A DNA stretch of 64,000 nt from positions 8,894,447-8,958,446 of the forward strand of contig CP136061.1 of assembly GCA_032622095.1 (NCBI GenBank). The letters are read 5' to 3'. The notes below the pieces were generated by a model. The model had not been told where the DNA came from. It was given only the letters and a program-made list of their open reading frames with translations, and searched no databases. The translations under genes were made by a program, and so were the position numbers. The stretch comes from Siphonodentalium dalli. Taxonomy: Eukaryota; Mollusca; Scaphopoda; Gadilida; Siphonodentaliidae. Within the stretch, counting starts at the first letter, position 1. The number at the start of each line of letters is the position of its first letter. This document shows, piece by piece, positions 1 through 64,000 of the stretch.

Positions 1-2240
1 GCCGGTGAGTCATATTTACATTCATATATGGTTCATAAGTTATGACCCGCCGATGAGTCACATTTACATTCATATATGGTTCATAAGTTATGACCCGCCG
101 GTGAGTCACATTTACATTCATATATGGTTCATAAGTTATGACCCGCCGGTGAGTCACATTTACATTCATATATGGTTCATAAGTTATAACTCGCCGGTGA
201 GTCACATTTACATTCATATATGGTTCATAAGTTATAACCCGCCGGTGAGTCATATTTACATTCATATATGGTTCATAAGTTATAACCCGCCGGTGAGTCA
301 CATTTACATTCATATATGGTTCATAAGTTATAACCCGCCGGTGAGTCGCATTTACATTCATATTTGGTTCATAAGTTATAACCCGCCGGTGAGTCATATT
401 TACAGTCATATATGGTTCATAAGTTATAACCCGCCGGTGAGTCACATTTACATTCATATGTGGTTCATAAGTTATAACCCGCCGGTGAGTCATATTTACA
501 TTCATATATGGTTCATAAGTTATAACCCGCCGGTGAGTCACGCTTACATTCATATATGGTTCATAAGTTATAACTCGCCGGTGAGTCATATTTACATTCA
601 TATATGGTTCATAAGTTATAACCCGCCGGTGAGTCACATTTACATTCATATATGGTTCATAAGTTATAACTCGCCGGTGAGTCACATTTACATTCATATA
701 TGGTTCATAAGTTATAACCCGCCGGTGAGTCACATTCACATTCATATGTGGTTCATAAGTTATAACCCGCCGGTGAGTCACATTTACATTCATATGTGGT
801 TCATAAGTTATAACCCGCCGGTGAGTCACATTTACAGTCATATGTGGTTCATAAGTTATAACCCGCCGGTGAGTCACATTTACAGTCATATATGGTTCAT
901 AAGTTATATCCCGCCGGTGAGTCACATTTACATTCATATATGGTTCATAAGTTATAACACGCCGGTGAGTCACATTTACAGTCATATGTGGTTTATAAGT
1001 TATAACCAGCCGATGAGTCACATTTACAGTCATATATGGTTCATAAGTTATAACCCGCCGGTGAGTCACATTTACAGTCATATATGGTTCATAAGTTATA
1101 ACCCGATGGTGAGTCACATTTATAGTCATATATGGTCGATAACTTACAACTCGCCGGTTAGTCACATTTACAGTCATATATGGTTCATAAGTTATAACCC
1201 GATGGTGAGTCACATTTACAGTCATATATGGTTCATAAGTTATAACCCGCCGGTGAGTCATATTTACATTCATATATGGTTCATAAGTTATAACCCGCCG
1301 GTGAGTCATATTTACAGTCATATATGGTTCATAAGTTATAACCCGCCGGTGAGTCACATTTACATTCATATATGGTTCATAAGTTATAACCCGCCGGTGA
1401 GTCACATTTACATTCATATATGGTTCATAAGTTATAACCCGCCGGTGAGTCACATTTACATTCATATATGGTTCATAAGTTATAACCCGCCGGTGAGTCA
1501 CATTTACATTCATATATGGTTCATAAGTTATAACCCGCCGGTGAGTCATATTTACATTCATATATGGTTCATAAGTTATAACCCGCCGGTGAGTCACGCT
1601 TACATTCATATATGGTTCATAAGTTATGACCCGCCGGTGAGTCATATTTACATTCATATATGGTTCATAAGTTATGACCCGCCGATGAGTCACATTTACA
1701 TTCATATATGGTTCATAAGTTATGACCCGCCTGTGAGTCACATTTACATTCATATATGGTTCATAAGTTATGACCCGCCGGTGAGTCATATTTACATTCA
1801 TATATGGTTCATAAGTTATAACCCGCCGGTGAGTCACATTTACATTCATATATGGTTCATAAGTTATAACCCGCCGGTGAGTCACATTTACATTCATATA
1901 TGGTTCATAAGTTATAACCCGCCGGTGAGTCATATTTACATTCATATATGGTTCATAAGTTATAACCCGCCGGTGAGTCACATTTACATTCATATATGGT
2001 TCATAAGTTATAACCCGCCGGTGAGTCACATTTACATTCATATATGGTTCATAAGTTATAAACCCGCCGGTGAGTCACATTTACAGTCATATATGGTCGA
2101 TAACTTATAACCCGCCTGTGAGTCATATTTACAGTCATATGTGGTTCATAAGTTATTACCCGCCGGTGAGTCACATTTACAGTCATATATGGTTCATAAG
2201 TTATAACCCGCTGGTGAGTCACATTTACAGTCATATATGG
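1..2240. repeat. 48-bp minisatellite, about 46 tandem copies
   Basis: A 48-bp unit is repeated head to tail from the first base, so the array runs out of the window on the left. Units differ mainly at a few positions (cat/cac after gagt, acattca/acagtca, tatgac/tataac) and variants cluster in blocks. Because 48 is divisible by three, one plus-strand frame stays open for about 700 codons as a 16-residue repeat. An extra A near 2061 ends that frame. The open frame is a consequence of unit length; no signal or domain suggests a protein. Confidence 0.95.
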
Positions 2241-4170
2241 TAATCAAATTAATTGACGGATAATTGATTGGGCAATGCGTGGCGTGGCACACATGCTCGT
2301 GTAAAACATTATATTGATACGGACCGTAAACTCAAGCCACTCACTGACCAGTGACTATACAATAACTGAAATTAGTATATGGGACTAGTATCCATATAAT
2401 ATAACATTTATTTGATACATTTACTTGAAAACTGCAAAAACATTACAACAACGATAATTTGTATTTTCGAATTCCGGCTAATGTAACGTTACTTCGTACT
2501 CAACAGACTTTCAAATAGACTATTGAAACCAACAACAACATATGAGTACAGTATCCCTTTAAACATATATATTGTATAGAATGAGCTTTCCAACGTGTAT
2601 TTATTTCGACCAACCTAGAACATTCAAGCCGGGTCTACCCCCTTTAAACCAGCCCGTTGAGAAACTCACATGATAACGCGATCGTCATCGTGACGTTTCG
2701 ACCAGATTAACCAATCGTGAGACGTATTGCAAATATTCGTTCAGTTCATGTTACGGTATATATATAATTCCCTATACCTGCATGGAGGTCAAAATGTGGA
2801 ATTATACTCAATAAAACGGACGGCTCTGATAGTCCATTTCCTGAAGTTACAGGTGGAAATTACCTTTCAACTCAAGGGTGGAGTTAATTTGAGCGAACAC
2901 CCCACCATCGAGACCACTACTCAACTGAGAATAAGACATATGTTGGCGATAAGAACATACCGAGGCATTATGAGTCGGCAGCTATAGTTAGGCGTACATA
3001 TAGACGGAAGGAAAGTTGGATATAGGCGGATAGGCAATTTAAATCATGTAATGTGTGGTGCACAGATAAGGGAATTAAACCTGCACAATATACGATTTGA
3101 CAATACTTTATTTTCTTCAGTTGGCTCCAAATAAAATAACTTAATCTCGTATTCTTGAGCTCGCGTGATTGACGTGCCATGATACTGCCATATCAGTCCC
3201 ATACATATGTTAGCCAAAACTAACATCATGTGACTCATATGTGAATGTCTATAGCGAGCATAACTTTCATTAGAAAACGACTTTCACAATCGTCGTTGTC
3301 ACAGTCGCATACTCGGCGTTGTCAATTGAGTGCGATGGTACCACCCTCAATTTTGGCTATCAAGCTATCAATCACACAACTGAGGTGAACATTAGTTCTG
3401 AAAAATCACCCAAATACTTATGGCAATGTTAATATTTGGTTTCCACTCAATATAATAGGACATTATATATATTTTCTCAAATCTAGAGACGAATTTCACA
3501 CAGTGTTGTGTGTAAAACCAAAACAACCGGTCTATTTATGTCAAGGATTATGTATTGTTGTGCTAACCGTCTAGTGCTGAACTCTTTACAGATTATCGAA
3601 CCGAAGATCGCCGTACCTAATAGTAATATAATATGTGGTACATATCTGTCTGCATTTCTCAAAATATTAATTTATCACATTAGTCTGGTCGCGGAATCGT
3701 TGAACTGCCGTAGCACCGTGGTTGTCAAGCCGCATAATCGTGAAATTGGTCGCCGAATCGTCAAAACGATTCTGCCTTGTGAATATTCCAATGAATGTTC
3801 TCACGAAAACATTGGTGCAACGATAATTATTTCTATTTATATAAGGCTATACATGTAAATAAGAGACAATTGGCTCCATTAGACATTGAGCGAGCTCACC
3901 AAAGTTAAGAAATGTCGAACACGGTTAGTCCGTGGATGAATGACTGGCTGGCGATGCCATGCCCTGCTAAATATCTGTGTGATTCTGGAACGTTTTTTCT
4001 ATGTTACATACGCCACAAAGTAAACTATCTACAATAATGCGAACAACAATTAAGCGACCATGTTGTTCAGTGATGTCACGTGAATATGCATGCAGGGTTT
4101 TTTAGTTTATTTATCCAATACATATGCATACATGGTTTGCATAGGAGACTCAATATATAAGAGAATGTAG
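2241..4170. other. non-coding, no gene recognised
   Basis: AT-rich sequence with only short open frames. None has recognisable domains, and I see no repeat or RNA gene. Confidence 0.6.
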
Positions 4171-4173
4171 AAA

Positions 4174-4738
4174 ATATTACTCTCTGCATATGGCACACGT
4201 TGTTGTTTGAGCAGATATTACTCTCTGTATATGGCACACGTTGTTGTTTGATAAGATTACTCTCTGTATATGGCACACATTACTCTCTGTATATGGCACA
4301 CATTACTCTTTGTATATGGCACACATTACTCTCTGTATATGGCACACATTACTATCTGTATATGGCACACATTACTCTCTGTATATGGCACACGTTGTTG
4401 TTTGATCAGATATTACGCTCTGTATATGGTACACACTACTCCCTGTATATGGCACACGTTGTTGTTTGAGCAGATATTACTCTCTGTATATGGCACACAT
4501 TACTCTCTGTATATGGCCCACATTACTCTCTGTATATCGCACACATTACTCTATGTATATCGCACACATTACTCTCTGTATATGGCACACGTTGCTGTTT
4601 GATCAGATATTACTCTCTGTATATGGCACACATTACTCTCTGTATATGGCACACATTACTCTCTGAATATGGCACACTACTCCCTGTATATGTCACACAT
4701 TACTCTCTGTATATGCACACATTACTCTCTGAATTTTA
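4174..4738. repeat. 23-bp tandem repeat with interspersed 18-bp insert
   Basis: The unit is attactctctgtatatggcacac (23 bp), about 20 copies. At several places a short block starting gttgttgtttga and ending agat separates units, forming a second-order repeat. Overlapping frames through the array (4200-4666) give low-complexity LYMAHIT-like peptides that are artefacts. The final units drop bases near 4670 and 4715. Confidence 0.93.
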
Positions 4739-5406
4739 GCTATAGCTTACATATGTGTATTATACTCCAAGAAAGGACTATGCGCAACGTGACCCCACGA
4801 CGTTGCTACCTTAGCGGCGTATCAACAAAAACTCTCACCTCGAAATTGGGTCACATCTATACTTTAGCGTTTCGGATGGTTTGAACGAATAAATTAATGC
4901 ATACAAGTCGATTAAAATAGTAATGTAGCTACATTTTCGATGATTAAATGTCCCTCATAGGACTAAATTTTAGCTTTCACTATTCTTTTCCCATCACTTT
5001 AGACAGTTTGCACAGCACAAAATTTGAAAAATTTACTTTTCTCAGAATTTGCATGGTTATTTTCAATCTAGCAAATTCTGAACTATAAAAGTTTGAATGA
5101 ATTTGCTTTTTGTTTGAGAACATTGACATTTGGTTGAATGAATTTCACATTTCTGATTTCTGAACATGGATTAATATTATATTAGGACTTATATCTTGTT
5201 GATTGCTGACAAATCACCCCAATGTTCCATAAATCCAAGATCTCATCACATGTACTGTAACTGCGTATTCATGCGTAACGGGAATATTACTCTTCGATAT
5301 TACCAATTACTCTTTGAAATTACCAAAATGCAGGTTGTTTTTGTCTCAAATCTGACGTACATTTGCCCAAAAACTATAGTGTCGTTTGGCGTAAGATAAA
5401 AACAAC
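4739..5406. other. non-coding, nothing recognised
   Basis: AT-rich sequence with several diverged copies of an 'aatttgcttt/gaatttgc' theme around 5030-5150. No gene seen. Confidence 0.5.
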
Positions 5407-5543
5407 AATAGCATAGTGTGTTTTGAGATGTGTTTTTTCTCTCAACTCGTTAGAAGTATGATTTTTCGTTCGACAGAGCCTCGCGAAAAATCATTCTTCT
5501 AACTCATTGAGATAAAACACATCTCAAAACACACTATGCTATT
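5407..5543. mobile_element. short foldback / MITE-like hairpin
   Basis: Arms of about 61 bp (5407-5468 and 5484-5543) are nearly perfect reverse complements. The outer ends read aatagcatagtgtgttttga and its complement, and a 15-bp loop lies between. No coding capacity. No convincing target duplication was found, so the superfamily is open. Confidence 0.8.
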
Positions 5544-8280
5544 ATCGGATATTTATTTGGGGGAAATGTTCAGTTTAATGTTGATAACTTTGTCTTCTGA
5601 TTTTCTAATTTCATTTAAATCATCATCACTCGTTGTGTAACGGTTCTCTTATGTTATTATATAAATTACAGGTTAGTAGTAAATGGCAGCGTGCAACATT
5701 ATTACAATCGTGCTTTAGTCTAATATATACAACTTGAATTACAATGACGTCATTGTGATGATTTCATGTTTAATACCTAGTCAGCGAACATTCGATGCAA
5801 AAACCGAAGATGCCCTGATTGTATAAACGATACATAATTTTTGTGCTAAGAAATATAAAACAAACAAACTAAAAGAATATACATGTTAATTAAAATATTC
5901 CAAAGACCTCACTCTCATTATTCCTATACTCGGTTCCACTGACACATGTATATTCATAGTATTCATTCATTATGTCGACCATGTAGGTGCCTTTACATAT
6001 GAACCACTCTTCGTACCATTGCCCTAACAAAGCTTATTTAAAAAACCCAGTCTGCACACGATGAACGTAACCCGAAAAACAATCAAATTCATTCTGCCAT
6101 CTACATCATATAATCTGTCATCACACTCAGGGGTGATAGGAAGACAGTCAGTCATGACTATATCAACCCTAACAATATGTATAGTCTATTAATATTATAT
6201 TTATTTGTAATTGTACTTTCCATGTGTATATTGTAAATAAAATTATCATATCCTATTCTATCTTCAGGTGAGCTTCAAGACGGATGCAATACGATTCAAC
6301 ATCGATTATACCGTTACGTCCAGTTATGCGGAAATTGATTGCATACATTTCACTGGAACAGAATGAACATAACACTGGCCAACAATGGAAACTGGTCAAA
6401 ACTAGAAACAAAATACTTTAACATCTCTTTAGTGTCAACACTGGAAACATAATACGTTAAAACCTCTTTATGATAACACTGGAAACTAATAAAATTAATC
6501 TTCAAATATCTGCGTTATTTAGTAAACATTTGTCCCTTTAGTAAACATTTGTCCCTTTAGTAAACATTTGTCCCTTTAGTAAACATTTGTCCCTTTAGTA
6601 AACATTTGTCCCTTTAAAGGCACGGGAGGCCTTTGCGGCGATGCTATTGCTGTTAAAATAATCACACCCATTAAAAGTACCATAAAGAGAAAGAATATTA
6701 AACTAGAATGCACTCTTAGAGATGCCGACTTGCGCAAAGCTACCGATAGTATACACTGAAGGGGTGCAGGAAGGTATGTCGGGTGGGTAGTCCGAGAGGC
6801 AAAAAATCTTATTTTTTACAACCTCATACAAATGTTATACTAAAGACCTTTTGTGCTCATATTTAACATTTTAACAGTTTAAAACTTATTATAGCTGCAA
6901 AAACACCTTATTTATGTTACTGGACCCGTATATGGGCTTTATTGAAGGTGGTATAAAGCTGACATGTTGCATATGGGACGGTGGGGTGAAAAACTTCCTT
7001 CCCGACACCCTTCGAACGAAGCTTCGAGAAATGTAAAACTGAAATAAATAAACTTTTCCGCATGTAACTACCTGTAGGACTTTTAAACCTAGATCATTGT
7101 GTGCATGGAAAAGAGCGAGCAGCTTTCAAACATTAATGTGACTATCAATGGCTAGAAAATAACGTTCATCAGTGCATCAAGCTAATCAATGAATTATTTG
7201 CATGTTTATCAACTCAGATGAATATGTTGATCTCACAACACCTACAGTCTGACATAGTGACTGCTTGTCATTTTGTATAAAGAAGATGTTCCAGTAGACA
7301 GGTTGTATCGAATAATGGTAGATAATGTGCTGGTTGACAGACTAATCAATCTGGAATTAGTTAGAAATTGTGTCTATCCTGCACAACGACCTTGCAGATA
7401 CACCTATCAGCAATTTATAAAATAATATTTCCAATTGCATCCTGGCAAATACATGTATCCTCTCTAGATACCGGTATGTATTTATTTCCAAAATATGTCA
7501 ACTCTAGTTGAATTGACGCTTAACAACTGATATGTCATGGATATGTCTACATAACATCAACAGTGACTCGAAAGTCAAGATTGAGTTCACTGTCCTGAGA
7601 TGTTATGAGCTTAAAATGTGTTAGAGCCAAATAGCCAAAACACATGTTCGGTTCGTGTAATAGCTTGCTGGTGGAAATGATACCTCACTGGATATACAGG
7701 GGATGTGCTGGGAGATGTATCATTTGTTTTTGTAAAATTGGATGCATATGCCTTATAATAGTGTTTTATGTGCAACTATCAACTGCTGATGGGTTACTGA
7801 CTTACTGTATAAGTGTATTTGTCCACTATATTGATGCGTTATAATTTCCATTTAGCAGATTGGAATTTGACCACACAGGAAGAACTATAGCATACTCTCA
7901 TCACACGTTGACTTGGAAACTCCATTGAATGGATATGTATAATGTGGTAGACATATGCCTATCAGCCCGTATTTAAAGAAAAAATATTTACCTGTATATT
8001 CCATTTTTTTTAATTAAACAGCTTCTGAAACAGATGAAACTGTCGTTTGATATAAAGGAGATAATTTCCCAGTCATGTGAGTGATATCAGTAGGGTTTTC
8101 TGCATTTTTTTTTACTTGGGCTTGGGCTACTGAGGCTAACATTTTGAAAATTCCCGTGGCATCCTCATACATGTACTCCCCCAAACCTCTAACTTTTGAT
8201 GTATTACCATTAATCCATTTGACAAATTAGACTTAACCCAAATATTACACAGTAAAAATAAAAATTTCAATTAAAAATTG
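5544..8280. other. non-coding with minor repeats
   Basis: No gene recognised. 6370-6490 holds three diverged copies of a roughly 55-bp unit containing 'acactggaaac'. The 19-bp repeat at 6520-6616 is listed separately. The 66-codon frame at 7644-7844 has no domain and no coding signature. Confidence 0.5.
6520..6616. repeat. 19-bp tandem repeat, 5 copies
   Basis: Five essentially perfect copies of tccctttagtaaacatttg. Such perfection suggests recent expansion. Confidence 0.95.
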
Positions 8281-8436
8281 TTTATGAATAGAACCTGGTG
8301 CAAAATGGAACAGTGGAGGTTTCGGGCAATTTCACCTCTTCACAATACAAACCGTTAATAAAACCATGCATACATGTAGCTCGAAGACGAGTATGACTCG
8401 CCACACAGTAACATTTCACCAGGCTCTGTTCATAAA
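8281..8436. mobile_element. MITE-like element with imperfect 26-bp terminal inverted repeats
   Basis: The left end (8281-8307) contains gaacctggtgcaaaatg and the right end (8412-8436) contains the complement catttcaccaggctctgttc with mismatches. The interior is about 100 bp and non-coding. I could not identify a target duplication. Confidence 0.55.
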
Positions 8437-8692
8437 CTTAAGTGAATTCACAACTCTTTGTACTCAAGATATAATATGAGCATAGGCTAGTGTAATTAAC
8501 GAACCACAGCTAAAACACACTCATAAGCTAGGATATATCTGCCTTTTTAAAATCTTATAAAAATAACTGCATACATTCATATTCCCATCAAATAAGATTC
8601 AATTAAGCCTTAAGTCGTGGTATGATTAATTACACTTCAGACATGCACAATGGTTCATTAAATTTCGTATATCAATTAGAGCAATCACACAT

Positions 8693-9811
8693 CAGGGCTA
8701 AGCTTGCCACGATTATTCGACTAACCTTCGACAGGTGTGGTAGTCGACGGTTATTTACTTTCGTCGACTAATCGCCCAAACGGGGGTATGGTTGTCTATT
8801 TAAGCAGTACTATGCGCAAATACAATGGCTGGAAGTAAAAGTTAACAGTGTATATAGCACAATTTAGCACCCGACAGCCTGTTCTGTCGCCACCTCTGAT
8901 GCGGCTTCCTTTGATAACGCAGCCGACGTTTGGCGGTCATCATCAAAGAGTTGGGTGTGCCTTTGATGTGTTACAGGCTTGCCATTGTTTATATATTATG
9001 TTTAACTGTAAACGTATCTTCCTATGGATCTGTAATTAGCGATCATCATATCCAAAATGGACGACATGCATGGGACTGCATCTATATTTCTTTTTTCAAA
9101 TTTCATACTGAAAAACGTGCACCATTATTGATAATAATTGACAAAGTCACAAAGTTCGCGGGACATGGAATGTTCAGTGTTACTAGACAGTTAATCCATA
9201 ACAAGTTGGTGTCATCACTTATTAGTTAGACATACATCACATTCTCCAACTTGGTAACGTATATACCCCCCACACGCTACCGCGCTGCACGATGAATAAC
9301 AAAACTAAAAGTACAGTAACAGGCAGCGCGCACACATACCGAAACCCCCGAAATAAAATTAAATGCTATAATATGTCAGGTGACGCAATCGGTACACAAT
9401 GGGAGTTTCCATAGTCCGTTTTCAATAAGTATGCGACAATTCCGCATGCTTTCATTTGGCACCGTGACGGCGATGCATGTTCACGGGGAACATTGATTGA
9501 CTGGACAGATATATTTTTTTAATGTCTCGTCCGCGGGAATAGCGATGAGGAGGGCATTTACCTGCTGCGTAAATTTGAGTTTAGGTGGCCGATGACGGGC
9601 GGGGGCCTCAGAATTACCAGCCTGCTTACTGACAGATTATAACTGTGTTCAGACTGGATGTAATGTAGTCATTGTAATTTCGATTTGATCACGTCTTTAC
9701 CTGGGTGCAATATAGGCCACATATATAAACGATTAATCGATTAATCGACTAACCGTCGACTATAGCGGTCGATTAGTCGATTGTGAAAACCCATAGTCGT
9801 GGCAACCCTAA
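8693..9811. mobile_element. non-autonomous DNA transposon, hAT-like
   Basis: Both ends carry the block TTGCCACGA followed inward by sequences rich in CGACTAATCG/GTCGACGGTTAGTCGA (8713-8771 and, inverted, 9728-9785). The ends read agggctaagcttgccacga and, on the other strand, tagggttgccacga. CGACTAATCG-rich ends next to a (C)AGGG terminus are typical of hAT-type non-autonomous elements. That assignment is inference, since no 8-bp target duplication was confirmed. The open frames at 8848-9229 show no transposase motif. Confidence 0.6.
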
Positions 9812-9984
9812 TCAGACCATGTGGGAAATCGGAGATTCACAATGCAAACAGACTACGAGTTCACCACGTCAAACTTAAAACCTAAACAAACCTTTTAAAA
9901 GCCGTATATACCTTTTGTACAAATTATTATAGAATATAAACTCCCAACATCTAACAGTGTTCAAAAGATTTAGTCATGCAAAGA

Positions 9985-10310
9985 TTAAAATCCAAGATGG
10001 CTGCTGGCGGCCATGTTTTTTTCCGAATGACCCCAAAATGACTCGTTCCCATCTACATGTCAATATTAACATCCATGACACATTTCATGATGATCAGACA
10101 AACAGTATGGCCTGTAGCCCGTGCTAATTGATTGAATTTTGAAATCCAAGATGGCCACGGCCATGTTGTTTTGCCGCATGCCCTAAAATGACTTGTACCC
10201 ATCTACATGTCAATGTCAACAGCTATGACAAATTTCATAATGATCCGACCAAAGGTACGACATGTAGCCTGTATTGTTGACGCATCACACACCCACACAC
10301 ACACACACGG
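9985..10310. repeat. two tandem diverged copies of a ~150-bp repeat plus CA tract
   Basis: The block beginning 'aatccaagatggc' with 'ggccatgtt', 'cccatctacatgtcaat' and 'atgacacatttcat' occurs at 9985-10125 and again at 10140-10275. It is followed by a (CA)n tract at 10288-10308. A degenerate relative lies at about 14570-14650. Probably a dispersed retroposon-like repeat; the class is not determined. Confidence 0.7.
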
Positions 10311-10434
10311 ACGACGGATACTAAGCCATGGTTTTACAAAGTAAAGTTGAGCTAATAAGGTTGCTATGCATACATGTACATGTTAACTAGTAGCTTTCTG
10401 AAAATTTGCGAAAACACCCACATCTATTTACATG

Positions 10435-10554
10435 CAAAAGAGAATACATTCGCCTAACAATATTTACCTCAACCTTGTAAGCCAGTGCATTCTCTTGTCT
10501 CAGTGCGAGGCTCCTTATGTGACACTCGGATATACACCGTAAGAGAATGCACTG
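10435..10554 (+). repeat. dispersed hairpin repeat, copy 1
   Basis: A hairpin with arms cagtgcattctct / agagaatgcactg (10482-10554) is preceded by cctaacaatatttacct. The same module occurs inverted at 45611-45722, so it is a dispersed family. Confidence 0.75.
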
Positions 10555-10681
10555 TAGTGCGATCTGGCCATTAGTTCCCGAGAAACCAGTCTGTCCATGC
10601 AGATATGACGTCAAAATGTGAAAATGGAAAGAAACCACATGCAGACCATGTTACACAAAGTGCCGAAATACATACATGCAT

Positions 10682-12873
10682 CGGTGTAACAGGATATCTC
10701 CCCCTGGATATCTCCCCCACCCTGGATATCGCCCCCCATATATGACTAAAACATAATTTCACTCATTTGATATTGTTATACCCTGAAATGGCCATAATTA
10801 TTTTTGTTTTAAGATTTAATATTTTTTTTATATTTCAAAATAAAAAAGTGACAACATTTTTTTATCACGCATTTTATTGTTTATTACTGAAATGGTCAGA
10901 AATTGTTTTTTTTTTAACTAAATGTGTTTTTTTTTCAAATGTCAAGGCTTGATATCCCGTCCACCCCCCCCCCCCCCCCCCACCCAGCACATACATGACA
11001 AAAAAATCATATTATGGTTTTATCACTTATTTTTTTACATAATATTGTCATAAAACATCGAGAAATTAACTTCTGAGAAAAAGTTGTTTGAGTCAGGGTT
11101 TGGGATGGGGGATGTCCAGGTCAGGATATCTCCCCCACCCCTCCCAGCACCTACATGACAAAAAAATCATCTTAAATGGTTTTATCACCCCAAACCCTGA
11201 CTCAAAGAACTTTTTCTTGGAAGAAGTTACTTTCTCACTGTTTCGTGAATATATAAAGCAAAATATGCAATAAAACCATAAGATGATTTTTTTGTCATGT
11301 AGGTGCTGGGTGGGCGGGGAAGATATCCTAACCTTGACATCTTCCCCCCACCCCAAACCCTGACTCAAACAACTTTTTCTTAGAAGAAGTTACTTTCTCG
11401 CTGTTTCATGACTACATGTATATAAAGCAAAATAAGCAATAAAACCATAAGATGATTTTTTTGTCATGATGGTGCTGGGTGGGGGAGATATCCTGACCTG
11501 GACATCTTCTCCCACCCCAAACCCTGACGCGAACAATTTTTCTCAGAAGTAAATTACTCGCTGTTAGATGACTATATAAAGCAATAAAATTATAAGGTGA
11601 TTTTTTTTGTCATGTAGGTGCTGGGTGGCGGGGGGGATACTGGTATCCTGACCTGGACATCTCACCGCCCCAACTCAAACCCTGACTCAAACAACTTTTT
11701 CTCTGAAGAAGTTAATTTCTTGCTGTTTCATGACTATATAAAGCAAAATAAGCAATAAAACCATAAGATGAGTTTTTGTCATGTACATGTAGGTGCTGGG
11801 TTGGGGGAAGATATCCTGACCTGGACACCCGCCCATAAAACCATAAGATGAGTTTTTTGTCATGTAGGTGCTGGTGGGGGGGGGGGGGGGAGATATCCTA
11901 ACCTGGACATTTCCAACCACCCCAAACCCTGACTCAAACAACTTTTTCTTGGAAGAAGTTTCTTTCTCACTGTTTCATGACTATACACTGTTTAAAGCAA
12001 AATAAGCGATAAAACTATAAGATGAATATTTTGTCATGTTGGTGCTGGGTGGGGGGGGGGGGGGAATATCCTAACCTGGACATCTCCCCCCCCCCAAACC
12101 ATGACTCAAACAACTTTTTCTCAGGAGAAATTAATTTCTCGCTGTTTCATGTGTGGGGGGAGATATCCTGACCTGGACGTCTTCTCCCACCCCAAACCCT
12201 GACGCGAACAATTTTTCTCAGAAGTAAATTTCTCGCGGTTTGATGACTATATAAAGCAATAAAATGATAAGGTGATTGTTTTTGTCATGTAGGTGCTGGG
12301 TGGCGGGGGGGATACTGGTATCCTGATCTGGACATCTCACCGCCCCAACCCAAACCCTGACTCAAACAACTTTTGTCTCCGAAGAAGTTAATTTCTTGCT
12401 GTTTCATGACTATATAAAGCAAAATAAGCAATAAAACCATAAGATGATTTTTTGTCATGTACATGTAGGTGCTGGGTTGGGGAAGATATCAAGACCTGGA
12501 CAATTAAATAAAAATAAATTTAAATCTCAAAAGTCATTTTTTTTCTGGCCATTTCAGGATCAAACAATCAAATGTGTGATAAACCAATTTTGTCACTTGG
12601 AAAAAAAATATTTTAATAAAAATAAAAAAATTATTTATTAAAAAAAAACATTTTTCGGACCATTTCAAGATTAAACTATGAAAAGTGTGAAAAAAACAAT
12701 TGTCACTGAGAAAAAAAAAATTTAAGAAAAAAATATATTAAATCTCAAAAAAAAAAATTCTGGCCATTTCAGGGTCAAACAATATCAAATGAGAGAACAT
12801 TTTTTTTAGTCATATATGGGGGGAGATATCCAGGGTGGGAGAGATATCCTGGGGGAGATGATGTGTTACACCG
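10682..12873. mobile_element. 2.2-kb foldback element with internal ~170-bp repeats
   Basis: The two ends are inverted copies. 10682-10850 (cggtgtaacaggatatctcc, catatatgactaaaa, tgaaatggccataatt) matches the reverse complement of about 12700-12873. Between them are eight or more tandem copies of a roughly 170-bp unit (gtgctgggtggg...gatatcctgacctggacatct...aaaccctgactcaaacaactttttc...tataaagcaaaataagcaataaaacca). At least one unit (10970-11190) is inverted. Homopolymers of G, C, A and T are frequent. Open frames here (for example 11093-11368 and 11687-11941) are repeat artefacts. Confidence 0.85.
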
Positions 12874-12939
12874 GTATCCATGCCAAATTTCATCGCTGTC
12901 AGTGCTGAAATGTGGATGGCTTGATGTACATGCATATGG

Positions 12940-15900
12940 AACATACCACTATGATCAAAGTCATTGACTTGAAAAATGGGGTGATACCCCAGTAATGACC
13001 ACGGTATAACCGGTTGTATACTGTATCCACAGCAGTATCAAAATGGGAACTCCGGTGGAGTTACGGTACCATTTGGTTATGATACCACGGTCGTCACACC
13101 AAAAATTGAAGAAAATAATATGTCCATGAGGATCTTGTTAAAGATACGGTAAGTGTTGCCGGTGGGTACATGTACATGTATACATGTATATTGTACATGT
13201 ATGGTTAAAATAGTCACATCGGTTAAAACCGCCATAAACAGAAATATTATACATGTATTATAGACAAACCTTGGTCTTAAACAAATCGTAAATATTGTGT
13301 AAATTGCGTCATGTTATTGGCATATTAGTACTCTGTGTTGTGTAAACAAACGCCATGTTATGTAAACAAACAGTACATGTACATAAAAAGTATGTGATAA
13401 GCAAAACACTCAACACTAAGGAGACGCCCACTTTTTTAACTTTTGTTAGAAATGCCCACAAGTTGATTACAACATACAGGTACATGTATATCTATCGCTT
13501 ATCTTCACCTCTCAAGATTTTTGTGTTGAATGGGTCACCATGAATCACTCTCGACATGAATCACTCTCGTCACAGTGTTGCATGTTTTGCTTATCGCTCA
13601 CTATTTACGTGCTGTACCATATATAAACAAGGCTCATACATGTACAAAGTGTGATTTGTGGATAATAATGCATTCATAATATGATCATTATTCTATATTA
13701 TTAGTATATTTTTAGGGAAATTTTCATAATTTGGTATTAAACTGTTATTTATAAATTACAACCTATAACGAAGGCCATCCATGTCTTTAAGTGCCACAGA
13801 TATGAGGAGAATCACTGCATTTTATTTTCATGTATGCGAACCAGGACCGCATGTGTCGTGGTGCAACCAAGGTACATGTACACGTAGTGTTCAAGCGGTA
13901 ACCTTATCCCAGTGTTGGAGGTTACCGCAGTATTACTGGGATAACATCACGTTATAGGTGGTCAATTACTTTTAAGTACCGTTATAGCTGGACATACATT
14001 TACATGTACTGAAGAGAAAGAGAGAGGGTCAGAGACACATTCGCATTTATATATTATATACATGTACAGGCATTGTATTAATGTGCATTTTGGGCAATTA
14101 AAAATAAATGTGCAATTTCCTATATAAATACCACTCGAATTTAATTAAACCAAGTCTTCTCATATCACAACAACTTATGACACTGTATGATATTGGTTGG
14201 GTCGATGCTGTTTTGAACCGAGTCCCGTCCCGTTACTCTTCTATATAACAGACTTTATGCCCAGAATCGTGGGCGTGAGTTAACTTGCTTGTATGTCTTC
14301 GGATTACATGTACCGGTACAGTAATGCTCTAAATAAACGACCCCTTAACCACAGCAGAATTATTGGTATAAACTTTTCAGGATTTAGTTGGAAATATGGC
14401 TTGTTGCCATTGATCGGAAAGCTCTCAGTCAGCGTCCATGTTTTTCATCTGAAATTGTACAAATTCAATAGCGCCCATCTAGAGTTGATCCAAAAATGCC
14501 TGTAATTTTTCAACGCATTTTACTTTATATAATTGTAGGCTGACTGGTGTAACGATGGATTAAAATTTGAAATTCAATATGACCACCGGTGGCCATGTTT
14601 TTTAAATAATTCTGAAAAAATGGTAAGCTCCCATCTAGAGGACACCCCGAACTTGGGCCGAAGATCCATATGAAGTAACGGTATCCCAATATAACTTTTA
14701 AATATGGCTTATACACCGAACCAATTGTATATTATAAATATGACATTTATATTTCTGATTAAAAAATTCAACATGCAAATGAAGGCTGTATTGCAATGGC
14801 AGACTTTTTATTTACATCAATTATTGTTGAATTGTCTTGAAAATTCAGGTTGACTCAATACTGTCCACTGGGAATTTGGGGTCATTTGGGCTTCTCGAGT
14901 TTGGGCGCCCATACCTGTAACAGGTATCAAAACAACCCTAGAAATGTCCCTGTATATGTATACTGTGGTAACTTCCAACACGGCGGTAAGGTGTATACTG
15001 TGTGTACCGGGGTTGCACCACGATGCATGTGGTCCCAGTTCTCAGGCATGAAGATAAAATGCAGTGATTCTGCTTATATCTGTGGATCTTAAATGCATGG
15101 ATGGCCTGTGTTATACATGTACATGTAGGTTATAACTTAGAAAAAAAGTTACCAAATTATGAAAAATTCCCCAAGAATATTCTAAGAGTATACAGGTACC
15201 GGGTAGAAAATAATAATGATAATATGAATGCATTCTTATCCACAAAAGTTGAAACACACTTTGCGTGAGCCAAGCGTTTGTTTACAGGTATATACATGTA
15301 CAGCTCGTAAACAGTGAGCGGTAAACAAAACACTCCACACCGTTACGATTCTTAGGAGAGTGATTCATGGTGACCCATTCAACACAGAAATCTTGAGGTG
15401 AAGATTAGCGATAGCTATACCGGTATGTTGTAAACAACTTGGTGGCATTTCTAACAAAAGTTCAATTACATATACATGTAGTGGCGGTCTCCATCGTGTT
15501 GAATGTTTTGCTTATTGCATACTCTGTGTGTACCGGTACTGTTTGTTTGCATAACATGGCATTTGCTTAAATAACACTAGACTCACAGAGTACTAACATG
15601 ACAATAACATGCTGCAATTTACACTATACATTTATGAATGGTATGTATACATGTAAGAACAGGGTTTGTTAACTTTGTTTATAATATAATATTATTTCTG
15701 TTTATGGCGGTTTTAACGGATGTGACTATTTTAACAGCATACCCTCTGCCAATGCTTACTTTTCCCTTAAATAATAAATTTAGTTTAAAGCTCTTAGGCT
15801 TTACATCAATACATATATAATGATGATTAGAACATAGTAAGAAATATAAATTATGTACAATGAGCTGCTCATCTGGCTACCATCAGTGGATCGGATGATA

Positions 15901-16900
15901 CACACGTTGAAACAGATGCGTTTTAAGTTTAGATGTGAACATTTTAAGCGACTGGGTTGCCCTCAAGTGAGCAGGCAATTTATTCCAGAGAAATGGTGAA
16001 GCCACGGAAAAGGCCCGGTCACCAGCTGTTACGAGGTCACCCGGTACAAACACAAGGCTGTGAGAACTTTCAGACCGCAGAGGCCGCGGAGGAACATATC
16101 GAGAAATCAAGTCTGCCAAGTATGATGGGGCCTCGCTATTCAGACACTTGTGCGTTAATTTCAAAATTTTGAATTCAATCCGTTCCCTCGGAGGTAACCA
16201 GTGGAGCTCGCGCAATAATGGCGTGACGTGATCATATTTACGGCTCATAAAAATAACTCGTGATGCAGATTTCTGCACATTTTCGATTTTGTCCAAGATA
16301 GACTGGTTGCAGCCGTACAACAGAGAATTGCAGTAGTCCAGACGACTTGTAACGAAGGCATGTACTAGCTGTTTTGTGGTCTCGACGTCGATAACATTTC
16401 GCACCCTGCTGATATTTCTAAGATGGTAATACGAGGACCTGCACACTTGCTCGATGTGTTTTTCAGCAGACAGGTTCTCGTCCAAGAAATATCCGAGGTT
16501 GCGGACTGTGCTGGATGGCGAGACAACACTGCCTTCAATATTGAGACTATGTTTAGAACATTTTGAAAGTTGCTGTCGCAAACCAATATATATTATTTCA
16601 GTTTTATCTGCATTCAATTTTAAGAAGTTGATTGTCATCCATGATCGAATATCAGCCACACATCGTTCAAGATCCTCATGGACATATTATTGTCTTCAAC
16701 TTTTTGTACCGGTATGATGACCCACTAATAGACTGCGGTATCATAAAGTTGATATACAAACGGTACTGTAACTCCACCGCAGTGACCATTTCGATACCGT
16801 ACTGCTGTGGATACTGTATACTACTGGTAATACCGTGGTCATTACCTGGGTATCAACCCGTTTTTCAAGTCAATTACTTTGATTATAGTGGTAATATGTA
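12940..16900. mobile_element. giant imperfect palindrome / foldback with LINE insertion in right arm
   Basis: The left arm (about 12940-13935) and right arm (about 14945-16900) are reverse complements at roughly 80% by eye. Anchors: tcattgacttgaaaa (12961) with its complement near 16870; gtccatgaggatcttg (13121) with its complement near 16670; ttaaaaccgccataaacaga (13222) with its complement near 15700; gaatcactgcattttat (13808) with its complement near 15060. The loop is about 1 kb. A LINE fragment (15770-16671) interrupts the right arm only. The arms are rich in accggta, tacatgta and paired ggtaacc/ccgcggt motifs. The 80-codon frame at 14850-15092 lies in the arm and is not a gene. A further piece of the same repeat is at about 17320-17385. 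Confidence 0.82.
15770..16671 (-). pseudogene. 5'-truncated non-LTR retrotransposon, RT C-terminal part (258-codon frame 15883-16659)
   Basis: The frame encodes the C-terminal part of a jockey/CR1/L2-type reverse transcriptase. It starts just after the catalytic region (NFLKLNADKTEII) and continues through the thumb (LDYCNSLLYG, HWLPPRERIEFKIL) to the usual WNKLPAHLR...F tail, ending at a natural stop. The catalytic YADD part is absent, so this is a typical 5'-truncated insertion. Its boundaries are fixed by comparison with the intact left arm of the surrounding palindrome. Upstream the homology breaks at caagatcctc (16671). Downstream it breaks near 15770, before tcccttaaataat. The frame is still open, so the insertion is not very old. 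Confidence 0.85.
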
Positions 16901-18067
16901 GATTACCACAAGTCATACTACCGGTACTAGTACATGTAACTACATGTACCGGTACAAGTATGACAATTTAGCCAACAACTATAGCTTTCCTTAATGTAAT
17001 TGGCCACCGATAACGTGGTGTCACCTCGGTAATACATGTACTGTGGTAACATACTGTGGTAACCACTAACCACCAACACCGCATAAAGGTTACCACTTCA
17101 AACCATGATGGATCAAAGAGAAATGTCACAACAGTAAACATGTTACTAAAAATCATGTACACTTTTTGTGAATTCGACATGAACATGTTTTCAATGTAAT
17201 CTTCCAGCTGATAGCACACTGTGAACTTTACACGACTTTGAAGTTGCCCACATTGTTTCAGCTGTCAAATTATAAACTCCTCCCATCGCCTGGTATATGG
17301 CCGCATTGATTGGCATTACAGATGGAAGTATGAACATCAAGTGCAGTGATTCTCCTTACATTAATATACCGGTATAAGAAATGAACGGCAGTTTTAATGT
17401 GGTCATGGGAATTTGACCGCAACAAAAAATTGGCTGGATTTTTATCGCTGTCAAAACCCATGACAACGTTGAATCCACCATTTACATCTTTCTCAAAACC
17501 TATACCGGTATATACCGTATCTGGATCATTATGCCTCCATATTGCCTTTGTTGGCGGGGCGCTACTTAAAACAATACCGTAACGCGCCCAGCACATGCAT
17601 TACATGTACGTGTGTTGGCTGTTGCATACACATTTACCGGCACACGTATGTACATATGCAGGAACGTGACTATAGCTAGAGTAGGGCCATTGGAATCGGG
17701 TATTGAATCGGGTGCCGTAGTCAATGTCAACATCATAAAGTGGGCCTTAAAATAATAAAAGCACATTTATGATTCGCGACAGAATAGCCAAACAGGCTAC
17801 GTTATAAATAAATATATCATTATTCTGCTGCTGGCCGCAAAATAACCATTATCAGACCAAAGACTATTACGCCGCTAGCGGCAGGGCTTATATTTCTACG
17901 GTAGATTCTCGCAAATTACCGTGGATTCTAGTGAAAAAGTATATATGGATTCTCGCAAATCCAGATGAGATATATGCCATGAGTGGCATAATAAGATTGT
18001 CTTTTTATCCCACCAGTAGCGGAAAATTAGCCACAGCCACTCTTCTTCAATGAGGAAATATCGTACA
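16901..18067. other. non-coding, palindrome-related repeats
   Basis: Short motifs such as actgtggtaacc and taccggta recur (16920-17100). 17320-17385 resembles the inner palindrome arm near 15040-15090. The 108-codon minus frame at 17270-17596 has reasonable complexity but no domain I recognise. I do not call it a gene. Confidence 0.45.
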
Positions 18068-18462
18068 TGTACCCCGCTCGACAAAACAAGTGTCCATTGG
18101 CACCGCGGTGTATTTGCCGTTAGGCCGTGGTGCCAGAGTTTGTAACTGCAGTTGAGCACCGCGGTCGAACTGCAGGTACACTCCGGCCGAATGGCAAGTA
18201 CACCATGGTCGAAAGGCAACTACAACGCGTTCGAATTCACCGTGGTTAGATTTCTGGTTTGTATCATCTTTTTTCAGTTTAATAAACGTACCGGTACACC
18301 GTGGCAACTACGGTACACCATGGCCGAATGGCAAGTACACTGCGGCCCAACCGTAGTTAGCAGTTGGAGCCGCAGTGAAGTTGCATTTTGGCCGCTGTGG
18401 CAATGCTATAACTGCACCGCGGTTAAGTGGACACTTGTTTTGTCCAGCAGGGTACCTAGTTG
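18068..18462. mobile_element. 395-bp CCGCGG-rich foldback element
   Basis: The left end (gtaccccgctcgacaaaac, then aagtgtccattg) is the complement of the right end (aagtggacacttgttttgtc, then cagcagggtac). The interior repeats ccgcggt, ccgtggt, ccatggtcg and ggcaagtaca in both orientations. The frames across it (18047-18499) are artefacts. Confidence 0.75.
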
Positions 18463-18758
18463 GCTAGTATCCCATAAATATTCATCAAATTACATGTGAG
18501 AATTTTCTCGAAATCATTTAAAATGCGCATTTAGGCTATAGGCTATAAACGTTCTATTAAAACCGAAATAGTCAGATAGTTTTCCCCATTTCCGAATGAT
18601 TTAGATTTTCACAGCATTTGATTTGTGGTGAATTTTCTCTCAAATTGTGTGATAAATACAAGAAATCCGACTTACCTAACTCAGAATTAATAACACGAAG
18701 AGTTCCAATAGCCGTGAATAGGAATTGTAACAGTAAAATCCCTCAATTAATTTAAACG

Positions 18759-19076
18759 ATGTGTAATTTCAGAATTTGGAACAGAAAACAGTCAACAAAC
18801 AATTGGTCATTAGACATCTCCCTACCATTTGTGCCTACTAGGGGCCACAAGTTCCTCCGTACTGCTAAAGCTGACAGAAACTATCTCGAAGCTTTCTTTT
18901 TTCCACGCACAATCATAAATTGGAACAAACTCCCCCGTGACATATTCTTAAACTGCCACAACACGGACAGTTTCAAATCCGAACTCACAAAACACATGTT
19001 AGCATGTTCAGATCGTTTCGTTTTTCCGCGTTTTGCATCTGTCGAAACGGAAAAACTCCATTTGCATTTTCACTAA
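18759..19076 (+). pseudogene. LINE ORF2 C-terminal fragment
   Basis: The frame includes TRGHKF, then FFFPRTIINWNKLPRDI and a terminal SFKSELTKHM. This is the conserved extreme C-terminus of jockey/CR1/L2-type LINE polymerases, ending at a natural stop. No RT domain lies upstream in frame, so it is a heavily 5'-truncated insertion. It is on the opposite strand to most LINE pieces in the window. Confidence 0.7.
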
Positions 19077-19277
19077 AACACGCAACATTGCGAGATAAAA
19101 CGACTTTGATTTACACGGTAAGAAGAAGAATAAACTACATATATATCGATAAAGTTTTGGAACATGTATCAATAACACTTGATAGCAGCTAATTTCGACT
19201 TGACATTTTGTTATTCAGAAATTTTTTATTTTTCATGTACCAATTTTTCCTATTTTCGACGTTCGTCTAAAATTTAA

Positions 19278-20837
19278 GGGGATGGCAAAGTCTGTTTCAT
19301 AAAAAATATCTGGAAACGGGCTGACAAAATTGGTATTTTTCACCTAAAAGCAGACAGAAATAGATATAACAACATAGAGATAATATATAGAGCATATATC
19401 GTTAAAGGAGGTGCCACGAATAGATGTGAGCTAAAAAGCTTTTTGTACCAGAAAAATTACTTTGAAACAGAGTATATCTGCAATATTATGTCATTGTTTT
19501 GGCATTCAAATGTGAAAAACTATAACTTCAACAGTATCATCAGGCAGCCCATTATGATAAGTGACATACCGTTAAGAGCCAAGGAGCTATGCTTTAGATT
19601 AATGTTCACTGTATCGTTTGCAAAACGTCCGCTAAAACGTGTCAGTTTTTCTTGGGAGCCAGTCGCCATATTTCAATTGTAAACACATGTTCATGACGTT
19701 GTTGTCATTTTTTAATTCGCGGCAGGTACATGAAAATCGACCAGAAAAGCAATCCGATCCTGCAATCGGGCAAGTTTATGATATGAAATCGATGCTTTCA
19801 GTTTATTTAAGTTGTTGGAATTAATTTAGTTGCTTGATTACCCACGATTTATGAAGTTTTGTGCTGTTTACAGATGGAAATGTTGATATTTTATTTTTAG
19901 AATTACCAGTCTATAGTCGAAAGCGAGATTACAAGATGTCGTATTAGTACGCAAATCACATAAATAGAAAACTTACATGTTTCAGAATATTGTATTATTC
20001 TAAAATCAAATAGCCTATATAAAAACATATTTATGAATAGGAAAGTACCGTATTCCGACGAAATATGTCATATTTTACGACGGACTCCTTGTGCGAGTTC
20101 ACTTCCGGTCAATTCTATTTTGGTGCACTGGGATAAATAACATTGTGGAGAAAAATACGTTTAATAACATTTGAATGTAAATTAATCGAGAAATTGTCGG
20201 TTATCAGGTACAATCATATTGCTTATAACCCATATATATTGATGGGCATAATCAAAAGCTTGATCCCATGCGCGATTGTCTATACTGATCGATTTCCATT
20301 CGTAATCGTATTCTAGTATTGACGGATGGGTTTGTTTGTAATCATGGCCGCTCCGCCCCCATGGCTTGTGTATCGGCTATCGCAAAATAATGTTAGGATA
20401 TTATGGTCTCCCATACCAATAAAAATAGTTCCTAAGAATGTAAACAATGCAAATGGAGGACATTTTGCCATTATTCAGGATGACAGTACTATTTTCACAG
20501 GCAGGGTATTTGGGAAAGTTCTTGTTTTTCCTCAAAATGATGTCTCCTTGTCTCTAGCCAGATTCTTATAGGACCATTTTGACTGTTCAGTTTGTACAAA
20601 AAGTTAACCATTGGAACTGGAGAAACGCCGTTTGGGGACATGATTTTTTGTCACTCTACCGCGAGTAAATTCTAACAGCTATAATTTCTCTACTAATGAC
20701 AAGATCTTTGTTTATTATTGATTATTATGTGTGAAAAATATGAAGTTTATCCATTCTATGGCCGGTGAGTAATTATTGATCATCTGGAGGTAGGGTGCAA
20801 TCCGCGGTGGCCATCTTGACCAGACTTGACCATCCCC
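19278..20837. mobile_element. 1.56-kb element with ~20-bp TIRs flanked by TTAA
   Basis: The left end GGGGATGGCAAAGTCTG (19278) and right end CAGACTTGACCATCCCC (to 20837) are inverted with two mismatches, and both are flanked by TTAA (19274-19277, 20838-20841). A TTAA target is used by piggyBac and Kolobok transposases. GGGG ends fit neither firmly, so the superfamily is open. Inside, the frames at 19443-19682 and 20326-20571 have no recognised transposase or THAP motif, so it is treated as non-autonomous. Confidence 0.65.
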
Positions 20838-20844
20838 TTAAACT

Positions 20845-22145
20845 ACATCAAACTGCTTCACTGTAAATGATTTTGGGCTAATTATTTAACGTAACAGATT
20901 AAAATAGGCACTTGCTTTATATGTATGCCAATTTTGCTTTCATTTTCCGGATTTTTAAGGTTTGTTTTCTTAGGTTTAATTTGCCTAACTTTGTCAATTA
21001 AAAAAACAATGAACGAATCGCCTCTTATCATTCATCATCTGTATCAATGCAAAGCACAGTTCAATAATACATTTTGCAAAGGAGTTTTCGATCAACGGCA
21101 TTGCTAAGTGTTGCAAGGCTGACTCCGAAGTGATACAGGGGGTCAAATGTGGTATGTTGCAAGGCTGACGGAAGCCGACCACATCTCCTCACACATATTT
21201 TTATACTACATTTCAAGCTCAACTGAACAAAATAAAGTTTAAGCTATTGTCATCTGTTGTCATGGGTTGTTGTTCGTCTGTGCGTGCATCAATGATTGCT
21301 GTTGGCATACCCTATATGCCACAACTCTCTCATTTAATTGTCAACAAACTTCATATGGATTCTTGGGGTGATAATTTTCCCTGAATTGTATCTTGGATTT
21401 CATATTTGATTCATCAGCCCACCCTGTACCATGTCCTGCCTTGGTCCTGTGACTCAGACTGTGAATGGGGGGTCAAACTTTCTGTTTTGTGCTACCGTTG
21501 TCGTAGGTGACAAATCAACATCTCAAACATATCATTCTGCAACTATTTCCACTACTGCCTGTAAATGGATGCTCTTCATAATAGTACATGTATTTGTGTG
21601 AATTTAAGAAACTAATTTTAAATTATTCTGTTTACTTTTTCACTTATATTTAACTTTTTGTGTTGCCAATAAACAATGAAGAAAGTGACATTAATGATGA
21701 TGTACACATGTAGCTCAAATTTAAGCGATACGAGTAGAGTATATTGGTGGGTATTAAAAACCAATGTGAAGAAATTTTCCATCAACATCCTTTTTGTTTC
21801 TTTGATATAAATTAATCATCATAACCAAGATAAATAGGACAACCCAACCAGGGACAACCGCCCCAAACTGTCACAACAACCTGCCTCAGGTATTCTATGT
21901 TTTACTTGGTTATATGTAAATACGTGGATAAACATAATACATGTAAATAACTGTGATTATAGAGAACTGTGCTGTAAATGGCAACAAAGAATCATGAGAT
22001 TAAAATAAGACTGATGAGGTGAAGTCAGGTTGATGCGCTGTGAATTTCTGATCAGATATTCACATGTTTATAAAATTGTGGGTTTCATGCAGGTTTGCAA
22101 CTTCCAAGTCTCCCCTTCATTTAGGGACCATATACTTTTTTCTTC
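20845..22145. other. non-coding
   Basis: No gene seen. A small direct repeat (gttgcaaggctgac) occurs at 21112 and 21157. 21240-21480 resembles a degenerate dispersed repeat of the gttgttcgtctgtgcg type. Confidence 0.45.
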
Positions 22146-22149
22146 TTGA

Positions 22150-22690
22150 TACTGTACTAATCAGGGACGTGGCTAGAGGGGTGTCCACATTGTGAATTCC
22201 AATTGCAGCTCCATTGAATCAGACTAAACACAAGTTTTCCGAAATTCCATTCAAACCCCCTCCCCAACTGATTATTATGGTTCTTATCTTGTGGTTAGTC
22301 AGATGGAGAAACAGAAGCATGTTTCTATATACCCGGTGTGACAAATTTCATAGCTCAGAACCTGAAAATTGGATAAATCCTAACCATCTGGTGGTCCGGC
22401 TCCAGACATATTCACAGGGCCTAGGAGAGAAATCAGGACATTCTGAATAGACCATTGATTCGGCCGGTGTGAGAAAATTTTGAAATCTGATCAAGAAAAT
22501 CCATAAATCCTAGACTCTGTAGACTGGCCTCAAGCCTTTCTACAGCGTTGGAAAATTTCAAACCTCATACCCCTGTTACTTTGGAAATTTTCCAACTGAT
22601 GACCATTTCAGCCCACAATTTTAACCAAATGTAGGAAAATATTGTGTTCTTAAATTAACAGTTTTTGACTGACCACAAGGGACCAACCAG
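22150..22690 (+). repeat. dispersed repeat family R1, copy A
   Basis: Shares 'agactggcctcaag', 'ggaaaatttcaaacctca' and 'ggaaattttccaactgatg' with the copies at 46500-47180, 47095-48535 and 61376-63720. Most diverged of the four. The frame at 22214-22450 is not conserved in the other copies. Confidence 0.65.
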
Positions 22691-24392
22691 GACACAAGCC
22701 CAAAGGTTGGAAAATTTACTACTACATGTACAAAGTAGTACCGATACCTTTACTGGGAAAGTATTAACATGAGACAGGTTCATAATAAACTGTGCTTATT
22801 TTTATTTCAAATTGATGAAATAACAAATTAAATTCAACATATAAACATATATTGTATTAAAATGGCATGTGTGTACAGTACATTTATATAGCTTATCGCA
22901 ACACACAGAAGATAAGACAAACCAACAAGTCACAAAAATGCAGTGTATATTATGCAAATGGCATTATTTTAAAAACAATATCAATTTCAGAACATTGCTG
23001 CTCTCTGCAGATTTGTGTTAATTCTCCCTCAAAGTCCCTCCCCCCACATGTTTGTAAGTTTGTTAAGTGGTACCATACAATACAGTGTATACAGGCTCCA
23101 GATAACCCAGATAAAGTTTTGGGGCAGGTTCGTTCAACTTAGGATAATCAGGTTAGTTGGCAATGAACCCTGCACATGCAGTTTAGTTTTCAGGTGATAC
23201 AGGCTTTGTGATTTCTGGATAACAATTGTTTAGTGGCAGTTTAATGTCTCTGTTTGCCCAATAATAGCTCGATGACAAGTATCAAACAATTTGTTGCCTT
23301 ATGCATGTCTTTGAATGGACTTAAACATTTTGGCAGAAAAAAAATTTTACGTCAATTTTTCGAAAATTCAGAAAAAAATCACGTCACATAAATCTCATTT
23401 TTTCTCAATTTGGTTATGCTTTAGGATCAATATACTACCACTTTATATCAAAATTTCCCAGATTTTTGCAAATTTTTGAAAAACGTGTGAAGATGCTACA
23501 CATGTTCCCACCTGTAAACAAACAGACAGCTTCTAAATAGTATGAAGCTCCAGTTTATTTTAATAAATTATCAAATAACCAAAAAAATATGCTTTTATGT
23601 TTTTAAATCTCATGCGCCTCCACATAATCCTCAGCACATTGAGGGCGATGGAGTACCAAGTAGATGTAGATGTCAACATGACCGCTTTCACAGAGCGCTG
23701 CGACTAAACAAACAACCTCTCCGTCAGCTGTCCATGACCTTGTCTTATCTTCGTAAATTCCTGTGTTAAGTATCGCAGCACCTCTGATTCGGTTGAGCCA
23801 TAGTTAAATTGATTTCATGAAGTCTGAATTTCATACGATTATCAGATATAATCAGTAATTCAGTAAATTCACACTCATTCAGCCGCGGATATGATTGAAA
23901 TTTCCAACTTCAATGCTTCGTAAAAATTACTGGAAACAATAACGCATGCGCGTTGGCCTCATTTTCAGCTTCCGTTATATTCCCGGAAGGACAAATAAAC
24001 AGACAAAGATCCGAACCGAAAACATTACTTGTGTCCAGCATGGACTGGCGCAAGTAAATATATATATTTGTTCTTATACAAATCATAAAAATCGCGTAAA
24101 TAGTGTGTTATTGTCAAGTTCGTACGATGTGTTCTGGAAACAAAAGCCAAATTATGGAAAACAACATCGAATAGAATTTAGAAAGAACACAAAATATAGT
24201 GACATTGTACCCTATTCGTAGCAATTATCTGTCGTAGTTCATTGTGCGAAATGTGTTGGTTAAACAATATCTAATCACCCTCCGATTAATTATTTATTGA
24301 TAAGAAATCCTGTGATTTTGGCCTGTTTACTTCAAACTCAGAGTCAGGGCTTAATGTATAAAATATAACGTTTGGAACGAGAAGTGGTACAC
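22691..24392. other. non-coding, nothing recognised
   Basis: Frames at 22867-23197, 23542-23769 and 23946-24221 lack domains. No RNA gene seen. Confidence 0.45.
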
Positions 24393-24735
24393 GAAAGATA
24401 TTGTTTCGTTTCGTTCTAGACGAGATACATTGTTTCGTTTCGTTTCAGCCGATAGACATTGTTTCGTTCTAGCCGAGAGACATTATTTCGTTTCGTTTCA
24501 GCCGATAGACATTATTTCGTTTAGATCTAGCCGAGAGACATTATTTCGTTTCGATCTAGCCGAGAGACATTATTTCGTTTCTTTCTAGCCGATATGCATC
24601 GCTTTGTTTCTTCTAGCTGACAGACCTTGTTTTGTTTCGTTCTACCCGGTAGACATTGTTTCGTTTCGTTCTAGCCGATATACATCGCTTTGTTTCGTTC
24701 TACGCGATAGACATCATTCTGTTTCCTTTTATTTC
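24393..24735. repeat. 29-bp tandem repeat, about 12 copies
   Basis: The unit is about 29 bp, attgtttcgtttcgtt followed by ctagccgatagac. Units vary in length by small indels and alternate attg/atta/atcg starts. The inner tttcg pentamer is itself repeated. Confidence 0.9.
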
Positions 24736-24913
24736 ACCCAAAGGGTGTATTATTAACTATGGAAATAGAAGTGCTGTGTGTGCCGGCCTAAACTCTGTGG
24801 AGGATTTGTGTAAATGTTAGCCCAAACTACATTTCGAAGTAACGATGGTTTTGTTCTTTATTTCGAGGAATCCTACCGCATCAGATGAATTCAGCCCAAA
24901 TATATTGACAGGT

Positions 24914-25440
24914 GTCAAGGGTCTAACTATATACCGATCAATAAAAAAGTAATATAATAAATACCGACTACATTTAAATTAACGCCAATGGACAGTTTAT
25001 GTGCGTTTAAAAGTGCATTGATGTCTAAAGCAATGTGAAATAACGATCTTAAAATGAATTGGCCGGCATATTTGATTAGTTATCAGGGTCGTAGTTGCAT
25101 AAATCAGAATATTTGTTAGGATTTCATCGGTATTTGTTAGGATTTCATCGGTATTGCGGTTGACACTAATCCCATATATGGAAATTCCAAATATTTAAAA
25201 TGACATGCGAATGCGCAGAACACATACAAGGGTCTAACTATATACCAATGAATAAGCCAGTCATAACAATACACACCGACGCAGTTAAATAACGGCATTG
25301 GGCGGAGTATTGTGTCTTTAAGAGTGTGTTCATGTCTAAATGCATGTGATTAACTATTTAAAAATTATTTCGCCCACATATTTCGATAATTATCAGGTCC
25401 GTAGTTAGATCATGAAACAATATTTCTGACTTTTATGTTA
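24914..25440 (+). repeat. two diverged direct copies of a ~220-bp segment
   Basis: 24918-25130 and 25228-25440 both begin caagggtctaactatatacc. They share, in order, accgac..ca.tt(a)aa, a cattgatgtct/gttcatgtct block and atcagg(g)tc(c/g)gtagtt. Between them gatttcatcggtatttgttag is duplicated (25110-25155). 25441-25640 contains ttatttatag and aataaa, as an LTR might, but no partner was found. Confidence 0.6.
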
Positions 25441-26039
25441 ACAGTATTGCTTGGTATTTTTTTCCAATCAGATAGCGGCATCTCGGTAAGATCACCCCAG
25501 GGTTATTTATAGCGTCGTCTCAGTGCTTTCTCTGCGAACTAAGCGAATAAATATTCTCCAGTTTTACGTCTAAATACGCGTCTTATTCTCACTTATACCG
25601 TGTTTCCATCAGTTTTATTCTATTTGTTGTTGTGTATTGCATTACTTTGATCAAGGTTGCGCTTGTGTTATTCTCACAAAAGTTAAATTTGATGCGTGTT
25701 TACATTTCACAATTCCGTCTGGCGTGTACAGTCTGCGACGGAATTCCACATGTCCGAGCGCCATTGATTCCTTAATTATGAGACGAATTAATCGAATGAG
25801 GTCAAATTTTCGCATATAACATGACTCGTATGTTATTCTGCACCATTCTGACGAGTGCCGACTTTCCTTTTTTATCGAAATATAACCGTTCTCCATGTTT
25901 ATTTTTTCAACAAAACAAAATTCATTGTTTTGCCAATTTCAAGCTAGTTTATAGCATGGTCAGGGCATAATTAAATGATAATTTGGCCTATCGAGTGATG
26001 GTAGACGTTCCTTGAGTGTGCACAACAATTTTTGGCCCC

Positions 26040-26840
26040 AACGAAGCAGGCTTTTTGAAATGATTTAATGTATCGGCGTTGACTACCTCTTCTGCTAGTT
26101 GGTTCTAGGGCTCCTCAACTCTCTGACTAACAGTATATTTCTTGTGTCTCTGGTTGCCCCTTCTAGAAAGAGCTTGCAGTTGTGGCCTCTGGTTTTGGAT
26201 TCGGAGTTCCATGTCAGTATATTTGCTACTTCCGGGTCGTATGTATTGAATATGTTGTAGCATTCTATCATATCTCCTCTATGTCGTCTGTATTGCAGGG
26301 TGGGAATCTTTAGTTTTTCAAGTCTGTCTTCATATGGTAAATGTTTTAAAGTAGGAACTAGTTTTGTTGCTCTGCGTTGGACTTTCTCAAGTAGGGTGAT
26401 GTGTTTGATCAAATATGGTTTCCATGCTGGCTGTGAGTACTCTAATCTTGGTCGAACCAACCCTTTATCCTTTATACAGCTTTGTCATCATGTCTTCATC
26501 TAGATGTGTAAACGATCTTCTAATCATCCCCATCACTGATTGAGCGCTCTGTGCTTTTTCATTTATATGTTGTTCGAAATTCAAGTTTTTATCCGTTGTG
26601 ATGCCTATATCTTTCTCGCTGTCGACCTGCTTCAGTGTATAGGTTGTTCCATCAACTCCTTTCAATGTATAATTTGGGGTATATCCTTCTTTTCCAATGT
26701 TTATCATTACACATTTCTTAGGGTGAAAACGAAGAAGCCATTTATCAGACCATTTTTGTAGTTCATTTAGATCTTGTTGTAGAATTTCCATGTCATCTGG
26801 GGTTGTTATCTCTCTGAATATTTTGGTATCGTCCGATTTG
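26040..26840 (-). pseudogene. CR1/L2-like LINE, RT C-terminal part, frameshifted
   Basis: Two frames read as one protein. The first (26465-26840 side) starts at SDDTKIF, the catalytic ADD motif with A changed to S at the truncation edge, and runs through WLLRFHPKKC and GITTDKNLNFEQHI to KLYKG. The second (26095-26460) continues VRPRLEYSQPAW, the usual thumb sequence, then LEKVQRRATKL. The break is a 7-bp tandem duplication of ATAAAGG (minus strand) at about 26462, which causes a stop and frameshift. Upstream of 26840 the frame continues into unrelated sequence. It probably belongs to the same LINE type as 35166-37817. Confidence 0.85.
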
Positions 26841-26844
26841 TGCG

Positions 26845-28405
26845 ATTGCTTCAAACATGGGCTGCCATTTGCATTCATGTGATATTTATTTGTGGTTGAG
26901 ATAGAAATAAATTTGTTTTCACATAATGTCGTATGATTTATACTGGAGTACGATATCAACTGGGTACTTGGGTTTGAAGTTTTACATCGCGCGCGTACGG
27001 TTAAAATATCGATTGATTCGGTCATCATTGATGCTTGGCATTGCTACATCACAATTAAGGTTATATACTGAGATATATGCGCTTGTCCCTTAATGTAGGC
27101 CATCATTTCAGCCTATGTTATTGTCATACCCCGCCATGTGACAATTGTATTTGTCGATGTAGCGTGGGGCGATTTTGACACTTGAGATTAAGATATTTTA
27201 CAAGCGGTATATAATTGTGATTATTTGGATAACTTGAACCGGTAAAGCTATCTTTGGGAGTATAATGAATCATGATATGTTTATATGAAGAGTAGTTACG
27301 CGTATGTGTTGAGATGCGTTTCCTGGCCTCTATACTTGTTCATTTGATCTATGTGGAATCAAAGTTGATCAGACTTTAATGATCCACTTTTTACCTGGCC
27401 AGATTAGCGATGATTTTGCGCATGAATCGTCGCTATTGCATTGGATTGAACACAGGGTGGTAACTACGCGTGATTAAGTGTATGATATCAAATTATGGGT
27501 TTACCGTTGGGGTGATTATCACGATTCATTATGACGTAATTGCTTATTCGGTGTCTGTGATAATTATTCCGAAGATGGGGCGTGAATAATTTAATTAGTC
27601 TCTGTGTCCGCCGTGACACATGCTATTATCTGAGTGCTAATGAGGCAAAACTGTCTGACAAATTATGAACTTGGCATCTAAACTTGTATGAGTGGAAATG
27701 CTTCATGTTTCTTGCTTTGATTTAGCATTTAAATTAATGCATGCGATTCGCCTGAAATTTGAAGAGGCCGAATTATTCGCGTCTCCCGAATTGTTGATTG
27801 AGGCGATAATAAAGCGTGTTGGCCGCCAGGTTATAACTTGCTGGAGATGAAATATTGCCTTGCTGTGAGGGGGGCCATGTGCGTGATATATACCGGTACA
27901 TGGTTCGGCGTTAGATGTTTTATTGGCCAACCCACTTTGTATAGTTAAGATCGGTTTCTTTGATTAATTAAGCCGCGATTTTGTGCATGTGGGCGGGTTG
28001 GTGAAAAGAAATATGTCACCACTTGGTGCGTGTGTGATTGCCATATCATGTTACATGCACTGCACATGGTCTGGCAGTCCTGGTTTTGCGCGATGACAAT
28101 TCTCTCTTTGTATTGTGTCTTTTTACGACAGGGTGCTATTTATTTATGATAGGTCGAGATAGTCCAATAATATTCCTTGCATTTCGCGCGGTATAGATCT
28201 GGTCGTCTTTGTTAGAACTTGGTAATTTTTACTTTGTCAGTTTGTTTCCTGGAGTTAAGTTGTTGAGTTTTATTCAGTTAAAGTTTATACATGTGTGAAC
28301 TGTTTTCGTTTCGTGCTTTTGGATATGGAGTTGAGTTTATGAGGTTAGTTGATTTTATGATTATGTATGTTATCTAAGTATGGTAGTTGTGTAAATATTT
28401 AATTT
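26845..28405 (-). other. 3' flank of the gypsy element, no gene
   Basis: Downstream of the integrase on the minus strand. Minus-strand TATA-like (near 26945) and AATAAA (near 26895) signals exist. I could not find a matching copy upstream of gag, so a 3' LTR is not demonstrated. Confidence 0.4.
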
Positions 28406-28407
28406 TC

Positions 28408-29883
28408 CTATATCGACATGCTCTGTTCGTCTGTGCTATTTTTGTCGGTTTGAGTGGTTATATCGAAAGGATCATAATTTTCGGTTGACATGTTATATGT
28501 ATCGCAACTGGACTTGCTTTTACGCTTGTTTTGTTGTACTAATTGTTGGGTTGACATGTCATACGGATTGTATGGCTCGGTTGATGAACTAGCATTGTAA
28601 ATTCTTGCTTCATCGTTTTGAGTTAGCATTTCATAAGGGTTATATGGTTCGGTTGATGAAAATGATTGTTTTTCATGTTCGCGTTTTGATGCTACTAACT
28701 TATGTGCCATCTCTGGTAGGGGCACTGGTTCATTTGAATCCGATCCGTCCCGGATGACGCGGTTTTGTCGTATTAACTGTGTCAAGGGGGCTGTCTCATG
28801 GTTCTCATTTTCGGTGTCCGAATTGTTACTATTACTCGATATATCAGCATCTGAGCTTTGTGTTGATGAATTAAGTGGGAATACAAATCTGCTTTTCCGA
28901 ACTTTCTGGTTCTCTTGTAATTGTGGTGTATGCCATTTAGTCGTCGCTAATTTTAAATGTTTGGCATGACTTTTAGATAAACTGCCTGTAATTTGATTAC
29001 GAATCACATATGAAACTGGTCCTGTTTGTTTAATTATCACCCAAAATGGACCATATTGCATACCTAGTTTATGGGTTTGTCTGTGATTCTTAACATAGAC
29101 CTGGGAACCTATGGGAAATTCCGGTATTTTACCTTTACTGTTTTCGTTTCGTTTCGTCTTGACTTGTTTCATATTTTGTTTAACTAATTGAAATGCGAAG
29201 TGCTGCTTCTCTAGTAACTGTTGAATGAGGCATTCACCCGTGTATTTCTGTCGCGGTGTCAGTATCTTGTCAATATTTATTTGGGGGTGTCTGCAGAAAG
29301 TTAAAAAATATGGAGAAAATTGAGTCGTTGCTGAGACATGAAAATTCATGGCTTCTGATGCGAAATTGAGAAATAGGTCCCATGATGTTGGATTTCCCTC
29401 AGTTAATTTGGCTAATATTCCATTGTAGTCGCGATGAGATCGTTCGCTTGATCCGTTGCTGAAAGGCGCATAGAACGAGGTCTTGCGATGCTGAATAACA
29501 TAGTAGTTAGATATTATTTTGAATACCTCACTGCATACGTCACTGCCATTATCTGATACCAGACAAGCGGGATAACCAAATATGGTGAAATACTGAGTCA
29601 TAAGTCTTTCAGCGACCACTTCTGCGTGTTTTGTGGGAAGCGCATATGCCATTTTGTGTAAACTGAATAAATCTATGACCGTTAAAATGTAGGAATTGCC
29701 GCTGGCTGTGGGTGGGTTAAATTTTCCCATTAAATCTATCGCGATCATTTCCCCTGGTCGGCTCGGTATGTCCGTCATTTGATTTGGAATACGGGCAGTG
29801 TTTTGATTTCTTTGTTTACAAATGTGGCAATTGTTGGCGAAACTGACTATCATTGGGAACATTCGTGGCCAATAATATCGCAA
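28408..29883 (-). CDS. Ty3/gypsy integrase
   Basis: 491 codons. Part of the N-terminal zinc-binding region survives (YYWPRM, then NCHICKQ giving the C-x2-C pair). The histidines lie upstream, in a different frame from the RT frame, so the RT-integrase junction is frameshifted and possibly deleted. The catalytic core has D50 (AIDLMG), D111 (SDNGS) and E147 (NGSSERSH), exactly a D,D-35-E arrangement. A GPF motif (YGPFWVI) lies near residue 270. The roughly 150-residue tail is low-complexity with a duplicated TEPYNPY motif. It would insert element cDNA into chromosomal DNA. The frame is long and open, so decay is recent or assembly errors contribute. Confidence 0.92.
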   Translation of the reverse strand: MRYYWPRMFPMIVSFANNCHICKQRNQNTARIPNQMTDIPSRPGEMIAIDLMGKFNPPTASGNSYILTVIDLFSLHKMAYALPTKHAEVVAERLMTQYFTIFGYPACLVSDNGSDVCSEVFKIISNYYVIQHRKTSFYAPFSNGSSERSHRDYNGILAKLTEGNPTSWDLFLNFASEAMNFHVSATTQFSPYFLTFCRHPQINIDKILTPRQKYTGECLIQQLLEKQHFAFQLVKQNMKQVKTKRNENSKGKIPEFPIGSQVYVKNHRQTHKLGMQYGPFWVIIKQTGPVSYVIRNQITGSLSKSHAKHLKLATTKWHTPQLQENQKVRKSRFVFPLNSSTQSSDADISSNSNNSDTENENHETAPLTQLIRQNRVIRDGSDSNEPVPLPEMAHKLVASKREHEKQSFSSTEPYNPYEMLTQNDEARIYNASSSTEPYNPYDMSTQQLVQQNKRKSKSSCDTYNMSTENYDPFDITTQTDKNSTDEQSMSI

Positions 29884-31664
29884 ACGTATGGTATGATGTC
29901 TGATATAATATGGTCCTCTTTTTGCATTTCTTCGATATTGGTAGGTACATTTAGTTGTTCGTTTTCGGAAATTAATATAGTGTCGGGCAACGTATGCACT
30001 TTTTGTTTACCTATTGTCTTGACGTAATTTTTTATTTTCTGTGAATCTAATATGTTTAGTGATCCGTCATTGATCGCTATGTCATATGGCGTTTTCTCTT
30101 CGCTCTCTACTGAACAATCTGACATACTCTGTTGGTTTGTCGGGTCCACCCGGGAACAAAAGTCAGCGGCGATATTTTCAGACCCTTGTATATAAGTAAG
30201 TTTTGGATTGTATGCGGAAATTTCAATAAACCATTTTTGAATACGTTTATTAGCCATCTGAGTATTTTGAAACATAGAAACTAGGGGTAAATGATCTGTT
30301 CGTATTTCTACGTCCGATCCTTCTAGATAGAAATTGAGTTTCTTTAGACATACATATATGGCGAGTGCTTCGCGCTCTGTAGTACTGTAATTTCGTTGAG
30401 AGTGATTCAACTTTTTGCTAACAAAGCAAATTGGAAATTCCGGGGTTTTGATATCAGTTTCTAATTTGTTTTCTGGGTATGGCTGGACTAATGATCCCCC
30501 CACTGAATGCATTGATGCATCGCAATATAAGATCATTTTCCTGTTCCTATCAGGGTAGGCCAGAGTAGGTACTTTAAGCAAATTTTGTTTTAGTGTATCA
30601 AAAGCATTTTGACATTCTTCGGACCATGCAAATTTTGCGTAACGAGCAGTTAATTTAATTAATGATGCAGCAGTGTCGGAGAAATCTTTACAATAGTTCC
30701 GATAAAAATTAAAAATCCCTAATACTCTACGGACTTCTTTCACTGATGTTGGGGCTGGCACATCTTGTATGGCTTTAACTTTGGCGGGATCTGGGCGCGT
30801 TCCATTTTGTGATACGATATGCCCTAAAAATTTTACTTCTTTTATATAAAATTGGGACTTTGTTAATCGTGCTACTAATCCATACTCTCTGAGTCGTTTG
30901 AATACTATTTTGAGGTGCTGTTTATGGAGGGCCTCCGTTTCGCTGTGACAAATTAAATCGTCGACGAAGCTGTCAACAAAACTTAACCCTTCCAATGCTT
31001 TATGGATTAATGTCAAAAACGTCGCGCTCGAGTTGCAATAGCCAAATGGGGCCCTTGTGAAAGAAAACAATCCGAAATCTGTGTTCATAGTTAACTTTCC
31101 TTGATGTTCTTTGAGAACACCGATAACATGATAAGCTTGGCTAATGTCGATTGTGGAAAAAACTTTGGATTTTTGGAGGCGGCTGGAAACTTCGGTAAAA
31201 TGCCCTAAAATTTTTTATCGTAATGGGACGGTGATTTTATTTAGCTTTCTCAGGTCTATACATAGTCTATAATTTTGATTTCCATTAGGATCTACGATTC
31301 CCTTACGGATCAATAAGGCAGGGAATGACCAACTCGCGTTTGTAGTTTTCTTTATAATACCAGCATCTAATAATTTTTGAAGTGCTTTTTCCATGTGTTC
31401 GCGTCTATGTAATGGAGTAGGATACCCACGACAAAAGATAGGTTCTGCAACTGGTTTGGTATCAACACGCATGACTATTTTATCGCAAAATCCTACCTTA
31501 TTTGGATCGTTTGTAAACACATCTTGATATTGGGAGACCAGTTCAAGTAGTTCAATTTTGTGGTGGTCGGGGGCACATATATCGTCCAATTTGAAAGGTT
31601 TCTGGCCAGCCTTAGATATTTTTGTTTGATTTTCTATACTAAATACTTCTTGAGAATCATTCAT
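29850..31664 (-). pseudogene. Ty3/gypsy reverse transcriptase-RNase H, one internal stop
   Basis: The N-terminal 149 codons (31664-31215) hold the fingers region (LLDAGIIKKTTNASWSFPAL, YRLCIDLRKLN). A TAA at 31215-31217 interrupts. The same frame then continues without a frameshift through FGLFSFTRAPFGYCNS, the catalytic FVDD box (residues 41-44 of the downstream 412-codon frame), FLGHIVS and FNFYRNYCKDFS. RNase H follows: LYCDASMHSVGG, TEREALAIY and RTDHLPLV. So one nonsense change splits the polymerase. The downstream end overlaps the integrase frame by 34 bp in a different frame. It would copy element RNA into DNA if translated through. Confidence 0.93.
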
Positions 31665-31773
31665 TTTATTTGTGGTGGGTACCTTAGCCTTTGTTTGTCA
31701 GATCTGGTCTGAACTTAGGCCATGTGTTTTCGCAACTATATTACCTTTAAATATAGACATATACGAGTCTGAA

Positions 31774-32940
31774 TTAGACCGGTATATCTCGTTTTGATGC
31801 AGAAACTATCCCGTCCATAATGGACACATTAGGTTCATCCTTAAATATGCCGATATCGGCGTGACTTACTCCAAGATATGGTGTCTCATACATGTCTGGT
31901 GTACCAATTATTTTCGTGTTCACCAATGCACATGAATGTGGTGGTAATTTGATATCTTGCCGCGAACGTAGCAATGATGCTATATGTAAATCCTGTAACA
32001 TGGGAAATGTTTTGTTGCCTACTCTAAATGCATTCAAATCGAAATAGAGTCTTACATGTTTGTCTGTTAAAAAATCGCGACCAAAAATCGCTGATCTTGC
32101 TAGGTTGGGTAATATAAAGAATTTATGTACTAATGACATTGATCCAATTTTGAAGGGCAAATGTATACTGCCGTATACTTGCATATTTTGGCCTGTTGCT
32201 GAGGTCAGAATTATTTTTTCTTTTATTAACGGGGGCTTATTTGGAAGGGAGCGATATACATCATATTTTAAGCAACTTGTACTTGCCCCAGAGTCAAGTA
32301 ATGCCCTAATGCGTTGGTTACCAATTTTAATAATTGTTGAACAAGGCGTTTGCTGTTGCAGTCCTTGTGCAATCTCTGCATGGTATTTGAGTTTAGGTAA
32401 TGTATGCAATTGCATCTGTTCAGACTGGTTATTTATACTTTGACAGTTTTTACTCGGCTCATTATTATTATTATTTTGGTAAACCGTTGCTATTCGATTA
32501 GCTTGTCGTTGGTTTCGAGTTTTAGTGTTTACTTCACTATTAATGTCCTTTTGTTTGGGAACGATCTTATGTAATCGTTTATTCATATCTGTTATAACGT
32601 GACCAGCGGAATTTCTATTTATAATTGGAGAATGCACGTGTTTGTTCATGCTCGTATCAGCATGATAAGATGTATTTGGTTTCAATTTATTGCCCTGGTC
32701 TGAACGATGTCTCTGTTCGTTTGTAGTAGCACGTGCTACTCTGGTGTTTAGGGTACCAGTCACTGGTTTACTTGCATAACTGCTTAGCTTCTGGTAATTA
32801 GGTGCACATTTATTTATGGTCATATGTTTTGACGGTGTTTTGACTACGGTTTTAGTTTGATATCTTGCGCTCTGATGTGATGTATTATGATGATGATGAT
32901 TATGATTTTTAGAATGTCCTTGCGGCTTCTTCAAAGACAT
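31774..32940 (-). CDS. Ty3/gypsy protease-region ORF
   Basis: 388 codons. The first 200 residues are low-complexity, rich in H, N, K and T. A retropepsin follows with the active site LLDSGAS (D216-S217-G218) and the flap-side hydrophobic-G motif IFGRDFL (about 285-291). The ATG lies two bases after the gag stop in another frame, so expression from a full-length transcript would need frameshifting or reinitiation. The frame to the downstream RT also differs. In a working element it would cleave the Gag-Pol precursor. Confidence 0.88.
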   Translation of the reverse strand: MSLKKPQGHSKNHNHHHHNTSHQSARYQTKTVVKTPSKHMTINKCAPNYQKLSSYASKPVTGTLNTRVARATTNEQRHRSDQGNKLKPNTSYHADTSMNKHVHSPIINRNSAGHVITDMNKRLHKIVPKQKDINSEVNTKTRNQRQANRIATVYQNNNNNEPSKNCQSINNQSEQMQLHTLPKLKYHAEIAQGLQQQTPCSTIIKIGNQRIRALLDSGASTSCLKYDVYRSLPNKPPLIKEKIILTSATGQNMQVYGSIHLPFKIGSMSLVHKFFILPNLARSAIFGRDFLTDKHVRLYFDLNAFRVGNKTFPMLQDLHIASLLRSRQDIKLPPHSCALVNTKIIGTPDMYETPYLGVSHADIGIFKDEPNVSIMDGIVSASKRDIPV

Positions 32941-32942
32941 TC

Positions 32943-34148
32943 TTACATGTTTAAATAATGTTTGTTATTGTCTATGCGTCTTCGGCAATTTCGTATATCG
33001 TGGTTGCTCATCTTACATAGTGTGCAAAACTGGCGTTTCATTTTATTTGAGAAGTTTGGCCGGTTTGAGTTGTAGTCTATATTGTTTACTCGATCCTGGC
33101 GGATGTAATTGCTTTGTTTATTAAAGTTAGTATTCTGAAAATTGGATGGCATTCTGAATGGGGGGTTTTGCTGATGATTTGCGCGGTGCATTGGTTTGTT
33201 AGTTGCATAGCTATTAGATATATTATTGCGCGGTCTCCATAGTATGGGACGTCGCCTAAAATGGTCAACCTCCATGGGTTGTGGGAAGGAGTCGTGTATT
33301 TGGTGTTGTTCATTTGACCTCGATGTTCTATCACCATAGCGAAGTTTGAACCTCTGTTTAATGTTCATTTGTTTCATTGCGATCTCTGTGGCACGGTCGA
33401 GCGACGTTGGGTCATCTTTAATTAAGGTATATTTGATATGGTCATCGCGTATTCCATCCGCAAAAAATGTTACCAGTTGTGTTTGTACCGCGCGTGTATT
33501 TATTTCGTCAATAAAGGCGGTGTTTGCTAGTGATCGAATTCTCTCTGCGAACATAGGTATTGTTTCCTGGTGTGTTTGTTTTAATGTTCTCAACATGGCC
33601 AAGGCCTGTGGTGCGTCACTGATTGCGCTGAAACGAGATCTCAACTGTGCTTTTAAATCAGGCCATGTGAGCGTTAGTGTGCCGTTAACCGTATTTGCAT
33701 TGATGTATCGCTGCACGAATTCGGAAACAGATGAACGACTTGTCTGGGCCGCTATTTTAATTATTGTTTCATCCTCTGCACCAAGTGTCGAAGAATATTT
33801 CTCTATTTCGTGCATCCAATTGGAAAATTCTGATGGTTTACCATCAAATGATCTAACCATTGCGTTCATACCTATAATAGCAGATACTGTTGCTTGTGAA
33901 TGGGTGGCGGCGGAAGTCTCACGCATTGTCGTGTTAAATTGACCAATTTCTCGCGTTAGTTGAGAGATGAGGGTATTCTGGGTGTCCTGCGCGCTTGGAA
34001 TTTGAAAGGATGGATTTGGTATATTTATGTCTTGCATGTTTGAATTACTGGCCGCGTGTATGTGGCATTCTGGTTCCATATTGAAAGTTCGACTAAATAA
34101 ACTATCTTGATTAGAATATTCTACTGATTCGGGTGGCGGTGGTTCCAT
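32943..34148 (-). CDS. Ty3/gypsy gag
   Basis: 401 codons. The middle (about 100-260) is a retrotransposon-type gag domain: FDGKPSEFSNWMHEIEKY, then RSRFSAISDAPQALAMLRTL and FAERIRSLANTAF. At the C-terminus is a zinc knuckle CTLCKMSNHDIRNC (C-x2-C-x4-H-x4-C, about 375-388) that would bind RNA. The ATG at 34148 follows roughly 60 bp of leader. It forms the particle shell in working elements. The frame is intact. Confidence 0.9.
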   Translation of the reverse strand: MEPPPPESVEYSNQDSLFSRTFNMEPECHIHAASNSNMQDINIPNPSFQIPSAQDTQNTLISQLTREIGQFNTTMRETSAATHSQATVSAIIGMNAMVRSFDGKPSEFSNWMHEIEKYSSTLGAEDETIIKIAAQTSRSSVSEFVQRYINANTVNGTLTLTWPDLKAQLRSRFSAISDAPQALAMLRTLKQTHQETIPMFAERIRSLANTAFIDEINTRAVQTQLVTFFADGIRDDHIKYTLIKDDPTSLDRATEIAMKQMNIKQRFKLRYGDRTSRSNEQHQIHDSFPQPMEVDHFRRRPILWRPRNNISNSYATNKPMHRANHQQNPPFRMPSNFQNTNFNKQSNYIRQDRVNNIDYNSNRPNFSNKMKRQFCTLCKMSNHDIRNCRRRIDNNKHYLNM

Positions 34149-34449
34149 GACAGTTAATTAAATCTGTTAACTGTTTTGTTTGAAAATTGTTTGGGGACAA
34201 GGGCCATACCATGCGAAAAATTTAGGGTGGAATTGGGTGTTAATAATCAAGCCTCTAACAAGGTGTGAAAACGCACATCTGGCAAAAATGAAAAAGTTTG
34301 ACTCACCAAATCCTATGAATAAACTGTCACAACTGTCGAGTTCAAATTGTCTATTTGTTCTTTTCTTTGGATTATGCTGGAAATGTTTATGTCGTCTGGC
34401 GTCTTTCTTCTTTTTCTTCTTCTTTCTCTTCTGTCTCTTCTGGTCTTCA

Positions 34450-34692
34450 ATAAGCAATTTATAAAGTTTCTCTTTGTTTTGGCTGCGATCTTCTGTAGCA
34501 ATTTATAAAGTTTATCTTTGTTTTGGCTGCGATCTTCTATAGCAATTTATAAAGTTTCTCTTTGTTTTGGCTGCGATCTTCTTTAGCAATTTATAAAGTT
34601 TTCTTGTCTTGGCTGCGATCTTCTTTAGCAATTTATAAGGTTTTTCTTTGTTTTGGCTGCAATCTTCTGTAGCAATTTATACATGCTTCTGT
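34450..34692. repeat. 44-bp tandem repeat, about 5.4 copies, in gypsy leader/LTR region
   Basis: The unit begins agcaatttataaagtttctc, continues with tttgttttggctgcgatctt and ends ctgt. Copies differ by single bases and one short deletion. It lies upstream of gag on the minus strand, where LTR or leader sequence is expected. Confidence 0.9.
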
Positions 34693-34699
34693 TCTTTGT

Positions 34700-35250
34700 A
34701 TGGCTGTGATCGTTAGGACTTCGTTGTGTCGTGCTTAGCAGAACTGCATCACGGTACCATTTCATCTATGTGGAAGAATGAAGTCAGTTCTTGTATATCA
34801 TTTATTCACATCTAATATCAATGTATAGTCAACAGCTTGTGATGGTAAATGATACATAATTGTGAATCAATCATAGATGTCATAGAACGACCGAAAGCGT
34901 CGCTTATTAATTAGCGACCTGATGCTGATGCCTGCCAATTAGTCTGAAGAGCCGAAACTAATTGAAGAGTAGATTAATGTCTGGTTTATATATCGCTAAT
35001 GACTGGTAGCCGTCATTAGTGCATCTCTTTGTCTGTACTGACCCATGGGTGAACTGGGAATTATTACCTAAGACTCCTTCCTTTGTGGTTAGACTTGCAT
35101 AACTCATAGGTCGCGGCCTCTCCGAGTATGACCTTGGCAATTTGGTTGGGGTCACTATAGTTCGATTATATTCTGTCTCCCCCATAGGTAAGATGGATAT
35201 GTTTAGTGTGTGCTATCACGTCACTTGAATAAGAAGGGGTAGGGGTGATT
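34700..35250 (-). promoter_or_regulatory. candidate 5' LTR / promoter region of the gypsy element
   Basis: Read on the minus strand there is a TATA box (gatatataaacc, near 34990) and then a polyadenylation signal (gaataaatg, near 34800), the order expected in an LTR. LINE RT homology stops at about 35260, which fits an insertion boundary. Two possible primer-binding sites follow (tggtaccgtg near 34755; tggtatggccc immediately after CA near 34211); neither is convincing. No second LTR copy was found, so this is tentative. Confidence 0.35.
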
Positions 35251-35768
35251 ACTCTACAGCTGTTATTGTAGATTATTGCTAATGGCTTGCTTAATTCGTG
35301 AGATAATTCCTTCAATATTCTCAGATGCATCTCATCTGGTCCTAGAGATTTGTTTTGATTCAGCTTCGATAGTCTGATCTGAATTCCTTCTGCTAACACT
35401 TCCAGATCTTCTATTTCATGTTCTATTGTCAGGTCTTCAAGTTGTGGAATTTTTCCTTGTGGCTCGTTTGCGAAGACGCTAGAAGAGAATTCTGCTAGTA
35501 TATCCGTTTTCGCTGCATCTGTTGTTGTTGTTGTTCCATCTTTCTTCTCCAAATTTGGGACACCATTTATTGTTTTTTAGCGTCTCGCTATATAGTCCCA
35601 GAATTGTTTTGGGTTAGTTTTCGCCTTGTCTGAAATGTCTTTCTCGTGTACTATCTGTTTCTGTCTTGTTGCTGTCCTTACTTGATTTCTCAGGCGAGTG
35701 TACTTTTTATAATCCTCTTCTGTTCTGTTTTCCATGTATCTTGTCCACATTCTATGTTTCTTCTTCAC
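35166..35768 (-). pseudogene. CR1/L2-like LINE: linker and RT N-terminus
   Basis: Two frames. 35577-35768 gives the linker between endonuclease and RT (NRTEEDYKKYTRLRNQVR, NPKQFWDYI). 35166-35552 gives the RT start: LNQNKSLGPDEMHLRIL and LSKPLAIIYNNS. LINE homology ends after IIYNNS near 35260; the residues after it belong to the adjacent element. The roughly 190 residues that should follow, including palm motifs A and B, are absent here. Confidence 0.85.
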
Positions 35769-35833
35769 AAGCTCCCTGTTTTTTTTTCAAGTGGCATTCT
35801 GTTTTTAGATTTTGTTGTCTCTATTATATTTTT

Positions 35834-37239
35834 TTAAACTGTGTCTTCCAACACTAGACAGAAGAGCTTCCACTGTGTGTTTATATCATCTTTGCAGTCC
35901 TCTAGAAATTTGTTCCAGTCCATGTCAAGATCTTTCTTCATCTGTGCGTAGTTTCCAGCCGAGTAGACTTTTTTCTTTAAGTTATTTATGTGTGTGTAGC
36001 ACTTGAAGTTGAAGTCAATCATGGAGTGGTCAATCTTTCCTAGTGGGCTGCAAATCGTTATGTTGGTAATCATATTTTCTTCATTGGTCAGTACCAGATC
36101 TAGTGTACTTGCTCTCTGTCCTAGTCTTCCTCTTGTTAGCTATATGATGTGTTGCGTTAAGAAGCTTTCATTAACAGTATTGATGAACTCTTCTCCTTTA
36201 TTGTTTGTAGCTGTCTGAGCTTTCCAATCAATGGATGGATGGTTAAAATCAATGGATGGATGGTTAAAATCAATGGATGGATGGTTAAAATCAATGGATG
36301 GATGGTTAAAATCAATGGATGGATGGTTAAAATCAATCGATGGATGGTTAAAATCAATGGATGGATGGTTAAAATCAATGGATGGATGGTTAAAATCAAT
36401 GGATGGATGGTTAAAATCAATGGATGGATGGTTAAAATCAATGGATGGATGGTTAAAATCAATGTATGGATGGTTAAAATCAATGGATGGATGGTTAAAA
36501 TCAATGGATGGATGGTTAAAATCAATGGATGGATGGTTAAAATCAATGGATGGATGGTTAAAATCAATGCATGGATGGTTAAAATCAATGCATGGATGGT
36601 TAAAATCAATGCATGGATGGTTAAAATCAATGCATGGATGGTTAAAATCAATGCATGGATGGTTAAAATCTCCCATGAGGAGAATGTGTGAATAATCCCG
36701 ATTTCTGCATATTTCCTTTATTGTTTTGTGTATTTTGTCATCAGTTTCTTCTGTACTTGTGTTATGACTTATACATATCCTATCAGCATTTTGTCTCTTA
36801 TTTCTAGTGTAACTGTTATCCATACAGCTTCACTCAGTTCTTCGTTTATAATTTGCTCTTCTGCAGAGATATTCGCCTTCACATACATCAAGACTCCTCT
36901 TCCTTTGTTACTGGTTAAGTTCTTGTGGATCATGACGTAACCGTCTACGGTATATAACGCGGGTAGGATGTCCTTACTTTTCTTCGGCTTAACCTCTGTG
37001 ATGCAGATTATGTCATACTTCTCTTCTTCAACTAAGTGTCTGAGCTCATTCATTTTGTTTGACAGACTATCTGCATTCAGGGATAAAATGTGTAGTCCCT
37101 CCACCTTGTGCAAATGTTTTGGTGCATTTGGTGCATCTAACGTATTTACAGATTTCCTCTTCTTTTTGAGGCCTACCTTGCTTCTTTTTTCTTTACTTTC
37201 TTCAGAGTCCATGGAGGGCCCCGAACCTGATAGAACCAC
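35834..37239 (-). pseudogene. CR1/L2-like LINE apurinic-type endonuclease, frameshifted and internally expanded
   Basis: Pieces in minus-strand order. 37239-36769: N-terminal half with ILSLNADSLSNK and the catalytic glutamate in DIICITE. A one-base shift follows near GYV. 36823-36140 then runs through NTSTEETDDKIHKTIKEICR to the MGDFNHP motif. That motif is amplified about 21 times as a 7-residue repeat before DWKAQT resumes. 36073-35834: C-terminal end with PLGKIDHSMIDF, where the usual S of the SDH catalytic motif is I. The enzyme would nick target DNA; this copy is non-functional. Confidence 0.88.
36231..36668. repeat. 21-bp minisatellite inside LINE endonuclease, ~21 copies
   Basis: The unit atggatggttaaaatcaatg(g/c) reads DFNHPSI or DFNHPCI on the minus strand. 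Five consecutive units carry the C variant (36570-36660 side), one carries Y, one has atcgatgg, and the rest are identical. Because 21 is a multiple of three, several long artefactual frames arise on both strands. Confidence 0.97.
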
Positions 37240-37259
37240 TCCCCATTTGATTCTTCCGT

Positions 37260-37817
37260 CTACTTCTTTGCTTCATCTATTAATTTCTTCCTGTCTTCTC
37301 TGTCCTTCTTTGATAAATCATTTGCAAAGGTGATTTTTAATCCTTTTTCTTTCAACTTTGGCCCAGTTCTCAGTATTTTATCCTTTGCAGATTCATCTTC
37401 AAATGTTATTCTCAAGGGACGTGGTCTGTCTTGGTCCTCTGTCTTCTTTCCCAATCTCACCAACTGCTTCATTTTAATTTCTTGTGGGTCTTCTACGTCA
37501 ATATTTCTGCAGAGATCCTTAAAACTTTTAGCATCATCCTCCCTGGCAGTTGTACTTTCTTTTGCTGTCGACTCTTTCATGTTAAAAACAATTACATTGT
37601 TTTTCCGCATCTTTGATTCTGCCTCATTTTTTCTGTGTTCCATTATGGCCTCTTCTATTTTGTTTTGAACACTGATGCCTGTTGCTTGATTTCCCTCTTC
37701 TTCCAGCATATCTCTTCCACCATTTTCCTCTAATTGTTTGACTCTCTCCTTCAGTTCTCCCATATCCTTTTCCATCAAAGCCTGTCTCTGTTCCATTTTC
37801 ATCATGTTTCCCAACAA
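37260..37817 (-). pseudogene. CR1/L2-like LINE ORF1 (nucleic-acid-binding) fragment
   Basis: 185 codons. The N-terminus is a coiled-coil-like stretch (MEKDMGELKERVKQLEEN). A segment typical of LINE ORF1 proteins follows: MRKNNVIVFNMKES, then MKQLVRLGKKTEDQDRPRPL and FANDLSKKDREDRKKLIDEA. It lies just upstream (in element sense) of the endonuclease, as expected. The ORF1 chaperone would coat LINE RNA. Whether the start is native is unclear. Confidence 0.75.
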
Positions 37818-38085
37818 CTTTGTTGAAACTTCGTTGCAGCTTCGACAATACCAGTGTACTGACGATTTCTCATCTGAGCACTGCTTTTATCCTCTGATAC
37901 TAATTTATTGCAGCTACCGAATTTTACGGTTCCAGTTGGCTTTGTTTCTTTTTTATTCCTTGTGTTCATGGTTGTTTACTTGAGGGGAGGCATTGCAATC
38001 ACTATCTCACCCAAAAGAAAAACTAAACAGATATCACACTTATTCTCTTCTTCTTTGGGGGATGCAGAGCAGTCTATATCTCACC

Positions 38086-38655
38086 CTAGTTTATATATGT
38101 ATCTCTCACCATCCGATAGAGACGTAGGGGCCACAATCTCGATATTTCTCCGTTTGGATGCAGGCCATCCGTTGTAGAGTTATCATAGTCTTTCTTCCAC
38201 CTCGTACGTCTTGTTGTTTTAGTACTGTATACCTGGTCTTGGTTTATATGTGGTACATGTATTTGGGTATTGTTTATGTATTTCAATTCTTGATTGAAAT
38301 TTTAAATTTTCTCTTAAAGATTTTTGTTTAAATCTCTGTCTGTATCTTTTCCTTGATTATTTCTCTCATTCCAAATCTTGAGTGAATAATATGGACATTC
38401 TAGAAATAAAGTTTGCACTGTACTGTTTGCCTCTTGTGTCCTCTCTTTCAGTTTTGTATATTCATTTATCACCTCTGTTGTATTCTTCTGTCTCAAGTCG
38501 ATTCTCCTTTTATTTATTTCAGTTAATTCGCACGTTCCAAACCAAAATAGTACTATGGGCCGTCTTCTGTCTTTGATCTTCCTCTTTACTTTTAACTCAA
38601 GCCCCTTCGTTTCCCATGCTTTGGCTCCTGATACGAATATTATATCGACTTTCAC
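38086..38655 (-). pseudogene. fragment of a transposon-associated ORF (possible esterase-like ORF1)
   Basis: Two frames read in order. 38655-38314 gives DIIFVSGAKAWETKGLELKV, FWFGTCELTEINKRRIDLR and LFLECPYYSLKIWNER. 38286-38086 gives INQDQVYSTKTTRRTRWKK and DGLHPNGEISRLWPLRLYRM. The combination of an early GAKAW turn, an FGTCELT strand and a late DGLHP motif resembles SGNH/GDSL-type hydrolase topology, as found in ORF1 of some LINEs. This is inference. It sits upstream of the ORF1/endonuclease pieces in the same orientation. Confidence 0.45.
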
Positions 38656-38659
38656 TCCA

Positions 38660-39142
38660 TCTTCTTTCTTTATTTGTTTCTTTAATTATCTACCGTTACT
38701 ACCACACACGATCAACACTTTCCTTTGATAATGTATGTGCTTTCTTTGGCTTTCAATTCTTTCCAACTTCTTCGTTTCACTCGTTATTGTTTTAGCAATT
38801 GTCATTTGGAAAATCTCGTGTCGGGGAGATTGCCAAATTCTCAGACGTTAAAAGTCGGAATAATGAATACATTTTACATAAATAATTAATACAAACTTTG
38901 TATAAGTGTTCATATTTTCATTGTACAAACAAAATATTTTAGATTAAATGCTAAAACATTCCTGATTGAAAAATCTGTGCGTCCGCCATTTGCAAACGGG
39001 AAGTTATGCTGCCCCGTAATCCATGGAAAGTTCTTATTATCATAATAAGACATCAGCATAATATAATACAATGCGAATGTCGTTCTATTTGTCGCCATTG
39101 TGTTTAGCTTACCCTAATAAGACAAGTAACATGTTTTTATTC
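38660..39142. other. non-coding
   Basis: AT-rich, no gene or repeat recognised. Confidence 0.5.
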
Positions 39143-39928
39143 TTACTGATATGGGCCACATGCCGAGTTCTCCATATATATATATATGAATCCACGAGGT
39201 GTCGATATTTTAAGCTTTATGGTATATTTCGAACACCAAATTTCCATTTTTTCAAAACATGTCGTGTTTTTGTGTTCCCAGACCTCGGATCCATATATCA
39301 TGATTGTGATAATCGATTTTTCATAAATGTCAAAGGTTGTGGCTATAGTTAGTTTATTCACGCGTACCTTATTAATGAGGGCGTACCTTGCCACTTTAGC
39401 ACTTTTAGTCCTTGTGTTTTTCTAGTGTGAAAAGTCCGTTTCAATGGAACGTGCATTGGTGCCATGGGTACCTAGGTATTTGTAACTATATACTATCTAT
39501 TGTTCATGTCCAATTATTGAATATGTCCCGCTATTCAGACTTTTGTTGTTTTTTTGTCCAAATATAAGTATCTTGGTTTTCGATGAATTGACATTAATTT
39601 CCACGTCGTGTCGCAATATATAGTAAAGTTAGCAAGCATGTTCTGTAAGCTGTCATGTGAGTTAGCGAGGAGTACAATACAGTCCCCTGTCATCTGCATA
39701 AATTAAGAAAAATAGTTTTAAGTAAAGTCCGGTATCAAATTCTTCTGGCATATTAATTTCGGTTCCATTGGGTCCATGCTCACGAAGATGATTTTCAAGA
39801 TCGTTTAGGTATATTGCAAATAGTATCGGCGAAACACTGCCTCCTTGTTTTAGGCCTATTTTTCTTGGAAAATGTCTGAAGCTTCGTGTCCAATGCGTGC
39901 ACAAAGTTTGATGTCATTATACATTGAT
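39143..39928 (-). pseudogene. second LINE type, RT fragment
   Basis: Element-sense order: IRSMYNDIKLCARIGHEA, then GLKQGGSVSPILFAIYLNDL, then the palm box IYADD (changed downstream to RGLYC). Past several shifts (39400-39660) traces of LQNMLANFTIYCDTTWKL remain, then IMIYGSEVWEH and FEKMEIWCSKYT (39394-39143). This is the middle and 3' part of a LINE polymerase, multiply frameshifted. Its upstream edge is joined directly to the shared module at 39929-40113. Confidence 0.8.
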
Positions 39929-40113
39929 CGTATAACCGATGAATGCCGAGTTTTGGCATCTGATTGAATGCAAAACACAGGACAATTAAGAATTTCCATC
40001 CAAGTGAATAAACATAAACACATGAATTCATGTCGTACATGCATGGTGTTCTGTCGGTCGCGTTGATGTCAGACGTGCAATAATATTCACAATATAACGA
40101 TGTGCAACCCAAT
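39929..40113 (-). repeat. shared 5' module M1, copy 1
   Basis: Nearly identical to 43689-43874 and related to 58125-58300. On the minus strand it runs from atattgggttgcacatcgtt to ggcattcatcggttatac. A (TA)n tract at 40112-40128 abuts it. It is fused to an RT fragment at its downstream end. Confidence 0.85.
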
Positions 40114-40128
40114 ATATATATATATATA

Positions 40129-40633
40129 TCTTTAAGTCCTCCATAAATGAAGATAGGATATACACATGCAATTTAACACGAACATACAAAAACAATAGAA
40201 CATGGGCACGAGAACATAACATATATACATGTACACACTCAATGTATGTGCAAAACAAATCGAATATCGATGGAAACAGATCGGCCGGGCACACTAACAA
40301 GAGAGAGACAGCACCGGATACAGTATAGAGACATTATGGGGAAAATAGAATGAAATGAGTTAAGTTAGAGGCAAGTGGGAAGAAACAGAGGGGTTAATTA
40401 AAACCAGATAATCCTAAATGTACGGAGAACTGTAGCACCCAGCCGACCCATACGACCGGATGTTCATTCACATCACAACATCACAGTAGCCGGTCATCAT
40501 TGTTAGCCATTACAAACAAATACCAGACCCAGTATACACACCATTGTATATAATTTATCTATTTATTTATATTTGCCAACAATGGTGACTTACATCTCCC
40601 ATTAACTGCATGTATATAAGTGACAAACAATTA
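40129..40633. other. non-coding
   Basis: No gene recognised. This is the downstream (3') flank of the large LINE frame. Confidence 0.5.
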
Positions 40634-43183
40634 TCACGCCAAAGACGAACGATGGTTCCATTCGCACCACAGAGCCCTAGTCTCCTTCAAAAAGTATCTC
40701 ATTATGGTTTGTGGTGGAATGCATGCAATGTCCAAAAGTTCGTTAGGCAAATAGCCTAGAAAGAGGGCTATAAGCCTCTCCTGATCAAAAGATTCCACAA
40801 GTTGAAATGCCTCTAAAGGAAACATATCTATAAAGTGATACCAAAAACGATTACGCGATGCTGCAAGTTCCGGGAAATCCGCTATAATGTGTTGCGGTAG
40901 GTCTATATAACTTTGCGCACATACTAGGCACTGAGTTTCACCAGCAAAATTTCGGTAACACAGTAGTTGTGTCGCGATGAAAAACAACTCCGTCTCATCT
41001 GGGTACATTTGGCAGACTTTCCATAAAAACGATAATTCTGGACTGCTGTGAACCAAACAAAATCTAACAAATGTGGGTTCCGTGCGTACCCTGTAAGACC
41101 AGTCAGATTTCCAAACATGGCTGCCCTGTTTCGATAGGGTTTTCAAAACTGTTTTCTCTGGAAACATGCAGAGCTGTTGATAAATATTGAGACATATAGG
41201 AGGACAAACTCCAGTTATCAAGAATACTGGATAGGTCCTGAAAAAACACATTCTTCGATGAGTATTGGATTCATATGAAAAGCTCAGTAATCTGATGATA
41301 AATACATCTTTAACAGTTGTTTTAGACTCGAGTAAACAAAATGATGAAAACAAGGACACTTTTCTACAATTAATAAATGTGATTAAAGGAGGAATACCAA
41401 GCAGGCCCAAGACCATGTCTGTGCTAGTCCTAGTTTTGAGGCCTTGTATAAGTTTGAGGCACATACGGTGTACTTTCTCTAGTTGAACAGTGTCGGATTG
41501 AGAGAGACCACACAAAACTTCACTACCGTATAAGCCTCGTGGTAAGACCACGGACTTGTAAATCTTGAGAGAGCTCGCTGGGGTAATACCGCCTGCTTGC
41601 AGGCCAGCATTAGCCAAAGAGAAGAAAGCGTTCTTCGTTTTTGTGCAAATATTCTCAACAAGTTTTGAGCGAAAATTATATTTCTCAAGAGGAATACCTA
41701 AATGAGTAACACTTTCGGTTTCTGTTAGGCGATGAGAGGACATGTGCCAGTTCTTATGACGCTTAAGTGCTGCGTTAGCACTTTCATTGAAAACAATGAT
41801 ATGGGTTTTGTTTGGGTTGTATTTGTAACGCCATGTCAAGCTGTATTCGACACATATATCCACAAGAGACTGAAGTCCATATGCAGTTAAAGAGAAAAGT
41901 GCCATGTCATCGGCATGCGTTGGACAAGTGCAGTTTGTTCCTTGCATCGAAAAGCCATATCCCGATGACTTTAGATTTGACAAAAGATCATTGATATATA
42001 TAATATAAGAGAGGGGAGATAGGGTACCCCTTTGCCTTGTTCCTTGCAGCATTGTGATCCACCTAGAACAACTACCTTGGTATTTAATGCAAGAGCAAAT
42101 ATTGTTCAACAAGTGGTAAAAGAGCCTCCACAGTTTTCCCTGTAATTGCTTCTTATGCAGTTTATACAATAACCTGTTTATCCAAACACTATCGAAAGCT
42201 TTCCATACATCCAAGAAACAGGCAAACAGTTTGCTCTGTCTCTCGGATGTATACGCTATACTTTCTGTGACAAGAAAAGAAGACATATTGCAACTTATGC
42301 CCCGCTGGAACCCATTTTGCAAGGGATCAACTTCAATGGCAAAGGCAGTATACTTCTCCATTCTCGATAATAAGAGTTTCTCAAAATGTGTATATATTGC
42401 TGGTAGCAGAGTAATTGCTCTGTAGCTATCAAAGGAATCTTTTGGTTTAGGGTGTCCCTTGTATAGAGATATTATACAACCACGCTTAGAACCAAGTGGT
42501 ATATGTTCAAATTGGAAGAAGTAGTTGTACAAGGTAGCAATGCAGCGGGCAAGAGCCTCACCACCAAAACTAATATGCTCATAATTTATACCATCTACAC
42601 CAGCTGCTTTATTGAGGTTTAAAGTGCGACAAAGATATGTGATTTCCTCCATGTTAGTTGGAAAAGTTAACAATCCGTCTAATGGGCACCTTGAATTTTT
42701 CATCGATTCAGTCTCTACAAATTGGTTGACATGGTTAAAATGTAATTCACCAAACTTAGGATCCGTTAGCGGTGTGGAAAAAATGTTATAATAGTACTCA
42801 GACCAAGCTTCAAGAATATCTGGGGTGTCTCGTACTATCGAGTTTTCAAAGGAGAAGCATGTGCTACCAAGTGTCCCTAATGATTTGCGTTTGGCATTAA
42901 AGAGTCTGAAGAAAGTATGTTGATCACACTCAGCGCTTTTATCTATGTCATCATTAAAAGACCGAAGAAAATTTGTTGATGCCCTCCGGTATTCGCACCT
43001 GAAAGAGCATTTGGCATCCTTATAACAGCGATATAAACCAGTTGCATCGTTAATTGGCCTACCAGCCGAAATCCAAACAGATCTGTGATATCGCATACTC
43101 TTGTGAAGTAAGCTTAATTCTTTCGACCAGTAAGGTTTAAGAAACTTCTTAAAACGTTTCTTTTGGGATATTATTCTGAGCAT
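40634..43183 (-). CDS. LINE ORF2: reverse transcriptase, 849 codons, open
   Basis: A long uninterrupted polymerase frame. The region after the endonuclease comes first (FLKPYWSKELSLLHKSMRYH). RT motifs follow: LNKAAGVDGINYEH (about 190-203), motif A FLDVWKAFDSVW (323-334), motif B GTRQRGTLSPLSYIIYINDL (381-400) and motif C THADD (422-426; H for the usual Y is common in LINEs). The thumb contains YNPNKTHIIVF and LYGSEVLCGLS. A cysteine/histidine cluster CLVCAQSYIDLPQH (about 740) may be the C-terminal zinc finger. The endonuclease upstream is truncated and in another frame, so the element cannot be autonomous as it stands. The intact RT suggests recent activity. Confidence 0.93.
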   Translation of the reverse strand: MLRIISQKKRFKKFLKPYWSKELSLLHKSMRYHRSVWISAGRPINDATGLYRCYKDAKCSFRCEYRRASTNFLRSFNDDIDKSAECDQHTFFRLFNAKRKSLGTLGSTCFSFENSIVRDTPDILEAWSEYYYNIFSTPLTDPKFGELHFNHVNQFVETESMKNSRCPLDGLLTFPTNMEEITYLCRTLNLNKAAGVDGINYEHISFGGEALARCIATLYNYFFQFEHIPLGSKRGCIISLYKGHPKPKDSFDSYRAITLLPAIYTHFEKLLLSRMEKYTAFAIEVDPLQNGFQRGISCNMSSFLVTESIAYTSERQSKLFACFLDVWKAFDSVWINRLLYKLHKKQLQGKLWRLFYHLLNNICSCIKYQGSCSRWITMLQGTRQRGTLSPLSYIIYINDLLSNLKSSGYGFSMQGTNCTCPTHADDMALFSLTAYGLQSLVDICVEYSLTWRYKYNPNKTHIIVFNESANAALKRHKNWHMSSHRLTETESVTHLGIPLEKYNFRSKLVENICTKTKNAFFSLANAGLQAGGITPASSLKIYKSVVLPRGLYGSEVLCGLSQSDTVQLEKVHRMCLKLIQGLKTRTSTDMVLGLLGIPPLITFINCRKVSLFSSFCLLESKTTVKDVFIIRLLSFSYESNTHRRMCFFRTYPVFLITGVCPPICLNIYQQLCMFPEKTVLKTLSKQGSHVWKSDWSYRVRTEPTFVRFCLVHSSPELSFLWKVCQMYPDETELFFIATQLLCYRNFAGETQCLVCAQSYIDLPQHIIADFPELAASRNRFWYHFIDMFPLEAFQLVESFDQERLIALFLGYLPNELLDIACIPPQTIMRYFLKETRALWCEWNHRSSLA

Positions 43184-43337
43184 AAACCTTGATAGAATGA
43201 ATTATGTTTTCATAAAATGTATCCAACTCAGACTTGTCATTACGTCATCATGTGGTAACGACGTAGCTACATCTGACTGATACGACAATTGCATTACAGT
43301 GTCTAGCTTAAATTTCTTCCAACATAACTTACATGTA

Positions 43338-43685
43338 CTATGGCTTGGCATTGTACCACCTCGAGGTGTATAATGTATAATCATCGTACTTCGTCATGAC
43401 GTAAATGGGTCTATGGTTGGACACGTTGATTGCATCATCATCCAGAATTTCGCAATGAAAAATAAGATCAGTGTTTTCTTTGCTGACGACAATGTGATCG
43501 ATCACTGAACCAGGATAGCCCATGGCTGGAACGTGTGTTGTGGTAATATTCAGGGGAAAAGATACTACATTGACAGAGATAAACTTATTGTCTAAAAACT
43601 TCTTAAATGATTTGGCACGCGCATCATCACGCTGAAGGCTTGCATTAAAGTCGCCCATAAAAACCACTTTGCCGAGAACAATGAT
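43338..43685 (-). pseudogene. LINE endonuclease C-terminal part upstream of the RT ORF
   Basis: Element-sense reading gives LGKVVFMGDFNASLQRDDAR, the GDFN motif. GYPGSVIDHIVVSKENTDL and NVSNHRPIYVM follow, the D/SxHxP end of the apurinic-type endonuclease. The N-terminal half (LN..S, ITE) is missing; in its place the shared module M1 is joined at about 43686. The frame differs from the RT frame at 43183 and stops lie between them. Confidence 0.85.
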
Positions 43686-43688
43686 GGT

Positions 43689-44130
43689 ATAACCGATGAA
43701 TGCCGAGTTTTGGCATCTGATTGAATGCAAAACACAGGACAATTAAGAATTTCCATCCAAGTGAATAAACATAAACACATGAATGTATGTCGTACATGCA
43801 TGGTGTTCTGTCGGTCGCGTTGATGTCAGACGTGCAATAATATTCACAATATAACGATGTGCAACCCAATATAGACCATTCTGGAATACTGGTACATGTA
43901 AGTTCCTATCCTCAAGCCGTTGATGGTTTCGACAGACGAGTAGACTTTGATCGAATCCGCTTGTAGTACTGTAGCTTATACACAAAATTTTCACATCCAG
44001 AAACAGAATATAGCATGTAAATTTGACGAAGTCCTGAATGAAATATAGAATAACAATACCCCGATGCATTTTCTGAGTGCAGCTTCACATTTCACACTGC
44101 ACGCACCGTGATAAGAACCAGACCAATCCA
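43689..44130 (-). repeat. shared 5' module M1, longest copy (copy 2)
   Basis: The full module runs on the minus strand from gatgaatttcctggattggt through agtctactcgtctgtcgaaa to cattcatcggttatac. It matches 58125-58580 over its whole length and 39929-40113 over its downstream part. It probably represents LINE 5' untranslated sequence or a separate repeat captured by LINEs. Confidence 0.8.
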
Positions 44131-45398
44131 GGAAATTCATCCATGCATTTGCAAGCACGAGAGTACTTTAATTATTTAACCGGTTGGCATTTACTATAAT
44201 AGTACGATGAATATTAAACAGCTGTTTGAAAACATGCTTTATTATTTATCTCAGCTTTGGTGATAAATCGGATTGGATATGCAGAACGGGGGTTTGAGAA
44301 CGTGGTGGGGTAATAGTCAGGAACGTGGACAGAGAGCCTTCGTTGATTGAGGGGATAAATTGCAACCACCCGTGAACCAATCTGTTTTCCCAACTTGAAT
44401 ATAAGTTTATTTTGCTCTCCTCTCGATACTAAGTTTGAAATCCAACACACGAACATTTAAATAGCTATAATATAGTCTTTGTAGTAAATAATATAATGTA
44501 CTATAAATATTGCATATCCGTTGGGAACCTAAACTATCCATACGATCTCAAAAAGATTTTGCCTGAAATATATTCAACTTATGTTATTGAAAATTCCAAA
44601 TTAGCTCACTCCTAGACTGGGCAATAATTACTGTCAAGGACGTGTGGACAATGGTGTCCCACCTCTTAACTTTGACCAAAATGTTCATAACTGACACGAC
44701 ATTAATTTGAGTTATTGAAAATTCCAACAACAACAAAAATTGACAAAAATTGAGGAGGGGTAGTTACCGGTAGTAACACCTCAAAGTTAAAACCCCTGTC
44801 GCCACGCACATCCATTTTTTAAAACACAAATTACCATATTTATTCCAACCCACATTGTCACAGACCTGAAATCCTTACTGTTAGGGGCGTGTGGACAACG
44901 GGGTTGGGGGCTTGACAACAGCATGTTGATCGCAGCCCACCCTTCTGCCAAACTGCTCTAAATGTACTGGTTAGAACACAAACTATTTCAGTTAGTAGCT
45001 TGATGAGCCTCAAGCCAAGTAAATTATTGATATGAATACCTCAGACAGACAAAGTATGGGATGGGTAATGTACCGGTATTGGTTAAAAATGCCCCAAATG
45101 TAACGCCAGAATTATGAAAATATTTCAAAAGTTGTGCATGTCGCCACCCCCTAACAAAAAGTTAAAATTACCCCACTCAATAATATTAATCCTGTCTATT
45201 ATGGGGGGTGTTAAATTTTATGTTAGGGGCACGTGGCATTTAATACAGTGGAAACGTCCCTGTAATCATTTGTCGTTTGTTGGGGGGGGGGGGCATCAAT
45301 AAACAATGTTTACCCCAACCAAATATATAAATCCTAATATTGCTCAACGGTATTTATTGTGACAACGTAATAACTTCCTTCCAACGGGAACGCGTCAT
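44131..45398. other. non-coding with degenerate repeats
   Basis: Three diverged copies of a segment containing '(g)gacgtgtggacaa' / 'ggggcgtgtggacaac' / 'ggggcacgtggca' (44635, 44884, 45223) and 'gaaaattcca' blocks. No gene. Confidence 0.45.
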
Positions 45399-46036
45399 TA
45401 TTCCGAAGTTCCGCTATTCCGAAGGTCCGTTATTCCGAAGGAACGCACAGCAGTGATTGGTTAGCTGACAGAGGTTGCGTCGAGAGGCGATTGAACTCTG
45501 CCTTGCAGCTTGGATCGCTTCCCAGTCGCTGGAGCCGAAGTAACTCCGACGGTACGTCAATTATCCCTTTCAAGACAAGAGCTGCGCTGGTGCATCATTA
45601 AATATCATGTGCCAGTGCATTATCTTATAAATGCGAGTGTCCCATCTGGATCATCGCACATATACGAGAATGCACTGGCTTAAGGTCAAGGTAAATATTG
45701 TTAGGCCAATGTATTCTCTTATATATGCGAGGCTCCCTATGGGAGACCCGCATATATAATATAATGGGGACCTTCGAAATAGAAGACCTTCAGAATAACG
45801 GACCTTCGGAATAACGGGGTTCGGAATAGCGGCCCTTCTGAATAACGGACATTTGGAATAGCGGACCTTCGAAATAGCGGACCTTCGTAATAACGGGCCT
45901 TTGTACCTTCTGATTAACGGGCCTTCGGAATAGCGGACTTTCGAAATAGCGGACCTATGTAATAACGGGCCTTCGGAATAGCGGACTTTCGGAATAACGG
46001 ACCTTCGGAATAGCGGACTTTCGGAATAAAGGACTG
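45399..46036. repeat. 16-bp 'ttccgaagg' repeat in both orientations
   Basis: 45767-46036 is a tandem array of about 16 units of accttcggaata(a/g)cgg. 45399-45442 is a short array in the opposite orientation (tattccgaaggtccg). Together they can fold into a stem, with 45443-45766 as loop. The 140-codon minus-strand frame at 45651-46073 is an artefact of the array. Confidence 0.88.
45611..45722 (-). repeat. dispersed hairpin repeat, copy 2
   Basis: Reverse-complement copy of 10435-10554. Hairpin arms gccagtgcat (45611) and gagaatgcactggc (45666-45679), then caaggtaaatattgttaggc. A further half-copy (tattctcttatatatgcgag) follows to 45760. Confidence 0.75.
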
Positions 46037-46495
46037 TACTCTTAATTGGGTCTGCGCGTTTATTAATTTCCAATATTTAATTAGGTGGTTATATTTAACC
46101 CTTTCAGTGCCAAGTCCAATTTGTGTATCAACCCATATTTCCTTGACATTTTATCAAATTTATTGATTATAATAATGTGATACATTGATGGAAAGAGCTC
46201 CAAGAGCTAAAAATCGGACTTGGCAATGAAAGGGTTAAAGTTCCTATTATTGTTCCAAGTTGTCAATTATTAATTATTGTGCTGGATTGTCGTGAAGAGA
46301 ACCCTAATTTATGTAAGTTTTGTAAGACCTGTTTTAGTTGAATTTATGTCATCGCAGTCTAGAATAGATAATAAATTATTGATTAAACTGAGATGAATTC
46401 CACCCAGCATTATTATTATTTGGGTCTGCACTTTTATTAAACTGTCAGGATTTCCTCCCTGCATATTTATTTGGGTCTGCACTTTTATTTGGAGC
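46037..46495. other. non-coding with 'tttgggtctgcac' repeats
   Basis: tgggtctgc(a/g)c(g/t)tttatt occurs at 46050, 46421, 46471 and again at 54520, each followed by similar sequence. A degenerate dispersed repeat, no gene. Confidence 0.5.
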
Positions 46496-46499
46496 CCAA

Positions 46500-47180
46500 G
46501 AGTATTCAATTTGGAAATTGCCAACAGCTGGGGTTTGATTTCCAACAGTTACTGCTCACTCACGGCCAGGATGGCAGCATTATTCTAATGGATCAGTAGT
46601 AGTGTTGTCACGGAATACTCTGACAACATTTTGAGTTCCGAAACTGAAAATTGCAAACTCCTATAACATCTAGACTGGCCTCAAGATTTCCAATTGTTGG
46701 AAATTTCAAACCTCAGACCCCACCGACCCTAAGGTCGGAAAATTTCCAACTGATGCCATTTCAATCAAATTTGTTTACCAAAGGTAGGACAATAAGCAAA
46801 TGTTTAATTAAATGTTTAATTAATAATTGTTGGAAACTCAAACTACGAGAACAATCTCAACCTATGGTTTGTATAATGTTCGGTCAGAAATATCCAACTG
46901 CTGACAATTTAAATTGCCAACAGCTGGAAAGCTTGGTGCCGGTTGGAAGATTCAAATCCAAAGGGGTGCAAATGGAAACTCGCGAAGCAAGGAGTTTGTT
47001 GTCTGGTTCAAGAGGGTGCAATTACGCAGGGCGTCAGACATAGCGTAGTGACGAGACTGAACTCTGTGCAATCATCAATTCCTATTCTTACAGTACACCC
47101 CCTCAACATCTATAAGCATGATAGGGTATACAACATACAACTTAAAGTGGAACGGTGTCCACTGCCGTAGCCTAAGCTTA
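46500..47180 (+). repeat. dispersed repeat R1, copy B
   Basis: Shares with copies C and D: tttccaacagttactgct, catctagactggcctcaaga, ttggaaatttc, aaggtcggaaaatttccaac and aggacaataagcaaa. B and C are adjacent in direct orientation, so they may be a tandem duplication. Confidence 0.8.
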
Positions 47181-48535
47181 ATTATCTTGGAAAACCATGA
47201 GCAGAGGCGTGGCTAGATGGTTTCCGCGTTGGGGAGGTGGTGTCCACCTTGGAATGTTCAACTGCACCCCCTTTGGGGTTTGATTTCCCAACAGTTACTG
47301 CTCCCTCACGGCCTGGATGGCAGCATTATTCGAAATAGATCAGTAGTATTGTTGTCACTAGCCAGGAAAGGAACGGAATACTTTGAGAAAATTTTGAGTT
47401 CCGAAACTGAAAATAGCAAACTCCCTTACATCTATACTAGATCTACACTGGCCTCAAGATTCCAAATGTTGGAAATGTCCAACCTGAGACCCCACCCACC
47501 CTAAGGTCGGAAAATTTCCAACTGATGTCATTTCAGTCAATTGTTTTACCAAAGGTAGGACAATAAGCAAAATGTTGTTCTAAAACAACAATTAATAAAT
47601 GTTGGAAAACTATACGATAACAATCTCAACCTATTGTTTGTGTGACCGTGTGAAAGTTCCAATTAATGTTCTGTCAGAAATATCCAACACTGTTGACAAT
47701 TTTGTGAGAGGTGAGACACCAGTGCAACACCCATGCCGCCATGTGCATTATCACACATGGACCGTGCACTATCACACATGGATCGTGAAATTTAGGTAAT
47801 GAGGATGACATTTAATTCTTCCTCATATATACAGTCGGATCACTCGGATGCCATCACACGAAACTGACATAATTTAGTTTTCGTCTCTAGGAATTGAAGG
47901 GTTAAACTTCAAATTCAAACTTTAAGTTGCTTGTGGAGGAAATTAATCGACGACGCACGCTTATCGTTGAAATTCCACGTTATACGTCATGATATTCTCA
48001 ACTAAAGTACTTACCGGTACTTCTTCGGGTCCCTGGCTGGTGATGGTACGTGGTTAGAAGGAACTAAATAAGTAGATTACGTCCCTTTCGTTTTTACACC
48101 CAATCTCGAATACGAGTTAAAAAAATTCTGGCACGCGATTGGCGTATAATATTTCAATAATATTTACAAATTTAAAAGATATAATACATATGGCATGTAT
48201 AAATGTGGTTTTCCCTAGTCTGAAATGCGTTCGTGTCCAAACATTGACGGGAGAATAAGGCATGGTATTTGTTTTCATCAGCAGTTCAAATTTTGTGCAA
48301 AAAGTGGGGTAGTGTGGAATACGCGTGCTGTAAAATTGAAAAAGGTGTGGTCAGGATAGTACTCATGCATGGCAAAAGATGCGCGAAGGGTTGGGCTTCA
48401 CGAAATTAACGATTTCGTGCAATTAATATGTAGCAAATTTAGTGGGTGGGGCCAAACATTAACACTGAGGACTATGGAAAACATTTGGTTCCTTCTAACC
48501 ACGTGGTGCATTATCCAAATAATAATCCATTAAAC
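47095..48535 (+). repeat. dispersed repeat R1, copy C, interrupted
   Basis: Matches copy D (61376-62327 plus 63664-63713) along its length: gtgtccactg..gtagccta, gactggcctcaaga, gaattgaagggttaaacttc, ttaccggtacttcttcgg and gcattatccaaataataatc. At 48048-48504 a TIR element interrupts it. Confidence 0.82.
48048..48504. mobile_element. 457-bp TIR element inserted in R1 copy C
   Basis: The ends are perfect 17-bp inverted repeats, acgtggttagaaggaac and gttccttctaaccacgt. Flanks are gatggt / ggtgca, giving at most a 3-bp duplication (ggt). No coding capacity. Copy D of the host repeat lacks it. Confidence 0.75.
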
Positions 48536-48837
48536 AAATAAGCAAATTAATTTATAAATTATACATTATGTGCGCCAATGTGTTTGAAATCTTGTGTTTT
48601 TATGTGTTCAGATGTTTTCAAATAAAATCAAATATAGAATTAGAAAATAGCTAAAAATTAGCGAAAACTGAGTGAAAATTGGCGAAAATATACTTCGGTC
48701 ATCCGTCGATGCTTCTGGCTGCAATATTCGCTCCGAGAGCTTTCCCAAGGCAAGTTTTTGTGATATATTCAGAGAAATATATACCGGTAATAACCAATCA
48801 GTAAAATATCCTTTAATTTGGAGTTTCTCTAAAAACG

Positions 48838-48945
48838 CCCAGCTGGGCAGCTCAACTGGGCTTTTATTCCATTTAAAACCGCCCAGCTGGGCAGCTCAAC
48901 TGGGCTTTTATTCTATTGTTTTAAAACCGCTCAGCTGGGTTTTTA
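48838..48945. repeat. tandem palindromic repeat (gcccagctgggc)
   Basis: Two near-perfect copies of gcccagctgggcagctcaac followed by tgggctttta, about 50 bp apart (48838 and 48882), and a partial third (48930). Each contains the palindrome gcccagctgggc. Confidence 0.85.
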
Positions 48946-48989
48946 TCGTGTCTCAAACTTCGTTTCGTTTCGATAAATCTGCGTTATAG

Positions 48990-49110
48990 AAGTTTTATCA
49001 TTTTTACTTCCGGGAATTAAAAACTCATGACTTGTCACAAACGCATTTTGGTCCATCTTCACGGGGACTAGATTTTTACAAAGTGTAATAAGTAGTTGTC
49101 TTCGAGCAAG
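48990..49110 (-). repeat. dispersed repeat shared with 54985-55075
   Basis: On the minus strand, actacttattacactttg, then aatctagtccccgtgaagatgg, matches plus-strand 54998-55045. The short minus-strand frames here (48943-49383) have no domains. Confidence 0.6.
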
Positions 49111-49474
49111 CGCGAGATCACATCTACATTTCAAATAGAAGAGTTGTTATAAGGGAGATAATTTGGCGTCACACGAATTCACAATCTCTACTGCAATCGG
49201 TAAACCTCGGTGATTTCCGTAGCAAATCCGAGAAGTTGCGATTGACATCTGCTGGGCACTGGCGTCCAACTCATTTAAGCACTGAGGACAGCATCTAGTG
49301 TTTAATAACGTATCAAGGGTCAAGCAAATTATTAAAGCACCATGCAGGGACCTTGAATCAGCGATAGAGTGATCGCATAACACAACAACAACAACAACTA
49401 CTCATTTCTTGCTTCTTATTGTCTTGAAAAATGTTAAAGGTGTTCAACGAAACCGTATTGTAAAGAGTAGGCCC

Positions 49475-50488
49475 ATATATGAGGCCCCCACCCCCATGGA
49501 ATACCACTTAACATAGAGCGTGGAATACGGAATACCAGTTCATATGGGAGGCCAAATTCACATTTATTAAGAACTAGCAGGGTTACCCGGCGTTGCCCAG
49601 GTTAATGTATGGTGTGGATATTTGTTGGGAATAGAGAATGCTCTTGCTTAAAGTGTTATACGTTTTCTCATAAATTGTATATTCAAATAGCATCACAAAA
49701 CATGATTATGACAACAACGGCGTCACTTTAGAAAATTCTAACCCCGACCATTATCTTTCTCGTAAAAAGCTACTCCTAGTAGACCCCTTTGGCATCATCT
49801 AGATGGTCCCCTGTGAATTTCTATAGAACACAGACAGACAGACAGACATTCGCAAATATAGATATAGAAGATTGCGCTGAAGCGCAATCCAGCTTGATTC
49901 ATATAAATTGCGCTGAAGCACAATTATTGTTACAAGCTTACACCCCTGAACAGATACATATAGGTTATTCCATTAATTAACTGGGGGTTCCCATATATGG
50001 GAAAATAATTAATTGCGCTGCAATTGAATTGCACTTCAGCGCAATTGAATTGTGCTTGAGCGCAATTAATTTTCTATTAGATTTATTTATTAATTAACTG
50101 GAGAGTTTAGCCATATATATAAAATTAATTGCGCTTCAGCGCAATTAATTTTCAATTGCGCTGAAGTGCAATTGAATTGCGATGAAGCGCAATTGAATAG
50201 TACTGAAGCGCAATTGAATTGCGCCAAGCACAATTATTAATAAATGTGAATTTGGCCTCCCATAAGTTAACAGCCATATGGAATATATCTGTATGTCAAA
50301 CCGTGAATTTATTGTGACAAAAATCGCATTTATATTATTATTATGATCATTTTTTGGAAGGTAGGAGTACGAATACCGGTATTTTTGGAATACCGAACAC
50401 CTCCTAACAGAGGGGCCGGAATACGGTGTACCTCATAACAGGGCATGGAATACGGCGTACGAAAAGGGGGGGTGGGGGCCTCATATAT
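49475..50488. mobile_element. ~1-kb foldback with internal gcgc/aattgaa palindromes
   Basis: The outer ends atatatgaggcccccacccc (49475) and the complement at 50468-50488 are inverted. Further in, gggaggccaaattcacattt (49550) pairs with its complement near 50235. The core 49870-50240 is a run of palindromic units attgcgctgaagcgcaattg in both orientations. 49573-49605 carries actagcagggttacccggcg, a motif seen at the start of other dispersed invertebrate repeats. Confidence 0.75.
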
Positions 50489-50529
50489 AAAACGCGTGTG
50501 TAATTGAAGTAGAATTATAGGCTTTAGTC

Positions 50530-50675
50530 ACAGTTACTGGACATAAAGTCCCAAAAATAAGGTTTTAATTGAGTTTATAAATCGGTATCCCAATATAAAG
50601 AGCTGTTTATATTGGGATACCGATATATAAACTTGATTAAAACCTTATTTTTGGGACTTTATGTCCAGTAACTGT
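50530..50675. mobile_element. palindromic MITE with 9-bp target duplication
   Basis: The arms 50530-50599 and 50606-50675 are an almost perfect 70-bp inverted repeat around a 6-bp loop (gagctg). Termini are acagttactgg / ccagtaactgt. Both sides are flanked by the direct repeat GCTTTAGTC (50521-50529 and 50676-50684). A 9-bp duplication is characteristic of Mutator-like (MULE) transposition. Confidence 0.9.
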
Positions 50676-50879
50676 GCTTTAGTCTAGACAAGCATGTAAA
50701 TCCAGAAAATGAAGGTACATGGTTTAGAACTTGATATTTACAGAATTACTTTAAAAAAAAATGATTTCTGTTAGAAAATAATTGTATATGTTCCAAGGAA
50801 ACTTGGAAATTGGGGTAATTTGACCAGGGGAGCGTTATTAGATAGGCCCTGTTTATGTGATGCCAAATTCACTTTTATT

Positions 50880-51010
50880 AATTATTTATGCTTAAATGCA
50901 ATTATTTGTGCTCATGACAAATATTTATGCTCAAGCGTAAAAACACTGCTCTTAAAGACAAATATTTGTGTTTAAGCGCAAATATTTGTACTTAAGCGCA
51001 AATATCTGTA
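50880..51010. repeat. degenerate ~20-bp tandem repeat (caaatatttgt.cttaagcg)
   Basis: About six units of caaatatttgtgcttaagcg with changes. Preceded by ccaaattcacttttattaa, also seen at the inner arms of the 49475-50488 foldback, so probably a relative of that element. Confidence 0.7.
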
Positions 51011-51192
51011 AATATGTACATTTCATTCCCCATCAATATAAGATCTTCCCTCAAAAATAAAATAGGCTTCTCCATGTTTCTGTGTGGTGGACTACACTGA
51101 AGCACAATTATTTGTCCTTAAGCTTAAGTATGAAATAATTGTGTTCCCATACCTGTTGACCTCAGATGTATTGAAAGGGCACTAATAATTAT

Positions 51193-51451
51193 ATATATCC
51201 AAAATGGTTGGCTGAAGGCCAGGGTCACTCTCACCAAAAAATGTGCTGACAGGTTTTGAAATCTTGTGATAAATGACGTTTAGTTTTCGTGGGTCACTGA
51301 AAACAAACTGCTGATTGGTGCCAGACCTTCAGAAACAGAGTTTGAGTGTAACTGTGTTAGTGCCGAACACAAACCCTGTGTACCCTTCAGCACATTTTTA
51401 AAACATGTGTACCATTGGGCACTTTTTTGTGAGAGTGACCTCTTCAGTAAG
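51193..51451. mobile_element. TIR element R2, copy 1
   Basis: Ends ggccagggtcactctcacca (left) and gtgagagtgacctcttca (right) are inverted. The interior shares acacaaaccctgtgtaccct and ttcagcacattttt with copy 2 at 52791-53120. Confidence 0.65.
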
Positions 51452-52790
51452 TTCAGTTAAATGTACCCTTGCAGCATCATATTGTGAAAGATCATGTTGA
51501 CCTCAGACAACATAAAATGGCAAATATGAATAAAGAGCATTCCTTATCAGCTTAGAAGATATGCAGGAAAATTCATAGATGCATCACCTGACCAGGACTT
51601 AAAGGGGACAAATAAATTATATGATCAATAAAGAGCATTTATTATCAGCTCAGAAGATATAAGGGACAAGAGCATTGGTGGTGCATGCCACTGCATGGCA
51701 CAATAAGCCTTTTAGCCATTTTGAATGGTACTACCGCAAAAGAAATGTATTTTTAACTTTAAAATGAACAACATGCTTGATTATGATCAGGTCGTCCAAA
51801 CTTGAGTTATTGATTGGAAACAAAAATTGAATATTCAAAACCAGAATTATCGGTCAGAAATCAAAATGTTATGAAATCGGTCAAATACTAAGTAAAAAAG
51901 GGATGTAACTCATGCGGAAATCATTGGACAGAACCCATATTCAAACATGGCCTGTATTTTTAGCTGGGAATATACAGATACCAAATTTGGATCAGATAAA
52001 ATAATCCAAACTGGAGACCCTCTAGCCTGGTAATGAAAAATGTATTTCACCTACTTGTCAATACACTAGTAAATGGTAAATTAATGATATGAAAACAGTT
52101 TCAGGATGTTCCTTCTCTTGGTTCTACAGTAATTTAGATATTATATATGTGTCTGGCTCAATTAATACTAGAGATACTTGAAAATACTCATTCTCCCTTG
52201 AAAACAATTGGTAGCAATTAAAGATGAATAATCCGAATGAATGCTCCAAAATTACTATTTGTTTGGCTTCAGGGGTAATAAATATTAAATCATCATTAGA
52301 ATCGAGGAGTGATCAGATATAAAAAAATTTAAATTTGTTATTTCCTGAGATATGTAATATTTGGCGACCTGGCAATTATTCGTCAAACTGACAGTCTCGG
52401 ACCAAATTGCGGATGAAGATGGATAACTGTAAAATTAAGTGGCTTTGGGTGTCAGGTATTGGACAATCCGACCAAATTTCGTGGAACAAAATATTGATAA
52501 ATAGTGTATTTTTGGGAAATTTAAGAGAAAGTAATATAACTCCAGTTCACATGAACTATCATTTAATAATATGATCTATTATGGCATTAGGACATTAATA
52601 TTATGACTAAATACAGTATTCTTCTTTGTGCAATTCTCTGCACTCTTCTGTTCGTCTGTTCTAGCTTCAAATCAGTTAACTGTAGGACATTTTTTGCATC
52701 TTCCACCTGAAAAAAATAGTATGTATTTATTATTATTATTATTTGCTTATTTCAGTAACAGTGATAACTGAGTAACCAGATAGTAAGGCT
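51452..52790. other. non-coding
   Basis: A direct repeat of aataaagagcat..ttatcagct.agaagatat at 51529 and 51629. No gene recognised. Confidence 0.45.
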
Positions 52791-53120
52791 GAAGGGGTCA
52801 CTCTCACCGAAAAAATTGCTGAAGGGCACAGAGGATTTTCAAAATGTGCTGAAGGGTACACAGGGTTTGAAACGTCATTCTAAAGGACATTCAGTTTTCG
52901 TATCTGCCATGATTTCTGTTAGAGAATAATTGTTTATGTTCCAATGAATATTAAAATGTACTGAAAACAAACTACTAATGGGCGCCAGACTTTCATGAAC
53001 ACAATTTAAGTAATGGTGTTCGTGCCGATCACAAACCCTGTGTACCCTGAACAGCACATTTTCAAACCACAAACCCTGTGCACCCTTCAGCACTTTTTTG
53101 GTGAGAGTGACCCCTTCATT
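52791..53120. mobile_element. TIR element R2, copy 2
   Basis: Ends ctgaaggggtcactctcacc and ggtgagagtgaccccttca form inverted repeats continuing inward (tgctgaaggg, cacagggtttg) for about 80 bp. 52909-52975 holds an atgatttctgttag..aataattgt segment also present at 50760, probably a nested repeat. Confidence 0.78.
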
Positions 53121-53384
53121 GGTAGTAAGCACAATAGAAGAATGTTCCATTCCACTATCAGGGATTTTTTAACATGTAGTTTCATCTCTCATCCCATATT
53201 TTGTAGAAATATTAAGAGCATAAGAGGGCGGCAATTATTGTATGTCCAATAAGAGGGACTGTAGTTAATCCTAATAATTCCATAAACATAAAGAATGTTT
53301 TCATTATTACAGTCTCTTACTCAGATGGCCGATTCAACAATAATCCAAGTTATTTATGTATTTATTGCTTGGTTATCTCATCCA

Positions 53385-53580
53385 AGTTTGTGATATAATA
53401 GATATTATCTCGATATCTCGAGATCTCGACATATTATCTCGAGATCTTGACATAATTATCTTGAGATCTCGAGAACTGCTGGACGGATTTCGACGAAATT
53501 TGATACCTAGGGGTACTTTTGTCCGGGGAGTGTTTTGGATGGGTCAAATCGTGAACCCGACCTGACATTGACCTTCAATA
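53385..53580 (+). repeat. atctcgagat repeat with conserved 3' tail
   Basis: Four or more overlapping palindromes atctcgagat (53407-53480), then gagaactgctggacggattt and cgacgaaatttgatacctag. The tail resembles widespread dispersed repeats of invertebrate genomes. Confidence 0.6.
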
Positions 53581-54180
53581 CAGCCACCGTACAGTCTGAA
53601 TAGCTGGAAAATGTTGTAACTAACATTTTATCATCTACTAGTACTGGGGTAAATAACTTACATGTAAGCTTGCTACCGGTATGCTGTGGGGTACGCCAAT
53701 AAATCACAAATCGGAAGAAAATGTATTGTAAACGTGTTATGTACATGCAGCCACCAAAAGATGAGTTGGTAAATTGTCAACAGCTACCAGTACACATCCA
53801 ACTATGTAAAAATAAGGCAAACTTACCGGCAGTTCACTTATTTGATGTGCAGGATGAACTATAGTGCATTCAGTTCAGCCATCGCTCTTTTCTATCTCTG
53901 ACATTACAGTGCAGAAACAGGAATCTTAAGAATGAAAATAAAAATATATGTCAACTGTTTAATAGATGAATGTATGCAAAAACTATTGTGTACATCTATT
54001 TGAGCATAATTTGGAATTAAAATGTTCAGGATATAATCACTCATATGCCCATATGATTACTTTGGCATGAGCTTTTATTGGAAATTAGCTTCAATTTCCT
54101 TTGTATATTTTTCAAAATGATTCTGATACAAAAATGATGAGCTTAGCCTTATAACTTTATGCATGTACATATTCAAGTAT
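53581..54180. other. non-coding
   Basis: Nothing recognised. Confidence 0.5.
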
Positions 54181-54189
54181 ATGGCACAC

Positions 54190-54340
54190 TAGTCCAACAA
54201 ATTAGACTTGCGGATAATAAGAGGAATTTTAATATTTGGACGTTTACGGACCGCTTAATCCTTCTAGAAGGGTTAAGATAATCGTAAATGCCCAAATATT
54301 AAAATATATCTTAACCCGAACAGTCTAATTTGTTGGACTA
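54190..54340. mobile_element. palindromic MITE with 9-bp target duplication
   Basis: Termini tagtccaacaaattagac / gtctaatttgttggacta are perfect 18-bp inverted repeats. The interior forms a longer imperfect stem (ttaatatttgg / ccaaatattaa; ggttaag / cttaacc). It is flanked by the direct repeat ATGGCACAC (54181-54189 and 54341-54349). The 9-bp duplication again indicates a Mutator-like mechanism. Confidence 0.9.
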
Positions 54341-54349
54341 ATGGCACAC

Positions 54350-55228
54350 ATGTGAACATTTTTTAAATATTGAATAAAACACCCATGACATTGACACATA
54401 CTACTATACTATGTTGATTCCTATATACTAGTACTTGATCTACTGTAAAAATAATTTGTTTATATAAAACCAGTTGATGAATGATGTTTTGCTCAGAGTT
54501 CCCCCTGCAATATTATTTGGGTCTGCACGTTTATTAACTTTCAATTGAATTTCCGGGGTCCCCCCCCCCGCACTATTAATCTTGGAGCCAGAGATTAAAT
54601 TTGAATTATAATTTATAGTAATAACTTATACATAGATATACGTTACCACTCTAAGTTATAACACGATGATCCAATATATTACTTAAACTAAATACTTACA
54701 AAGATTGGCTAACTATGTGAGTATGTCTGACTGAGTCTTGACGTTGAAATTCAACAAACAGTAAAATATTTGAAATTAAAAATCTAAAAAAAATCTGATA
54801 AAAACTTTGAATTGCTTCCAGATAATAACTGGAATGTGTACATTTGCCGTTACTTTAAACTACGTGCTAGTACCAGCACTTAGTATCCACAATTAATTAA
54901 GAAACAAGCTGTTAATGATGATAAACATTCAAATAAACCCGGCACTCACACAGTAATCCGGAACGCAAAGGTCGTTTTGAAGACGTACACGGAACCAGCT
55001 ACTTATTACACTTTGAAAATATCTAGTCCCCGTGAAGATGGGACCCCCAGCGTCACAAACATTATTTTATCATATTGTCATCACAAAAAGACACATTATG
55101 GCACCACACTCTATATATCGGTCAACATTGGACACTGAATGTTCAATTGGACATCTATCGTTAAATTTAGCTATAGAATATTTGCTCAAAGGATATTTTT
55201 ATTTCACAATTTCGAGTCACATTTTCAG
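54350..55228. other. non-coding upstream of ENPP exon, includes dispersed repeat
   Basis: 54500-54600 carries the gggtctgcacgtttattaa repeat and a C-run. 54985-55075 is a copy of the 48990-49110 repeat. An ATG at 55032 opens in frame with the exon below but lies inside that repeat, so I doubt it is the native start. Confidence 0.5.
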
Positions 55229-56065
55229 TTTCTCATCCGTCACAGCTCATAGCAATGCAGTTAGAGAAACGGGAACACTTCCTGGGGCACCAAAAGTTAT
55301 TCTGGTTTCATTCAATGGATTCAGATGGGAATATTTAAAAAGAGCACACACTCCAAACTTTGATAACATAATTGAACGAGGCATTAATGCAAAATACGGC
55401 ATAAAAAATGTTTTCTTGACTAAAACAGTTCCGAACCATTAGTCATTACACGATCGTAACTGGTTTATACGAGGAAAGCCATGGAGCCGTCGGAAATGAT
55501 ATGTACGACCCACACTTGAACCGTAGATTCTCAATACATAATCTTACCCAGGACACTGAATCGGAATGGTTTGACAATGGCGGTGAACCTATTTGGGTGA
55601 CAAACCAAATTGCAAGCCCTGGTCGAAAAAGCGGCATCGTATCGTGGCCAGGAAGCGCTGCATCAGTCAAAGGGACATTACCTTCAAAATACCTACTGTA
55701 TAATAAACTTCTCACTTTCAAAACGCGTGTCGATATCTTGATAAGCTGGTTCAAAGACAAATTTCCTATAAACCTTGGACTGTTGTACTTTGAGCAGCCT
55801 GACAAACTTGGACATCAAGCTGGTCCAGAATCAGAGAATATAACTCGACTCATATCAGAACTCGATAGCTTAGTGGGTTATTTGCTGGATGAACTCGAGG
55901 AACATAACCTGCTGGATAGCATAAATTTGTTGATAACAAGTGACCACGGTATGGCGTCGACTCCACCTGACAAGCAAATAAACTTGGACATCTACATAGA
56001 TCCACACCAGTATCAAGTGACAACATCCAATCCTGTTGCAGGGATCTATCCAGCAGAAGATGAGT
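55229..56065 (+). pseudogene. ENPP (nucleotide pyrophosphatase/phosphodiesterase)-like exon, disabled
   Basis: A large exon of an ENPP4/5-like ectoenzyme. A good acceptor (cacattttcag) ends at 55228 and a good donor (ga|gtaaag) lies at 56066. It encodes PKVILVSFNGFRWEYL, the nucleophile region FLTKTVPNH, then (other frame) GGEPIWVTNQIASP, FEQPDKLGHQAGPESENIT, LLITSDHGM and SNPVAGIYP. Family members hydrolyse phosphodiester bonds of extracellular nucleotides or lipids, using Thr and two zinc ions. Two defects: seven extra bases (near 55440-55446) after PNH give a stop and frameshift, and the first zinc-ligand Asp (SFDG in the family) is Asn. The remaining ligands D..GH and DH are kept. The next exon was not found in the window. 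A decayed gene or partial duplicate is likeliest. Confidence 0.85.
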
Positions 56066-56109
56066 AAAGTATTATTGGCAGGGCCCGATTTAACTGGATT
56101 TGTATCACA

Positions 56110-56530
56110 ATTTTTATGTTTACCCATACCATAGTATGGTAAACATAGCGTCGTTGTCCGGATTGACCACTCGTCGTTCGTCCGTCTGTCTGTAGACAGT
56201 AGACACTTTACGAGTAATGCGAAAACTCAAACATTTTTTATCCGATCGGAACCAAATTTTTTATAAGGTTTTCTAACTTTCTCAGGTTTGATCCGAGTTT
56301 TTATTACAGAGTTATGGCCCTTTTTCAACTTAGAATTCACGCATTCTGCCATAATTCAAACATTTTTTATCTGATTGGAACAAAATTTGGTACCGGGTAT
56401 GTGAGTTTAACAGCCCAAAATACAGATCGAGTTCGAATATGGGTTTGATCCGATTAATTTTAAAGGAGTTATGACCCTTTTTCGAGAAAAAAAATCAAAC
56501 AAAACAAATTCGATTTTTTTGTAGATTTAG
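56110..56530 (+). repeat. dispersed repeat with ccatagtatgg palindrome and internal duplication
   Basis: Starts taccatagtatggtaaacat, then cgtcgttcgtccgtctgtct. It contains two copies of attcaaacattttttatc(c/t)gat..ggaac(c)aaatttt (56230, 56350) and ttatggcccttttt / ttatgacccttttt (56315, 56470). The style is a common invertebrate dispersed repeat. It lies in what would be the ENPP intron. Confidence 0.65.
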
Positions 56531-58124
56531 CTGCTTGCTAAATTTAGCATATACAAATATTAAATTTTGTTTGAACTCTAATAACAATAGAACAAAAATT
56601 CAATAATAAAAAAAAAATTGACACTTTCATTTATTTTAGTTTTATACGTTTAATTAGGTGTGATATCCTGTTTTGAAATATGAAGATTTTATTGCAATAG
56701 TTTCATGTAATATAATGATATCAATAAATTACCATGTGATCATCCAACATCCAGAGTATATGAGAGGATATTTTATGGATGTTGTCATTCCAAGTGAAAT
56801 ACTAGTACCGGTATGTTATGAAATGAGTGATGACATACATGTATGATACAGAGCTCTGGTGGGTCAAGATAAACAACACTGGTGGCTGGATGTTTGTTTA
56901 TTCTAACTGTCAAATTGATTAATGGCAGCATATAAAGACTGGTGTTTTTCCTATTCTTGAAATTTCATTACAGGGTGAGATACATGTAAGGGCCCCCACC
57001 TATATAAGTCTTCTAAATTCAGAGGGAATACTTGTAAGAATAAGTGAGAGATTACTTAAACTTAAAGCCCCACTTAATTTTCAAACCCCTAGATCACATA
57101 TATGAAATATATGCCATATTATATAACATTTGAATGAGGAAGTTCCAAAACATTGTATTATCAACTTATCCGGTGTAATAAACTGTGAACATGTTGTTTT
57201 TGTTGAGTTACCAACGTGTTTTTGTCATCTAGTTTCTAGTAAAAAGTGTAGTATTGTCAATGGATGGGGAATAACTCTATATCTTAAAGATAGAGTTATT
57301 CCCCTTCCATTGAAAATTCATCTTTAGTTTGAATTCTGTTGCATTCTGGGAGCCAAAACAGGGGGGAATCTTTCTATGATTTCAGCTTGCCCCGGATACG
57401 CATTTTATCGGGTCGCCGAGCCTGTGCGAGACCAGCCTCGCGCATTCGCAGACCAGATCTCGGAAACGGGTGGAGCTATCGACTTGAAATTTGGTTTTTG
57501 AATAGCCCGGACAACGTCGGGCTCATCGGCTAGTGTTATATATTTAGAGGGAACTCCGTGCATGGTGTTAGAACATATCACGTCAGAAAGAATATCGCGT
57601 TTTTGCATGCCGTTTTCAAAATAGTCCATAATACTGTTCTGAGTATATACATTCAATATGCCAATTAATTTTATCTGTAAACATATTATGAAATGAGCAA
57701 TTACACAGCTTATTTGTATCTATGCACATACGTATGACGCTTCTTGCATATGTTGGGATGATTTATCTGAGAAATTAAACTCGTGGATCCATAAAAATTA
57801 ATTTATGTATAGAAACCCAACATATTATATCAAATATAATATTTTCATGATGTGTCATGAACTGGATTCAGTGTTCTCATGGCTCATGCATATATGTATG
57901 GCATTGTATGCAGGACTTTGGCTTGTATGAAGCAACTGTTTCGTATATATAGATTGACAATTCTTCTGAAGAAATCATATCCCGAGAGAAAACATTTTAT
58001 ATTCACCTCCTTGAATATCTTAAATTTACCCATTTGCATGGGTTATCATTATGATTAATTACTGATGTAACTGCAACAACAACAAGAAGAACACACATCC
58101 TTTCAGTGCTGATTATTGATACAC
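56531..58124. other. non-coding with one short hairpin
   Basis: 57257-57313 is a compact hairpin (ggggaataactctat paired with its complement, about 4-nt loop), too short to classify. No further ENPP exon was recognised; frames at 57130-57656 have no domain. Confidence 0.5.
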
Positions 58125-58580
58125 CGATGCATGCCGAGTTTTGGCATCTAATTGAATGCACAACACAGGACGAGTAAGAATTTCCATCCAAGTGAATAAC
58201 CATAAGCTAATGAATTTATGTCATATACATGGTGTTCTGTCGGTCGCGTTGATGTCAGGCGTGCAATAATATTCACAATATAACGATATGCAACACAATA
58301 TAGACCAAGCTGGAATACTGGTGCATGTAAGTTGCTATCTCCATGTCTTGCAATCCGTTGATGGTTTCGACAGACGAGTAGACATCGATCGAATCCGCTT
58401 GTAGTAACATAGCTTATACACAAAATTTCCAGATCCAGAAACAGGATAACATGTAGATTTTAAGAAGTCCTGAAAGAAACGGAGAATAACGTTACCCCAA
58501 TACATTTCTGTGTGAATCTTGAGAATGTCACACATTGTACAACTCTTGATAAGAACCAGACCAATCCGGGAAATTCCTAT
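58125..58580 (-). repeat. shared module M1, copy 3 (no LINE attached)
   Basis: Matches 43689-44130 along its length (minus strand: tggtctggttcttatca, tcgtctgtcgaaaccatcaa, cgcgaccgacagaacaccat, gccaaaactcggcatgcatc). Beyond gcatcggtg, unlike the other copies, no LINE coding sequence follows. Confidence 0.78.
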
Positions 58581-58589
58581 ATATATATA

Positions 58590-58830
58590 CTAGAAGGTGA
58601 CCCGACTTCGTCCGGGCTTTGACCTTGAATTGACCATTTTGAATGTCAATGCCAGGTGGGGTCCAACACCAAAACCCGAAAATGGTGGAAATCGGCCCAG
58701 CGGATACCGGGAAAAACGGCCCAGCGGATACCGAGATACCCTATGCATCAAATTTCGTCCGTAAAAATCCGCCAGTTTAACCCGATTTGATTTCCACTCA
58801 AGTATATAAACGCGCCTCATATACACACGC
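58590..58830 (+). repeat. dispersed repeat beginning actagaaggtgacccgact
   Basis: actagaaggtgacccgactt, then cgtccgggctttgacctt, is followed by a 22-bp tandem duplication with core cggcccagcggatacc at 58692-58735. The 84-codon minus-strand frame is an accident of this repeat. Relatives of the first motif occur at 53515 and 49573. Confidence 0.55.
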
Positions 58831-58849
58831 TCATTAATTATCAAGTTTC

Positions 58850-60829
58850 AACGTAAAGATAAATTACCATCGGTGCCCGAGATATCGCCAAGACGTCTGA
58901 AACAGTCAAATGCATCGGCCGGTTAAGCGTTAACGTGATCTAACGTTATGACCTCTAACGACGTCATAGAAGTTACGCATTGTTTTTATCCTGATGGAAG
59001 ATAGTACCACTTCTTCTTGATAATTGAGGCAGATAACTAAAACGGATACATACGCATTATATATCGTTGGAAAGAGGAAACACGAAAGATTCTCACAGTG
59101 TCATTATTATGACTGGCATTTTATTATTCGCGCTGTTTCGAATCGATTTGTAAGCACCGAACTCAAATGAAAGTCCCGTAACACAGCGTAAAAACAGATT
59201 TGACCTCGGTACATGTACATATTTTGGAAACTAAAAACTTCCTCAGAGGCTCGAAAGAGCAAATACTAGTACACCCTTTCCTTCACCCCTCAATATACCA
59301 CCTCTATATATGTGCTAATACTAGTAATCATACAAGAATAGCCTGGTTGACAAATACACGAAACATTGTATGCATTGGCGTCAAGTGGTTTGGTAAATAC
59401 TTTACATGGCCATTTTCCAGCTGTTTAAATTTTTCGCACATAAATGAAACGAGCCCTCTTTATTTATGACATTTCTGGAACGCTCCGTGTAAACTGTAAA
59501 TAGCTGATTTTTGGTTGGGACCCAAACATCATGGTCAATGTTGTATTTGTTATGACCTCAATGCATCTTTTTGGGCGGGTTCAAATATAGTTACATGTAG
59601 CCTACACGCACTTAGCATTTTGCAAACTCCGTGTAGTGTTCGATCCCATACGCATGCAGGGCGTCAGACGAGGGGACTGAACTCTGTTTTGCAGCTCAGC
59701 ATTTTCTTTAACGAAAGGGGTGGCTCATGGTGCAATTGTAAATTCCTATTTGGCAGTATATAACTCCACGGATGTCCGGCTAACTCAGTTATTTTTCACG
59801 AGATAGTTCCATGGAATTATATACATTTATCTCAAGGTTTAAATAATATCTTCATATAAAGTCTACGCCTTTCTTTCCAACTCTCAGCTTAATAGTCCTC
59901 ATTTTTGGGCTGGTGCATTCTAAGTGAACAATATGTGCTGGGGCAATTCAAGTTCAATACATTACTTTATATCTCTATCTATATTTTCATCAATAAGTTC
60001 TCATCACATTCTCAACTCCGACAATACACAATCATCAATCTGCTAGATGTAGATATGTAGACTCTACAAACATAAATAAACAAGTCCTAATTTCTAGATT
60101 AAGGGAAGAGGTATACCTCCCAACATACAGACATGATACACCCTTACACAATCATACTACTAGTTATATAGAATAACCTATACACACATAAGGGATATAT
60201 TAATGCTCTGTCAGAGACTTTCTACAAACTACTACTTGAAGTTTCACAAACACAAAGTATAGATGAATATGTAATAACTATAAATATGCAATTAAATGAG
60301 AATTAATTATAGTTTACCATATTATAAAGTGAACTATCCATAATTATAAAACGGACATATTCCAATTATGGAGAATCACAAGTGGATCTCTATTGACGAC
60401 AATAGGAAAAATGGGTTAAAATATATATCATTGAAACGAACATAAAAGTACATTGAACATACCTAAACGATGAGTTTTGAGTCTGGATGTCTCCTTGTAC
60501 CTGTAGAATAGTTTTGCAAACATTATTAAAACTTTAGCTCCATTAATTAACTGTTTATAATTGAGTTTGTTGAAAACGCAGCACCTTCTTTTCAACAATG
60601 AAAACCAACTGACATTTCGCGGTTAAACCAACCCATCCCAATAAAAGTATTCGGCTGACTTAGGTTTTAGCGCGAAACTAAATATTAAAGCAATACGATT
60701 TGTTTATGAGGGATAGTGAAGTGCAGTTAAGATTAATTACGGACTAATTAAGTGTTAAAGAGTTAGTAAGACATGCACATGCAGATATTATTAAAATCCT
60801 ACATTTGATGCATTATTTACCTTTACATG
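58850..60829. other. non-coding
   Basis: No gene, RNA or clear repeat. 59640-59700 shares acgcatgcagggcgtcagac...ctgaactctg with 47030-47065, a small R1-related piece. Confidence 0.45.
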
Positions 60830-60876
60830 TGTAACGGGAGAAGGGTGGAATGCAACACCCGAAATCTCAGGCCACC

Positions 60877-60937
60877 GGTTACCCATCCAAGTGCTAACCG
60901 GGCTCGACGTTGCTTAACTTCGGTGACGAGACAAGGC
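60877..60937 (-). promoter_or_regulatory. 5S rRNA-derived internal promoter in 3' LTR
   Basis: On the minus strand, tctcgtc, accgaagttaagcaacgtcg and cccggttagcacttggatgg correspond in order to about nt 33-92 of animal 5S rRNA, with a 4-nt deletion at about 40-43 and few substitutions. The stretch spans the A box, intermediate element and most of the C box bound by TFIIIA/TFIIIC. Just upstream, tggtccagtgg (60955-60945) fits a tRNA-type A box. The 5' LTR copy (61190-61237) has lost the C-box part. Pol III transcription is inference. Confidence 0.85.
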
Positions 60938-61102
60938 GTCTTAACCACTGGACCAAAGAAGCATGCTGTTGATTAATCGGCCTTCTATATTTACAACGCG
61001 ACCGCTACATTCCTCCCTTCCTCGTTTTGAGGTTCACCACCAAGTGATCCTCACCCAAGTTCCTCTCACAGAGCGGTCGCACCATGACACAGACTCTGAG
61101 GA

Positions 61103-61117
61103 CCGGACGAGCCCCCA
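61103..61117 (-). promoter_or_regulatory. primer-binding site, tRNA-Pro type
   Basis: TGGGGGCTCGTCCGG is complementary to the 15 terminal nucleotides of tRNA-Pro including CCA, the primer used by several animal retroelements such as gammaretroviruses. It starts one base from the LTR end. Confidence 0.88.
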
Positions 61118-61375
61118 GTGTAACGGGAGAAGGGTGGAATGCGGGAGTAGCACCGAAAGTTGGCAACACCCGAAATCTCAGGCCACCTGAGTGCTAACCG
61201 GGCTCGACGTTGCTTAACTTCGGTGACGAGACAAGGCGTCTTAACCACTGGACCAAAGAAGCATGCTCCGTTGGAGCTGTGATTAATCGGCCTTCTATAT
61301 TAACAACGCGACCGCTACACATGTAAATATATCACGGCCACAAGTACACCCCCCCCCCCGACAGTTATATAGGCA

Positions 61376-62327
61376 TGGGAGGTTATACAGCATATAACTG
61401 GAGGTGGAATTGTGTCCACTGGTGTAGCCTAGACTTAAGTAGGCCTATTCATGGAAATCCACAAGCAGGGACGTGACGGTTTACACCTTGGAAGTTACAA
61501 CTGCACCCCTTCGGGGTTTAATTTCCCAAATTACTGCTCCGTCACGGTCTGGATGGTAGCATTATTCTAAATAGATCATTGGTATTCAATTGTTGCCACG
61601 GCCAGGAGTGGAACGGAATACACTGAGAACATTTTTGGATCCTAACCTGAAAATTGCAGACTCCTAACACCTAGACTGGCCTCAAGATTTCCAATTGTTG
61701 GAAATTTCCAACCTGAGACCCCCCCCCCCCCCCCAACCATAAGGTCAGAAAATGTCCAACTGATTCCATATCAATCTAATTTTACCAAAAAGTAATATGC
61801 AAATGTTCTAAAAACAATTAAAAATTCTTGCAAAATCAAACTACGAGAACAATCTCAGCCTATAAATTATAATAGTGTTGGTGTAACCGTGTGGGAGTTC
61901 CAATTAATGTTGTATCATGTATGAAATATCCAACTGTTGACAATATTGCCAAAGTTTGGCCGTGGTGGGAATGTGAGACACCCGTGCAACACCCTGCCGC
62001 CTAGGTCAAAATGACCGCTTTCGCATATTGCTGCTCCCAGCGCACCACGTTCATGACTGAACTATGCCTGCCGCCATGTCCCTAAATCCATGCATTATAC
62101 CATGCATTGATCGTGAAATTTAGGTAGTAATTAAAATGCCATTACACAAAACTGACACAATTTTGTTTTCGTTTCTAAGAATTGAAGGGTTAAACTTCAA
62201 ATTCAAACTTTAAGTTGCTTGTGTAGGAAATCAATCGGACGACGCACGCTTATCGTTGAAATTCCAAGTTATTCGACACGATATCTCAACTAAAGTACTT
62301 ACCGGTACTTCTTCGGATCCATAGCTG
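61376..62327 (+). repeat. dispersed repeat R1, copy D (left part)
   Basis: Collinear with copy C: gtgtccactggtgtagccta, gactggcctcaagatttcca, ttgaagggttaaacttcaaa, gcacgcttatcgttgaaatt and ttaccggtacttcttcgg. The right part resumes at 63664 after a foldback insertion. A C-run lies at 61719-61733. Confidence 0.82.
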
Positions 62328-63663
62328 TATGGCAAGCCAAACCGCTATTTAATATTAATTTTACTTAAGTAAAATAAAATTACACTTTATTTTACTTAAG
62401 TGAAATAAAATGTCATTTTATTTCACTTTAGTGAAATAACGGTCATTTTTTATGTTACTTAAGTAAAATAAATGACATCTATGGATGACCGGTAGATGGC
62501 GTTTATTTCACTTAAGTGAAATAAAGCGCCCACTATGGGAGTCATCTTGCAAACTAACAATTGCTCCCTTGGCACGTGTGCCGGGAGTGCTGTTTCATGT
62601 TCGTGAGAAAGTTATCTCCCGTTGTGTATTATGAGTGCATTTGAGCAACTCAGGCCATTCTGAACTCCTCGACATGTGACCTCTGCGGGCCAAGGGTGAC
62701 GGTAACGGAATCTGACGAGGTTTGCCGGATGCAACCCAGCCTACAGTCGTAGCCGGCTAGGCATGCGCAGTAGAAGCTACAGAAAGCTGCAGCCGGCCAC
62801 AGCTGGTGGTCACTAACTATTGTACCGCAACTCCGAACTTGGAATGTTGGCATTATGTTGCAATATCAATTCACCAATGGTCTCGCTCGCTGCAGCAAGT
62901 ACATTTGAAGCAATTAACACTCGTACTAAGTCCATGCCTCCATAACTCTGATATTTAAAAGAGTATGTGATTATATCTCGTTCTCAGCACAATAAGCATC
63001 AAACACAAACGCATCACACATTTTAGCAGTTTTCTCTGATTATTGCGGTAATGGCAGTAGTGTGGAATGTTCTCAATTTTATTGCATGAGGTTGGTGCTA
63101 ATCTCATTCTGTCATCTATATATCATGAAACACTCGCTGTCCTTATAACAAGATCACATGTGGTTTGGTGGGATTTGGCGTTGGTCTCTAAACTGATTGG
63201 GGGGAAATCATTAATAACTCTTAACACATGGTTGCACTTTATTTTACTTAAGTAAAATAAATGACATATATCGATGACCGGTAGATGGCGTTTATTTCAC
63301 TTAAGTGATGTCATGACCGTTAACCGTTCACTTAAGTGAAATAAACCCAAATGTTCATTTATTTTACTTAAGTAAAAAAAAATTTTAATTAAGTTAAATA
63401 AAAACTGTGTTTTATTTCACTTAAGTAAAATTCTTTTTTACTTAAGTAAAATAAAAAAGGGCGTAACATAATGGTAATTTTATTTCACTTAAGTAAAATT
63501 AGTGTGCGTTTTAATTTTATTTAAGTAAAATAAAGTGTCATTTTATTTTACTTAAGTAAAATAAAACCATGTAGATAGCGGTTTATTTCACTTAAGTAAA
63601 ATAAAATGACACTTTATTTTACTTAAGTAAAATTAATATTAAATAGCGGTTTGGCTTGCCATA
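62328..63663. mobile_element. 1.34-kb foldback built of ACTTAAGT palindromes
   Basis: The ends tatggcaagccaaaccgcta and the exact complement tagcggtttggcttgccata are inverted. They continue inward as ttaatattaattttacttaa and its complement. Arms 62360-62530 and 63235-63640 contain about 20 copies of the palindrome ttacttaagtaa or tcacttaagtga. The core 62530-63230 is unique sequence without a recognisable gene. Flanked by TAGCTG (62322-62327, 63664-63669), or ATAGCTG if the terminus is one base shorter. Confidence 0.88.
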
Positions 63664-63720
63664 TAGCTGGTGATGGCGTTAGCTGGTGCATTATCCAAAT
63701 AATAATCCATTAAATGAGAA
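63664..63720 (+). repeat. dispersed repeat R1, copy D (right part)
   Basis: gctggtgatgg then ggtgcattatccaaataata and atccattaaa continue the match to copy C (48036-48047 and 48503-48535). Confidence 0.75.
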
Positions 63721-63844
63721 TGATCACCCAAAATCAAATGCAAGTTCAGTCAATAAACCAGAACGTTATTTGAACAAGAAACACGCGACCTGTTAAGAAT
63801 GACGTTACAATTACGCTGCGACGTAATCGACCGATTTCTCCGCA

Positions 63845-64000
63845 CTGTGACCAACGTTGGGCCAACATTGGTCCAACGTCGACATCTAACGCACTTGCTA
63901 ACCTCACATATCGCCTTGTGTGTTACGTTTTCAACGTCGGGCCACCGTTAAACCAGCGGTAAAACACAACGTTGGCCCAACGTTGGTTGCCCAACGTCGG
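63845..64000. repeat. palindromic ccaacgttgg repeat, runs off window
   Basis: aacgttgggccaacattggt (63852) and aacgttggcccaacgttggt (63968) with several cccaacgtcg / caacgtcggg copies. Every unit is self-complementary. Probably the beginning of another foldback element cut by the window end. Confidence 0.65.

What the first reader, a model, noticed from the sequence alone, without database searches (positions are those of the whole stretch)
60830..61319. Cassandra-like TRIM with 5S rRNA promoter in its LTRs, apparently in an animal genome
Seen directly: paired TG...CA LTRs (201 and 180 bp), CATG target duplication, a 15-nt tRNA-Pro primer-binding site one base from the 5' LTR, a 14-nt purine tract abutting the 3' LTR, a 109-bp non-coding interior, and about 55 nt of 5S rRNA sequence (nt ~33-92) in element sense inside the LTR. 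Known: plant Cassandra TRIMs carry 5S sequences in their LTRs and are non-autonomous. Inference: this is an animal counterpart, independently evolved or very ancient, possibly transcribed by Pol III. I am not aware of a description in this host group.
Basis: partly seen in the sequence, partly recalled or inferred. Interest (0 to 1): 0.92.

Follow-up and report, generated by a model that had tools for sequence, protein, structure and literature searches.

The report
Animal mini-retrotransposon with 5S promoter LTRs
A very short, gene-less retrotransposon in what looks like a mollusc-type animal genome carries the start switch of the 5S ribosomal RNA gene in both of its ends, an arrangement known from plants (Cassandra) and ribbon worms (Ajax), here with a different primer and target-site length.

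Summary
On the minus strand, 61319 to 60830 is a 490-bp LTR element without genes: LTRs of 201 and 180 bp, CATG duplications, a 15-nt tRNA-Pro primer site, a 14-nt purine tract, and 5S rRNA sequence in sense inside each LTR. It is a damaged copy of a repeat family. Of 32 complete copies examined, 27 have exact 4-bp target duplications; 5 of 6 solo LTRs do too. Intact LTRs are mostly 213 bp (207 in one subfamily) and match the host's own 5S gene from nt 34 to 111-119; at nt 42-91 one LTR from each of three subfamilies has 48-50 of 50 bases identical. Among 14 LTR clusters, the 5S box A-IE-C block is the best conserved 44-bp window of LTR 31-190. The 'first in animals' inference fails: Kojima (2024) described Ajax, a 5S-LTR TRIM, in two nemerteans. 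This lineage differs from Ajax as published (4-bp not 5-bp duplications; tRNA-Pro not tRNA-Leu). Best reading: a further lineage of Pol III-promoter TRIMs ('TRIMp3'), moved in trans by an unidentified tRNA-Pro-primed LTR retrotransposon. Pol III transcription is inferred. The window copy's own 5' LTR has lost much of box C.

The parts
60826..60829 (.). target site duplication CATG, left copy
   Evidence: identical to 61320-61323; 27 of 32 complete copies have exact 4-bp duplications, shifted controls 0-1 of 32
60830..61009 (-). 3' LTR, 180 bp (shortened by deletions)
   Evidence: TG..CA ends; most complete copies have 213-bp LTRs
60856..60935 (-). 5S rRNA-derived stretch in the 3' LTR (LTR nt 75-154; host 5S nt 34-110)
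   Evidence: 69 of 75 aligned bases identical to the host 5S gene, 7 gap columns; box A 15/15, IE 6/6, box C 17/18
61010..61023 (-). polypurine tract GAGGAAGGGAGGAA abutting the 3' LTR
   Evidence: sequence; PPT-LTR junction pattern 46 times in the genome, 0 in reversed control
61010..61118 (-). non-coding interior, 109 bp
   Evidence: 40 scored genomic matches (window included) at 95-100% identity
61103..61117 (-). primer-binding site, 15 nt complementary to tRNA-Pro 3' end, one base from the 5' LTR
   Evidence: LTR-end plus PBS pattern 66 times in the genome, 0 in reversed control
61119..61319 (-). 5' LTR, 201 bp
61158..61235 (-). 5S rRNA-derived stretch in the 5' LTR (LTR nt 85-162; host 5S nt 34-119), box C region partly deleted
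   Evidence: 67 of 77 aligned bases identical to host 5S, 10 gap columns; box A 15/15, IE 6/6, box C 10/18
61320..61323 (.). target site duplication CATG, right copy

Best explanation
This is a degenerate copy of a TRIM (non-autonomous miniature LTR retrotransposon) whose LTR carries a captured 5S rRNA gene internal control region. Shown: paired LTRs, tRNA-Pro-type PBS, PPT, 4-bp duplications, solo LTRs, tandem copies, no coding capacity, 5S box A-IE-C identical or nearly so to the host gene in recent copies and relatively conserved between diverged clusters. Inferred: TFIIIA, TFIIIC and TFIIIB assemble on the LTR 5S block; Pol III starts about 50 nt upstream of box A (around LTR nt 53) and reads through the element, which in the recent copies tested has no TTTT run, into the 3' LTR; the RNA is packaged by the particle of a Ty3/Gypsy-like element, primed by tRNA-Pro, copied, and integrated by that element's integrase with 4-bp duplications. 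The 5S block gives a promoter that lies inside the transcript, so each new copy carries its own promoter.
For: Structure and duplications: 32 of 40 copies (39 fetched loci plus the window) were complete, 27 of 32 with exact 4-bp duplications; four pairs share flanks, leaving 23 of 28 independent insertions. Solo LTRs: 5 of 6 with 4-bp duplications (4 of 5 if the two with the same flank count once). 5S match of copy L017 to the host gene: 113 vs shuffle maximum 42 of 2000; nt 42-91 identity 48, 49 and 50 of 50 in one LTR each of L017, L045, L052. The 44-bp box A-IE-C window ranks 1 of 116 overlapping windows for low mismatch between 13 other cluster representatives and the young cluster, LTR 31-190. 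LTR-PBS junction 66 genomic hits, control 0. No TTTT in the sense strand of 5 of 5 copies tested, with TTCTT near the predicted start. tRNA-Pro priming has a fossil: L067 carries a 38-nt copy of the tRNA-Pro 3' half next to the LTR (37 of 38 identical to recalled human tRNA-Pro). Animal Helenus TRIMs also make 4-bp duplications, and Kojima infers Gypsy mobilisation for them (PMC10886601).
Against: No transcription data. The Rfam 5S model stays below its cut-off in 4 of 4 copies tested (17-20 bits against 38). Subfamilies A and B and the L089 cluster have a 4-nt insertion after host nt 92, inside the box C span. L052's other LTR has a box A mismatch. The older cluster representatives mostly read GAGCTC, a change inside IE, and GTCCTTGG. 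The window copy's 5' LTR lacks part of box C, so this copy is probably silent. 5S promoters are said to depend on upstream signals (passage in PMC3272025). TTCTT is missing at that place in 12 of 13 other-cluster representatives, and one of these (L060) has TTTTT there. No autonomous partner was identified: all 46 PPT-LTR junction hits are TRIMs (45 lie in places already known as TRIM, one was fetched).
Confidence: 0.8

Rival explanations
1. It is a member of Ajax, the nemertean 5S TRIM lineage, that diverged in duplication length and primer, so there is one old animal origin rather than two.
For: Same architecture and size class (Ajax 421-434 bp), 5S promoter region in LTR, animal host, similar reported numbers (Ajax-1_LiLo 1114 LTRs, 151 interiors; PMC10886601). 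The host is not identified, and a nemertean is not strictly excluded.
Against: 4-bp rather than 5-bp duplications (27 of 32) and tRNA-Pro rather than tRNA-Leu PBS. Weak host evidence: 3 of the 5 ENPP hits that name an organism are bivalves, the others an annelid and a bird (83 hits in all, most unnamed). Ajax sequence could not be compared.
Confidence: 0.2
2. The LTR moves by an ordinary Pol II promoter and the 5S stretch is a passenger (for example an old SINE3 insertion) without function.
For: No expression data; the first 30 bp of the LTR are also conserved (0.097 mismatch between clusters), and older clusters have a change inside IE; 5S promoters need upstream signals (PMC3272025).
Against: The 5S box block is the best conserved 44-bp window in LTR 31-190 (rank 1 of 116 overlapping windows), and recent copies match the host gene at up to 50 of 50 bases.
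Confidence: 0.14
3. The two repeats are a chance tandem duplication of a 5S-derived SINE.
For: 5S-derived SINEs (SINE3) exist in animals (PMC10886601, PMC3272025); some copies here are tandem (L039, L090, L066, L067).
Against: LTR ends, PBS and PPT recur in 32 complete copies and 4-bp duplications in 27 of them; solo LTRs with duplications.
Confidence: 0.01
4. The LTR holds a chimeric Pol III promoter: a tRNA-like box A (LTR 66-84) directly upstream of the 5S block, giving a start site independent of TFIIIA.
For: LTR 66-84 of L017 matches a recalled human tRNA-Ser 5' part at 16 of 19 bases; the best score over 8 recalled tRNAs (tRNA-Glu) was reached by 12 of 2000 dinucleotide shuffles; both promoter types would start near LTR 53 (inference).
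Against: Present only in the young subfamilies; most older clusters read differently there. No Rfam tRNA hit in three loci at E <= 10. No clear box B.
Confidence: 0.1

Closest known systems
Ajax (Kojima 2024, PMC10886601), nemertean 5S TRIM
   Same: TRIM with a 5S promoter region in its LTRs, PBS, animal host, similar length
   Different: Ajax: 5-bp duplications, tRNA-Leu PBS, only the promoter part of 5S. Here: 4-bp duplications, tRNA-Pro PBS, 5S from nt 34 to 111-119. Sequence homology untested.
Cassandra (land plants)
   Same: TRIM with 5S-derived LTR promoter; tandem arrays are reported for it (title of PMC7215508, listing only)
   Different: Host kingdom; Cassandra 565-860 bp (PMC10886601) versus 490-544 bp for the 32 complete copies here. 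No Cassandra sequence was compared.
Helenus (tRNA-LTR TRIMs of animals, fungi, plants; PMC10886601)
   Same: TRIM with small-RNA-gene promoter; animal Helenus has 4-bp duplications and tRNA-Pro is among the bivalve Helenus primers
   Different: Helenus carries a tRNA-derived box A plus box B; here the captured gene is 5S
SINE3 (5S-derived SINEs)
   Same: 5S-derived Pol III promoter, non-coding
   Different: SINEs have no LTRs, PBS or PPT and depend on non-LTR retrotransposons (PMC10886601)

Membership tests
TRIM | Under 1000 bp, paired short LTRs with TG..CA ends, PBS and PPT, no protein coding | tested here: met
   32 complete copies of 490-544 bp, a few with one altered LTR end base; window copy
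TRIM | Target site duplication of 4-6 bp | tested here: met
   27 of 32 exact 4-bp; 1 fits 5 bp; 4 neither
TRIMp3 (Kojima 2024) | Small-RNA-gene Pol III promoter sequence inside the LTR | tested here: met
   box A 15/15 and IE 6/6 in five LTRs of four copies; box C 16-18 of 18 in four of them (4-nt insertion not counted), 10 of 18 in the window 5' LTR; box limits recalled
TRIMp3 (Kojima 2024) | Transcribed by RNA polymerase III | not testable with these tools
   no RNA data
Ajax | 5-bp target duplications | tested here: not met
   27 of 32 have exactly 4 bp, 1 fits 5 bp
Ajax | tRNA-Leu PBS | tested here: not met
   PBS is of tRNA-Pro type in all 32 complete copies, with small variants
Ajax | Sequence similarity to Ajax-1_NGe / Ajax-1_LiLo | not tested
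   consensus is in supplementary files, no look-ups allowed
Cassandra | Land-plant host | tested here: not met
   ENPP exon at 55420-56067; the five hits naming an organism are three bivalves, an annelid and a bird
Helenus | tRNA-derived sequence with boxes A and B in the LTR | tested here: not met
   no tRNA by ARAGORN in the window; no Rfam tRNA hit in 3 loci at E <= 10; box A-like match only in young subfamilies
SINE3 | No LTRs; 5S head plus LINE-like tail | tested here: not met
   LTR, PBS and PPT structure; tail not examined

The most novel reading that the evidence does not exclude
A third, independent capture of the 5S promoter by a miniature LTR retrotransposon, in a mollusc-like animal lineage. 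It is old (14 LTR clusters at 90% identity, several sharing their own derived letters), and its promoter block keeps following the host's own 5S gene variants: one cluster shares the ACCTGG form with the chromosome 2 5S genes seen, the young cluster shares ACTTGG with the C6 and C9 5S genes seen.
Probability: 0.3. Interest if true: 0.68.

Novelty: new variant of a known kind. Interest (0 to 1): 0.52.

Why it matters
Plants (Cassandra), nemerteans (Ajax) and now this genome have miniature LTR retrotransposons with a 5S promoter in the LTR; Ajax and this one differ in primer and duplication length. If the origins are independent, that points to a real advantage of an internal Pol III promoter for parasites of LTR retrotransposons. 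Copies of graded age and several host 5S gene types in one genome make it possible to test whether the element's promoter tracks the host gene, as reported for Cassandra. The unsolved question of which autonomous element moves such TRIMs can also be attacked here.

Tried and rejected
Tandem 5S SINE: rejected. Full-length 5S gene in the LTR: the part upstream of host nt 34 is not 5S-like above shuffles in any of 14 cluster representatives (smallest 176 of 500 shuffles reaching the score; 4 of the 14 rows used nearly the whole LTR because the anchor motif was missing, and are uninformative). tRNA plus 5S chimeric promoter: kept as a weak rival. Window Gypsy (28408-34157) as the partner: no other exact tRNA-Pro PBS in the window and no LTR pair found by self-BLAST. 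Partner through the shared PPT-LTR junction: all 46 hits are TRIMs. Partner through the shared PBS: of 34 PBS loci fetched with wide flanks, 28 hold TRIM sequence and 6 do not (L057, L064, L070, L072, L074, L076). The six corresponding longer stretches (L097-L102) have no better than 6-7 errors to the TRIM leader motif in the 1500 nt after the PBS. One of them (L074/L098) has an integrase zinc-binding domain about 3.9 kb after the PBS, one (L057) a gag match below the cut-off (E 0.0061); L099 and L101 hold reverse transcriptase frames of 849 and 1071 codons not linked to the PBS. Candidates, not shown. Leader-LTR RNA pairing: 9-nt complement, but subfamily B breaks one pair without compensation. 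Host species: not identified. Nine contigs and 2.23 Gb do not fit Cipangopaludina cathayensis (1.48 Gb, nine chromosomes; passages of PMC10379862); passages of a chiton genome paper (PMC12005716) gave chromosome numbers 8 to 13 but no match was established. Host tRNA-Pro gene: not found because the search did not complete.

Full report
OBSERVATION. On the minus strand (61319 to 60830) lies a 490-bp element: 5' LTR 201 bp, interior 109 bp, 3' LTR 180 bp, flanked by CATG. The interior starts one base after the LTR with TGGGGGCTCGTCCGG, complementary to the 3' end of tRNA-Pro (tRNA letters recalled), and ends with the 14 purines GAGGAAGGGAGGAA. ARAGORN finds no tRNA in the window. Rfam finds nothing at curated cut-offs in the whole window; at a permissive threshold on 60700-61500, 5S_rRNA is the only family, at 20.2 bits, E 0.19.

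HOST 5S. Searching the window's own genome (2.23 Gb, nine contigs) with the 5S family gave 47 scored matches, all above cut-off, on C2, C6 and C9 (95474 loose first-look candidates, most not scored). Aligned to one of these genes, an LTR of copy L017 matches 5S nt 34-119 with 75 of 84 aligned bases identical and 7 gap columns, score 113, against a maximum of 42 in 2000 mononucleotide shuffles; the window LTRs score 86 and 107; subfamily C (L052) matches nt 34-111. At nt 42-91, one LTR each of L017, L045 and L052 has 48, 49 and 50 of 50 bases identical to the host gene. Box A (50-64) and IE (67-72) are 15/15 and 6/6 in the five LTRs tested. Box C (80-97) is 16-18 of 18 in four and 10 of 18 in the window's 5' LTR, which has a deletion there (box limits recalled). 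L052's other LTR has one mismatch in box A. Subfamilies A and B and the L089 cluster carry a 4-nt insertion after host nt 92, inside the box C span, which the identity count ignores.

COPIES. The whole element finds 43 scored matches, with 1286 loose first-look candidates, most not scored. LTR alone: 1102 candidates; interior alone: 284. These are not copy counts. I fetched 39 loci besides the window copy; 32 of these 40 were complete by my end-motif rule (8 dropped for missing or altered ends or truncation). Exact 4-bp flanking duplications: 27 of 32; shifted controls 0 or 1 of 32. Four pairs share flanks (segmental or assembly duplicates), so 23 of 28 independent insertions. The misses are L019, L021 (fits 5 bp), L033, L039 (tandem) and L042. 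LTR-LTR p-distance: median 0.019, range 0 to 0.06. Of the LTR-only places, six were fetched: none has interior next to the LTR in the 301 bases read; five have 4-bp duplications, two of those five sharing the same flank.

The pattern LTR end + PBS (TACANTGGGGGCTCGTCCGG) occurs 66 times in the genome, the reversed control 0 times. I fetched 34 of these loci with wide flanks (35 hits; L085 and L090 were already on earlier lists) plus six further places: 28 of the 34 hold TRIM sequence, 21 of them diverged (LTR matches at about 68-86%, short pieces higher), 6 do not. A leader motif after the PBS (GTGTCATGGTGCGACCGCTCT, up to 4 errors) is present at 27 of the 29 TRIM hits and at none of the 6 non-TRIM ones. 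The PPT + LTR start pattern occurs 46 times, control 0; 45 lie in places already known as TRIM and the last (L109) was fetched and is one. Tandem copies occur at L039, L090, L066 and L067.

CONSERVATION. From these loci 116 LTRs were extracted (both ends of many copies, duplicates included) and fall into 14 clusters at 90% identity (sizes 92, 11, 2 and eleven singles). Singles may be decayed copies rather than lineages, but the older ones share letters of their own, so there are at least a young group (subfamilies A, B, C), the L089 group and an older group. Between clusters the LTR start (1-30) and the 5S box region are among the best conserved parts. Taking the young cluster as reference and 13 other representatives, the 44-bp box A-IE-C window has the lowest mismatch of 116 overlapping windows in LTR 31-190; LTR 1-30 (0.097) and 176-190 (0.118) are also low. 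Within the young cluster the block is not less variable than the rest (0.02-0.07 against 0.01-0.09), as expected if inserted copies decay freely. Within the block, LTR 116-130 is poorly conserved between clusters (0.272), because the older clusters mostly read GAGCTC (a change inside IE) and GTCCTTGG where the host reads GAGCCC and GTACTTGG. At 5S nt 79, 9 of 11 LTRs of the L089 cluster read ACCTG, the form seen in the C2 5S genes; they also carry a G75C change not seen in the host genes read. At least 86 of 92 young LTRs read ACTTG, the C6 and C9 form, 40 of them with a T76C change. This fits tracking of host variants, as the title and abstract start of PMC10853983 claim for Cassandra, but it is one transition and may be chance.

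PROMOTER UPSTREAM. The LTR part upstream of the 5S match is not 5S-like by shuffles. In the young subfamilies LTR 66-84 resembles a tRNA box A, but most older clusters do not share it. I leave its origin open.

PRIMING. In L067 a 38-nt copy of the tRNA-Pro 3' half lies directly at an LTR end (37 of 38 identical to recalled human tRNA-Pro). In L064, a different element with LTR-like direct repeats, the same 38 nt occur (36 of 38) and continue as an inverted copy. Both stop at the same tRNA position, at the base of the anticodon stem. I read these as fossils of tRNA-Pro priming with copying beyond the usual stop.

MECHANISM. Shown: LTR-type integration, tRNA-Pro-type PBS, PPT, no genes, a 5S promoter block. 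Inferred: TFIIIA-dependent Pol III transcription from the LTR, start near LTR 53 (where host nt 1 would fall). There is no TTTT in the sense strand of five copies tested, all recent, so Pol III could cross the interior; TTCTT at LTR 61 in four of them (60 in the window copy) could end transcripts in the 3' LTR with a very short repeat, as in Cassandra (18 bp according to PMC10886601). That last step is weak: 12 of 13 other-cluster representatives lack TTCTT there and one of them has TTTTT. Mobilisation in trans by a Ty3/Gypsy-like element is inferred from the 4-bp duplications and from tRNA-Pro-primed non-TRIM elements in the genome, one of which has an integrase zinc-binding domain. No partner is shown.

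LITERATURE. PMC10886601 (outline, parts 1-4 of 6 of the text, and the figure and table section read) describes Ajax in Notospermus geniculatus and Lineus longissimus: 5S promoter part in LTRs, 421-434 bp, 5-bp duplications, tRNA-Leu PBS; and Helenus, tRNA-derived, with 4-bp duplications in animals and tRNA-Pro among the bivalve primers. The listings of my searches for Cassandra, TRIMp3/Helenus/Ajax and 5S-derived LTR elements (two showed 25 of 115 and 15 of 219 papers) showed no description in another animal group; a 2026 meeting report only cites Helenus and Ajax (passages). The library lacks most subscription journals, and Repbase was not searched.

HOST. An ENPP-type exon at 55420-56067 has 83 hits; the five that name an organism are Mizuhopecten (59%), Tegillarca (57%), Pinctada (53%), the annelid Ridgeia (48%) and a bird (40%). 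Probably a lophotrochozoan, perhaps a mollusc; species unknown.

VERDICT. Real, well-formed and old. As a kind it is known (TRIMp3; Cassandra, Ajax). As a lineage it does not meet the published features of either 5S group, and the searches named above list no description of it.

Noticed in passing
L067:1-3901 (minus orientation, near 547 and 901) and L064 (minus orientation, near 601): 38-nt copies of the tRNA-Pro 3' half beside LTR ends (a second one in L067 is decayed); they stop at the base of the anticodon stem, as if reverse transcription copied the primer up to the anticodon loop or a tRNA half served as primer. In L064 the copy is followed by its inverted repeat.
   Followed up: partly
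window 61010-61118 (minus), LTR start 60998-61009 (minus): The leader motif after the PBS (CATGRTGCGACCGCT) is kept in diverged TRIMs and holds a perfect 9-nt complement of the LTR start (AGCGGTCGC); possible RNA stem enclosing the PPT. Mean duplex energy -17.8 vs -12.5 for shuffles over 70 segments, a value that 4.7% of shuffles reach; no compensatory changes seen.
   Followed up: partly
window 61010-61118 (minus): In relatives (L046) the interior has a perfect 9-bp inverted repeat, GAGGTTCAC..GTGAACCTC, before the PPT; the window copy has one mismatch in it.
   Followed up: no
window 28408-34157 (minus): Gypsy-type element with gag (below cut-off), RT, RNase H and integrase domains in separate frames; no LTR pair or tRNA-Pro PBS detected.
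   Followed up: partly
window 36140-36829 (minus): Array of a 21-bp minisatellite (repeated 7-residue FNHPSID in translation) beside an endonuclease/exonuclease-domain frame, open in several frames.
   Followed up: no
window 40634-43201 (minus): 855-codon open frame with a reverse transcriptase domain, LINE-like.
   Followed up: no
window 62323-63668: Dense cluster of overlapping inverted and direct repeats, partly palindromic.
   Followed up: no
G000 C2, C6, C9 (L009-L016, L056): The host has at least two 5S gene types in different places, differing at ACTTGG (C6, C9 genes read) versus ACCTGG (C2 genes read) and near the 3' end.
   Followed up: partly
window 61119-61319 and 60830-61009: The two LTRs of the window copy differ by 2 substitutions but by several separate deletions, each LTR with its own.
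   Followed up: no
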